From assembly GCA_947561715.1 (NCBI GenBank), contig OX387200.1:13270501-13334500 (forward strand): DNA of 64,000 bases, written 5' to 3'. The notes beneath the pieces are model-generated. The model was not told the DNA's origin. It was given only the letters and a program-made list of their open reading frames with translations, and did no database searches. Numbering within the stretch: position 1 is the stretch's first letter; every line of letters begins with the position of its first letter. The position numbers and the translations under genes are program-made. This document shows positions 1 to 64,000 of this stretch, piece after piece. The stretch comes from Ascidia mentula (Eukaryota; Chordata; Ascidiacea; Phlebobranchia; Ascidiidae).

Positions 1-544
1 ATTGTATTTGTGATTACATATGTTGTACTATTTCTTCACAGCACCGTTCAACTACGTATTTGTGTGTATTACGAGTTGTTGTAATCCTTTGATTAGCAAG
101 CTGGTATGTCATTGTCGGACAGTGGTTATGACTTTATTTGATTTCCTTTATGTTACCTTATAAAGATTGACCGAACCCTTCGCAAAACTAGAACGACAAA
201 CAAGTAAATTCTAAGGTGTGACATATTTTTTCCATTCCGTACACTTCCTGTTTCATAAGAAGGCCGGATTATTTTTTGCCACGCTTTCAAAGAAGATTGT
301 GTTGTTCCCAAATTCGTTTGCTTGATTAGTTGCAATAAATGTTTGTGTATTGTCCCGAATGGCACAGGTTACATGAAGTTTTAGATTATAATGTTGAAGG
401 CTCCATTTCTATATAGTTCTATGGAAAAGAACAGAAAATTATCCCATCTCAAACTCCTGCGTAACAGTGAAATTATGTTTTACAATGCAATGGGTGCTAG
501 TGTTACGGTTTGAATGATCACAGATGCAATTTTAGTATGGTTCT

Positions 545-850
545 CAGAGTTATTAGTCGCGCAGTCAGTTGGTAGAGAGTGCTGTTAAAATTTGGTTGAA
601 AAAGTACCAAAATATTGAGGTGGATTTTTGTGGCAAAATGAATCACAGAAACTACACTCTATTTTTGATTTTTAGTTAGTCCCACCCCTTATCTACAAAC
701 CCGGGTCAAAATTATTTGAGAGACAACTACCCTAACCGGTCCCCCAGATGCATTTTGCCCCCTGTTGGACATTATTTTGACCAAAAAGAAGAACAAATTG
801 TAGGTTAGTTTTGTGAAAAGTGAATCAGGGAAAGTATATATACGGTTCCT
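545..850. repeat. SINE-like dispersed repeat, copy 1
   Basis: Near 553-590 the sequence resembles the 5' half of a tRNA (GTCAGTTGGTAGAGAGTGCTG, an A-box-like block), but the B box is degenerate. The following ~250 bp (AAATGAATCACAGAAACTACAC, CCCCCTGTTGGAC) recurs in diverged form at about 28,140-28,440. I read it as an old tRNA-headed short interspersed element. No open reading frame is carried. Boundaries are approximate and the tRNA origin is inference. Confidence 0.35.
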
Positions 851-1212
851 TATCTGTGGTCAATGCCCTAATTATAGGTTTAATGGCTAGTTACAGAGAT
901 TCTATGCTAGATACGTTTTATGCTAGATACGGGATTTTAACCATAGCCATATAAAATCGCTACCAACAAAAACCCGTAGTGTGCGTACTCGTTGAAATAT
1001 TTATTGGTCATTAAAACGGTGTTATTGGTATAGCTGTGACCGCCGAGAGCGATCAAGTAGAGTTCTTGTGTTTTCGTGAAAACGTCTTGGATCACCCAAA
1101 AGGAAAACAATTATGATACTTGCAGGTATTTTGCGTACTTGGGCTACTTATATTAACTCAAAACATGTTTTGTTAGTAACCATCGTCCTTGTTGGTGTAT
1201 GAAATGGAACCT

Positions 1213-2108
1213 CACGGGCGTTTGCTTGAACCGCCAAGTCGATCCTTGTGGAGATTCCCAAATGAACCAGCGATCAAGCCTTAAGTCCATCGTCAATGAA
1301 AATTGGAATGAAAATGAACTTTTCTGCGGTTGATTTCAGGTTTTTATTTTGTTTTTAGTAATTTGAATCTGAACGCTTGAACTTTTATAAACGTAATTGA
1401 TCCATTCTACTTGTGACTGCCTACTTTTTTTCAGCATCAATTAAACTTGGAGGGAAGGTGTGGTATTTGTGGAGATGCTTGGGATAAGGAACGTGAAAAT
1501 GAAGCAGGGGGAAATTCGCCAAAGGGATTATTGTTCGCCAATATCAACCTGGTCTGATATTTCTTGCGTAAGTATATAGCCACGTTTCTGGAGTGCTTTT
1601 AACATTTACAGGTTCGATGATGGACATCTCCGTTGAACTGACTGCTAATCACTTGTTTTTTTTTGAGTTTCGTTTGTGTGAGTGGAACTCGCCGACTGTT
1701 CCTGCAAATCAAGATTGTTTCAACAAGTAAAATATTTCAGTCCACTCAATACCTTTAAATTTTTTTTAATATTTGTTTAATTTCAAGAAACTTGTTGGAG
1801 ATTATGAGTGGAGGGACGCAGTACGAACCGGTGCCAAGTGACGGAGGTCCATGGATTTATAAATTTCAAGTGCAACTCCCTGAAGGATTGACTTGTTCGC
1901 AATGTATTTTGCAGTAGAGATACCACGCTGGTAATTTCTTAATTTATGTTCTCTCAGATATTAAATTAGTTTTTGCCACCAATCAGGGAATACGTGGAAC
2001 TGTGAATCTGATGGTATTTGTTGTACGGGATGCGGGCCACAAGAGGAATTCTATGGATGTGCGGATGTTGCGATAGGAAATGAACCGACACTTTCTCCAC
2101 CACATTGG
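1213..2108 (+). pseudogene. Broken AA15-type lytic polysaccharide monooxygenase
   Basis: Five exon-like pieces read as an AA15 (chitin-binding type-4) copper monooxygenase, a secreted enzyme that oxidatively cuts chitin or cellulose. Piece 1 (from 1213) starts HGRLLEPPSRS, the mature N-terminus whose His1 forms the copper brace, after a hydrophobic signal-like stretch in another frame. Piece 2 (1435-1567) has CGICGDAWDKERENEAGG. Piece 3 (1612-1726) has ELTANH then FEFRLC, supplying the second copper His. Piece 4 (1788-1930) ends LPEGLTCSQCILQ-stop-RYHAG. Piece 5 (1987-2108) has CGPQEEFYGCADVAIG. It is damaged by a 1-nt frameshift after EAGG (~1507), an in-frame TAG at 1915-1917 where the family has Trp, and a frame break between signal peptide and His1. 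Family assignment is strong. Whether it is dead, or mis-sequenced, is inference. Confidence 0.75.
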
Positions 2109-4576
2109 GTAAGATGTTACCTTTCCCCAGTCTAAATAAAGCAAAGGTATAGGTGGGATATACAGAAGATGAAGTTTTCTCGAGAGAAATCTTCTTCAAG
2201 AGTTTTCTTTTTGTCGTGTGAAAATCTGCATCAAACTCTATGTTAAGAAAGTCTCAGCAAAACATTTTTCTCATCACTTCCTTCGTGACAATGAAAAATA
2301 TTTAGCATTGCAACTATTTTCCATGTATTGTGTAAGCTGCATACAGATGGCCATTTGCTTATCATATTTTCTATTTAGTTTCTTTTGTGTCATAATATAC
2401 ATCAAAATGTATCTTCAACACCAGAAGTATCCACATCAAACGAAAATCACATAAACATCCTTAACCCAATAAAGCACAACAAAAGCGGACTTGCATTTAA
2501 GTTTTAATTTTATTTATACAAAAACTACATCTTAAGTATCGTCGAGTTAACCAACCAATTGTTTTGCAGAGCAAGACAGTTGGATAAATTAATCAGAGCA
2601 GAGCGCAACGACAGATAAATATATGTAAACATTTTATTTTTGTCTGTCTTAAATTTTACTGATTAAACATTGAAATTTACTAAGTTCTCAATTCTATGCA
2701 AGGTTAATTGTAAAAAATAAAATTTTACAAATGTGCCTTAATGTGTTCATTACATATGCAAGAAAATCAACCATAACTTTTTAAGATTTCTTGCGGAAAG
2801 TGTTCAGCCAAGTTGTAATTCAATGTATCACTATAAGCACTGAACAGTCATTGCCTTTCGTCGTTAATTTTGATGATGGAGTTGTTGCCAAAACAAGACA
2901 ACAAAAACCACAATTTTCCGGGAGAGCTGATTTCCAAAGTTTCGCTTTCAGGCGCAGCGGCTGTTGTCAGTTGCGAGTTACTGGCACGCGACGGTTTTAG
3001 CATCTCATTAGAGCGCACCAGGTGTTTCGGCGCACCTTAACTGCATCAGACCACTGCGGAATTCTAATACCGGATGGCAGGTTTGTCAATAAACACATCT
3101 TGAAAGACAATTTAGTTCTGCGAGGGCCCGCGATCGCACGTGTGAGTTTTGAATAGGTTCTCGTGCGATTGATTGAATACTGGCTATGACCACAAGCATC
3201 GCATGTCTTCGCAATCAGTTCGAAACAAAGCAACTTTTTTTCAGGCTGTTGGAATGAGATGAACAATTTTTAAATAACCACTATGACAAAAGCTCTGTAA
3301 GTTACGATTGTTCAGGTGTTGGCGCATACAAATTCAGTTGGTTGGAAACAGGATTGGATGTAACAAAAAACTTTAATTAAACGAACAAAACTCACGCGAA
3401 CGCACCGTTGGAATCATTGTTAGAGTTTTTGATAGCAATTGTCGAAGTTGACTGGAAAGTTGTCGACCATCAATAGTACAAGCTGGCGACAAACAATCCG
3501 TTTAAATGTTTTACTCTTCCTTGCGGATTTAATTAACGTCGTTGATAATAACGCTACTCAAAACAAAACATAAGTAACGCTGTTTTGTCTGGACATGCCC
3601 ACAACTACACTAAAAACATTTTTCATCTTTACCAAGTGGTTATTAATATAAAGTCAAGCTTAATTTGAATGAAACGACCAATTTCATGTCACATAGTTCC
3701 ACGTGATACAAAACAAGATTCATTGTGCGATTTTGATTTTCTTAATTTTTCTGAATTGTATTATTTTCATGTATCTTGACATTCAAATAATGGAAACCCC
3801 AGGATTGAGATTCGTCACAATCTCCTCAAGCCAAAACTGTGTTCAATGTTTTATGCGATTTTACATGATGAAAATACTGAAGTCAGTTGCATTTGTAAAA
3901 GTTTTGAAGGTAAAAGGTCTTCATCTTCTCTGCGTGTGAGTGTATCGATACATCGAACTGCCATATTATACCTTAAAATGGTTTCACTTCGTTATAGCCA
4001 TCTTGCCCATATTGCAGGAAAATCCAAACAGCGTAAAAAGTCGTCTCCAGTTCAGGTGTTTATTGTGTAAAATCCAAGAATTAGAAAACGTACTCGTTTT
4101 CAACGATTTTAACATACAGTTTTAAATATTGACTTTTGGCCGTATATCGACTTAACATGTGGACACGTGTTTCGCCAATTCATGATGAGTTTGTTTACAT
4201 TCTAAAATACTGTCAATATTTAGCGCTTGAATATTTTTTTTACTTTTTTCTTTAATTCTTTCGTGTGGACAGAGTATGTTCGAACCAATGTGACAGACAA
4301 AATAGCTATATGTGACTTGTCTCTTGCCCTGCTGAAGGCGCGAGAAAAAGCGAAACTAGGAAAAAACGTGGTCTCCGCTTTAAATAAAAGTGGCTACTCT
4401 GTCTCTTTCGAGATCGTTTTCGTTCGGGACCCGCTCAGGTACGGGCAATGGTTTAGGACTGTGTATGAGTAAAGTACGCATATCACAGTTGCAAATTTAG
4501 TGCAGCTTATAAAAAAACTAATTAGGTTTGTTTTTATCTACAGCTGTTTTATTCAGTTGTGTGAGCATATTAAAAA
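2109..4576. other. Spacer upstream of Barx
   Basis: No gene is supported here. Short open frames (for example 2218-2454, 2791-3000, 4227-4472) have no family motif and no convincing splice context. The last ~400 bp should contain the Barx promoter and 5' UTR. A slightly more GC-rich patch lies at 3000-3260. Confidence 0.5.
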
Positions 4577-7320
4577 ATGTCAGCAAAATCACATTTACTT
4601 TTGTCAAAGTCCGCCTTTCAGTTTAGTGGAAGCAAATCGTCATTTAGAATTGACGACCTGTTGAAGAATCATTCAAGTCAACAGTGCTCTGAAAAACAGG
4701 ACGTAAGTCTTTTTTTTTGATGCAGATCACACTAATATGCCAAATTAAATGATAAAAGCATGTATCTTTAATAAATTGTTACCAGAGACTCAATTAGTAA
4801 CAGAGGTAAAAGATACATATTTTCTTTGATTATTGAATCTGTCTAAACTTGCTTTGCTCATTTCTGTGTATAAACATAAGAAATAAAAAATCGTATTTGT
4901 AGATCCTTAATGTTCATCACCGCGAACATTCTACACCGTCACCATCACAGAGTCCACGGTCATCCATTTCTCCTCCACATCACGGGATACCTCATCACAC
5001 ATTCAACATCGACCCATTATCTCTGGTGGCCGCACAACATCACAGGCAACAGCAACAACTCCTTCAATCTTGCACGTATCCATACAATCCACTCCTTAAA
5101 TTCGGATTAAGCTTCATGCCACCAAACAACTTGTTTGCTCGTGGTTAGTTTTTTTTGCGTGGATAATAGCGCTAAAACTGTGGAAAATGCAACATTTTAA
5201 TGTAGTTTTGCTGGTGACCAACCTAAAAGGTGCTAATTAGTCATCAACGAGCCAATGTCAAACTATTTACCCTTTGTTTGCAGACTTTTTAAATCCCTAT
5301 CATCCGTACAGCCCTCCTACCCTAGATCATCTTCCATTCCTGCTTCGCGATCGTTTTTTGCACTTTGAAAACAGTGGCTCTCGAAAGTGCAGAAGGTATT
5401 CTATAATTAGGAATAGTTTGTCGAAAATCGTAAATGTTTTAAGATAAACCAATGCCCTTGGTTATAGTTAAAAACATTGTACATTTATTAAAAAATAGTT
5501 TCCTTTAGAAGCCGAACGGTATTCAGCGAACTTCAGCTCATGGCCTTAGAAAAGCGCTTTGAGAGACAAAAGTATTTGTCAACCCCTGATCGAATGGAGC
5601 TTGCTGATGCTCTAGGGTTGACTCAGCTACAAGTAAAAACGTGGTACCAAAATCGACGGATGAAGTGGAAAAAACAGGTTTGTGGAAACCTTTACACAAA
5701 CAGCAACGCTAACTATTTAATTAGGGAAAATAAGATACATTGTAATATTTGGCAAAAATAGCACCAAAGGTTCAACACCGAAAAAACGAAGAATATTTTA
5801 AGTGAAACGCAATGCCACTAAAAATTTCCACCGAATGGACAAAGACAATTATTATCAACCAGTGCAGCTTCACACCAAATGTTATATTTCTTATCACAAT
5901 TGTATCGCCATTTTGTACCCACACTTGATGGGCGTTGAAGTTCGTTGAAAATCAACTGAAACCAATAATTGTAACAGGGGCAAAACAGGAAGGTGGCCTT
6001 GATTTGTACCCAGACTTGACAACAGGTGTCCCGCAACCGAAGGGTAACGGAAAGTTAAACAAGGGACATTCGTAAACCCGGCGTCTCGCGTCGCCGTAAT
6101 GCTGCATCAAAGTTGGAGGGCCGAAATTGAAACGTGTCGCTCTAAAGTCGCACGTGATCACAGACGGATAATGTCTTCCTCGCGTTTATGTTGTCATGCT
6201 TCGACGATGCGCAACCGCCAGTGACCACCACTTCAAAACAACATAAAAGCTGAGGAAGATTGTGGCACGGCGGTCTTCCGACAACTAATCGATTAGATAA
6301 TGGCCTAGAGAACTACGACTAGAACTCCAAAATATCGGCATCCCCCGCTCGATTATTAAAGGAGTCGCATTTCGGAGCAAAGTAGCGACATTGTTGCGTG
6401 TTGTTAAACCACTCACCTGGGCGCGCTTATCATAGATCAGGGTAAGGCCCTTTCCGTAGGCACGTTTTACTCGTCATGCACCAACTCCTGGCGAATTCCA
6501 TCCTGTTTCTCGCCAAAACAAGCGTGAAGGCACAAACAAATTAACTGTTCATTTTGACGGACATCACACGAGCGTTGTCTTTTGTTGTAAAATCAAACCC
6601 AAAACATTGACTCTAATGTTCGCACATCAAAGGACTCGATGTGCTTTCGATTAGGTCGCAGTCAGAATGGAACAGGTGAAAAGGAAGCGGCTTGAATACG
6701 GGATTGGTCATGACTACGGATTTATTTTGGGATGGGTGTAGTAATTATTGCGCTTCCTATTAATGGAATCATACTATTAAACAAGTCTATCTCCCCCCAA
6801 AAAGTAACTGGTAGTTGAAAATAGTTATGCTGTCGAAATTGGATTATCGTTGCCATACAGATATGATGTAATATTTCTGCAAAATGGCGACGTGGATCGA
6901 TCAAATCGATTTTACTGCAGTTATCGCTTTTGTTCGGCTTTCGTACGGTGGCTTTTTTTAACAAAACACGGAAAAGGGCAAAATCGAATAATCACTCTGA
7001 ACTTTTTTCCGTAGGTGCAACAAACTGACTCGTCAAATGATTCAGAGCAAGAAAAAGTGAATAACGATGGGATTTTGGAATCAACAGAGTTTGATTTGTA
7101 TCGAGAAAAGCACAGAAGCTCCTCCAACGAACATTTTATGAACACGCAAAACATGGGATCGGGTGGAAGCAGCACAAAAAACGATCAAATCAGACCCGCT
7201 AGAATGCAAACATGTTATGAACCACAAACTTTATCTCCATGTTCTTCAAATAAGACAGGGAATGACATGGATAATGTATCTGGTTCAATGAGCATGCCAA
7301 CCTCATCATTTTGTTCGTAG
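4577..7320 (+). CDS. Barx: Barx-type homeobox transcription factor
   Basis: Five exons: 4577-4702, 4903-5143, 5284-5395, 5509-5677, 7015-7320, all GT/AG with phases that join (317 aa). The nuclear DNA-binding homeodomain (about residues 158-217) is split by intron 3 just after CRR. It contains [36 protein letters not shown] and the recognition helix [18 protein letters not shown], with Gln50 and Asn51. The KYLSTPDR...[21 protein letters not shown] pattern is that of BARX1/BARX2 rather than BarH or NK classes. The N-terminal FRIDDLL resembles the conserved N-terminal motif of BARX. Exon 2 is His/Pro/Gln-rich and exon 5 is Ser/Asn-rich and disordered. The long intron 4 (5678-7014) is unusually GC-rich and may hold enhancers. 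The start is the first ATG in frame. Confidence 0.9.
5678..7014 (+). other. Long Barx intron 4, GC-richer than surroundings
   Basis: This 1.3-kb intron separates the homeodomain exon from the C-terminal exon. Its middle (about 6000-6500) is clearly richer in G and C than the flanks and free of recognisable repeats. In compact genomes such introns often carry cis-regulatory modules. No specific binding site is claimed. Confidence 0.3.
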
Positions 7321-10276
7321 ATTTTTTAAAGTGGATGTTTTTTTAGTTAACTAGCTGTGCCATAAATATTGATGCCGTTTGAATGTATTTGTGGGCGTTT
7401 GGTAGTAAAATAGAAGTATGTTGTTTATGAGTCATGTTTCCAAAGTTTTTTTAGTGCAGCGCACAGATTGTTACACAGGCTTGTGATTTTCAACACAATT
7501 TCGTCACCTGAAAAGTTTATTCTTTAAACGGTAATTTCTTAAGTGCGAAAATCTTAGAATTAATTAATCTGAATATGAATGCCAAAGCTATAGTATGTTT
7601 CCCATTGAGCAGACGTTTTGAACACAAATGCGTTGATCACCGGTGCTAATTGGGAATGCAGTGGCAGCAAGGTGCGCGCAGAGGTGGGCAGACAACGGTA
7701 ATTTCGTTTCGGGTCGGTACAATTTCATACATAACCCAAATTCTTTTATTCCAACGTAATATCGTTTATAAATCACATGAATAACACAAACCACAGATAT
7801 ACAAAATTGTCAAGTATACAATCTTTGTTGTGCTACCTTTTGCTTGCCAACCATATTGTTCGAGACAAACACTTTACGCTGCTGTCCCTCGATTATTCAA
7901 GTAAATGTATTCAGTTTTTGGCCTTGTTACAAACTTAGTTTAAAACGCCATTGATTTGGAAACTATGAGGCCTGGAAACGAGACTTGGGGTTAAAAAAAG
8001 AGTTTGAACCCTTTACGCAAGAAACAAAAAAAAATCGCTTTAGCAATATTAAATTATCATTTATTCATTTCATTGCAGGAAATGCCTTTTACTCACGAAA
8101 CGAAATATACCGATAATTTGAACACATCTTGGTCATAATCATGGCCGAACGAGCGGAGACTTTGATTGAAATTCTGTCACGACAAAAGACAGCGCAAGAC
8201 AAATGCGACTATTATTTCTCACCGGCCCGTGATATTACCAGTTAATTGTACTCAAGTTTGGCGAAGCGAAACTTCAACATCCAGAAAAGTCATTAAACTC
8301 ACTGAACGAGCTTAACAAAATTTTGGCGGAAAAACGTTACAACTTATCTTCCGCCGAACTCTAATCTGTGTCATCAATCTGGAACGCCAAATAGCTGTAC
8401 TGCGTACAATAACTTGTGTTTAAAGGCAGCACACTAGTTCAAAATAGATGTAATATACTATATTTCAATTATTTAATAGTGCAATACAAAAAAACTTTTG
8501 AGTCCTCACGTGTTTTTTCTAATTTGTTACCTGGACAAAATCGACATCTATTTTATGTTCAGAAGAGATAACGATTTACTTAAACCATATAGATTTGTAC
8601 AAGGTAAAATGGCCGACTTGCTGTGATTCATTCACCTTTAAAGTGGCAAGGAACCGGAACAGGGGAGCGCGCAGGTGGCCTCGAGTTGGAGCGGAAGGCG
8701 GAAACTATGAGGCATGTTAACAGTGGCCTCTTTCCGCGAGGATTGGGCGAGGTCGAGGACATTAACGACCTCTCGTCTTCAAAGTCGCCACGCACGTGAA
8801 CTAAACAAGTCATGATGGCTTGAACTTCATTAAGTCTCGATTCAACGGTCACGTTTATGTTCCGCTTCGTGCGAAAGGCAAAGCACGCGAAATTGTCGCT
8901 TCCATCTTCTTGTAATCTTGGCCATTACGGACATGCAAGGGTCCTGGTGCTTGTGACTTGGTGGGCGTCCAAAACCGAATCCAATATCCTGAAATTGCGA
9001 CGAGGCGAACATAAGCATGCAAACTCAAACCGACTGTGTGAAACAAAATTGACCCAACCCAAATTATCGGATCTTGTTATTTCCTTGCGGTTGTCGGTTA
9101 AGTCAGGTTTACCACTTCACGCTTTTAGGAACACACAAAGTAGTGTGTTAATGTGCCTTAGCACCAAAAACGTAATTTAATGTTATGTAACCATTGAATC
9201 GGATGCATTATGTGTTAATTGTTCACCTCACTGCTTTCAAGTTTAGTGCGGAGGAAATATGCGCTAAGCAACTTCCGCTTGATGACTCGCTTGAACAGTT
9301 TCGAAAAGGCGCCCTGGTTTTGAGTCGCAATAAATGGGAAACAAACTTTACCACTAAAAAATGACGTTTGCAATCATACCAAGTCTCATAAATGTGCTCT
9401 TGAACATTTTGCAAGGGTCACGCCTTTTGTTATGTTATATTGTCAGGTTGCCATTTTTGACGGACGAAGTTATTAAATTTTATTGCGACGGTTGTGGAGC
9501 AGGTGGCGGGGGTAAGTTTTTATTAATGTTTTCCGCACAATTGGACGCAAGAGCGTTCAATTTCAGGTGACTTCATCCTAATGGCGGCAAATCACGCACC
9601 AAATATTAATCGGAAGTGATCTTCGGCCAGGCATTGAAGCGAAACATAACATGCGCCAGGTGACCTTGCGCGATAACTTCACCGCATTTATTACTACGCT
9701 GGATCAAAATAACCTAATTATAAAAAATAACATATTCGTTATAGAAAACCTTCAGCTCAGGCATTTTTTATACGAAAGCTTTTATTCACACGTAAACATT
9801 TATGTTCAAAAGTAAAGAAGAGCAAAGTGAAGTTTTGATGGAAGTGGATTTACTCGAATACGTTGCATCCTATAACAAGCATGTTTGGATATATGCTAAA
9901 AAATACACCTGATAAAACGATGCACTTATTTCATCAACCAGACAAAGATAAGTTGCAAGCGGATAAGTTGAAAAAAACACTTGCATTACACTTAATTTTT
10001 ATATAAAGGTGGCTGAAAAGAATTATACTGTAGTCCCTGAAACAAAAGTATTTAAATCAAGTTTCAGTTTTTCCACAGCAAAACATAATATCAGAATATT
10101 CTCACATTGAAAACTTGCCCTCATCCTTGCCGACTCACTATTGGGAGTGGACATGGACAAACTCAAACCATTTCCGACGACCATGATAAACTTTCCATCA
10201 TTTTCCATGGATTCAAAACAAGAAAATCCCTGATAATGTAAAGTAGTTTATTTGTGAACTGAAGAAAAGGAAATCG
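7321..10276. other. 3-kb spacer between Barx and the sushi gene
   Basis: It contains the Barx 3' UTR, a possible small broken gene at 8141-8364 (separate entry) and a GC-rich patch at 8640-8960 with no coherent reading frame. I see no other supported gene. Confidence 0.5.
8141..8364 (+). pseudogene. Possible small frameshifted ORF
   Basis: A 3' splice-like acceptor (TTTCATTGCAG, ending 8078) is followed by an ATG at 8141. The frame runs 34 codons (MAERAETLIEILSRQK...) to TAA at 8243-8245. A second frame, offset by one base and starting near CAGTTAATTGTACTC, continues for about 40 codons with a similar charged, helical composition (EKSLNSLNELNKILAEKRY) to TAA at 8362-8364. The two look like one ~75-residue protein split by a 1-nt shift, or two exons I cannot join. 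I do not recognise a family. Confidence 0.25.
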
Positions 10277-11143
10277 TCAAAAAACATAAATTTGACCAAC
10301 CGGATAAAATAAATCTTGGTGAAATATGAATGATGCATGCGTAAAAAACTTTTCGATGTCGTTTTGATCCGACTGTTTGGCTTCAACAATAAGTTTGTCT
10401 TCCATATTTACAACAAACTCTTTTTGTTGCCCACTCGTGTAAATCGAGACCGAGTTGTTTTTCTGATTAAGTCCGGGCAACTGCACGAAAAAGTTATTAC
10501 TTTTGTAGAGAAAGCTGTCGATGAGACGGCCATTGACAATGCCCCAGTGCGCTGCCCCAATCTTGGCACTGAACTGAAAAGGTCCGTTCTCTCCGATTTT
10601 CAGTAACGGGGGACGAGCTGTTAAGGTTAGTCGCCATTACTGTTTCGTTTGAGTTAAGTAAAACGTTAAAACTCACGTAGACAATTTCCGACTTCTCGAT
10701 CAAATATGGCTATCATGCCCATGAATTGGTGAATACATTCATTGTATTCAGTCTGAGTAAGATAATAACCTGAAACACAATACCAGTGATTTAATTAGCG
10801 GAAACTGACTAAGGAATGAAACGTTTTCCCAACATATAGCCCTACAAACAGTACCACGGATCAAAACTGATCACAAGTTAAAGTAATATTACCTTCGTTG
10901 CACGTAAAATAACACTTTGCTCCAACTTCGTCAGCGCTTTGTTTGAAGTTGCACCATTTTTTCCCATACAAAGGAGTCTTTTGAGGATGACACCGATTTG
11001 CTACAGTGAAAACATTTAACTTCTAATTTTTATTCAAGTATTCACCCTTTTAAAGTAATTGTAATACCTATTTCAAAGTCATCCATAGCCCATACCATAT
11101 GCCACCACACGATGCAAAACAATAAACAACAAAGAAAATTCAT
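10277..11143 (-). CDS. Small secreted sushi (CCP) domain protein
   Basis: Four exons on the minus strand: 11143-11068, 11000-10893, 10769-10677, 10617-10277 (205 aa), with all phases joining. Residues 1-19 (MNFLCCLLFCIVWWHMVWA) form a signal peptide. Exons 2-3 encode one sushi/CCP-like module: CHP...WC...GAKCYFTCNEGYYL...C...C, with Cys spacing and the Gly-Tyr after the third Cys typical of complement-control modules. Exon 4 encodes a ~105-residue C-terminal domain containing HWGIVNGRLIDSF and FFVQLPGLNQKNNSVSIYTS. Its pattern of PGLN...SVS...F...ASFIF faintly recalls an AbfB-like beta-trefoil repeat, which is tentative. It is probably extracellular and perhaps involved in glycan binding or innate recognition, but no function can be assigned. 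The start is the only ATG giving a signal peptide. Confidence 0.72.
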
Positions 11144-12879
11144 TACGATCGCTGGAGCTTCTGTTGTCACAAATGTTCCGCGATTGGCAAAGACGCAGAA
11201 ACTAAAATTTCATGGCATTGGTTTTATATTCAACAATTTGTTTATAGTTCTTTCACGGTGCTACCACACGCCTGGAAAATCCTCTTTAGCTGCGCAGTTT
11301 ACGTTGAGGTCAGCGGCTTGATAGTCCTTGTCACGAATTATCGCCGTGGTGGCAAGATAGTTTATTATCGGTTGTTTTGTAGCAATGTTAACTTTAACTG
11401 TGTAGCAACTTTAACTTTAACTGAAAGTGTTACCTATACTGCCAAGAAAAACCTTTCCGGAGACTTCTTCTTACATCGTAATTTTCCGAATCTTGCAACA
11501 AAATACTTTTGCTGTTTTACCTTCATAAACAAGTTGTCTGTTTGTATTTTATATGAAGTGCGTTGTTGACTAATTCTTATCGATCTGAAGTTCTCAAAAG
11601 GAATAAAAGAGGACGGTGCACGTGTTTTATCGAAATGTAGCTGGGGATTTCACACTAACGCTCAAAGCACATGCAAGCTACATCTACTTACAATTGTAAA
11701 GCCAAAGCTCCCGCAGTGACACACGTTTATGTCAACTTCCCACTGCGGACATGCGCCTCTGTTACTCGCACCGATGCTTACGGTAAACATACAAACGCGA
11801 GCTTATCGTACAGCAGATTAAAATGGAACCATAGAGTTGTCGCAGAGCGCTAAACCCTCAGGCCATGACTGAAATATCTGGAGCCCTATATCATGCTATA
11901 TACGAAAAAAATTATAAAAAATTAAAGGTGCTCCATCAACCATAGTATATTCAACAATCTCCCACATCTGAGACGAAGATGTTTGATATTTTTCTAATGA
12001 AGTTATGTCTGAAAAAATTTCATTAGTTTTCGCCACGTTGGTAAAAAGTCACTGAATACCACAAATACCTTTTCATGAGCAATACGGAATAAAACTTTTG
12101 TTTTAAATGCAGACAGATTTGATTTCTTCGTCACATCAACATATGTATCTAGTACATCTCCGATTTTTTTCAAGATCAAGATAAACAGCCGACTACGCCC
12201 GAAGCTATTTCTCCCCTGAACCAAGAAACATTTTGCATGTCACAAGATGAGTGTGGGTCACGCTTTGTTGAAAGACGGCATTGATACCCATGTGAAGTCG
12301 GATGTTCACATTTTAATACTTTGGAAAAGATTTTTGGTACATCGGGAAATATTAACTACACATACACAAAAATTCTACTGACGCAAATATTTAGATTTCC
12401 AAAGATCTTCACATAGCGTTTAGTATTATTCAAAAAAAAATTAAAGCTAATTTGATTTTCTTCAGTCAAGCGAAACTAAATGACATGTCAAACGTCCATT
12501 ACACGCAACACTTTCATATGTAAACGCATCGTCGACTTAAGAATGGTTGCCATCAATTTGTTCTTCGTGTCAATCTGGTTCTGGAGGGCTTTTTCATCGA
12601 TTGTCTATTTTCGACATCTGTATATATGGCAAGCTGGCAACCACAGCGAAAATCCAGTGGGAGTATCATCAAGAGCGGCCAATAAACGACCGGTGACTAA
12701 ACGTGCATTTAAACATTTTGTTCGCAGTTATGCAGCTGCAACAAGGAGATAAGCGCTACAGGCATATGTTTCAAAGATTGCCCTAATTTTAAAAGTAGTT
12801 GGAAGTAATGCTGTGATTTTATTAATAAATAGTTGTAAGATGGTTTGATCATTAGTCAACTTTTTGCAGGCATCGTGAG
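11144..12879. other. Spacer between sushi gene and ZIP transporter
   Basis: No gene is supported. A minus-strand open frame at 12003-12224 and a plus-strand frame at 12480-12752 lack family motifs. A pyrimidine-rich acceptor (TTTTTGCAG, ending 12869) lies 11 nt before the ZIP start codon and is a possible spliced-leader addition site. Confidence 0.45.
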
Positions 12880-14712
12880 ATGGATTTAGTGGAGGAAAAA
12901 GTTGTGTTGTTGGTAGTTTTGCTTTTGTTAGGTTTTGGTGGCGGATTTACCCCCCATCTGTTGCGGAATAAATGCTTGTCACCAAGGTCAGTATTTTAAT
13001 TTGTGTTTCCATTAAATAAATTTTAATGTATATTCATTCTGTTTCAGCCACTTTCGTGATACGATCATTGGTTTTCTGAACTGCGCCTCGGCTGGAGTTT
13101 TTTTCGCCACTTTCTTTATGCATATGTTGCCGGAGGTATACATCCTTCTTTAACTTGCACCCACTCAATGTGCAAAAATATTTCAAAATATAGCAAGAAT
13201 CATCTGACGTTACTAGCTTCCAAAATGCCTAAACTACATTTGTTGTTTTTCATTCTTTTTTAATATTTGTACTAATAGCAATAATTACCCAACATCAACC
13301 TGGAATATTTTTGCTATATAACCTACTAGTGCGATTAAATTGCCAACAAATAAACATTAGCGTTTTCAACAGTCCCAGGAGCAAATGCTCGAGCAGTTCG
13401 GTGAAGAGTTTGAGTATCCATTTGCCGAGCTTGTCATTTCTTTGGGTTTTTTCTTTGTGATGTTCCTTGAACAAGCGGTTATGAGCTGGTATTCACAAAC
13501 AACAAAAGCAGAAGACAAAAATACCACAAGTAAGCTTTATTCAAACGAGAATATATGTCAGATAAAAGCATAACTAATAATAAAAACATGCTCATTGTTT
13601 GAAGCATAGTGGCGAAAGGAACTTTACTTCCTAATGTGATCCACGTACGTTTAATAACAAAATATTCACTTTTTGATCATCAACAGTCGAGAACAATCAC
13701 GTACATAACCAAAAAGAAGACCAATCGATGCTTCTTCATTCGGAAAAAGGCGTCAATTATAATACACTCCGTCAGCAGTTGTCTGACGCAAGTACAGGAT
13801 CCACTGTTCTATCGAATTTGAGCAGGTCCCACACGCAAGAAATGCACAACACCACAGTGCGAAAATCAAAATCGTGTGGACAAATCGAGACAAGGATTGT
13901 CAACCATGAGACTCGGCATAACTCCATGAGCCACGCAGAAGAGGAAGCTCACGTACATTACGATATATCATCGCATTCATCTGTTCGTTCCCTTGTCCTC
14001 CTGTTGGCGCTTTCAGCTCATGCACTTTTCGAGGGTTTGGCGATTGGATTTCAAAAGAATACATCCGCGCTACGGACGTTGGTGATCGCCGTCATCATAC
14101 ACAAGATGACACTGGCCTTCAGCTACGGAATGAGTCTGGTGACAAACAAGTAGGTTTTTAGGTTATTTCAACCACATCATAACTAACTTCCTGTCAGACT
14201 CTCTTGCGAGATAAGACATAAAACATATAAAAAGACGTTCTGACCAAAAATTCCTATCGTCCAAAGGGCGTCCTTTCATATCGTTATGATGTCAATGATC
14301 ATATTCTCTGTAATGGCTCCGATTGGAATTGGTGTTGGAACGTGTTTAAGCAGTTTGACCGATGACAACATACAAGTCGACAAAGTTGTTGCAATTATGC
14401 AAGTAAGTATGCCAACTTTTTCACAAATATGTATGTAAGGACGTCATGCGGTAAAGGCAAAAATATATCGGGTATATGTATAGTTAAAAAATATTGGGAT
14501 AGTTAAAAAAACAAAAATTAAAAACCGCCTTAAACATTCTTTTTGTGTCGTAGGCTTTCGCTTCTGGAACTTTCGTATATGTGATTTTTGTTGAAATTAT
14601 CCCACACGAGTTTACGGAGGAGTCCAGGAACCGAATGTCAAACACAATTTGTCTCATGGCTGGATTCGCCTTCATGGCAGCAATTCAGGCTTTACCACAT
14701 GAGGGGGAATAA
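12880..14712 (+). CDS. ZIP-family zinc transporter (SLC39A1/2/3 type)
   Basis: Six exons: 12880-12986, 13048-13135, 13373-13529, 13687-14149, 14267-14402, 14554-14712 (369 aa). It is predicted to import Zn2+ into the cytosol from outside the cell or from organelles. About eight membrane segments are visible, starting with VVLLVVLLLLGFGGG (TM1) and FLNCASAGVFFATFFMHMLPE (TM2). A long His-rich, Ser-rich cytosolic loop follows TM3 (about 118-215). The metal-site helices are TM4 (HALFEGLAIG, from about residue 229) and TM5 (HKMTLAFSYGMSL, from about 256), the ZIPII signature. The last exon carries FVEIIPHEF and a final hydrophobic helix, ending ALPHEGE. The start is the first ATG after an acceptor 11 nt upstream. 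The subfamily is clear. Which of SLC39A1, 2 or 3 is closest is not resolved. Confidence 0.88.
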
Positions 14713-17379
14713 CGCAAGTTATTGAAACTGGTTCCACCACAAACATCTGATAAAGAGCCGAACATTTACAACGAAATACTGTTTGCAAGCTCCAGATACA
14801 AAAATTAGCGACATGTAACAAACCTCCGCTAAGTTTCAATTACGAACAGTTTAATAATTCATCAGAGCGTTTGAATATTGATAGTGTCGTGTGTGTTTCG
14901 CTTTTCGATTATAGACAACTGACAAGTCGCCGAATCATCACTCAAGTTCTCCCAGCGGTGATGCAATTCCAGAGGGGCCGAAAGTTAAATAAGGGTAATC
15001 GTTGAAAATGAAAGCCCGTCGCTTTGTTCGTTAATATATCAGCACGCGAATCCCCCAAACATACAACTCATTATTTACGCGCAAATCACTATCGACGTTC
15101 TGTCGAATTTTCGTTGCTCGGTTTCGTTAATCAATCGTCGTCCTTTATTCGTAAAACAAATCCGCAAAATGTAAAACTTCAGGCTTGCTTATCATTGTGT
15201 GGGATAGTTGGGATACCACATGTCCTTTATACAATTAACAGCACCAAGCTCATCTTTTTTGTTTTGTCATGAAACTGATATTTAAATGTTTGCTTGTATG
15301 GTATATATTGTAGTAAATTCTTAAAACTGTTTTACGTCTTAACAAGACTAAATATATGTATTGTAAGTAGCAATAGTGGTTGAATATACATGTTGCCATA
15401 TAAATCATTTTATGTTTTTTTGTTGATCTTCCTCAGTTACTTTTCAGTGACTTTTAAACAACATATAGTAACAATTTTGCAACACTCGAAAACAAATTGG
15501 TTCTTATCCAACATGAACAGGAAAAACGTTTGGCCTCAAAAAGTCCACAAAAATTAAGGATTTGTTTTATTTGCCGGGTGGATTGGAGCCAAATCCGACA
15601 GCATACGATTGCACTTTCCTTTTTTTGAAACCGTGGCGAGTTAGCTTCGAATCCATCTTTAAATAGGGCTGGGTTCAAATAACTGAAATTTGTTGTTCAA
15701 AGTGATAAGTATTTGTGACATATTACGAAGTAGCTTTGATCATAAAAATCATAGAATTTATTACAGAGCATCACAGAGTTGGAAGAGCAATTTATTTTCT
15801 AAACAACTTGACATATGACATAAATTGTCAATATTTCAGATTCTATGTAGAATGCGAAAAAGAATTAAAGAAGACAAGTTTCTGACATTTAGGGCACCCA
15901 GATGCATGTCATGTGTAGTATTGCGATTATTAATAAAAGTAATGTGGTTCTAAATCTTGGCTCTTCTAAAAGAATATTACTGAAGTGGTCAGGTATAGGA
16001 AAATTACGCGAACATGTAATAGTAATTAGTTGAACCCAGCCCTAATTCTAAACCGCCAGCAGGCTTACTGAATGGATATGGAGCAAATTGAACACAAAAC
16101 AATCACTCTGAAGTATTAAGATTCTAATCACGTGCATTCCGACCATGGTTGAAACGTGATGTGATGTTAAGTGGAACTCATAAACACAACTGCTCGATCG
16201 ACTTATGTTGCGCAAACAAACAAGAAACCAAATATTCAGACGAAGCAACTTTTCCCAAACACATCTGCCACCACTTCACGGTTGATCGCACTAGTCACCT
16301 TTTACTAAATAAATGGCAACCGAGTCAGCAAAGTTTCCTATGTGACGTTACTAGTGATAGCAGAAATTAGTATTTAAAATATTGCTACAAACAGGTGTGT
16401 ATTATACATATTAACTCACTATAAGTTGTAACACACACGAAACTAAAAAGTAAACCAAAATTAAGTGGATGCTAAAACCAATTTGCAGTTGCAAATCGTT
16501 TGATTACTTTATACATGCTTTGCGGCCGAGAGCAAAAGTATTAAGTAACATTTTCATACCTTAACATCGTGGATATTCGGATACTCGATATTATACGAGT
16601 AATTCCAATGTGGAGGGGATGTTTGAAGTTGCTCAACATTTCCCTAAAAATGATTTTTGCGAATCGCTAACAGTCATGATATTATCTCAAGCATTTAAGA
16701 ATTTGTCAAGTTATTTTTACGTTTTGTGAAGGGTAGGAATTGCTCATGTTGGTCTTGCTTTGTTCGAGGATAATAGGATAGTGCGGGTGTCTTTGAGCTT
16801 CTGGATCCAGTCTATGCTGCGCATAACCTGCAGTTGCTTGAAGACCGCTGAACAAAATACAACTGTTTTGTTATCTCCAGGAAAATAAACGCGTAAACAT
16901 TACCAGCAACCACGTGAAGTCAGGAAAAAAGCCGTGCATTACCTTTCAACAACTTTGGGATTATTGTAATTTTTCGCTTGTAGCAAATGGTGTTTTCTTG
17001 GTCGAAAGTTGTTTTTCTGAAGATTTAAAACACAAAAAATGTTTGGTTTCTTCTGTATTTCCACAACTCGGTTAAAATTTAGGAAATACATTTATCTCAC
17101 AGGGAGAGAAGGAGCAAGTGTTGAGCATTAAAACAAACTACTGTCAAATAAACAGGAAAAAACGGAATATTCCCCAAAGTTCTCAGAAATCAAGTTCGTG
17201 TTGTTTTTTCCCCAGATGAATCGCAAACGTAAATAGTTTCTTAAAAACATAACTAATGGTTGTTTTAAAATAAGCAAAGAAATCCAGACAAAAACAGCTG
17301 ACTAGAAAGTAGTTTCTCATTCAAAGGTTAAGCATTCAATAACATAAACTAGAAAAATACACAACTTGTTAAAATCTCA
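14713..17379. other. Spacer with one MITE
   Basis: Apart from the 377-bp MITE at 15666-16042 I see no gene. The interval holds the 3' ends of the ZIP gene and, from the other side, of the PRDM10-like gene. Open frames at 15024-15272 and 16149-16370 have no family motif. Confidence 0.45.
15666..16042. mobile_element. TA-flanked MITE, 377 bp
   Basis: The left end GGGCTGGGTTCAA (15666 onward) is the exact inverse complement of the right end TTGAACCCAGCCC (ending 16042). Both ends are flanked by TA (15664-15665 and 16043-16044), the target duplication of Tc1/mariner-type transposition. The interior is AT-rich and non-coding. It is a short non-autonomous element. Confidence 0.8.
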
Positions 17380-20300
17380 TTAAAAAAGTATTACTTCTGT
17401 GTGGTTGATGACGTGTGATAAAGGTTCATTGACCTTCGGCACGAACTGCATGTGGTCGTGGTTTCGTTGATCATTGGTTGGAAGAGATACTATGGTTGGT
17501 CGTGAACTGAATTCTAGTTGGACTTGAAAGCCGGTAGAGTTGTCGCCACCAACCTGCTCAACCGCCTGCTCCTCCATCTGATAATAAATAGTACGAATTT
17601 TACGTGAATAGGAAAAAGTTTGCAATAAGTGTCGATGGCACAGTAAGTTGTGGTCGCACTAAAGATCAACTTGTGTCACATTTCCAGCAGCTTTGCAGAA
17701 AACTTGAAAGAAATGATGCGTGATATGCTTACACACTGCTCAAGGACGTTGGTTGCTTCTTGATCTTCAAACAAATTATTCGGACAATCAACTGGAAGCG
17801 TTGGAGTTTCCAAGACATCTGATTTACATAAAACTACACAATCAACCTCAAAAATACAACTAATGTTTAAGATGTACGAATACTAAGTTTAACAAAACAG
17901 TGACATAGTAAATGTAATTTATGAAGCTTGACACCAACAATACAAATCTTCAGCTTTTGATTACCTTCAAATGCACTTGTGACGTCGGCTGCTGAAAAGT
18001 TAGGAATAATTTCAATACCTGTACCTTGCAAGTGGGATGTCTCTGCTTTCTACAGGAAAAACATACACATGTCGATTAAAAAAATAAACTTCCATCAACG
18101 CAAATCCTTATTAGGAAAACAACTATTCATAAAACATAACAGTTTCCGTGACCAACTTACACAGTTTAGCTAGGTTTAAAAATGTAGGGCAACTGAATTT
18201 ATTTTTACTCGACAGCTACACCTTGTGGCTGCAAGCATAAGCATTTGATATTAATAAACATGATGCAACTTTGTTTTACCCGATTTTGTGGGCGTGGCTT
18301 GAGTAAATGTTGGTGTTTCATCGTCATATGACGACATAATTTGTTGTTTGAAGAATATTGCGAGGGGCAATACGGACACTGGAATGGCTTGATCTCCTTC
18401 AATTCATTACAGGCTAAAAATAGCGAACCAACGTGGAAAACCCGCAACAGACAATACATGAGCAAAAAATCCTAACACAGATATCCAGTAAAAGTGTTTT
18501 TGGCAATTCCGGCCAACTCTTGTCGTCGATCCAATTATTTGTCGCTTTGGTCAAATCAAGACTTAAGTAAGAAATAATACTTAATATATTTAAACTCACC
18601 AACGTGTGAATTGGAACTTAGAGAGTTCCTTTTCCCATCTCTCAAACCGGGTGGAACGCTTTGTCCCGGGTGATGCTTTTTAATGTGGGCGCTGCGTTTC
18701 GATACAGATTTGTAGGATTTTTTGCAGTAAGGGCACACAAAGCTGATAGATCTTTTCAACAAGGGCTGGGAAAGTTCGACGACCTAAAGTAACATAAAAA
18801 GGCGCAAACGATAAATGAATGACATTAATTACGTTCAACGAGTACTAAAATTTAAATGTGGCTGGTTAGATAAACGAAGTTTTTAATTTAATCATACAGC
18901 TGCAGACAGTAGCGTAGACTGTTATGACTTGAAAGGTCCCATTAGTAAAGTTTGTGACTGTAGCACTAAACTATCAATAAACTTTGTGGTACTTTTCAGG
19001 GAACATCGACCTGTTGGGTACCCATAAATATACCAAGCAACGGAGACGATCCACCTATTATAGCTCTTTTTCTTCTATTAAATTTAATAAAATGTGTAAG
19101 GGAGAACAGATGTAATAACTACACGCGAAAAAACTCACAGAATTAAGGTCGATTCCTGGATGTTTCTTCGAGATATGATTAACCAACATTCCACGACGTC
19201 GGAAAGCAACTGAACAACTTTGGCATTTAAACACAGCTGCTGTTGCACAAGATTTTGTTTGAAAACGCCGATTAACAATGCTTTTAGGAATTCCTATGTC
19301 TGCACAAAGATGGCAAACAATATGAGGCTTCCAGTAATTAGCTAAAACGAATAGTGAACTCAACACAACAATTTTGTTACGTAACTGTATCAAATAAAAG
19401 AAAATTAACACACCACCACCCTCTGTGTTGTGTTCCTTGGAAAGGTGCATGCGTTTGAAATGGTCCCGCAATTTATCTTTCCGCTTGAATCGTTTTCCGC
19501 AAGTGTGACATAGAAATCTCATCGTCTCGGAATGGACAACAGAATGGATTGTCAAACTATGTTTCCTGCAAAAGTTTATTTTTCTATGTAGGGAAATCAC
19601 TACGTTTTCGCAATTCACACCTCTTAAAACCCTTCCCGCATATGCAACAACGGTACAAGGCATGCGACTGTGAATTCCACTTGGTTTCATCCTCGTTCAA
19701 AATCGCGTCTAGTCGTTGAGTTAGTTCCTGATCACCAAGGGGCTAATCGTGCAAATTTCGCAAAAAATCAGTTAGAAATCAAACCCAGTCAAAATAAACC
19801 CACCTGTTCAGAAGAGGATTTGTCATTCAGCGAAGAACTAGAAGTGCTTTGATTTTTTTGAGACGGCTCCTTCCAGAAAGGGAATATTTGTTTAATAAAA
19901 AAAATGAAACGTTGCAACCTACTTTTACAAGCTTCATGTTGGCTCGGCGCCAACCTCTTTTCTTAGGGGGTACGTTGCGAACTTCTGCCTCATTTATGTC
20001 CTCGTCTTCGATATACGGAAAAAATGTGGGAGTTTTCATTCCGCGTAATCTTTTACTCCCACTTGGGCTGCGAACATGATTTTGATATTAACCAGTTTTG
20101 TTTTGTCAAGAGCCATTGCCACCAAAAATGCAAGGTATATGCACAGTTCTGTTTCAAAACAGGTACAAAACCCATGTTCTGGCTTAAACCATTTGGAAAG
20201 CAATTGTATGTTCCCTATGTTTGCATAAGTGGGACTGACCTTTCATCAGTTGTAGGTATGGAAGAAGTAAGATGGGGCTTTTCCATGAAATGAGCATACT

Positions 20301-21087
20301 GTTTAGAATACCACACCTAAATTTTAGGTGTAGAATATAAAATGTGTAGAATAGGCATGTTTTGTAGTTTTTTGACCATTTTGTGTTACCTTTAATTCTT
20401 CCATGGGTTGAATGTCTTTTATAGTGAGGAAAAATACTCTTTTATTTTTTATACAAGCAGCAAGATTTTGTTCACCATAAACTAAGGCAGGTCTCACCAG
20501 GCACATCCAGTTACACTGGTTTTCATCTTTGGTCTGAAATTATGATGAATTTGTGCACAAATTGGGTCACATTTATATTTGGCTTAAAAATAAATCAATC
20601 AGACCACAAACACAATGTAACAACTATAAAATGGCAATGTGTATAAAACTTACATCATAATAGCATGCTTCTGACCTTTGCAGGCTATTGGAGTGGAAAG
20701 TCATCTGCAAAAAAAGATGCAATAATCCAAAAATGTAATGTACAAAAGAAAAATCATGCAGTAATTTAGTAGTTCATACCGGAACTTTCATCAAGAAAGG
20801 TGAACCTGAAGCAATGTCATATGATGTAAAAGGTGCAAACAAGGGTCCAAACTGGGTTCCTTTTTGAATCAAGGATTTTGATGTGACACAGTTGTTATCA
20901 TCCTCACCTTTACACCATCACAAATGATTATACTAGCAATAATACATAAAAAAAACAATAAGCACCTACTAGTAGAAAGCAAACTGGGCAAAGAAGCCTT
21001 GGCCCTGGTCTTTACTATATTATCTGGAATGTGAACTGTAGGCAGATTTACATCCAACTCTTCATCATCTGTGGGGAAGATGTCCAT
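17380..21087 (-). CDS. PRDM10: PRDM10-like PR/SET zinc-finger regulator
   Basis: Fifteen minus-strand exons join in phase: 21087-20970, 20907-20780, 20704-20654, 20533-20390, 20316-20240, 20067-19923, 19869-19804, 19727-19621, 19565-19414, 19341-19139, 18783-18600, 18413-18280, 18049-17965, 17818-17733, 17577-17380 (625 aa). Exons 2-5 form the PR domain: KSLIQKGTQFGPL, CNWMCLVRPA, EQNLAACIKNKRVFF, EELKVWYSKQYA. C2H2 fingers follow: CCICGKGFKRKH, FLCHTCGKRFKRKDKLRDH, FKCQSCSVAFRRRGMLVNHI, FVCPYCKKSYKSVSKRSAHI and FQCPYCPSQYSSNNKLCRHM. RRGMLVNH plus YKS.SKR.AHI is the PRDM10 pattern; PRDM15 is the alternative. It is a nuclear transcription regulator. The C-terminal exons are acidic and unstructured. 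The ATG sits 2 nt after an acceptor (TTTACAG), so the start may be trans-spliced or an upstream exon may be missing. Confidence 0.85.
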
Positions 21088-21588
21088 GTCTGTAAATCAA
21101 GAAAAAATTATCAGAAATATGAAATTCATCCAATACTTTGCATTCAAGGATGAAAAAATTAAAATATTTATTGTCAGGTTTTTCCTTTTTAAAATATGTT
21201 AAATCGAAGAATACAAATAAAATCACAAAACCACACCTGCAAAAAGTACGCTGGTTCATTGGGTACAACTTTCAACAATATTCACCTACATTATAGACAA
21301 TAAATCTAAGAAATAAAAAAAAACATATTGCGACATAAAATTACATTGTACTTTGAATCAGTATGTAATGACATCAATAAAACTAGATTTTTGTGTTTTC
21401 TTGGTCTTTGGTAACATCTTGCAAATTGATCCTGTTTAACAGTCAAAAGAGTCATTAAAATTATGATGAACAATCTTGTGGCAGCTACTATGCAAAAGAG
21501 TCTGTAACAACGGTGATATTGGCTGAAACTTCACAATCCTTCACAGAACATAATTCATGTGTAATTTGTTTAGATTTCTTGTTTACTC

Positions 21589-23078
21589 TCAAGACAGCTG
21601 AAATTGACCATCGAGGCTTGAACTCTGTCAAAAAATATTCATTAAAACAAACCAAAAAAACAAATCATTTTTATTTTATTTTTCTTGGAACAAACCTGGC
21701 CAGAGAATCCAGAGGCTTCCACAATGCTTGTAGGTTCTGTTGTTACTAAAATATCAGCAAAATTATTTTGCGAAAAATGATCCACCAAGTCAGCATCAGA
21801 TAACTGCTGCTGTGGGTCTTGGAATGTTTCACTTCCTTTTTCTGCTTTGAGAGTCTGAAAATAGTATTCATGTAAATATCAATGCCAAATTGCACATAAA
21901 TCTAATATTCTCTCTGTCATTTGTGATATACTGATTTCTGACAATTAACTAACTGGCACTTTTTCTAACTTCACCTTGATTACTTCAGAAGCTTCAAGGT
22001 ACTGATGTACAGATGATTCTAATGTCTGATTTCCATTTATCATTTCATGTACAGAAAACTAGTAAGTAAACAAAACCAATGAATTGTTTTATGTACATAC
22101 TGACAATAACCCTGCTTCTAATGACCTCACTAAACTGATACTTTATGACTAAATGCAATGCAGTTATTATGCAGTCAAGATGTAATGCACACTTTAGATA
22201 ATCTTACGTCTCTGTATTTTTGCAAATATATCTTCAGTGGTTCAATGTAAGGGTCAAAACCAAGAGTAGCCATAGCAAAAAGAACATCTTCGCCATTAAT
22301 AGTTTTTCTTTTTTCCTGTGCACACCGTTCTGAAGCTTCTGATGTTATAAAACTTATGAATTCAGATACACATTCTTGGACACACTCCTTGGCATCTTTA
22401 GCAATCTGCACAGAAATAGTATCTTTTAATTATTTATTTTGCACAAAACTACAATTTTAGAAAATACTTTTCCATTTGCTGGAACTGCACCCTTCATGAT
22501 CCTAGCAATATTTGCAATTGGTAGATAGATGTCCTGTTCTCTGAAGGGGCTTTTGTTTTGCTCAGATGAAGATCTTAGTAATTGTAAATCAACCATTACT
22601 TTTGCAACTGGCACTATAGGTCAGGGGTGTCCTAACTTCTTTTATGGTGAGGGCCTATTTTTATCAGGTTAAGGGCTTAAGGCCTCAGTGAGCCACCATT
22701 TTTAACCGTTTTTTTAGAGAGAAAAATAATATTCACATACATGACTGCATAACCATCATTTTTTTCCCCAAACTGCTAACACTGGCAGTAAAGCATTTTA
22801 TTTAACCTACACTTTCAAAGAATATTTATTTAATGTAATAAAGCCTATATAAACTTGTACGGGCCATGTGCAACACAATTAAAAACTACAGCTGTGGTCC
22901 ACAGGAAATCCTGTGGGCTGTAGGTTTTCAACAGTGGTTACCAGCTTTAAAGAGTTTGTACAATTTTAAACACAACAACACTTGAGGTAGGGGTAGCCAA
23001 CCTTTGATCAGAGGTGCATTCTTCAACGTCTCTCTCGTCGTTGATCAAAAAATCGTTTGGAAAAGAACCTGCATCCAT
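21589..23078 (-). CDS. NFYB: NF-Y subunit beta (CCAAT-binding, histone fold)
   Basis: Six minus-strand exons: 23078-23002, 22573-22468, 22405-22208, 22058-21975, 21854-21696, 21624-21589 (219 aa). The histone-fold core spans exons 2-3: [17 protein letters not shown], then [38 protein letters not shown] and [17 protein letters not shown]. This is nearly identical to animal NF-YB. It pairs with NF-YC and then NF-YA to bind CCAAT promoter boxes. The C-terminal exons are Gln/Ser-rich and end in GQFQLS, like the QIQFS tail of vertebrate NF-YB. The stop is 502 bp upstream of the PRDM10-like start on the same strand, so the two genes are tandem but not obviously an operon. Intron 1 contains a repeat-like insertion (22,615-22,935). 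Confidence 0.95.
22615..22935. repeat. hAT-like repeat relic in NF-YB intron 1
   Basis: The left end CAGGGGTGTCCTAACTT (22622 onward) matches the general form of hAT MITE termini (CAG-G-GTGTCC-AACTT). The interior is AT-rich and non-coding. I could not find a clean matching right terminus or target duplication, so this may be truncated. Confidence 0.3.
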
Positions 23079-23419
23079 GGTTAAATAACAAATTTTTTTT
23101 TCAAAGAAGAGTTGTTCTGAAATCAGTATTTTTAATTTGGTGCTACTTGAATATACCAGGGAAATTTTTTTGGGAAAGTACCGTCTTTTGGATAAAGAAG
23201 GAGAAATCAAAACACAGGACTGAAAATAGTTTTATATTCACTTCGAAGCAGTCATTAGATTAACACACTTTTTTAAAAACAACAAACATATTTTTATATT
23301 AGTTTTATCTGTAAACTGTAAATAAACAAAATACAGAAACAGCATCTCATCCAAGTTGTTATTTGTTTTCTTTGATAGTCGCAAGTGTAAAGACCACAAA
23401 ATATTAGGTACCAAAAACA

Positions 23420-23610
23420 TTAAGTTGCCGCAACATAGAGCTGAGTTGCGGCAACAAAGCGCTAAGTTGCGGCAACTTAGCTATCTTGCAGCAACTTAGC
23501 TTTATCAGCAACTTAGCTTGCAGCAAGTTAATATTTTTCAAAAAGGCGCGTTGATGCCATTGTGAAAAATAGCTATCTTGCGGCAAGTTAATTTTTTTCA
23601 AAACGGCGCC
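23420..23610. repeat. Cluster of short palindromic AAGTTGCNGCAAC units
   Basis: About eight irregularly spaced copies of a palindromic 12-19 bp unit (for example AAGTTGCGGCAACTTAGC, CTTGCAGCAACTTAGC, TTGCGGCAAGTTAATTTTT) lie between NF-YB and LAGE3. A longer direct repeat (AGCAAGTTAAT-TTTTTCAAAA-GGCGC) occurs twice (about 23521 and 23582). No coding potential. Confidence 0.7.
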
Positions 23611-24113
23611 CCAAAGAAAGCGTCCTATGATCCTGTGTGTAGTATTCTATGACCAGAGCAAAAGTCAACAATACAAACCATAATTTGCCTATTAATAAGC
23701 TTAAGTTAAGCAAGGAAAAGCCGTCATAAAATCATAACAAATCTTTATTTGGACTAAATATTCACGTCTAGTGTAGTGGATACCAATAATACAGATTATC
23801 AATTTGACTTCTCATGAATATTTGCGTCAACTAATCTGTGTTGTTGTTGTACCTTGTGCTTTCCAGACACCATGTAATTCTGCCTGATATTTTGCAATTT
23901 TGGGTTAGTTGTGATTGCCGCGTGCGTCAAGGTGAGAAGTATTTGTTGTTTTTGGTAAAAAAAGACGAAGATTAGTAATTGATATGTGAAAGATCAACTG
24001 CTATAACTTATCGGGTGTTAATTCGCCAATTTACATAAATATAGTCGGATTTCTGTTTTAGATAGTTTATATGAGATTTTGTTGACACTTCAGGGCCTTT
24101 GTATAAGTCCTGC

Positions 24114-24486
24114 ATGGATCGTAAGGGTTGGAAATATTTTGTTAAAGTTCCTTTTGCAAATAATCGGCTCGCAATTATTGCAAAGAACTCACTGGAAGTT
24201 GACAGGGAACCAAGAAAAGAAGAAATAACAAGAAAATTAATTTTACAGGAAAACATTTTATTTGTGTAAGTTTTTCACAAAGTCTTATATGAGGTTTATC
24301 TTGTATTTTTTTTTATGAATTACAGTACTATCAACAAAAATTGTCATTGTACTGCATTTAAATACTCTTACATTTAGTAACTGGGAGGCTTCTGAGGCAA
24401 GATTACTCAGAGTTTCAGTCAATTCCTTTTTTGAATTGCTTCTTTTGGTACTTGACACCATTGATCAATTTGATGTCAGTGGGTAA
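24114..24486 (+). CDS. LAGE3: LAGE3/Pcc1, KEOPS (EKC) complex subunit
   Basis: Two exons, 24114-24265 and 24378-24486 (86 aa). The small Pcc1/LAGE3 protein dimerises the KEOPS complex, which makes the t6A modification at position 37 of tRNAs reading ANN codons. The visible family pattern is WKYFVKVPFANNRLAIIAKN (beta strand, then the helix start), VDREP, then after a basic linker ILFVNWEASEARLLRVSVNS followed by FFELLLLVLDTIDQF. This matches the Pcc1 core (VPF...A.IA..SL..D.EP...V.W.A.D.R.LR.S...F...L.LV...+..F). The ATG lies 21 nt after a strong acceptor (ACACTTCAG, ending 24093), consistent with a trans-spliced short 5' UTR. It is divergent from NF-YB with ~1 kb between the start codons. 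Confidence 0.88.
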
Positions 24487-25019
24487 GAGGATAGCTATGA
24501 TCTTCAGGTACTAGTGTGAAAACTTGCTTTTGCCTTTTATAACTTGGTCATTATTAGTAGCATCATGACTATTTTTAAAAAAGGTGTGAACAGTATTTCT
24601 GAAAACTAAAATCTAGTCATTATTGGTGTTTTCATAATTACCTGATCTGCATGTTTTCTTGATAACGTAAGCCCTCATTTGATCCCTTTTAGTTACAAAT
24701 ATATTCAAGCCTTTCTTTTAAAGTAGTATTAAAACTAAGTTGCAAGGACTACCACAAAAATTCACTTTGAGTGTTCCATAGCATTATGCGATTGCGCATA
24801 CCAGGAAGCCACCATTATATTTGACGAATTTGCGCCAACACTGGTTTTCTTATTTTGCAATGCTCGACCACAATTAAGCTTAGTTTACACCGGAATATCT
24901 GGGAATTCCCAAAAAAGATTCCCCTCCTCCTCCCATAAAAAAATCCTGGATAAGCCTATGGTTATGAATCTAGTTTTTTTTGTATATTCACATGTATAAT
25001 TTACTGCAGGAACAAGCTG

Positions 25020-26542
25020 ATGCTACCAATTGGAAATTCTGTATTTACAAAATCTTTCAAAACAATGTTAAGTCAACATTGTTTCTCATGTAATGCAAGC
25101 AAAATTCTCAAGCAATATCATCAGTGCCATCGTCAATTCACAAGTCTGAAACAGAAAAATCACTTGTGTTTTACAAACAGCAAAAGTTCTATGGTATCAG
25201 TTCGGTATTCCAGTCAAGAGTCAAATTGCGATTTGCCCAATATCAACCAAAACATGAAAGACAAAGTGTTGTTGGAAAAACTTAAGCCCAAGGATGGTAA
25301 CCAACTTGACCAAGGAAAAATAAAAAGTAATGTTGATTAGCATAAAATAGTGCTGCTGTTATGTCACATTAAAAAATTAGCAGCCATTTTTAAAATTTGA
25401 AATTTCTGATTCCAGTAAAGCAATGGTTCCCACCCGGGGATAAATTTACCCCTTGGTTGTAAATTTAATTTACCTGTTGTTAGCCTCAAATTTGCAAACT
25501 TTCACTGTACGCCGTTTAGTTTTTGAATGGTTAGGTTTTTGAAAAACCATTCGTTATGTTTACATTATTTCTTTGCTTCGCTGCAGTGTTTTTAGGTTTG
25601 ATAAAAATTAATTCAGGTTTGTATTTCATGTTAAAACAGGAGGGAGTAAAATTAATCTTCAAAGGCTGCCAGAGTGCATATTGAAGAAAAAAGTTGGGAA
25701 TCTTTTGCTCTAAAGCAAATGGTTACTCTAAATATCCATTGTGGGCTTTGTGCCTAAGAAACAACACTAACCCTCTCCCTGCTAAAATGCTTCTAGCATT
25801 GAAATAATAGGTTTTTCCACAATGTTTTTTATGGAAGCAACCAAATGTTTTGCAGTTTTCAACCACACTGTTATAAAAATACTGTTTTTAGTTGTTTTAT
25901 CACTTGATGATGTTCATGAACTGTTACAAGAACTAAATGGTCAGGATGTTGCTGTTTTGGAACTATCAAAGAAACTTAATTATGTGGACTACTTTGTCAT
26001 TGTGACTGCAAAGTCTCCAAGGCATTTAGTGGTCTGTGATAACACAATTGGTTTAAACAACAAATATATTTTATAATGAGCCCGTTTAAACTTTTTGTTA
26101 AAACTGTTTGTTGTTGCAGCATATGTCCCAAACGTTAAATCAGTTGTACAAGTCAAAAAAGGGTATTGAGGATCCATTTCTGTATATTGAGGGTAAAAAA
26201 GACAGTCAAAGTTGGCAATGCATTGACATGGGGCATATTGTAGTTCATTTCATGTTACCAAACACACGGAAAAGGTTGTTTTTTTCTAAATCTGTTTTAC
26301 ATTTTGCCAAAATAAAGGTCTGTTACAGATATCAGCTGGAAAAAATATGGCTTTTGGGCCCCGAATATGACGACCTTTGGCATGAGACACCAGAGGAAAC
26401 GGATCCATTTTCAATTCTTGAAATGGATGAGATTTCTGAAGATGAAGATGAAAAACATTATATTGCTCCTTGGGAAATATCATATGGACCATCGCGACCA
26501 AGGGTTCAGGATAATTTTGATGAAGACGATTATGTGATTTAA
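25020..26542 (+). CDS. MALSU1: MALSU1, mitochondrial ribosomal silencing/assembly factor
   Basis: Four exons: 25020-25326, 25892-26028, 26120-26274, 26329-26542 (270 aa). It is an RsfS/Iojap (DUF143) family protein that binds the mitochondrial large ribosomal subunit during assembly. Residues 1-60 are basic, Ser-rich and without acidic residues, as for a mitochondrial import signal. The RsfS domain (about 105-220) reads DVHELLQELNGQDVAVLELS, DYFVIVTAKSPRHL, DSQSWQCIDMGHIVVHFMLP and YQLEKIWLLGPEYDDLW. The tail is strongly acidic (EISEDEDEK, DNFDEDDYVI). Exon 2 must end at CATTTA before GTGGTC (a weak donor) to give SPRHL-HMSQ. Reading through it would truncate the protein. The start ATG follows an acceptor (ACTGCAG) by 10 nt. 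Same strand as LAGE3, 534 bp downstream. Confidence 0.9.
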
Positions 26543-27006
26543 TGTGCGGTATCACTAAATGTTTTTATTTCACAAATTCATCACATGTTTTTGAGTTGAC
26601 TTACAAATGTATTGTTAAGCAATCATTTGTCGTGGGTTAGTCATAGTTTCTATTGTTGCATGCGAATTAAATGTATCTTGACGATCGCCAACCAGTAGTC
26701 GATTTGTAATAATAAGCCCAACATATACCTTTATAAGAAACCACTCTCGTGAAGGTTTTTTGTGCAATAACATCTAAATCAACAGGAAAAAAGCAGTGTT
26801 TTTGCGACTCTAATGTGCTACACAAAATGTGTTCCGACAAAGATTTTTGTGAAAACTTCTTTGCTGCTTTATAGAGCAAAGTGGGTCTTTGCTGCACGTT
26901 TATGTGAATATTTCATTTATGCCAAATTGAACTTTTACACCAACAATTGTTTGCAGTGACGTTCCCAGAACGTGTGCAAAAAATAAACTCTCTGTTTAGA
27001 TCAAAA

Positions 27007-27073
27007 AGACGCTAGTCGACAAGACTTTGATGTTTTGTCAACTGGAAAAAACGTTTTGTCGACTTGCGTCTTT
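27007..27073. mobile_element. Miniature palindrome sharing the ends of the 4.5-kb element
   Basis: Starts AGACGCTAGTCGACAAGACT and ends GTTTTGTCGACTTGCGTCT, an imperfect inverted repeat with a central TTTTGTCAACTGG. The same strings (GAGACGCTAGTCGACAAAAC, CCAGTCGACAAAACTTTG) form the outermost bases of the inverted-repeat element at 42720-47211. It is probably a tip-only derivative or excision footprint of that family. Confidence 0.5.
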
Positions 27074-27645
27074 GGTAGTCATTTCTTGCGCCGGATCCGG
27101 GTACTCGGACCCGGCCGGATAATACACTTAATTTTACCGGATACTTGGGAAAGCATTTTTGTCCTAAAAACGGACAAACATTTCTCAAATTGCTCGTTTT
27201 GGGACCCAGTCTGTTAGACTCGCTGACTTACGATTTTTCTGTTGTTTGTGATTAAGGTTTTTCGTGACGTGTTATACCATATAATTTAATGCCCACGTTT
27301 ATTTGTTCCACTCATGACAAGCTAACCTTAACATAGTATTCTGTTTGGCAATCAAACATTTTTGCCATACCGATAAAATACACGAATCGGTAAGCTCATT
27401 TATAACACCAAGGCGGATCTTTTTGCCCCCAGGATCTTGCACTAGATTAGCGGTGTTGTCCAATATATTCGCAAAATTGTTGTATGGTTTCGGCAAAGTT
27501 GATGCAGTTTCTTGACTCGTTATAGCCAGGATTGTCATTGAAGTTAAACCAGAAATATGGATGACTGACAAAGAAGTTTTCGAAACTTTAATAACCTATG
27601 GTTTGCTGGTTAAGATGGTGAGTGTGAAGAGTTGTATATGGTTAC

Positions 27646-27755
27646 TTACTCCTTTTCCAAAACCTTAGCTTTGTCGAAGGCAATCCGATGACCTTTTAAG
27701 GCAGCATGCTTGGCCAACGCTGTCTTACTTCCGTAGAGAAGGGTTGGGGCCAACA
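27646..27755 (-). pseudogene. Penelope-like GIY-YIG endonuclease tail fragment
   Basis: On the minus strand a 33-codon frame reads ...LLYGSKTALAKHAALKGH then RIAFDKAKVLEKE and stops at 27648-27646. The S.ALA.HA...GH.I.FD.AKVL..E pattern is that of the C-terminal part of GIY-YIG endonuclease domains in Penelope-like retroelements. Nothing upstream restores the reverse transcriptase, so this is a short relic. Similarity is by eye only. Confidence 0.35.
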
Positions 27756-28139
27756 TTAAATTGCAAATTGGATGAAGTTTTTGTGATTTTTTCGCAAAAC
27801 CAACTTACATTTTTTGCAGCCTATTCAGCTCAAAATAATGTTCGGCCAGGGAGGAACTTTAGGACTGCAGCGTACCAATAGGATTCCCAGTCGCTGCTTT
27901 GCTGAAGCTAAAGTCTGTTTGCGTGTTCTTGCTGATATAGACTACTGAATTAAAAGCTCCGTGAACAGACTTCTTTATTAATGGAAACACACGATTGCAA
28001 TTACCAGGTGGCTTAAGTTTAACTTGTTTCAAGCGCGTTTAACACGTGACTGAATTGCAGCGAATTTAACTATTAAAAGAACGTGCGAACGTTTACAGCG
28101 CGATGGCAAGAATAACGACAGGCCGATAGAATACGAAAA

Positions 28140-28440
28140 AAAAATAATGGTTTAGCCACCCCCCTAGGGCCATTTGCCCCCCTGGTTACTCAGTATTTTG
28201 GTTAAAAGAGCAACAAAAAATGGAACTGGATTTTGCAGAAAAATGAATCGTTCAACTACACACTCATTTGCATTTTTTGTAAGTTCCAACTCTTCTCTAT
28301 GCGATGGCATCAAATTTAGTTGCTGAAAAAGTGTCAAAGCCCTCCCCCAAGGGCTGGGTATGCCTCCCTGTTGGCCATATGATCTTCCAGGAGGCCCAAC
28401 AAGTCCTTGCTCTGTACAGTCTCATCCAGGAGCAATTTTT
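28140..28440. repeat. SINE-like dispersed repeat, copy 2
   Basis: Shares CCCCCTGTTGG, AAATGAATC-ACAC-TC-ATTTTT and the same order of blocks with the stretch at 545-850, at considerable divergence. No coding potential. Confidence 0.35.
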
Positions 28441-29427
28441 TTTTTAACTTCGTAGAATTTTAGGTCCCTATGTAAGTCACAAGACCCATCAACGGTCATT
28501 GGGAAACAAGCGGAACAGTCGCTAGATGCATTACAGCCGAGGGCCTTGAACACAGGATTTCTCCAATCTAATACCCATATAGGTCCTTAAAGCAACTATC
28601 CTGCAATTAATTTTGACCTGAATGCGTAGACAAGAGGCGGGCCTAACATAAAATCACAAATTAAGGTATACTTCTGTGATTCAATTCTGAGCTATTTACA
28701 CTTGAGCATTTTGGTGCTTTTTCAACTAATTTTTTCACAGCACGCAGCACCAAATGACAAGCTGTATGAGAAGGGAAAAAAATGCGCTAAAACTGCACCA
28801 GACACGCTGTAAATCGCTCTGGCAACAGAACGTGACACCCTGCTCATCCAACCATAAATTTGACCCCATTGCATCACCGGTTGCCTTGTGACATCATTGA
28901 GTTTCTGTATGACAGAGGATTAAAACTTTTTTAATAAAAATAGCCTACTGATATGCGGTCTGTAGTATTTCAAGTTAAATTTATAAACAAAAATAACAGG
29001 TAGTGGCCCTAGTGGCCCTACCACTTTACACCTAATCATTAAAATTCGCACAGATTTATGTTTTATATAGACTTATACGTGGATCAAGTTTCGAAAAAAC
29101 CTTGTGACCCGGTAGTATTTTCCGGATTTGATTGAGAACTATCCGGATCCGACCGGGCCGGATAATTTGGAACTGGGAACATCTTTTGTGTTTATCTTAA
29201 TTGTTTTCTGATATTATATACAAAGAGACTTGTGGCGTAAGATTATGAAGGTTTGTAAAAAGACGCTAAGAGAAACCAACGTAATGAAATAATAAAGCCA
29301 CAATACTGCGAATTATAATTTTAAAATTGGCATACTTGAGGCAATCAGAGGATGAGAAAATTAATTAGCCTATGTTTTGTAGCGAGACTTTAATGCCAGC
29401 AAACACTTTTGTTTGTTGGTTTTGCCA

Positions 29428-29480
29428 GGATATTCTGGATTAGAATTCCGGTGTGGTCAAAAAAATAGTCGTTCCAAGTA
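29428..29480. repeat. B-box-like repeat fragment
   Basis: GGATATTCTGGATTAGAATTCCGGTGTGGTC followed by a run of A and AGTCGTT is shared with about 55,307-55,352 (GGATATCCTGGGTTAGAATCACG). The block resembles a tRNA T-arm/B box (GGTTCGAATCC). It is probably the head of an old SINE. Confidence 0.35.
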
Positions 29481-29814
29481 GATTGAGTATAGACCGCATA
29501 TCTGTATTTCTATTAAAATAAGTTTTGCCGGGAGGAAATTCCAACTTAATTACATCTATCAAGAGGATGTAACTTACATAATAAAGCAATCCATGATTTA
29601 TTTAAAGTCAATTTTTATGTTTGAAAAGTAATCACGAATTATTTCGCTACTTTTGCGGTTTATATACAACACAAGACTTTGCGGAATAGTAATAAGGTCA
29701 GTTTTTTTGGGCGATCAACCCCTGTGGTTTGGTGCTATAATTGGACATTCTGTCTAGAAATTAAGAAAACTTGTTAATGCTGTTGCATATCTGAATTTTA
29801 TTTTCAATTTAAAA

Positions 29815-30480
29815 GTATACTTGATCAGGTAATTACGTCACAATTAGGTACACAAGTTGACAAGAACTTTACAAATCATGTCTGCTTGTCAATTTATCAG
29901 TAGTTTTTCAATTTGTACGTGTAAGTTATAGCCTATATCAGTCACATTTAATGAAAATGCAGTACATTTTTGGTTGTTTCTATATTCAAGTACGTAGCGT
30001 ATTTTTGGATAGGCCAATAATGATTTTGCCCAACGTTAAAAAATTAGGCCATATTTTTGTAATCTTATGTCGTCCGCGATACTCCGGGCACCATGGCAAG
30101 AAAAAACACTTTTTAAGGTTTAGGCAAAATTATCAGGTCATAGAAGATAAAAAGACGCTGGATGAAATAATCGAATTTTGGCAGTAAAAAAAAACTCCAA
30201 AGACAAAATTGTGTTTGTTGGCCCGAAAATCTAAGATATCCGTGCTGCCGTATGTAGTAAACGAGTTATCCAAAGCGTTGGAAAGTCCTGTACATGTGGA
30301 AGGGTCGAAACGGCAAGCGGCCACGCAATGATTCTAGAAAGCTCAAATGATATTTTATGAGCTAATGCCCCAATGCTGATATTGGGGCTACTTTAACTTC
30401 AGTTATTTGTTAAATGAACAAAAAATCGTATGTTTTCGTTACTACCCGAGCTACCCCTCGTCACATCCGATGTTACCCCG
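29815..30480 (+). repeat. Degraded copy of the 897-bp TA-MITE
   Basis: Colinear with 41,665-42,530: shared blocks include TACGTCACAATTAGGTA, CAATTTATCAGT, TTTTTCAATT, GGATAGGCCAAT-ATGATTTTG, CATGGCAAGAAAAAA, GGCAGTAA, GATATCCGTGCTGCCGTA, GTGGAAGGGTCGAAACG and GCTAATGCCCCAATGCTGATATTG. Both termini are eroded. A small open frame at 29951-30187 is accidental. Confidence 0.75.
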
Positions 30481-30617
30481 TGCATAATGCGATGGTGACA
30501 CAATGTGGTAGTTTTTCCGTATATAGCTGAATCCCTACGTGTTTTGGTACTACAGTTCCTTCTCTGTGCGATTGCCAACTTCAAAACAGTAGCAACGTTG
30601 CAATGGGTTTTGTTGCA

Positions 30618-33600
30618 TTAGGAATATGTTAACAAGTAGGAAGGGTAAACGCTGGCATCTTTGTACACAACGAATATTTTTGGATTGTTCATAGAGTCAA
30701 CTGTGCTATCATAGGGAGTATGATCTGCTTGTAATGGTGTTGTTTTCATTGAACTATTTCCTCCACAATATTTTCCAGTTACTACATCAGCGAGAAATAT
30801 TCTTTTGTGATTACGTTCATCTGGCATGGCATACTTTCCTTGACTGGAAAAATGAGCATCCATGGCAAAGTACACACCACCACCATAATATGTGGCTAAA
30901 ATGGTAGTTTGTAGATAAATATTGTATAAGTTCAAAAAATGTCAATTGAGTTTGATAATTCCTACCATTTTTGCCAGCATAGCTGCGATCAAACCCATTT
31001 TTACATATCTTTTGAGATGTTTCTTTGTCAGTCCCATGAAACAATTCTCTTGTGATTGGTAGACTTTGGTTTTTCAACCTTAATTTTACTTCATTTTTCT
31101 GCACTTGAAACTGTTTGTATAATGCTGAGTTTTGAATTCTTTCCAACTAAATACAGAGTAAAATACACAAAACTGTATGAATGTCAAATACTTTTTCAAA
31201 CCTGAATTGGATGACCATACGATGAAGATTTAAATTTTTCAAGAACAGTTTTGTACTCGGGTGTGTTCTTTAATATTGTTACAAGTTTTAAAGATTCACC
31301 TCCCATGTCATCCCAATGAACAGGAAGGCCTGCAACACATGTTTAGCTGAATTAACAAATATGTTTCATTTTTAGTCACTACATGGAAACAATTTTATGC
31401 ATTTCACCATGTTCTGCATCCTTTAACAATCTTTGAACCTGAACAAATGCATTGGTGTCTAGTCGTTTGCCTTCCAATTCTTTGGTATTCACACAATATT
31501 CAATGTTGATGCCGCAAGAGAAGATGTAAAATGTAAGGATGTGAGATTGTTTGTTCTAAAATATTAATTTACTCATTAGACTGAAAAATGCTGGAAAACA
31601 GGTACCTGGTAATTTTGTTCCAAATTGCGGTTAATCAGGATAGGAAATTTTTTATATTTTCGACAAGTGTTGTCAAAGTATTTCCATGTTACAATTTCAG
31701 AACACATTACAGCACTTTTAATTTCCACCACAAATTTGTCCAGTTCTTTGCAGGCAGTCACCACCTTTTCTCTGCTGCCTCTCACAACATACATTCTAAA
31801 CAATGCACTGGGTTGTACACTTCTCAAAAATACACTTACTGCAAGCAGTAATTATAACATATTTTTTAAAAACCTTTTTTTAATATAAACAACATAAGGT
31901 TTAGTTTAAATAAAACTTTTGAGAAATAGAACTGTAGTTATGTCAGTAAAATACGATACACAAAAAAGCTGTGAATTAATCATAGACATATTTTGTCAGA
32001 TTTCCAAGACATTAAAGAATGCATAGAACTTTAGAAATAAAAATGCTGTAGTTAACATTGACATTTTATTAGACTTTTTAACAGAAACTAATGTTAGCAT
32101 ATGGTTTTGCCAATATGTCCTACAAACATGACAATTTTGAAAGCATTTTTACTGTAGAAAACCTCATAATAATTCTGGTGACAAATATTTTATAGCCAGA
32201 GATCAATATCACTTGTGTACTTTTTCTGTTTTGTTATCTTTACAGAATGCCTCAACATTACATCCAGTAGAAAATTGTTTTCCAAAGTTTCTATTTCACT
32301 TCCAGTTTCACTGTCATCTGTGTCAATTTGGTCCATGTGAATTTCGTGCTCCTCTTCTTTTATAACATTACCCATTTCCTCCCAAACCTAAATAAATAAG
32401 GTAATATTTAAATTAATTTACTCATTACAAAAAACATATACATACTTCACTAATATTTTGCTGTCTTGGCAAACATAAAGTAACTTGAATTGGTTCTGGA
32501 AGTGTAATGCTTTCAAGGCTTGGCAATGAAAATTTTCTCTTGCAACTATCTTTATATTAAATGAAGTTTTTAAATGTTATTTATCATTAACACACAGATA
32601 TACTTTGAAGTGGGAACATGAAACTTGAAGATTGTGGTTTAAGAAGTTCTTGCCAAAATACTGGAGCCATACTGTTTTGATATACATATATTACAATATT
32701 TTTTAAATACTGCTGATTGGACTGTCCAAACTGTTTAATACTTAAACAAATGTGTTTGGCAACATCATCAGCACTTAAACCTATCTTTCCTGTCAAAAGA
32801 ATAATTACTTTATTTACATCAACAATTTTTTATTTGAAGTTACACCCATCACATGGGTATACATATTGCACCTGTTCCTATTGCGGGGATTGCTAATGAG
32901 TTAAGTTTTAGCTCCTCAGCAAGTTGCCAAATTTCCTGCAAGGTATTTGGTAGCTTAGCTGAATCTCGAGGAGTATCAACATGAAAAATGTAATCACAAT
33001 ACAATTCACCAGCCTTAGTGACTTGACAGTGTATTGTCTCTGTGATTATGTTTCTGTTTTGTAATGCATGTTCTATTTCAGGTCCACCAAAAAGTATTAT
33101 TGACTGCCCCACATCACCTAAACAAAAAGTATTATTGACTGCCCCACATCACCTAAACAAAAAGTATCAAAACGCTTATTTAATTATCTAACCTGCCATT
33201 GAAAAATTGCTTGTACTGTTTACCAAACCATCACATGTTGTTAATGCAATATTCCCATGTTCAATACAAACATTGATGGGTTCGACTGATTTTGCTTGAC
33301 TGCGATCAATGACCTAAATTATATCAAAATACATAAAGAAAAGCAAAACCTTTGCAAATTGTTAGGCATCTGACATTTTCAACCAAACCATGTTGAAGTT
33401 TCTCCACATATTTCAGCTTGTGAAGAAGATTAATCCATATTGAAATAATACCAACTTTTCTAACTTCCACCAAAACTACCTAAACAATATATAGGTATAA
33501 AACATGTATGGAAAATAAAGTGGTAAACATGCCTTCTTTAATTCACTTTTGCTCTTGACAAAATGTAATATGGTGTGAAGAATCACAGATAGACAAATAT

Positions 33601-36600
33601 CAGGTTTTCCACCACCATCCCCACAACTAATTGCTGGGATGGCAATCGATGTTATAGAATGTTTTTTAGCTTCATTCAAACAGCTAATCACACAATTTTG
33701 TAGATCTGCTGTGTGGGATCTTGATTTCAATTTCCAACTAAATAAATCAATACTTTAAAAAGGCATCTCAGAATAAAATCTATATTGTAACAACTAGAAT
33801 AAATTTACTTGGGCCCAACAGTATGAATTATTTTTTTGCAGTTAAGGTTTCCTGAGTTAGTGGTTATTGCACTTCCTATTGGCAGCTTTCCAATTTTTTG
33901 TGAACATTCTTGAATCTCTTTGAGCAAACTTGTGCCACCTATTTTAGTAGTAAGGTGTTTTAGCTAAACAACATTATCACAAAATAGCACAATATTTATA
34001 AAAGTTACATTACAACAATAAAAAATTACTTTTCAGCTACTTTACCCATTTTTAAAATGCATCCAGAAATTCCTGACTTGTTAATTTGCAGTTGTTTGTT
34101 TGTAGTGTGAACTATTGCCTCACACTTACTTTTTGTAATATCTTGCACACATGCTGTTATCTCAACACCACAAAATTGAATTGCTTTGTGTGTTGTAAAT
34201 ACACCTGACTATTAACAAAGTTCTTTGATTTTTTATTCTAAAAACCTAATTACTATATGAATAAACTTAATTCTACCACAGAGAAGTTGTGACAAAAAAA
34301 ACATCAAATACAGTAAAATATTCAGAATTTTTACTTACAGGTTGTTGAAATGAGGACAATTTGTGCAGACATGCTGAAAACTCTTGAATAACTGCAGCAT
34401 CGTTAATCTCAACAAAATCAATCTAAAATATGGACATATCCAAAACATTTATGAGCCCACAGCGCTTGAAAGAAATTTACCCTTTCCAACTTTGAATCAG
34501 TGTGTGATTGAAGATATTTTGCAGTGGTATCAACAATAATTGGAACACACGTTTGTGCTTTTCCACCAAACACACCACAACTGATGGCAGGAAAAGCAAT
34601 TGACTTAAACGCATTTTGATCAGCTTCAGAAAGAACATTATTAACACAAAGTGTCAAAATATTTTTGCTTTCTTCTGCTGATGTGGAGGTCCACCTACAT
34701 ATACAGGTTACATTACAAAGCATTAAGCTTTGGAAAACATATCATGCCTTGGTCCAACTACATGTATAATTCCATTCATTTGAAGGTTTCCTGCTGATGT
34801 CGTTGCTGTTTCACCTGGAAGAAACTTGCGCTTGCGTAGCTTCAGACATTTATTCATTTTACTTTGCAAGTTTGTTCCATCTTTTAAAAAACGTTAATTC
34901 ATTGTTTACAAATTAAACATTCCCTTTCAATGTTGAGTTCTAAGCATGTTACCTTTTTTCAAAATGCATCCAGAAATTCCACCACCAAGTAATTGCAAAT
35001 CTTCATTTGATGTGTTTACAATGCATTCACAAGTAGTGTTTAAAATGTTGTCTTGAATTAAGCGTAACTGTACATTTGTTTCAGGCAACAGTACACTAAC
35101 TAGTTCCTTTAAAAAATGTTCCTTTGTTATACTTAAACTAACATAAATTAAACATTTCAAGCAAACATACCTCGTTTTCTGTAGATAATGGTCTCTTAAC
35201 AACCAGACTTTTGATTCTTACAGCACATTTGCATTTGTCTGCAGTTGTTTGAATTGCACTTCTGATTTGTTGTTTTTGAATACATTCATCTTCTATATTA
35301 TAAGCCTTACACTGAAGTGTTTTAAATTTCCCTTTGAACCATAGTAATGCTGTAATATTAAAAGATACAAACTAGCCTTTTTTTAAAAAATGTGTTGTAA
35401 ACAAATACCTTTCTGCACATCTTTATTTTTTCCTTTTACAATTATCTCACTGTCCTGATCTTCTGTAATAAAGTAAGAAACCTCTAGCTGTTTACATGCC
35501 TCTTTGACCTCTTTTTGCATATACATCTTGATGTACTGTACAACTACAGTCTCTTTTTCAACATTAACTTCAACTGTTTTGTTTTCGGTGATGTTGTCTT
35601 GTATATTATTGTATTCCACTTGAATGACATCACTAAAACCAATGACAGTCATGTGACTTTTCTGCAAAAAAATTAGGTGTATGAACAGTAAGTAATTATA
35701 AGGGTTTTTTTTCGCAGCCAAAAAACTTACATGGCTATCAACCCTAACTAATCCAGTTTTAGAAATTTTTTCAAGAAAATACTTCCACTCCAACGATTTC
35801 AAATACTTGACATCATTTTTGTCAATATTTATGTTCAAATGTTTAATATCATTTTGTATAATGTGAAAAGCACGTTCAAATTCACTTTGTTTGTTGAAGT
35901 ACACCAATACATCAGGTGGCATCACTTGAAATGCCACTGTTTATAGAAGGATATATTTCAATTTTTAAATATCAGAAAGACATTTGGAATATTAGACAAA
36001 TAATTGTATTGTTATATCTAGAAATGTCAATTAAAGTGCGAATGTGCATTAATATTGGGAAGTATGTTCGCAGTGTCATGACAAAAGTCATTTACCTTTT
36101 ACATTATTTTTAACAAGTTTTTGTTGAACTTTCCGTTGAACAAAATCACTGTTGTGTGCCAAATCATTTGCTTGCGAAACTAGGAATTTCACCCAAAACT
36201 GCGAAGGTGGTAGTTTTTTTCTTTTTATTTTCTGTGGAAATAGTTTTGAATACCATTACATTGGACCAAGCTTGCTTTATTCCTAGCAATGTGAAGTAGC
36301 ACAAAGGGTATATGTCATTTTTCAGCCAATTTAAAAAATATTGGATATACCAAAAGAAAAGCCTTACCTTAATTTCAATGTTAATATCGTATTTTGCAGC
36401 ATTCAGGTAAATTTGTCCACCCTGCATTTTAATGATTCCTGTAAAATCGGTTTTGGAATGCGAAATTTTGACTTCTGAATGCTTTAAAGCCATGCGTGAA
36501 ATAACACCACAAAGGCACAGTGCACTGTAAAGTAACGCCATTGTTGCTATCAAAATAACAAAAAAGCCAAAATGTGCTTAAGTTTGTACCGGAGAACGGG

Positions 36601-39108
36601 TCTATCCACCTCTATTGAATCCTCGTACAATGTCTTATTTTGTGCATCACTCATATGGTGCACATATGTCTGAATAGACTGAATATCTTTTGTGTACCCA
36701 GCTATAACCAGAAACGAAAAATACGACCTGGAAATAAGATTGTGGTAGCCTATTTGTAGTTTACTGTTTCGAGCTATTTTTACTGTTTGGTTGTCACTTA
36801 ACACGACTTTGCAAGCAAAGTTTCCTGGAAGAGCAGTAAACCTAGAGCAGCTTAATAATTGTACACACCTGGCATAAACTTGAAATGGGGGAGTAACTTC
36901 ATCTGGATAAAAATACATTAAACCCTCACGGTCATGGCCTTGAATCGACAATTGATTAAGAAAATACAAAGTAGTGTGATTTATGCCGTTGACCATCATG
37001 CTGTCAAACATTTTAACAAACTCTTGTAGACTACTCATGCAGCGCGCTTCAAAAAAGTATTGGTTGCTTTTGCTCCAATCGGAAAGCTGTAAAAAGATCA
37101 CGTGAAAAGTTGCTGACATTTCTACAAACTATTTTACCTGTGGAACTGAATGAAATCGTAAAGCATGGTTAGATGTGGGTTTAATTATTTCGACCATTGC
37201 CCAATCTTCCATTTTGTTCTGGAGTAAATTTAGGCAATCAGGTGCTGATTTGATAAAACAAACAATTTCCTCTGAAGCGACTGTTGACAATGGGCAATCA
37301 AATTGGAAAACGGTGCGATCTGTTAACATTCAAACAGAAGCAAAATGTATCTAAGGTTTAAGAGAAATATAGTGTGAAAATACAATATACCGTAATTGTC
37401 ACAGAAATCTCTAATCGCTTGTATTTGAAGCAAGATATTGGCCCAAGAACCTGTCTCTTCGTGTGATTTAAAACTAATACGTTTTACGCTTGAAGTGTGT
37501 GTTTTAAAAAATAAAATGATCGCCCGTTTCCACAATTGCGTTTGTTGTATCAAATTGAGAGTCGCATCTGTAAAATAGCGAAAAATAACCTCAATTCATC
37601 AAAGAATTCAGACAGGAATACAAGAGATTTATATCCACGTATTCAACAAACTGTGTGGCATAAATTTCTTTAATTTTTTTTTTTTCGTAAACAAGTAACA
37701 AAAAATCGGCATTTAAGATTTTTAGGACAATCTACATAAATTGTATGTATTCTGTAAGCCATTGTATTTTGTACTGCCAATATATGTTAGCAAAGTGTTT
37801 ATTGAAAAAGGGCATATATTTAAAGTTTTTGCAAAAGCCATACTTTAGTTCTTACCTGTGCCCAAAACACAGACCAAATGTTTAATATTGCAGTCATGGG
37901 CGGCCTTTAAAATCTCTTTGTTGCAAGATAACAACTGGTTGCGATGGGAAGGCAATTTTACGTGAATAATGTACTTGCATTTCAATGGCCAGTTCGCACG
38001 AGTAATCATGTACGTTTCACCGCAGCGAATAACGTGATTGTCGCAGCTTACTTTAACATTGTAGCCGCCAATGAATAACAAAGCAGTTGAGAATGGATCT
38101 GGTAACATGCAAAAAATTTATATTGCAAACATTAATTTTCTTAAATTTTAAGTTATGATAAGTACAGCCCATATAGGCCGACGCCCTGTTTCAAAACTTG
38201 TCATCGAAAAACAAACTTTGTCTGTGACATTGTTTCTGTTTACTGTAGTTTGTGACCAGATCGTAAGTGGCGCTTTAACAATCACAGTATAGCCTATGCA
38301 TTGTTTTTTAAACTTAAAATAATTATGCACTCGCCTAATTGGAGCATATATCACCGCTATATTATGTATAAAGCACTCGCCACAAAACTTTTCGACGGCG
38401 CCACAATTATTTTGCGTTGTATGTATCATTACCGTTAAACTCGTAATCCATTCCCAAACGTACAAATGCGTCACATTCTTTTTGGATGAGGCTATACTCG
38501 TCCATAGATTCGATTGCAATTTCTGGAAGAATGCTTTTCCAGTCTTCCTGAAAAAACAGTTTTTCGGGTGTGAATAAAAATGCATCAGGAGGTGAAATGA
38601 AAGCATCCAACTGTATCTAACCTTCTTTGCTTTCATTTCTTTGCAGTTTGAAATCATAATAGATTGGACCTGATTACTATAACTGCGTAATTGTTCCGGC
38701 TTGACGTAAACTTCAATGTAGTGTAGATTGGACCGATTATATTTCCGAAACTTCTCCAAAGTTCTTGTCAATCTTGTATCACCATCTACGTTTTATGAAA
38801 TTAATGCTTGTTTATTTTACATTAGACTTGTTTATGCCATCTTTAAGTTATTATTTCGTTCAGCGAAACAGATTTATCTCAACAAGAACCATTGTGACGT
38901 ATAGGTAAATGAAACATGTGTATGACTTTCATCAAACTGTTATGAATTCGCACCGGCACCAAATCCAGGAAGTGCCAGTGAGGTACAACCCAGTTTGCCA
39001 ACTTCGTAGAGTGCCTCAAGAACATGATCATCTGTTGCAGACAGCATCGCAACTCCATTTACTTCGACGATGTAAAGTGATGAAAGACTTGGTACTGATT
39101 TTTTAATC
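30618..39108 (-). CDS. PARP14-like multi-macrodomain mono-ADP-ribosyltransferase
   Basis: Large minus-strand gene with many short introns. From 5': a macrodomain C-half (39108-38954, joined to 38785-38622; SLALPGFGA, LHYIEVYVKP), another macro-like block (38108-37381; CKYIIHVKLP, VLGTG), KH/RRM-like linker exons (37329-35383), and three clear macrodomains. These are at 35110-34430 (CECIVNTSNEDLQLLGGGIS, IAFPAISCGVFGG), ~34110-33480 (IAIPAISCGDGGGKP) and ~33320-32587 (LAIPAIGTGAICIP). An acidic linker follows, then a WWE domain starting TWKYFDN (~31710-31409) and the catalytic domain. Exon 31329-31202, exon 31146-30966 (RELFHGTDKET) and exon 30895-30618 (TYYGGGVYFA, VVYKDASVYPSYLLTY) give an H-Y-L triad, i.e. 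mono- rather than poly-ADP-ribosylation. It is likely antiviral or stress-related by family. The 5' end is unresolved, and two adjacent genes cannot be excluded. Confidence 0.8.
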
Positions 39109-40393
39109 CTTGTGTTGGTCGATTTTCTTGCACTATTACCAACTAAACATACATAGTACCGATAAAACTACTTTACAAAGTAGCATTAGGACACCTTTTA
39201 AAAAGTAATGTACTTTATCTACTATACATTAAAACATGTAGCGTAACGACGAAATTATAATGAATCGAAATGTACCTTTTTATGTTATGTTATTTTGGGT
39301 ATATACGGTAAAAACAAGCAGTTTATAGCATTTTAAAGATAAGTGCACGTACAAGTTTCCCACATAAAATCGATTATTTTTATCTGCACTTCACATGTAG
39401 TTTGAGCAATATCTCCTGCTTTTACAACAACCTCCAAGGGAAGACTTGGAGTTTGTATTTGAAACTGCCATTGAAAACCTAGCAAAGAAACGTGACAAGT
39501 AGAGTATACACACTTAATTGGCTTTAATTTAAAACCGTGTTGTTATTGTGCCACTCACCTTGATAACCAAGCCACCAGATTTCCAATGTTATTACAAAAA
39601 TGCTAATTGTCCATTCAGTGTATTCGAATAAACACTCCATTTAGTTGAATTCATGCAACATCAAAAAAAACGTACTTGATCCAAAAAGTATTGACATACC
39701 AATGTGTCTTACTTAACTAATTTTTTTATGTTCTGACAGGACAAGGTATGTTTCAATGTCAGTGGTATTCTGACAGGACAAGGTATGTTTCAAGAACCAT
39801 TAGAGCTTATACTAGTCTACAAATGTCGAAAAATGCTTGTGAAAATGCTACACAATACAGTCAGGCTCTACGTCTCCTAGACGAAACCATGATGCAATTC
39901 TTCCACTGGGCAAGCAAATCTGGCTCTGTTGCATCCAAGTACTGTACAGCACGTACAGTACTCCTTTGCTGTGTGTTAAACAGAAAAATATATTTTCCAA
40001 GCAGAGATCAAGTGCGTTAATCATTAAATGCCAGTTTTCACACGAGAAGATTTCATAACGGTAATGTTCGACGCACTCGATTTTTACAATGCTGGAATAA
40101 TCCGAAATATACTTTTTCATAAGTCTATTCAATTTAGCAGTAATTAACTTCCTGTTTCAATTTCGTTAAGCAATAAACAGCAAATAAAGTTTGCGCAGTG
40201 TTGCTGCTGGATACCAATTCAAACAGTAAATATTTGACCCGCCAACATTTAGCTATGCCTTTAACACATACAACATTTACACACACCCGACCTTCCTGAG
40301 AATTGAAGCATGTCGCCGAAGACTGAACATTACTCATTGTGAAGTGGCTTCGCTCAACTGCACTTGGTAAAGTGCTTGAACAAAAAAAACACC

Positions 40394-40816
40394 ATGAATG
40401 TTGTAAAACGGCCCAAATTTACTCTGAAAAAATTCCAACAGTCAGTGGAGTACTATAATTTTGTCATACACGTGTGTAAATCGATTGAATGTGAAAGCTG
40501 TAAGTAGGAAATTATATTAAAATATGTGTTATTACGCCAGAGAAAACCTCTAATGCATTGTAGCCTTAAGCATTCCCTGTTGCATTCGATTGCTTAATTT
40601 GAAATCATTTGCGGAAATAACATTTCTACGGCAGCATTGAAAGGAAGAGACAACTTTGTAAATTGTCCATGTTGTGCAAAAACAGCTGATCCAGATGCGT
40701 TGTTTAGTTTTTCAACTCACTCAACCACTGAATGCATTATTACTCCCTGCGCCTTACGATTGTTTTGTTTGTTGGAAAATGTATACATTGTTTTTTCTCT
40801 TGTTACGATGAATTAG
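40394..40816 (+). CDS. Possible two-exon Cys-motif gene fragment
   Basis: Exon 40394-40499 (MNVVKRPKFTLKKFQQSVEY..., ending after CESC) has a GTAAGT donor. Exon 40635-40816 follows an acceptor (CTACGGCAG) in phase and reads GRDNFVNCPCCAKTADPDALFSFS..., ending TAG (95 aa). The CPCC followed by an aromatic/Ser stretch faintly recalls the Cys clusters that precede KDZ-type transposases, but this is a guess and the frame ends early. It could be a truncated transposon gene or chance. Confidence 0.25.
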
Positions 40817-41559
40817 TGTCAGAATGCGTAAATATAGGGTTAAAAGTGTCCTTGGCAAACCCGTCCAAAAAAAGCCGCGTTTGTGGTTTAAATGCCTGTA
40901 ATGATTGCGTCATTTTGGTTTCAATTTACGCTCAAACGACCTATTTAATCTATGTTGAATAGTATGCATAGCATATAACGTCAAACGAGATAAACAATCG
41001 TTATTTGATTAGAAACAGTAAATGTCGACATTGTTGTTTTATGAACGTTACCATGTTTTCGATTTCGTTTCAGTACGCCAAACTAAACGATAGTCTGAAT
41101 CTTTATTGTGTCTCAATATAGTCTCAAATGCTGTAGAAAGTGCATAACGTTTTGAAATTTAAACGTAGACAGGAACATAAAGTTAACAGTTTCTTTCACC
41201 GGTAAGAAGTATCGACGTAATTTTGTAGATAATGACATCATAAAGACTGCATGCCAAGCCTGACAAAGTTTAGCACCTAAATCCTCTATAAGGAACTAGC
41301 AAAATAATAAGAAGCAGAACTTTTTCTCCAGTGCATCGGCATCTGGTCAGCAGTCAGGACATCGCGAAACCATGAGCACTCAAGTAGAAAGTTGGAACTG
41401 CATAGGCTTATTGGCTCTGATTATACAGTATGAATCTAAGGATGTGTGGTTGTACCTTGTTTGGCATTTTTTCGACTTGGGCACACATTTCCTTTATTTT
41501 GTCTTTCTTTCCCTCTTTTTTTGTTTTTTTACGCGTTTTCTTATATTTAACGGGTTGTT

Positions 41560-42575
41560 TACTCTCATTTGTCCTGACGAAAGCACTGAAGGTGTCCTGA
41601 AGAAGGTCGATTGCATGAAGACCGAAACGTCGATCAAATAGGGGAGATCGGGGATACCTCGGACCAGGTATTTTACGTCACAATTAGGTATTGTTAAGAC
41701 ACTTTTACAAAAGCTTTATGTCTCCATCAAACGTTTACAGGAACTTTGGAATTAAATCATGTCTGCTAAAAAAGTTATAATCGAAAAAGTCAATTTATCA
41801 GTGAAACCAAGTTTTTCAATTTCTATGTGGAAGGTTATATATCTGTCACAGTTAATCAAAATGCAGTAATTTTGGGTTGATTGCATAATCAAATATGTAT
41901 TCTTGGATAGGCCAATGATGATTTTGTGTCTTTAAAAATACTGCCATAGTTTAAGAATTTCTATGTCGTCACGTGGTCGGGGATACTTCGGACATCATGG
42001 CAAAAAATTGCGAGTAGGCAACAATTTTTGAGTTTTATGAAAAATTATCGGTCATAGTAGAGAATAAACAGAGGCTGGATGAAATGATTGAATTTTGGCA
42101 GTAAGAAAAAGTCCCAAAGATAAAAAATCGTTTGTTGAGTCTAAAATCTATGATATCCGTGCTGCCGTAAAACATACACGATTTACCCAAAGCATGAACG
42201 TGTGGAAGGGTCGAAACGATAAGTGGCCACGCCCCGATTCCTGAAAGCTTGAATGATATTTTATTCGCTAATGCCCCAATGCTGATATTGCGCCAAGTTT
42301 GATTTCCGTTATTTGTTAAATAAACAAAAAAAAACGTCTGGTAAAACTTGCTGTCCGAGATATCCCCAGTGACGACATTTGAGACCTGTTTAAAAAACGG
42401 GCTGAATAAACATTTTTAGTGAGCTAAAACGAGCGTTGTACTACTTACAACAAAATAAAATTTAAGAATGTGGTTCATAATTTAACAAAAATATGAGCAA
42501 TTTTCCCAAAACCGTCCGAGCTATCCCCGGTCTCCCCTAAATATTTTTTGCCAAAAGAACTTTGAAATTGACTTA
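41560..42575 (+). repeat. Penelope-type repeat split by a MITE
   Basis: The left part (to 41640) reads GTCCTGAAGAAGGTCGATTG...GACCGAAACGTCGATCAAATA. The right part (from 42538) reads TAAATATTTTTTGCCAAAAGAACTTTG. Joined, these match the layout of 58,679-58,730 (GAAACGTCGACAAAGTGTATTATTTTTTGCCAGAAGAGCTTTTG) and of 60,720-60,770. The intervening 897 bp is a later insertion. Confidence 0.7.
41641..42537. mobile_element. TA-flanked MITE, 897 bp
   Basis: The left terminus GGGGAGATCGGGGATA and right terminus TATCCCCGGTCTCCCC are inverted repeats with one mismatch, flanked by TA on both sides (41639-41640, 42538-42539). This is the signature of a Tc1/mariner-class insertion. Imperfect similarity of the ends continues a few bases further (CTCGGA / TCCGAG). 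The interior is non-coding and also present, degraded, at 29815-30480. Confidence 0.85.
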
Positions 42576-42719
42576 TTTTTTATTACTATTTTTATGCGTG
42601 GCAGCGTCAGCAGCAGGTTATGTCAACCTAGTATCACAGCAATTTGAATAAGAATTATATGAAACAACAAAGTTTGTTCAATTTTTATTAAGTTCAAATT
42701 TTTTTACACGGCGTTTTGT

Positions 42720-42945
42720 ACCAACGAGACGCTAGTCGACAAAACTTTTTTCCAGTCGACAAAACTTTGAACGCTTATAACTTTGCCGTTTCTTAACGGA
42801 TCTCGATGATTTTTGCACAAGTTGCATGGAATGGCATGTAGTTTCAAAGTATAAAAACAATTAAAAATTTTTAACGATTTATGGAACGAATATTAATGCA
42901 TATTGTCATAAATCGGTCATAACTACTTTTATCGAACCGCGGCCA
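42720..42945 (+). repeat. Left terminal inverted repeat
   Basis: About 226 bp matching, in inverse orientation, 46985-47211. It includes two direct copies of AGTCGACAAAACTT near the tip, and GATCTCGATGATTTTTGCAC and CATGGAATGGCATGTAGTTT further in. Only scattered substitutions distinguish the two arms. Confidence 0.85.
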
Positions 42946-43222
42946 CGACTATTCATACACCGTTGGAAACTGCATTAAAAACCCTTTCCAACCATACCAA
43001 ACTTGTCTAATTGTCGCACCTGAAAGAACTCCTACTGATCGAATATTATTCATAACCGTCATAAAAATATACACTTTTTCGTTTATAAGTCTTTTCACAG
43101 TGTCGGGGCCACGACTATTTATACACCGTTAAAAACTACATTAAAAACCCTTTCCAACCATACCAAACTTGTCTAATTATCGCATCTAAAAAAAAATGTA
43201 CATTTTTTCGTTGTCAAGTCTT
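42946..43222 (-). repeat. Inverted partial array of the 166-bp unit
   Basis: About 1.7 units of the repeat at 46088-46978, in opposite orientation. Shared blocks include GGCCACGACTATTCATACAC, CCCTTTCCAACCATACCAAA and TATACACTTTTTCG. The second unit is more diverged and partly deleted. Confidence 0.85.
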
Positions 43223-43529
43223 TTTACAGGTTCATCAGAAATAATTTTAAACATATGTAACATATTCTTACCTATCCCAAAATAGAAGCATGTATCTGTA
43301 CTCCACAAGCTTCTCCTTTTGTCAGAGCTATGTAGACTTATTGCACAGTTTGAGAACAATTTTAAAAGTCTATAATATTTCCTACACGTCCTATAACCTA
43401 AATAAGCAAAATGTTATTATTAGTAAGTTTGAATAAACAATAATAAACTGTTCAATTATGAAAACTTCGAAGTTAACGTTACGCAACATTTTTTCAAAAT
43501 TGCAAAACCTGAAAAACAAAAACAAATAA

Positions 43530-44237
43530 TTAGCATTGGCCGCAAAACCAAGGGACATCTTCAATTACGGCGGATTCAGGCAAACTGGTTTTAAGACATG
43601 TTGGGTGATACCATTCTTTACATTTAGAACACTCTATTAACATCTGCTGTTTGTTTTCAGCCAACCTGCAATTACAATAGATGCTTATTGGTTCAATTTT
43701 AGGTTTTCTATTTATAATGAGCTTCTTACGCTTGAAAATTTGATCAAAATGTTGGCGCTTAAACATTTTCGTTAATTCTCGCCTTAATGTATTTTCGTCG
43801 TAGGTTAGCTGATCAGGTTGAATATTCATACATAAGGCTACCGCAAATGCAATCGCCATAACGCCACAATTGCCAGCACCAGTTTGCCTCGGTATATTCG
43901 GAAATTCCATGCGTAAATAATTCGCGGTATTATGTTTAAAAAGCTTTGAAATGGCAAACTGGTCGTCCGAGTCATACCTAAAAAATGCGCTATCATAAAT
44001 TTGAACACTATTGTCATCTGTTGAAAATACGTTTGACGCCGTAACCCAATGATCATCGTGCACATCAATAATTTGGACAAATTTGCGTTGGGGGGTGTAA
44101 GTGGGCACGGGGTCCATTTGCCGGGAGTAAGCTAAAACGCTCTGCAGTCCGTCTATGTGGGGGAATTGCTGCTGCAAAATATGTTGGGCCGAATCTATAT
44201 GTTTATCACTGAGCGCTTGCAAAACATTTATGATCAT
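43530..44237 (-). CDS. Ulp1-like (C48) cysteine protease fused to PHD finger
   Basis: One uninterrupted 235-codon frame. Residues ~25-165 resemble the catalytic core of Ulp1/SENP-type peptidases, which cut SUMO-like conjugates. The triad and oxyanion residues are all present: His63 (DVHDDHWVTASN), Asp82 (VQIYDSAFF), Gln118 (NIPRQTGAGNCG) and Cys124 (GNCGVMAIAFA). A C4HC3 PHD finger follows at 188-235: YCNC, ECSKCKEWYHPTC, PWFCGQC, ending exactly on the last Cys. Ulp1 plus PHD fusions are typical of genes carried by eukaryotic DNA transposons. The frame is preceded immediately by TAA, so the ATG at 44237 is the only start. A spliced upstream exon (for example 44553-44500, EVDRGFLPSFAEI) is possible but could not be joined. 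No inactivating lesion is seen. Confidence 0.75.
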   Translation of the reverse strand: MIINVLQALSDKHIDSAQHILQQQFPHIDGLQSVLAYSRQMDPVPTYTPQRKFVQIIDVHDDHWVTASNVFSTDDNSVQIYDSAFFRYDSDDQFAISKLFKHNTANYLRMEFPNIPRQTGAGNCGVMAIAFAVALCMNIQPDQLTYDENTLRRELTKMFKRQHFDQIFKRKKLIINRKPKIEPISIYCNCRLAENKQQMLIECSKCKEWYHPTCLKTSLPESAVIEDVPWFCGQC

Positions 44238-44641
44238 TTACTTCGTTTATTTTGTGTTGGGAAGTTTTATCCGATTTTTTTGACTTATTTGTTATATCTG
44301 AAGAACGCAAACTTGCCACAGGCGTTTGAAAATATTTCCCAATTTTTTTATCTACGGAGTAACCTCGTTTCCGTCGCCCCTCCTCGCATGCGAATATATG
44401 GGATCGTTTTTGGTCCCTGTGTGCGAACGGATGTATAATTTTCGCGATACAACACACATTTGTACGCGACACCACACACAAGGCAAGGTGTCTTACCTGG
44501 GCGGAATTCTTTATAATTTCAGCAAATGATGGTAGAAAACCACGATCAACTTCCTAAACAACACCAAGAGCCGAATAAAGCAATCGTCTAATCTGCATAT
44601 TAAACGCATCGTGACCTACCGCCACATTTGGCACGACATCT

Positions 44642-45810
44642 TCATCTTTCTCCGTTGGTCCATTTTTTTAACCACTGGTATCGTCGGTCTGTTGGGTTCC
44701 TCCGGCGTCGCTTGAAACCCAAGAGCCGGAACTCGTTCTTCTCGGGAACTCGTACAATGCCTCTTTTAACTTTTTTCTCCACCTGTGAAAGAAACAGTTT
44801 TGAACCTTCCTCAGTTAAGTGAATACCATCCTTTGCAAGGAAATGCATTGGAATCGCAGTTTCTATGAACGTAAAGTTCATTTCCGCGGCGATTTGTTGC
44901 AGTTTCCTGTTCAAATCACCAACGAAAAACCCTCGTCTTCCAGCAAGTGGCAGTATACCACAGTGGTAAACCTGTAAAATACAGATAAATAATTAAAACC
45001 AAAACCAACCACATTTACATGTTTACTGCATTCTTATCCTATTGTTCCACATATTATCTTTTTAAAACTTTATACTTATCCATGTAACTTCCATAACCAA
45101 TAGCGGAGATAAATATTGTGACGGATGACGGCGAGGCGATAAGACTAAACACGTTAGTCCCACAAGTTTTGCGATAAGAGGTTTCCTTTGTAGTTAGACG
45201 AATAAAGCCGTTGGATTGAAAGATCTATTATCTGATTAGTTTTTTTCATTTTGTTAAACAAGTTTTTCTGAACAAGTTACAAAGCAAAACAATGGACAAA
45301 AGTTAACAAGCTTACTTTGGCTTTGGGGTAGAGAACATTCACCAAGTACATGAGCTCCTTTGTTAGCTCCACGACTTGAGCAATGCTTTGGTAGCTCCCG
45401 TGCATGTTGAGGATGTTGTTCGTACCGAAGCTTACGACGACAGCTTCGACATCCTCAATAATGGGAGTGTTTGATAGCTCGACAATCGCGTGGTCGATCC
45501 TCCCTCCAGGCATGCTCAGAGCCGCAAAGTCTAAACAAAAGTTATCGCTTGGTTTAACTGTAAACGGAGATACAAACCGCCTGGCGTTGCTGTCCGAGAG
45601 GAACAGCAACCGATTCCGAACACTCTTCTCCGGAATCCTCCACTTTGTCTGCTTGCCAGAGATACCCGTTTTGTACCTCTCGACTCCACAAGACTGTAAA
45701 ACGATCCAACGTCAGCAACCGCAACAATTTATCAACAAAAGATTAAGCATATCACATACCTTTCTCTGGCTGCAGACGATCTTAAAACCATTGAACATGG
45801 AAGAAGACAT
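44642..45810 (-). CDS. SGNH/GDSL-like hydrolase in transposon
   Basis: Three exons join in phase: 45810-45760, 45693-45316, 44971-44642 (252 aa). The SGNH blocks are present: block I LLFLSDSNARR (nucleophile Ser52), Gly in SMPGGRID, block III VVSFGTNNI (Asn at 109-110), and block V KDGIHLTEEGSKLF with Asp191 and His194. The family hydrolyses esters (lipids or acetylated sugars). SGNH domains are known in ORF1 of some LINE retroelements, but here the gene sits inside a terminal-inverted-repeat element. The C-terminus is very basic (FKRRRRNPTDRRYQWLKKW), suggesting nucleic-acid binding. A poorly resolved downstream exon (EKDEDVVPNVA, ~44620) lies in another frame. Introns are intact and catalytic residues conserved, so it may still be expressed. 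Confidence 0.75.
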
Positions 45811-46087
45811 TTCAAAACTTTTCAAAAGAACTTGCAAAAAGATAGCTGTAAATTTTGAAAGTACTTCGTTGTGAAAACGAAATGGATCGAAGCAGCATTT
45901 TGCCTAGGTTTATATAGAGTTTCTTAAAAATACAAAAAAATAATTGATTAACTCTGATTGGAAAACTTGCCGCACGACTACAAAAAAGTACATGCTACAA
46001 CAACAACCTTGCCACAAATGAATTTTGCAAATGTTTTTTCAAGAAATCAAATATTATGATAAATTCCACACAATAAAAACAAAATCG

Positions 46088-46978
46088 GTTATGAATAATA
46101 TTCGATCAGTAGCCGTTCTTTCAGATTCGACAATTAGACAAGTTTGGTATGGTTGGAAAGGGTTTATAATGTAGTTTCCAACGGTGTATAAATAGTCGTG
46201 GTCCCGAAACAGTGAAAAGACTTATAAACGAAAAAGTGTATATTTTTATGACGGTTATGAATAATATTCGATCAGTAGCCGTTCTTTCAGGTGCGACAAT
46301 TAGACAAGTTTGGTATGGTTGGAAAGGGTTTTTAATGTAGTTTCCAACGGTGTATGAATAGTCGTGGCCCCGAAACTGTGAAAAGACTTATAAACGAAAA
46401 AGTGTATATTTTTATGACGGTTATGAATAATATTCGATCAGTAGGCGTTCTTTCAGATTCGACAATTAGACAAGTTTGGTTTGGTTGGAAAGGGTTTATA
46501 ATGTAGTTTCCAACGGTGTATAAATAGTCGTGGCCCCGAAACTGTGAAAAGACATATAAACGAAAAAGTGTATATTTTTATGACGGTTATGAATAATATT
46601 CGATCAGTGGGCGTTCTTTCAGGTGCGACAATTAGACAAGTTTGGTATGGTTGGAAAGGGTTTTTAATGTAGTTTCCAACGGTGTATGAATAGTCGTGGC
46701 CCCGAAACTGTGAAAAGACATATAAACGAAAAAGTGTATATTTTTATGACGGTTATAAATAATATTCGATCAGTAGGCGTTCTTTCAGATTCGACAATTA
46801 GACAAGTTTGGTATGGTTGGAAAGGGTTTTTAATGTAGTTTCCAACGGTGTATAAATAGTCGTGGCCCCGACACTGTGAAAAGACTTATAAACGAAAAAG
46901 TGTATATTTTTATGACGGTTATGAATAATATTCGATCAGTAGGCGTTCTTTCAGATGCGACAATTAGACAAGTTTGTA
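46088..46978 (+). repeat. 166-bp tandem array, about 5.4 copies
   Basis: Units start at 46088, 46254, 46420, 46586, 46752 and 46918 (start string GTTATGAATAATATTCGATC), an exact 166-bp period with only a few substitutions per unit. The array lies just inside the right terminal inverted repeat, and the last unit merges into it. Units alternate between GATTCGACAATTAGAC and GGTGCGACAATTAGAC variants, which suggests a higher-order 332-bp duplication. Open frames here are repeat artefacts. Confidence 0.92.
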
Positions 46979-46984
46979 TGAATA

Positions 46985-47211
46985 GTCGTGGCCACTGTAA
47001 AAGTAGTTATGACCGATTTATGACAATATGCATTAATATTCGTTCCATAAATCGTTAAAACTTTTTAATTTTTTTATATTTTTTGAAACTACATGCCATT
47101 CCATGCAACTTGTGCAAAAATCATCGAGATCCGTTGAGAAACGGCAAAGTTATAAGCGTTCAAAGTTTTGTCGACTGGAAAAAAAAATTTGTCGACTAGC
47201 GTCTCGTTGGT
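46985..47211 (-). repeat. Right terminal inverted repeat
   Basis: Inverse of 42720-42945; see the 4.49-kb element. It ends GTCTCGTTGGT before the GGTTTTGT flank. Confidence 0.85.
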
Positions 47212-47734
47212 GGTTTTGTCCACAAAATATCTAAATTGTACAGGTCGAAACAGTGTGTAAACCTAAATTATATTGTCATAGTTTGAGGTTATATGTGTTA
47301 TATCGCGGTCCTATGTCCCTTCACCACTGTCAACAATTCGGTATTGCGAATACAAGTTTTACCTGAACCCTGTGCTGTCTGAATTTTGCTTTTGCCTTGG
47401 TTGGTTGTCCTACTGCTGTATGAAACTAGAATGTTCTATTTGAATAAGGACATTTTAAGACCAAAAAGTCGTTTTCTGCTAACGTTGTTTCCTGCTGTCT
47501 GATTGATTGGGAAAAAGTCGATATTTTTTTACTCTGGTTCCACAATAAGGAGAATTGTGTATTTAATTTATGTGTTTTTGGTCGCTTAAACCGCAGCGCC
47601 TTCGGAATAAAGTTGATGTGTTCCTTTTGACCAGAGTGGTTTGCGCGTTTCCATTGCAGAAATCCCCGCTGTTGCACTGCCCGGGCGCAAGAAGTCACGC
47701 CTGCCTGACTGCCAAGGGCAGCGCAACATACAGA

Positions 47735-48110
47735 GTCGGAGCGCGTACTCAACGCTTTCTTGGAAAACTAACCGACCTCGGCCGGTCGAGTTACTTACGG
47801 AGTCATTGATCACAAACAAACGTTACAGCTGCTGCGTCCATCGTGTGGCTTGAAACTGGTTTATTGTCTTTTATAATAATTAACCTGTTCGACTTAATTT
47901 CTCCCACAAATTACAAACTAGTTATCGATAATAAGCATATTATTTCCAGGTTGACAAAAACCACGTAAATGTTCGGAAAATTTACTTTTTAATTGCATCT
48001 GCGTTTATGTAAATACTTCCCCACAATTACTGCCGGTTTACTCAGTTGATAAACTAGGCACCACATTGAGTAGAGCAATAAGTCAAAAATTGCGCACAAT
48101 TTCAAATAAT
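47735..48110 (+). repeat. Flanking direct repeat, left copy
   Basis: Starts near CGCGTACTCAACGCTTTCTTGG and runs past CCGACCTCGGCC, TCATTGATCACAAACAAACG, CTGCTGCGTCCATCG, TTTCTCCCACAAATTACAAAC, TCCAGGTTGACA and GAGTAGAGCAA. The same blocks in the same order lie at 50407-50845. The pair brackets the SLC25A20 gene in direct orientation. This copy lies 520 bp right of the 4.49-kb element and 140 bp from the SLC25A20 stop. Confidence 0.85.
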
Positions 48111-48249
48111 AGTCTGTAATTTACATACTGAAGTCTCTTGCATATTTTTTTAACCTATTTTGTTAAATAAAATGTCCTTTTTACAAAGCAACAAACTAAA
48201 AACTTTCTCCAACGTTAATTGTAACATCACATTTTTGCCAAAGCATTGT

Positions 48250-49858
48250 TCATGATGGTGGAATAATGTAATTCAAAAACTTCAGTGCAGCTTCGAAGCC
48301 AAGGAAACAACACTAACAAAAAAAATTATGTTAGTAACTTAGGGGTCTAGACACAGACCAACACTTAACTTACAGCATTTGCCGGAAAAGCTCTGAGCAT
48401 AACTGGAACTAGGCCTTTGTACATTCCACGAATTCCATCAGTTTTCATAACATCTTTAAATACATCATAATTTCCCGAAAACTTTCCTTCAGGAGCTGAA
48501 AAACATTTCCATTAGATTTATTTGTGCAACCATGGCAATAAACATCACCAAAATCACGTTTTTAGTTATTAGTTTAATACATCAGAAAAAAATTGAATAA
48601 AATATGTTTCTAGAGTGATAATACCAAGTCCAGAAGTGCTAAGAAGAAAACATACTTTAGTAATTATTAATTTATGCCAGAAGAACAGTCGTATTTAAAT
48701 TGTAGTATGGCTGGTAGCGAAAGTAGCATGAACAACAACACTACATTTACCTGTCTGCAAACGAGATTTAAGAACATCTGCTGGTATCGCAACTAACCAA
48801 TTAAAAATTCCTGCCATTCCACCAGCGAACAAGACTTTTCCAATGCTTAGCTTGTTTGGACTATAAATGCAGTATATTACATATTTAATAGTAATGTTTA
48901 GATGCAGTGTTCTGCAGTACTTTGATCACTTACTCTTGTCCTTGTGGAGTGAGAAAATTCTTAATTCCCTCGTATGTGGCAAAATACATTCCACTGGCAG
49001 GAACATCTAAATAAGTCATACACATTTAAACTCCAATCATATTTGCAATTTGATTACAACAAACCTCTACATAAGGTCAACACAGTTCCTCTATAAATAC
49101 TTCGAACACCACCTTCTTTGTAAAGTTTTTTTGCACAGTCAACTGGACCGTTGTATTTTTTTTCTGTTGTGCTTTGTTGAATTTGCAACAAACACTTTAT
49201 ACGTTCTCCGGGGGTCATTATTACTGTAGTAAGAATCCCAGAAAATCCACCTGCTACAAGCAATTCCCCAAACCTACAAAATGCCAAATGTTTAATTGCA
49301 AAATTAACTTAAAACTAGTGCAATTCTTAAAAGCTGGGAAACCATTTTATGTACCACTGCATACAACAAAAACTGAAAATTTTGCCCAACATACTTCAAT
49401 TTAGAGGTTTTGTCCTGCTTAAATTTGGAAATGATGTCTTTGCCAACCCCAAAACCGAAAAAACTTAAAGCAAAAATAGGCGATACTCCTGCAATCGGTG
49501 CAGCCATTCCTTTGTACAAGCCTCGGATGCCCTAATAAATTATTGTTTTAACACATGATATTTACATTATTTACCACAACAGTAGCAACTACACCTCATT
49601 TCGAATAGTTTTGGTAAAACAATCCCAAGTGCCAGTAAACATAGGTGCTTGACCAGGAGATGGAGTAGGCATTGTCTGAAGCCGGACCTTCATAAATACA
49701 TTCGTGTGAAACAAGAAAAAGTAACTTCCAAGTTACAAATCTTTTTACAAAAAAACCTTAATGGTGTCAAGAGGATGACCACTAGCCACTGCACATATTC
49801 CACCGACACCACCAGCAAGAAAGTCCCTCCACACACCTCCTTTTGCAGTTTCCCCCAT
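48250..49858 (-). CDS. SLC25A20: Mitochondrial carnitine/acylcarnitine carrier
   Basis: Eight minus-strand exons join in phase: 49858-49757, 49687-49595, 49531-49395, 49273-49065, 49006-48934, 48860-48751, 48495-48374, 48312-48250 (302 aa; the human protein has 301). It exchanges acylcarnitine for carnitine across the inner mitochondrial membrane for beta-oxidation. Three carrier repeats are visible, each with the P-x-D/E-x-x-K signature: HPLDTIK (29-34), TPGERIK (132-137) and PADVLK (231-236). Repeat-end motifs GLYKGM, SIYRGT and GMYKGL are also present. The C-terminus [20 protein letters not shown] is diagnostic of the carnitine carrier. A ~400-bp direct repeat flanks the gene on both sides. 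Confidence 0.95.
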
Positions 49859-51239
49859 AATTTTGCAAAAGTCTAACAAAATAAACCTTGAAAAAAGTTT
49901 TACAAACTCAAAGCTTTTAGTTTTACGTTAAAACTATCGGTGAAAACATTATTGTTGCTTCTAATTAAACCCAGCTATTTTGGCAGACACAAGCAAAATT
50001 TCACCAAGTTTTTGCGGGTGCCTACGAAAGCATAGCAAAAAGGTAAATGGCTAGGATCATAGCTAGATGGACTTTGAACAGTTATGCTTCATTTCCCACC
50101 ACTAACCATAGAAATGTGACCATAATATACTTATGTGAGTGTATGGTGATCTAAAAAGAACTGATTTCATCACAGAATACTAAATCATGGAACGGAAACT
50201 TTGTCGGAAGTGCATAATACTTTACGCAAAACAAATTAAAAGTTGGGTTGAATGCGATTACCTGTAAATTGAAGAATACTTTATAAATGTGTAGTAAGAA
50301 AAAAATGCATCATCACTTTAGAGAATCCATATTGAGAGCTTTGCAGTGCCACAATACAGCGTACGTTTTGTATCTGCTGCGTGTTGATCGTTCAATGTAT
50401 AACATGCATAATCGGAGCACGTACTTAAACGCTTTCTTGGCAAACTGACCGACCTCGGCCGTTTGTGTTACTTGCAGCGTCATTGATCAGAAACAAACGT
50501 TACGGCTGCTGCGTCCATCGTATGGCTTGAAACTTGTTTTTTGTCTTTAATAATAAATAAACTATTCTAGTTAATTTCTCCCACAAGTTACAAACTAGTT
50601 ATTAGCATTAAGCACATTATGTCCAGGTTGACAGAAGTAGATGTTCGAAATATTTACTTTTAAATTAAATTTTTTAAATTATAATATTTACTTTTAAATC
50701 TGCGTTTATGTAAATAGCCTACTTCCCCACAATTACTGCAGGTTTACTTGTTTTTAAATAACGTTTCGGGTGCAATCATTTTAAACTAGGCACCATATTG
50801 AGTAGAGCAACTGCTCAAAAATTGCGTAACGTGCGTAGCACTTAACGCAAAATAATAACTAGGGCCTACATGCGGCGTTTTAGGGGGATTAAATATCTAT
50901 TGAATAAAACAAAATTTTGAACTTTTTAAAGAAACCAGAAGTTTGGTTTTTCGTTTTCTGAATAATGTGGATGATTTGACATAAATCGCGTCGCATCATT
51001 TTTTTATGGCGATTTTTGTCTACCGCCTTTCGATTAAAATATGAACAAATACAAGTATTGGAAGATTAAATCGAGTAATATTAATCAAATCGAGTGCTTT
51101 GCTTGTTATGTTTTTTTCTAGGACACCATTTTTGCATACAGTAATAGGCGGTGTTTCGGAAATATTTATTTCGCAACAACAACAACAAACTTTAATTTTG
51201 ACATGAAAAGTTGACAAACGAATATATGACTGCCTTTTT
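49859..51239. other. Spacer upstream of SLC25A20
   Basis: It includes the SLC25A20 promoter side, the right copy of the direct repeat (50407-50845) and an otherwise featureless AT-rich stretch. The minus-strand frame 51020-51217 is not supported. Confidence 0.45.
50407..50845 (+). repeat. Flanking direct repeat, right copy
   Basis: Second copy of 47735-48110, with an internal expansion around 50660-50700 (TTTACTTTTAAAT twice) and near 50740-50790. It lies about 550 bp upstream of the SLC25A20 start codon. Confidence 0.85.
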
Positions 51240-52031
51240 ATGCGATTTCTGGATCTTGACGAAGATGAATATTATAATGAACACAAATTATCAAAACCAG
51301 TTGATGTCAGGAAACAGTATAAGAAACTTAAATTGGTTAGTATTTTCACTTGTTTAAAGACATCTTAAAGGTAAGAATTGTTTTCACTTGGATCCCTTTT
51401 AATGATGTTGCAATTATGCCCACCAGGATATTATAACTATCAAATGTTCTTTGGTGGCGCTATAACACAAAAGTCCCAAGTATTGTTGACCCAAAGGCTA
51501 TTGGAGCAACATTACCTACAGGAGAATTAAACGACATCATGACACCATAGTATACTCTTATCTCCGTCACGCATGATTTCTAAAGAGATTAAATGCGACT
51601 TTTTGCATGTGGAGAGATCTTAACACCATATGCAAATGGAAAACAAAGCAGAAGTATTCAACTTACATTTGTTTTTAGGTGTACCTCAAAATGCCTGTGC
51701 ATGACGTAATGGAATTGTGACGCGATCACGACGTAGTGGAATTGTGACGCGATCACGACGTAGTGGAATTGTGACGCGACCACGACGTAGTTTGTGAGTA
51801 GTAGTAAGACATTTAAGGGCAAAAAATGTAGCTTGTCACAAGTAGACTATTTTACGTTATGTTATTGGGTCTTGCGTGTATATTTTCAAATGTGCTGCTT
51901 ATTTATTTGCATGTATCTTGACTCTTAATTTGAACAACAATTTACTATAGGGTTTTGATCATTATGATGTGTTGGGTCAGTATGAATGCATTCCAAAAAC
52001 TAAGTTTGTACCCGCTCCCACAAATATATAA
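51240..52031 (+). CDS. Small two-exon protein, not recognised
   Basis: Exon 51240-51335 (MRFLDLDEDEYYNEHKLSKP..., ending KKLKL) has donor GTTAGT. Exon 51951-52031 (GFDHYDVLGQYECIPKTKFV..., ending PAPTNI-stop) follows acceptor TTTACTATAG. Phase 0 joins give 58 aa, acidic at the N-terminus, Lys- and Tyr-rich in the middle, with no membrane segment or signal peptide. Amino-acid composition and splice sites look real rather than accidental, but I do not recognise the family. It may be a conserved microprotein or lack a middle exon in the 51336-51950 interval, which contains a 27-bp tandem repeat. Confidence 0.5.
51711..51791 (+). repeat. 27-bp tandem repeat, three copies
   Basis: Units GGAATTGTGACGCGATCACG + ACGTAGT start at 51711, 51738 and 51765. 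The third has one substitution (GACCACG). Each unit contains the palindrome CGTGATCGCG-like core GCGATCACGACGT. It lies in the putative intron of the small gene. Confidence 0.92.
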
Positions 52032-54342
52032 GTTATAATTTAAATTGTGTCTCTAATGATAAAAATAAATATTATTGCAAGATTTATGGTTCTTGATTAT
52101 AAAGTAAAAATGTATGGCATCTATAGTACAAACAATCATCACACTCTCCGCAAAAACTGACCATGCCTTTGAGGCGAAATATATTTTTCTTCTATTAAAT
52201 ACATTTTAAAAGCTGTCTTTAAAGCTAAACAAAAACTGGTCGAAAAAATATCGTCGTATTTCGAAAAGTGGCCATAAGAGTAGGATGATGACACAGCGGC
52301 AGTGGAAAACACAAAAGTCATTCGCACGACATCGGAAGGGCTGTGGATAATTTAACACACATTAATAGCGAATGTTATGTAAGTTACATCCGTGCCATAG
52401 CTGGTAAACTTGCATACCAGTGGACCGTAATTACGCAACGTTATGACGTAAGCATTTTTGGGCGGCGTGGTTACACTTTGTCGTTACATAAGCACATGAC
52501 GCTACAACGTCATTAATTTTTTTAATTGGCTGTAAAAACACTACAACAAATGAAGGCTTGTGTTTTCTCTGTAGCAAAGTCATACTTTTTTTGTGTGGTA
52601 ATAACAGTTTTTTTTGCCCAAACGTAAATTTTTGTTTTAAGTGAAATTCTGTTCCCCGACGTTTCTATAGTTTTCCTAAATTTTCTTATGGCTCTGCTCA
52701 TGCTTTAATTGAAAAATTCTTTTCTAAACCAATGCCGTGTCCATCAGTCCACGCAGACAGAAACCGTTGGGACCTCGCACTCTGCCCGGCGCATTTTCGA
52801 TGCTATATTACACTTTGTTCTTTGCTGTGTAGCATTTAAAAACGCGAGAATATATCTGTTTATTACTGAAGAGTTTGCGTCGTGTTATTCACACAAATAA
52901 ACCATGGCAAAATGTACTTGAAGCTATTGCATTAACCAACAACTTTACCAGGAACAACTGAAGTACCGGTTCGGCATTACCTACAGAAATTTGATCATAT
53001 ACTTTATCACTGGAATTGATTGTCATGACGAACTATTTTTAAATTATGTTGTTGATTTCTGGTGTTTGTTTTTGAGTTTTTATGGGCGCAAAAACTCACA
53101 AAGAAATACGAGCACATATTTCAGTGGAATATACAGTTTCATAAAAATATCGTTTTCTGACCATTTTTATAGCTGAACAGTTGATAATGCAAAAGCCAAC
53201 CGCACCTAAACCAACTATTCAGCTTTTGTAAAAAAACAAGCACAATTTGTTACATGGTGTGATCAAAACAAGAATCGTTTTGTCACAGCTGTTCGTTGTT
53301 ATTGGATGCATGTACACATTAATATGACTTAAATTTAAGTTACAAGTAGTTAAAATTGTCCAAGAGAAAAAGCAGGATCTCTGAAAGCAGTTTAGATAAA
53401 ATCAAAGTAAATATTGCTCAATATACCCATAATCTCCCGATCAATATAGTAAGAATTTTCGCCTTTATTCATGCGATAATTATGTGATGTGTGACAGAGC
53501 CACTTGAACATGGCCAAGTTAGCGCCCGAAAATCAGTACACAACAAAATGCTAGTATCTGCTTAACAGTTGGCTGTTATATTTAATTAGACGTTTTGAAA
53601 AACAACCCATGCAAACTTAACAACAATATTTTCTCGAATGACATTTGGGTCGATCGTTGTCACTGAGAAATAATATTGAGAATCGATGAACAATTTCATG
53701 TTTTAGCGAATTAAAAAAATAATAATTCACTTTTAAACGAAATGACTTGTTTAGAAAAAGAAAATCTGCATATGATTATGAAATACGTCACATTGCATAA
53801 ATTTATATACAGTTTATACTCTTTACAAATAATTTTGCCTGAAGTACTGAATTATTTCGACTTTCTGCCATTTGATGATGTAAATTGTTTTCATAATTTC
53901 ATGCAGTTGGTAATTGAATCTTACATGACAATTGTAATACCCCGAAAACAGCATTTTTTCACAAGAGAAGACATGATTACGTCAAACCATATCTCTAATT
54001 TATAAAATGACGTCATGATTACGTCATTGTATCGATTACGTCAACACCTGCATGCTGATACCTAAACAACTTCATGACAAAACATCGTAGTATTTCAGAA
54101 AGTGGGATTAGAAAATTTATTATTTTCGAGTCGTTTGAATCTATATTGCCAACGTTTACATAATAAAAGTTCAGTTCGAGTTTCCTATCTCTACCTGCGT
54201 TTCACGTGATATAAATTTATTTGCGAGTTTCCTATCTCTTCACATGCAAAAGGTCGCTCAGGAGGAGCCGTTGCACTACCTTATGAATATACTATATGTT
54301 GGCACCATCTTCGAATTACTTTGGCCATTATAGAGTCTACGG
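52032..54342. other. Spacer without supported gene
   Basis: AT-rich. Open frames at 52139-52327, 52709-52900, 52991-53176 and 53742-54005 lack motifs. Around 53979-54040 there are four near-consensus ATF/CREB-like strings (ATTACGTCA, TGACGTCA), possibly chance. Confidence 0.45.
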
Positions 54343-55209
54343 CAGTGCTTTTCAACCTTTTTGAAGTGTGTCCGCACTTTTTTGTAGCACGAAAATTTCA
54401 TCCGCACAATGCGGCCCAATGAATTAAATTTATTACTATAAGTCGGCTCTTCTGGCTAGTTGAAGTTTCAACATTTCGGCTCATTTCGTTACACCCTGTT
54501 AAGGACTGTTGCATCGCAACCGAAACTTTGAATGCGTAAAGAATATTGCCACAAGCAGTAGCTATAACCAGATACTGCCAATACTGTAATTTCACAAAGG
54601 AAATTTTGCAAGAAATTTTAGTTGTAGAGAAACTAACTTATAACTTAATTTACTATTAGGTCAGAGTTTTCTTCGGCGATGTAAACCGCTCTAAAAAGTG
54701 ACATGTAATAATGATTTTACGCTCGAACCAAATTTTTTTGTAAAGCCCGTGCCACAGGACCTAAAAAAAAGATTTTTTCAACCATATTCTCCAACCGGAC
54801 CCGAGAAGCCTGCAGGTAAGGTCCGAAACTCTTAACAGCTCAGAACAAAACTGCATCATCTTGTGTGAAATAAATAGGGAGAGATGACCAAGGTAAGGCC
54901 CACATCATGATTTTGGGCGGTCTTCGACATAAATGCGACAAAACAGTTGTCGTTCATTTTCAGTTACGATTCCAAATTTGATTTTAGCAAAATTATTTGC
55001 GCCGATTACACACATAACCAAATTACATTTCAGTGATTCCAAACTTTGAGAGAACTGGTGACGGTAACCAAATATGAAACATATAGTCAAACTTAAGGCT
55101 ATTTATCGGGCGAATGTCATCCACACTCATCCGCACCATGTTGCCCATTCGCACAACAAATTTTCACATCCGTACCAGTGCGGATGGTCCCACAGGTTGA
55201 AAAGCACTG
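54343..55209. mobile_element. hAT-like MITE, 867 bp
   Basis: The left end CAGTGCTTTTCAACCT and right end AGGTTGAAAAGCACTG are perfect inverted repeats of 15-16 bp. Flanks GTCTACGG (54335-54342) and CTCTACGG (55210-55217) form an 8-bp target duplication with one mismatch, as for hAT transposases. Subterminal GTGTCCGCACT / AGTGCGGATGG repeats occur several times (CATCCGCAC). No transposase frame is present, so it is non-autonomous. Confidence 0.85.
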
Positions 55210-55299
55210 CTCTACGGTACTAACTGTTAACAAAATCGTAAGGCGGGTGATTGGCAACATCGATCAAGTGCCAAAAAGAAACCCTAAACGGGATTCGTG

Positions 55300-55370
55300 G
55301 CTAGGATATCCTGGGTTAGAATCACGATGTGGTCAAAACAATAAAAAAAGTCGTTGGCGCCCGAATGCAT
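55300..55370. repeat. B-box-like repeat fragment, second copy
   Basis: GGATATCCTGGGTTAGAATC...GATGTGGTCAAAACAATAAAAAAAGTCGTT is shared with 29428-29480. A separate ~60-bp block (CTATATAGGCTTATATGTGG-ATCAAGTT) at 55815-55870 matches 29060-29115 in the same order, so these two regions share more than one old repeat. Confidence 0.4.
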
Positions 55371-56418
55371 AACAGGAAACTGAAAAGATCTGTGTATATT
55401 CTGCGTGTCGAAGAATGGTGAAAATGGCAAAAATCGAGGCCCTGCATGTAACCAGAGACTACTGACGCTGTTGTTTTAGTATTCTATGATGTAACATACA
55501 ATGAAAAAGTTGCTTGGTTTTAAGGTGACTAGGCCAAAGGACAATTTTAATTTTTTTTTTAACAGCGTCATCATTAGTTTGATGAAACAACCTACACTAG
55601 ACAGCTGGAAGGTATGAACTTGTCACATAGTCAAATGTTAAACTTATCATTAATTTTGACCTTTTATTTTACCGGTATACTATTTCAAGAATATTCTATA
55701 ACTTCATAAAACGATGTCCATTTAACACATCAATAGTTTTGTTTAACGGTATGAAGTGTCTTGTCAGTTAACGTTTTTTATCACATTTTTTTGAAAAAGA
55801 ATTCTTTACTAGCCTATATAGGCTTATATGTGGATCAAGTTACGCAAAAACTTTGCAACCCGGTGTAGTAATATTTTATATAGCGAAAAGTTCACGCTAA
55901 GATTTTCTCTTAAAATTACTCCGAAATCTATTGGGGATCGGTACGTTTCACCAGATATAAAAAGAAAAGAGATATCCATGCATTGTGTAAACGTGTTTGT
56001 GACGCGCAAAATTTGCATGAGCACAGTTTAGAAGGACCGAGCGGCATTTGATTCAATACGCCATTGTCACCATTGATGATGAAAATCCGGTTTGCTTCGC
56101 TTCGGCAGTTTCCGAGTCTCTTGACTGAAATTGAAACGGTTCAATGGTTTGAACCCCTGTTGTCAAAATATGTACTAACGCTAGTTAACACGCCTGCTTG
56201 CTGCTTGTTTTAAGGGCCAAAACTACTTTTTGTGCCACCAATCATTGACTTGAAGAAATCGTACCTGGGATTAAGTAACATGTTGCGTTCCTGCAAAAAA
56301 GAATGGATCTTTTTTATGGTTTACAGTATTACAGAAACATATGCAAGTTAAATTTTTTGAAGGTTTTTATTTATTGGAGTGTGTGAAATTTGCATCTGGC
56401 TAGTACACCACCAAAAAA

Positions 56419-57818
56419 ATGTTTTCTATTGAAACAAAATTTAGTTTATTTTTGTTTCAACGAGTTGGAGGATGGATTATTCTTTGGTATACATTTTACC
56501 GGGCGATGAAGAGAATTTTTAGGTAGGAAAACCATTAGTTGTTTTCTAAGTGAATGGTTTATTGATGTCTGTAATTCTAAGATGTAGAAACCTAATTTCT
56601 TAAAACTAGGTTATTTTAATTTGTTTAATATTACTGTTCAATGCTTGTTTAGTTGGAATAGTTTTTAAACTGATTCATAATGTTTTAGTCCTTTTTTAAT
56701 TGCTTGGAACGTAATATTGCATTTAAATGACTTCAGGTATCGGAAACCAGAATATAGCTGCAGAATCACCACATTACTTCATGCTGTTGCAGTAACACTT
56801 GGTGCTGGCTTTGTTACTTTTTTTAATGGAACAAATCCATATAAATCACTAGGTTGGTGAATGCAAAATGTATAGTTCATGTCTAATGACATAAAAAAAA
56901 CTTTTTAGGATTAAAGAATACTGCTATCCAGATTTGGGTCGTCACAGTGTCGCTTGGTTACTTTTTATATGATTTTACATGGTTAGTATGTTTTTGAAAT
57001 ATCACTTCTAAATACCCACTACTCTTGTATAACTGTTGTTCAGGTGCCTCTACTATCAAACTGAGGGCCTAGTTATGCTGCTTCATCATGTGATAAGCAT
57101 TACATTTATGACAATTTGCTTGCATTTGGGTGTTTCTGGAACTGAAGTTGTTGCAACAATATTTGGAACAGAAATTACATCCATATTTCTGAATGTAAGA
57201 AGATGCAATTTTCCAGTAACAAACTCATTCTCTTATTCTGCAAATTATTTGCAGACTAGATGGTTTTTAAAAGAACACCAACATTATGCAGGAAAGACTG
57301 AAGGTTTTGTTGTGGACTTAATATTTGTGCTGTTGTTTCTTGGAGTTAGGATAGGTGTTGGTAAGTAACATAACCATATAATATGCAGGTGTAATATGTA
57401 TTGAAATTGACCTAGTTTCATTGTTTAGGTGGGCACCTACTTTTTAGCGTTTGGTTTTCAAACAATTCTCCAGGTTTAATAAAAGTTGGTGGAGGGTTGT
57501 TTTTTGGAGTGAACTGCATATTTTTGTTTCAAATTTTTTCATTTGCAAGGTATATACATATTTATTACTTTAAACTTAGTTTGCAATAGAATGCAAAAGA
57601 CACAGTTATGATTGTTTTATTTTTTCAGGTATCGTATAAGAGCTTGGACTAGTCAAAGGAAAAAGTCCTTTGCAAATGGTTCAACATACAGTCGAAAGTG
57701 TAACAGAGAAATGAATTGCAATGGTGAAGTTAAAAACCACATTAGGTGTGATTCTGGGGATCATCCTTTGATAAAACGTTCATTTGAAGTTCATGCACCT
57801 GCGTTAATAGCAGACTAG
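56419..57818 (+). CDS. TLCD5: TLC-domain membrane protein (TLCD5/TMEM136)
   Basis: Seven exons: 56419-56522, 56737-56852, 56909-56981, 57044-57194, 57255-57360, 57429-57549, 57629-57818 (286 aa). It is a TRAM/LAG1/CLN8 fold protein with about six membrane segments. Key family strings: YSCRITTLLHAVAVTLGAGF, VTVSLGYFLYDFTWCLYYQT, EGLVMLLHHVISI, SGTEVVATIFGTEITSIFLN, TRWFLKEHQHYAG and VVDLIFVLLFLGVRIGVG. The LHH and WCLYYQTEG motifs place it closest to TMEM136/TLCD5, whose exact lipid-related role is not settled. The hydrophilic ~60-residue C-terminus is longer and more polar than in vertebrates. The start gives an N-terminal membrane segment (WIILWYTFYRAM). Confidence 0.9.
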
Positions 57819-58053
57819 TTTCATTTGCTGTAGAATCCTATCTCTTTATGAGTTCTATGCATTCTTACAGACCTTATTTAATCTTGATTACATTATTTTG
57901 ACTCGTACACATATACAGATGTGACTTTTTACATGCCCTATTTTGTACTTTGTTTTTATATTCATTGCAACAGTTTTAAATGGTATGGGTACTTTTTAAG
58001 TTTATCTTGATGCAGTTGTACTATGTTTCTGAACTAGAAGATTGAGTCTAGCT

Positions 58054-58185
58054 CCAGCATGGGTAATCTCCAGCCCACAGGCCAAATATATTGCTGCAAA
58101 TAATTTATTTTATTAAGCTGTTACATTAACTCTCCTTGTTCACTTTACTCTCGTGTGGACCGCCTGTCAAATTTACCCATCCCTG
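58054..58185. mobile_element. hAT-like MITE, 132 bp
   Basis: Ends CCAGCATGGGTAA and TTTACCCATCCCTG are inverted repeats with mismatches. Flanks GTCTAGCT (58046-58053) and GTCTAGCC (58186-58193) form an 8-bp target duplication with one mismatch. It lies about 240 bp after the TLCD5 stop, probably in its 3' UTR. Confidence 0.65.
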
Positions 58186-59814
58186 GTCTAGCCGCTAATA
58201 GGAAATGTGTGTTGCATTGAATGTATCATTATGTTCCCAATTCTTGCAGTCGTGTTACATAATTTTCAACATCTCAGATGGGTAGCATGTACACAAACTA
58301 AAAGTAATGGTTTTGATGTAAAGTGTTTTGTTTTTGGTAGTTAAATAAAAACAATCGTAAAGTTTGTTGATTAACAACAATAAATTTCGGTTAACCAGAA
58401 TCTGGTAATCCAGATTTGGGAGGCTTGACTGTATAAACTTTTACACTAAACCACATTTCAGCCGCAGGTACATTTATAACAACTATTGCGGCAGCGTTGC
58501 CAGACTTTTTTCGCAAAAGTATCCAATTTTTAAAACGTCTCGACTAATGTTCATGAAGTTGCTCAATAAACCATGCAATCGAAATCGACCTTCATCAGAA
58601 CTAAGTGCGTAAATGCAAACCCACCATGATAAATATAAGAAAGCGTGAAAAAAGCAACAGGGAACGGGGGAAAGAAAGACGAAACGTCGACAAAGTGTAT
58701 TATTTTTTGCCAGAAGAGCTTTTGAGTTAGAAACATAACTGTCGGTTAATGCAGTTTTATGACGTCACGGAGGCCAAAACTTGCATGTGTTGCAATTCAA
58801 TTACATACGGCGTGACGCAGTAATATGCTTGAGTAATTTTTATTGTAACGTTCTTTCTCTAAGAAAAGTCATTGAAATCACCAAAAACGTAATACCGCGG
58901 CATCACTATGTGTCTTCCATGCATGGTAAATTCCATAATGGCCAACCTCGTGATAATATTGTCAGGTTGTGATCATACGGCAATATAATCGGGTGTTTTG
59001 CATCGATAGCAATCCGCGCTTTCTCCAATCTGCCCGCAATCCGCAAAATTCCATCCATTAAATGGGGCTTGCATGTGCCTCGCCAACAAACTGGCTGATT
59101 TTAGCACACTCAATTTACCAGTGGTTACAGAAATATATATATATATAGATTTATTATTTTTATTCTCAAAGAACGCATAATCTTGTAGCGTACAAAAATT
59201 GCAACGACACTGTCGAAAGCGCCGCATAAATATTACCTTCAGTATTTCATTCGCGTTCTATTGCGTCAGATGTAATTCGTCAAGCTGCCGCGGACTTTTC
59301 GAATAACAATGTGTTGAAGCTGTTTACAAACTCCAGAGAACCAACCGATATTTAACCATTTCTCCACGATTTAACCTTCGGTTTGTATCTACTTAATATG
59401 ATTAAACGAGGCATCATTTGACAATAAATGACAAACCAAAGTACGCTACATGTAAAAATTTATTATTTAAAAACAATTGAGGATTCGTGGCCATTTAAAT
59501 TGATTGCAGTTTTCAGGCATGCGACGATTATTTTGATACGTTTTTATATAGCCCGAATGTGACAACAATTGCATGTCATTGTAAACGGAACAAAGACGTT
59601 TTTGGGCAAAATTATGTGGAAACTACGTCCATTTGCGGTCATGATGAAGACGTGTTTGCAAACAACGTAAAAAAGACGTTGAAACACCGTTCATAATCGG
59701 ACGGGTAAAGTTTGCACTTAAATTAGACGTATGCTTCATGTCTATCATTCGACGTCAGTTTGACGACAACCAAAAGACGTCGAAATACAGCTTCATTTTG
59801 GATTACTACTTACA

Positions 59815-60440
59815 TTGAAATTAAACTCTAATTCACCTCTTCAAAATACGTCGAAATTTGGAAAACTATACTTAGACGACTATATTGTGTCTATTTTTCA
59901 ACGTCGAATTGACGATAGCAAAAAAACGTTGAAATTAAACTCTAACTCACGTTTTCAAAATAAGTCGAAATTTGGAAAACTACTTTTAGAGGACTATATT
60001 GTGTCTATTTTTCAACGTCGAATTGACGTTAGCAAAAAAACGTTGAAATTAAACTCTAACTCACGTTTTCAAAATAAGTCGAAATTTGGAAAACTACTTA
60101 GACGACTATATTCTGTCTATTTTTCGACGTCGAATAGACGATAAGAAAAAGACGTTGAAATTCAGCTTCATTTCAAGTCAATATTGAACGTCGAAATTTG
60201 GATAACTACATAAACGACTATATTCTGTCTATTTTTCAACATCGAATTGACGATAGCAAAAAGACGTTGAAATTAAACTCTAATTCACGTCTTCAAAATA
60301 CGTCGAAATTTGGAAAACTACATAAACGACTATATTCTGTCTATTTTTCAACGTCGAATTGACGATAGCAAAAAGACGTTGAAATTAAACTCTAATTCAC
60401 GTCTTCAAAATACGTCGAAATTTGGAAAACTACTTCGACG
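59815..60440 (+). repeat. ~112-bp tandem satellite, about 5.5 copies
   Basis: Unit starts (TTGAAATTAAACTCTAA or close variant) fall at about 59815, 59928, 60042, 60154, 60266 and 60378, giving periods of 112-114 bp. Each unit contains two GACGT/ACGTC motifs and TTTTTCAACGTCGAATTGAC. The first units keep a 114-bp period, a multiple of 3, which creates a 110-codon repetitive open frame that is not a gene. Diverged units extend to ~59580. Confidence 0.9.
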
Positions 60441-60535
60441 ACTATGTTATGGTTCATTGATGATTTCATGTCTATATGTGCAGATGCACTATGTCCTACA
60501 AACACAATATAAAATGTTAGAAGTTTTAATATAAC

Positions 60536-60805
60536 TTGTATTATACATTTATCGACGTTTCGGCTATTATGCAACAGCCTTCATCAGGAGGAAGTATCTA
60601 AGTCTACCACAGTGGACGATTTGAGGCACATAAACAGAAACGCTAAAAAGAAAGAAGAAGTGAAACAACGAAAAAGCGATAAGGGCGAACACACCTGCAC
60701 AGTATACTTATCACTAACCGAAACCGAAACGTCGAGAAACGTAAATACAATAAAGTTTGCCAGAAGAGCAGTATTAAGCAATAAATATGCCTGGCAGCAT
60801 CAGTA
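60536..60805 (-). mobile_element. Penelope-like retroelement end fragment
   Basis: Contains, on the minus strand, CCTCCTGATGAAGGCTGTTG CATAATAGCCGAAACGTCGA and, further in, the strings shared with 63326-63708 (CACAGTGGACGATTTGAGGC, ACATAAACAGAAACGC, GCCAGAAGAGCAGTATTAAG). No coding capacity beyond short frames. Confidence 0.55.
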
Positions 60806-61561
60806 ACAATTTGTATTATACAGTTCTAAAGTTGTCAAGTTTCCCTTTTATCGTCAAGCGTTTGATTTCTATACCACGACTTTTATGTTATTGTTGATGT
60901 TTGAGAGGCCAAAAAAAGGTGTTGTAAAATATCATAAAAGAAGCAAATGGTGCGTGCTATTTTTTACGATCAATATGTCAATTTATGACGTCATTTATTT
61001 TCCGGATTCGGCCGAATTTTAGTTGCAGCAGGTACTCAGATTCGGTCAAATCCAAATATTTTTTGTTGCCATATCTCCACCAGACCACCACAATTTCGCA
61101 GACCGGACCGGTCATTTGTGATAATTTACAGTTATCGCATGGACAGCTTTCACTAGATTGAATTAAACTCGTTGTTACGTAAATCAGGCTTTTAAACGCA
61201 CTCCGTGGAATTTGTATTTTTGCGTACATTTAGGCAAAAAAACATCAGTAAAGAACGTGCATAATTGAATTTGTTAACGTCATCCTTATTACCATGTGGA
61301 TTGTAAAAGAAAAGCTGGCGGAAAATCCGAATATTAATTTAAATGGCCACTTGATGCGCCAAAGCGTCACTACGCGACATTATCAACAACTTTGAACACA
61401 CAAGATCAACATTTCTGAAAGCTTTAACGGAATATTTTGTTTTTGGAAAACCAAACGCGTTTAGCATGTTGTTGTTTATTGATACTTTCCATTTGTCAAC
61501 GTATTGTTTTAATTTAGGTTTCTTTGTTTAACTTGATCTGAGGATTTACACTACTTCAGTG

Positions 61562-62348
61562 ATGTGGTATTATTTCTTTTCCCATTGCATTTACCACTTA
61601 ACAAGATGGTTTCCACAAAACAACCGCATTAAATTGTAAGTTTTTAAATGAAATAGGTTTAATACCGTGAACTGGCCAAAAACATTTATATTTCCAGTCG
61701 TGTTGTGGTGCTACTGCTGTGTGCTGGTTTGTTAATTCCGGAGTTCATTGTTTTGAGTCTTCCTAAATCTACTAGAGCATGTGACCAGCCGTTGTTGGAC
61801 TTGCTAGTAGCCAGTACTATTTTCATTTTTTTCTCTGTGGGTAGGTAATACTTGTGATAGTTTTTGATTTGAAACTAAAACAACAAGTGGTTGTACAGGT
61901 TTTGCATTGTTGTTTTCTCTTATGGATCCTGTTCCACGACTTGTTAAAATTGGTTTTCATGTTTATGGAGTTGGTTCAGTGCTTTTGGGGCTTTTTACAA
62001 TTGTGTACACATTTCAAGCACAAAGCTGTGTAAGGGAATTTTGTGTTTTGCCCTTTAACATGAAGTGTCATATATTCTTGTGTTTGCAGGAAACAACCAC
62101 CACAGAGCTTTATTATTGGTGCTTAGTTAGTTCATATCTGTCAATCATAACCACAGGTAATGTGTGCAAGCCTTCACACCTAAAAACCAATCATGCAATT
62201 GCAGTTTTTGTTTACAGGTTATTTTCTGTTGGCTGTCCCATTTTGGCTACTTAATATGGTTAAGCCAACTTCTGTTTTGGATTGGAGAAAAAGATCTGGT
62301 TTATGTTACGAGCCTGTATCTTGTTGTTCATGCATTTGGCACATATAG
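61562..62348 (+). CDS. Four-transmembrane protein, TMEM272-like
   Basis: Five exons: 61562-61635, 61698-61840, 61899-62029, 62090-62156, 62218-62348 (181 aa). Four hydrophobic segments are seen: VVVLLLCAGLLIPEFIVLSL, LDLLVASTIFIFFSVGFALL, FHVYGVGSVLLGLFTIVYTF and YLSIITTGYFLLAVPFWLLN. A C...QPLLDLLVA lead into TM2, YTF-x-x-QSC after TM3 and a TELYYWC lead into TM4 recall the TMEM272-like group (CxxQPLIPIYLLV...YC...Y). Family assignment is tentative and function unknown. The C-terminus is Cys-rich (CYEPVSCCSC). It is convergent with eI F3f, with 233 bp between the two stop codons. Confidence 0.65.
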
Positions 62349-62581
62349 CTTTACAACATTTATGATGATTTTTGTGCAATTATGTTAAAACAGTTGACTC
62401 CTTTTTATCCCCATAAACCCCACTGTTTTAGGGCAGTTAATTTGCACATTTGTTTTCCATCACTGCTCCAATGAATTCACTGTAGTTTATTTTGCAATAA
62501 ACACAACATTTTCTGTAACATTTATGTACTTTCTTATGTCTGAAAATTGGCAATTTTAAAACAAAATGCAAGCAAGGATCA

Positions 62582-64000
62582 TCACGTTGCTTGTACAGTT
62601 GATGTGTTGATGAGCTTTTCATTCAAAGCTACTTGACTCTTTACTATATTTGTCAAATATTGCACCATAAGCACATCCTGCATTTGAAAGAAAAGGTAAA
62701 TTTTTTAGGTTTAACAGAACACTATGGGTTTCTGCCTCCTTACATTGATATTGTTGTTAAGCATTGCATCAAATTCATCTTCCTCCATATGTGGTACGGT
62801 ATAAACTAAATCCATCAAAAAACGCCCTATTTTACTGTCCATGGGAATAGCTCCACCCTGTTGGGCAAAAAACAGAATTAATTCAAACTGTTAGTTCCCT
62901 GTAATGACTAATATTCTTACTAAGACATCGTTGACATATTTTAGAACAGAATCAAGTATTGTTGAAAGCTGTCCAGTTGCTTCGACCACATTTTCAAATT
63001 CAGTAGGAAGCGTAATAAGACTGCTGCGATTGGGAAGTTTTTGCAATGACTACAAAAAAAATCAGTTTAAATGGAAATTGTTGCAAAGCAAAAATTACCA
63101 AAAATCCATACATACCGCCTGAACTCTGTCCACTCCAACTCTCTCTGTGTCATAAAAATCCACTACTACAGGAACAGGAGTAAACATCATTCCTTGTGTT
63201 TTTCCAGGAACTCCAATTGTTGTGCTGTAAATTATGAAATGTTACATACCTTTTAAATCGAAAGTAACATGCAGGTCATGTGTGTATAAAGTGTACTATG
63301 CATGTTCACACTACACTTTTTATAAATTGTTACTGATGCTGCCAGGCATATTTATTGCTTAATACTGCTCTTCTGGCAAACTTTATTGTATTTACGTTTC
63401 TCGACGTTTCGGCTATTATGCAACAGCTTTCATCAGGAGGAAGTATCTAAGTCTACCACAGTGGACAATTTGAGGCACATAAACAGAAACGCTAAAAAAG
63501 AAAGAAGAAGTGAAACAACGATAGACATTACGCACTTCAAAAACCGTGATAAAAACCGTGCGGTTAGTGATAAGTATACTGTGCAGGTGTGTTCGCCCTT
63601 ATCGCTTTTTCGTTGTTTCACTTCTTCTTTCTTTTTTAGCGTTTCTGTTTATGTGCCTCAAATTGTCCACTGTGGTAGACTTAGATACTTCCTCCTGATG
63701 AAGGCTGTTACACTTTTTATAACTTAAAAAAACTGTATGAAAAGTACTTCAGAGATGCTAATTTCTACCAACATCTGGTGAATCAAATAAAAAGACCGAA
63801 AGGTTCAAATTTCGCCTGAGCAGGTTGTATTTTGTCCATGGATATTTGTGAAAAACCTTCCTCACCTTGTATAAGCTTTGTAACCAATATCCCCTCCACG
63901 GAGTTCAGTATCCACAGTAAGATGAATTGGGGATTTGCTTTCTCGGCTGTAGTACTCATTAATTAGCACTGAATGCTCTGTTATGTCCTGACCGGTAGCA
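62582..64000 (-). CDS. EIF3F: Translation initiation factor eIF3 subunit f (5' partial)
   Basis: Minus-strand exons: 64000-63866 (open at the window edge), 63224-63116, 63049-62921, 62857-62744, 62677-62582. The MPN-domain subunit of eIF3 works at the 43S pre-initiation complex. Visible family strings: [75 protein letters not shown] and [12 protein letters not shown]. The C-terminal helix is [20 protein letters not shown]. The N-terminal part, including the start, lies beyond 64000. The first intron in view (63865-63225) carries a 383-bp hairpin retroelement insertion. Confidence 0.95.
63326..63708. mobile_element. Hairpin Penelope-like insertion with 14-bp target duplication
   Basis: It is flanked by identical 14-bp copies of TACACTTTTTATAA (63312-63325 and 63709-63722). 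Internally, 63432-63530 and 63595-63696 are inverted copies of each other (about 95 bp; CTACCACAGTGGACAATTTG and its complement), separated by a ~65-bp loop. The left part continues with CGACGTTTCGGCTATTATGC and a segment shared with 60536-60805. It lies in the first visible intron of EIF3F. Confidence 0.8.

Follow-up and report, generated by a model that had tools for sequence, protein, structure and literature searches.

Positions 42720-47211 of the window (the whole stretch of 64,000 nucleotides of Ascidia mentula DNA that was analysed) constitute a single transposon insertion of 4.49 kb whose ends recur genome-wide. We interpret it, with a probability of roughly 0.87, as a derivative, shortened by internal deletion, of a Foldback-like cut-and-paste DNA transposon with two genes, one for an SGNH hydrolase and one for a Mutator/IS256-like DDE transposase. 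The sequence itself shows the ends and their duplications, the order of the genes, the deletion, and copies of several forms.

The outermost 240 bp of the left end (42720..42959, plus strand, with the tip ACCAACGAGACGCTAGTCGACAAAAC) and 237 bp of the right end (46975..47211, minus strand) pair in inverted orientation at 93.8% identity, in agreement with the terminal inverted repeats of about 230 bp proposed in an earlier, sequence-only reading of this DNA. Inside the ends lie tandem repeats with a 166-bp unit: two partly degraded copies on the left (42913..43233, plus strand), delineated from repeat families and inverted pairs, and at least five units on the right (46086..47049, minus strand), where one repeat family comprises five 300-bp windows that lie in register 166 bp apart. 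These repeats extend the inverted portion to about 43233 and 46086. The flanking target-site duplication, CGTTTTGT at 42712..42719 and GGTTTTGT at 47212..47219 (no strand assigned), matches at 7 of 8 bp; this imperfect 8-bp duplication, already noted with its one mismatch, is supported by sister copies whose duplications of 8 or 9 bp are perfect. Each 200-bp flank has one match in a search of the 196-Mb genome and is single-copy, so that the genome offers no empty-site paralogue for comparison. The left end has at least 79 matches genome-wide (40 of the 199 candidates scored), 43 of at least 140 bp, which were used further, and 36 of at most 90 bp, which were left out. Many of these short matches are inner repeats within the same copies. 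The same ends were thus found at other genomic places, a check that the sequence-only reading had proposed, and its suggestion of one terminal-inverted-repeat unit holding both a Ulp1 and an SGNH domain is borne out by the ends, the duplications and the single-copy flanks.

Target duplications of the sister copies measure 8-9 bp. Fifteen rows comprise seven perfect 8-bp duplications, four perfect 9-bp ones (representing three insertions: L050, L017, which is A-rich, and L007/L008), two that match at 7/8 and two without a duplication; four further end pairs yielded one duplication at 8/9 and three without any. The inverted ends range from 237 bp to about 3.7 kb across copies and are of the Foldback type, long and built from tandem repeats, as seen in the 166-bp units of the window element, in the repeats at the ends of L049, L050 and L051, and in the 187/604-bp units of the distant family D. 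Inverted ends with target-site duplications at unlinked sites, as found here, are what defines class II terminal-inverted-repeat transposons.

Comparison with other copies reveals how the window element came to lack a complete transposase. Its Ulp1/PHD frame, which begins at 44237, becomes homologous to other copies at residue 9, and the homologous part (43530..44213, minus strand) consists of a Ulp1-like C48 protease domain and a C4HC3 PHD finger. Judged by this homology, the frame is no complete gene but the stump left from the C-terminus of a long transposase, and a separate cargo gene encoding Ulp1/PHD was rejected on the same comparison. Just upstream lies a further transposase remnant (DKKIGKYFQTP..., 44214..44352, minus strand) in a frame different from that of Ulp1; about 106 bp of L028 are absent at 44214 in the window copy, and this further deletion puts the stump out of frame with the remnant. 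At the main deletion junction (44352..44355, minus strand) the spacer following the SGNH gene is joined to the transposase tail and the DDE body is absent. The element is non-autonomous, as had been considered, its DDE body being deleted and its stump frame-shifted. The catalytic residues H63, D82, Q118 and C124 of the protease and the complete PHD finger (C188, C190, C203, C206, H211, C214, C232, C235) are all present as previously described, and the HDQC set recurs in all 11 family-B copies examined. The Pfam profile PF02902 scores the window domain below the cut-off (E 0.0074) and those of L050 and L049 above it. The Ulp1 comparison used 56 of 103 rows, leaving out second pieces of a locus, weak rows and PHD-only rows.

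The SGNH gene, on the other hand, is separate and apparently intact, so that only one of the two genes claimed in the sequence-only reading holds as such. In the three-exon model, all on the minus strand, exon 1 (45760..45810) contains the start codon, exon 2 (45316..45693) the catalytic Ser52 (SDSN), SMPGG and GTNN at 107, and exon 3 (44642..44971) DGIH at 191 and the stop. Both introns are GT-AG and flank exon 2 in phase 0. The motifs described before are thereby all retained, and the Ser, Gly, Asn and Asp-x-x-His blocks of SGNH/GDSL hydrolases are present in the window protein. PF13472 matches the protein at E 4e-7 with 31.1 bits, just under the 32.9 cut-off. A PDB sequence search returned 13 matches up to E 10, the best of which (0.051) was an unrelated oxidase, and none of 48 candidate homologues sought through the exon-2 frame of L050 was significant. 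A possible core promoter, TATATAAA (45909..45916, minus strand), is located about 100 bp before the ATG, and the spacer between the stop codon and the deletion (44355..44641, minus strand) also occurs in the SGNH-carrying L031, L034 and L036. The dN/dS ratios, calculated for 15 loci (including L035 and L048 with one exon-2 stop codon each, skipped), range from 0.10 to 1.18 in 28 pairs within family A, exceeding 0.5 only where dS is at most 0.10, and from 0.10 to 0.49 in 21 pairs within family B; between the two families synonymous sites are near saturation. Judging from these ratios the gene is under purifying selection between copies, which implies that its product matters; that product, as predicted, probably has esterase activity and acts in trans.

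Several element forms and parallel deletion forms are present elsewhere in the genome. The window element and L065 form family A, L050 and L063 family B and L082 the distant family D, and in all three SGNH stands upstream of the transposase. In sister copies SGNH is followed by a transposase with Ulp1 and PHD at its C-terminal end, and Foldback-like ends of tandem repeats with ACCA tips enclose the two genes. Family D measures 16.6 kb and combines an SGNH gene with an open 2094-residue frame containing PHD, DDE, Ulp1 and ubiquitin protease domains. Roughly 39 places in the genome have SGNH like that of family D. The longer copies that the sequence-only reading proposed to look for thus exist as transposase-bearing relatives elsewhere in the genome, and its ‘no visible transposase’ is due to the internal deletion. 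The SGNH comparison used 53 of 82 rows, the group at 28% identity being left out. PHD domains have reportedly been described in CR1-like elements (Kapitonov and Jurka 2003); for the SGNH and PHD matches at 28% identity descent from LINEs was rejected, as L082, the locus of that group that was read, has a DDE transposase.

Could the two domains have come together in some other way? Catalytic residues in both genes would also be expected of two host genes lying by chance between inverted repeats with no mobile unit, but the occurrence of the ends at many places, the duplications that accompany them at unlinked sites, the single-copy flanks and the parallel deletion forms elsewhere make this extremely improbable. 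Recent capture of a host SGNH gene by the window element, as a Pack-MULE-like passenger, deserves somewhat more consideration, yet appears unlikely: gene capture by Mutator-like elements is reportedly known, the introns are such as a host gene would have, and SGNH is absent from L064 and L049, but the gene adjoins the transposase in families that share only 27% identity in that protein, the last intron occupies an identical position in the window element, L050 and L082, and selection between copies appears purifying. Furthermore, most of the closest SGNH matches with scanned surroundings lie within or adjoin the same kind of ends, although none were found within the 3.3 kb read around SGNH of L037, L038 and L039. 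The presence of SGNH beside the transposase in both the window and sister families and the distant family D, with a common intron position, suggests inheritance: the lineage appears to have passed SGNH on as its second gene rather than acquired it in a one-off capture, and the capture of an esterase by this one element, as suggested earlier, is improbable.

What class does the transposase belong to? It has an N-terminal cysteine-histidine region that is, by eye, zinc-finger-like. The DDE core has a CxxH motif between the second D and E, with D106, D181, C227, H230 and E426 invariant in all five aligned sequences, E426 being assigned by motif only. The core appears to fit the Mutator/IS256 group best, and the duplications fall within the 8-11 bp of Mutator (MULE) elements. 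It is less probable, though a serious contender, that the transposase is not of Mutator type and falls in the hAT group, the P group or a separate, unnamed superfamily lying between the two. Duplications of 8 bp are a hallmark of hAT and P elements, the first Foldseek match is Hermes (E 2.2e-4), and Pfam MULE (PF10551) gives no match to the transposase; its 49 matches in the genome include none at the loci where transposase-bearing copies of these elements lie. Spacing in P0002 also departs from that of four MULEs of this genome (D1-D2 75 versus 67-69, D2-C 46 versus 21, D2-E 245 versus 113-115); the long D2-E spacing would be accounted for by extra sequence inserted between CxxH and E. Profile comparison by hhalign gave E 0.0016 at 16% probability and E 0.0022 at 13%, and the first AlphaFold model of P0001 has a pLDDT of 42.5. 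hAT elements are defined by strict 8-bp duplications and short ends, whereas 9-bp duplications and the long ends described above are found here. The KDZ transposase domain, the Pfam marker of Zisupton elements, gave no match even with E values of 1 or 5 allowed, and neither KDZ nor Kolobok entries occur among the fold matches listed, an absence that does not count against either group.

Under the preferred reading, a deleted cut-and-paste transposon with a Mutator/IS256-like transposase, the complete element has long inverted ends of tandem repeats starting with ACCA, an intron-bearing SGNH gene and, farther downstream in the same orientation, a large transposase that comprises a cysteine-histidine N-terminus, DDE core, Ulp1 and PHD. 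Transposase from another copy would bind the repeated ends, excise the element and insert it at a new site through cuts staggered by 8-9 bp. The window copy may have lost its transposase body, for example when gap repair was aborted, and have been mobilized in trans. From what is known of these domain families, the PHD finger, whose sequence is most similar to those of H3K4me readers, could tether the complex to chromatin, and Ulp1 could free repair or silencing proteins at the ends from SUMO. The esterase might serve horizontal spread, host-lipid signalling or the removal of acyl marks from the transposase or host factors. On a broader view, which we raise only tentatively, families A, B and D together make up an as yet unnamed clade of giant animal DNA transposons with Foldback ends, which may rank as a superfamily placed between Mutator and hAT. 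The usual equipment of its members would be an SGNH esterase together with a transposase that reads chromatin and cleaves SUMO and, in family D, ubiquitin. The esterase would then carry out a conserved step in the transposition or spread of the DNA for which known cut-and-paste elements have no equivalent.

The association of Ulp1 and PHD with animal Mutator transposases is already published: PMC2836005, in the part available, cites Repbase Reports on Ulp1 domains in hydra and lancelet transposons of the Mutator (MuDR) type and aligns Ulp1 and PHD domains including those of Mutator transposases (Fig. 1e). These elements resemble the window element in their Ulp1 domain, but that part ascribes to them neither SGNH nor a ubiquitin protease nor ends of tandem repeats. 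Ginger1, described in the same text, likewise has Ulp1, PHD or OTU tails behind the transposase, with ends of 44-270 bp; its core is Gypsy-integrase-like and no SGNH is mentioned there. The proposal that ubiquitin and SUMO pathways serve transposition also appears in it (PMC2836005). The family D transposase, with PHD, SUMO-type protease and ubiquitin protease domains, offers a natural test case. Tm1, a Mutator/Foldback element of root-knot nematodes, shares composite Foldback-like ends, many non-autonomous forms and 8-10-bp (mostly 9-bp) duplications, seen in 45 of 53 elements, and its Mutator transposase is of the Phantom subclass, in which transposases carry an N-terminal FLYWCH finger; its host differs, and the portion of that paper at hand mentions no SGNH, Ulp1 or PHD (PMC3169594).

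In open-access PMC text, no SGNH partner of a Mutator-type element was found among the matches listed, and papers combining the relevant terms mention SGNH, in the parts available and among the matches listed, only through work on fish texim. The latter is an intron-bearing SGNH hydrolase gene in Helitrons, an association reported from fish and not from other animals and read as capture; both cases join a DNA transposon to an intron-bearing SGNH gene, but the texim carrier is a rolling-circle element (PMC4021074, as far as its available part describes). Elsewhere GDSL/SGNH esterases are known from LINE ORF1 (CR1, L2, RTEX), rotifer LTR elements and Athena/terminons, and membrane targeting and RNA-particle assembly have been proposed for those of LINEs; here too the esterase is an accessory protein of a mobile element, but the carriers covered by the accessible portions of these sources are all retroelements (PMC3905857, PMC5408684, PMC6431247). 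In the ascidian elements the enzyme seems to be encoded by a conserved second gene in a lineage of cut-and-paste DNA transposons, which make no RNA particle, and a general explanation of esterase retention must therefore cover this case.

The element's boundaries at 42720 and 47211, as drawn in the sequence-only reading, are correct. The terminal 240 bp on the left and 237 bp on the right are inverted copies of each other at 94% identity, each flank of 200 bases finds a single match in the 196-Mb genome, and the 8-bp target duplication carries one mismatch. The left end, by contrast, has at least 79 matches in the same genome. Internal to the inverted ends, a 166-bp unit is tandemly repeated, with two copies at the left end and five or more at the right. 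Among the 15 rows with both ends known, the window included, the duplication is perfect over 8 bp in seven and over 9 bp in four, agrees at 7 of 8 positions in two and is absent from two; the four 9-bp rows represent three insertions, L007 and L008 being the same one. Four additional end pairs gave 8 of 9 at L059/L060 and no duplication at L053/L054, L061/L062 and L049. Directly to the left of the element, at 41639-42539, we also observe a 26-bp inverted pair (TAGGGGAGATCGGGGATACCTCGGAC, 92%) 849 bp apart, possibly another small transposon.

The SGNH gene lies on the minus strand in three exons (45810-45760, 45693-45316 and 44971-44642) separated by phase-0 GT-AG introns, with TATATAAA about 100 bp upstream of the ATG. 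Its predicted product of 252 residues carries Ser52, the Gly block, Asn109 and Asp191/His194, and reaches E 4e-7 against PF13472, slightly below the cut-off. The Ulp1/PHD frame had been taken for a gene; the residues named for it are all present, but the frame is homologous, at 53-58% identity, to the C-terminal tails of long frames, three of which measure 942, 955 and 1248 residues. Compared with another locus, L028, the window copy is missing about 106 bp immediately before the Ulp1 part; ahead of this gap the remnant DKKIGKYFQTP is fused at 44355/44352 straight to the spacer behind SGNH, and the surviving tail is in a different frame from the remnant. The transposase body is missing from the window copy. 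The window element is an ordinary deletion derivative, and its interest is in the lineage that it reveals.

In family B, whose ends read ACCAGAGGGATG, the 7.5-kb copy L050 has a 9/9 duplication, ends of about 1 kb built of repeats, and an SGNH gene followed by a 955-residue transposase frame with an overlapping 236-residue frame ahead of it; the corresponding stretch of L063 is a single frame, so that L050 carries one frameshift. The decayed family-A copy L065 has both SGNH and DDE. The best named homologues of the transposase come from the ascidians Styela clava (41% identity) and Phallusia mammillata (45%) and the fish Triplophysa rosa (33%). Ordinary MULEs coexist in this genome, since the Pfam MULE model has 49 matches at other loci, in frames of at most 994 residues. 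Deletion forms of A and B comprise SGNH with the transposase N-terminus (L063), transposase without SGNH (L064), SGNH alone (L032, L042, L048), the tail alone or nearly so (L010, L017, L018) and short forms of about 757 bp (L007); they repeat the history of the window copy by other routes.

Purifying selection acts on SGNH exon 2, with dN/dS of 0.10-1.18 over 28 pairs within A (above 0.5 only where dS is at most 0.10) and 0.10-0.49 over 21 pairs within B. Exon 2 was compared at 22 loci representing 20 places. Full-length alignments free of stops come from L030, L031, L032, L033, L034, L042, the reference copy L045 and L043, which shares its place with L063; at the remaining loci exon 2 is cut, slightly short or interrupted by a stop. 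The family-B Ulp1 tail keeps H, D, Q and C in 11/11 copies, the 55 pairs among them giving a median dN/dS of 0.41 (range 0.08-0.95).

Some copies show further peculiarities. The SGNH-only element L032 (C2:14436333-14439647) carries SGNH exon 2 at 1417-1794 and a second, inverted exon-2 fragment at 2231-2091; an RNA copied from it could fold into a hairpin and so supply small RNAs that silence the transposon family. Frames at L052:2213-3349 and L065:8232-8999, within or beside element copies, resemble Penelope-type reverse transcriptase; a Pfam scan of L052:2714-3349, the sole such frame scanned, gave no match. At C69:15.13-15.29 Mb, DDE fragments of one family, 53-57% identical to family B, cluster at five places, perhaps reflecting local amplification or transposase-derived genes.

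Following SGNH matches of 28% identity leads to the distant family D, whose giant transposon at C69:17990947-18007587 (L085, L083, L082, L084) is more striking than the window element. It spans 16,641 bp, its tips read ACCA, and it is flanked by the 8-bp duplication GATTAAAG, which is perfect. The ends, about 3.7-3.9 kb long, are built of 187- and 604-bp repeats, and the element contains an SGNH gene and a single open frame of 2094 residues. This frame has a PHD finger close to its N-terminus, a DDE region matching the family-B transposase (27% identity, E 3e-39) and the fish protein P0003 (E 4e-60), and a domain of the ubiquitin-specific protease type (PF00443, E 4e-11); Ulp1 (PF02902) reaches E 7.7e-5 with the piece scanned alone and is not listed in the scan of a longer 1666-residue part. 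The family-D SGNH as query returned 80 rows, 46 of which, at about 39 places, show 50-100% identity; because several of these score identically on different chromosomes, a recent spread is suggested. A third family, L081 (C69:9195800-9204799), has a 1434-residue frame with Ulp1 and PHD regions at 27-29% identity, flanked by two sets of large repeat blocks in inverted orientation, the repeats being spaced at about 57 bp; no SGNH was seen within 9 kb.

In exon 2 the family-D SGNH shares about 30-38% identity with its counterparts in A and B, and in exon 3 it is 26% identical to the window SGNH; its last intron nevertheless follows the same codon, in the same phase, as in A and B. This argues that the common ancestor of the three families probably already had SGNH, or that the gene was transferred among them as a unit. 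The occurrence of SGNH in A, B and the distant D, with its last intron at the same codon, does not fit a host gene captured on one recent occasion.

We propose that transposase from complete copies would recognise the repeated ends, excise the element and reinsert it at cuts staggered by 8-9 bp, as the DDE core and the target duplications suggest. Similar PHD fingers occur in SHL, EBS, PHF2 and PHF8, which read methylated H3K4, and the finger of the transposase may therefore direct its complex to open chromatin. Ulp1 may strip SUMO from host repair or silencing proteins, from which the ubiquitin-specific protease and Ulp1 of family D may remove both ubiquitin and SUMO. The existence of copies without SGNH suggests that its product would act in trans, with protein-bound acyl groups and membrane lipids as the leading candidate substrates.

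Among the matches listed in searches of open-access text, none describes SGNH as a regular component of a transposon with terminal inverted repeats. Earlier publications already place SGNH genes in LINEs, in rotifer LTR and Athena elements and in fish Helitrons (PMC3905857, PMC5408684, PMC6431247, PMC4021074). A published study likewise describes Ulp1 domains in hydra and lancelet Mutator elements, and its alignment of Ulp1 and PHD domains takes in Mutator transposases (PMC2836005).
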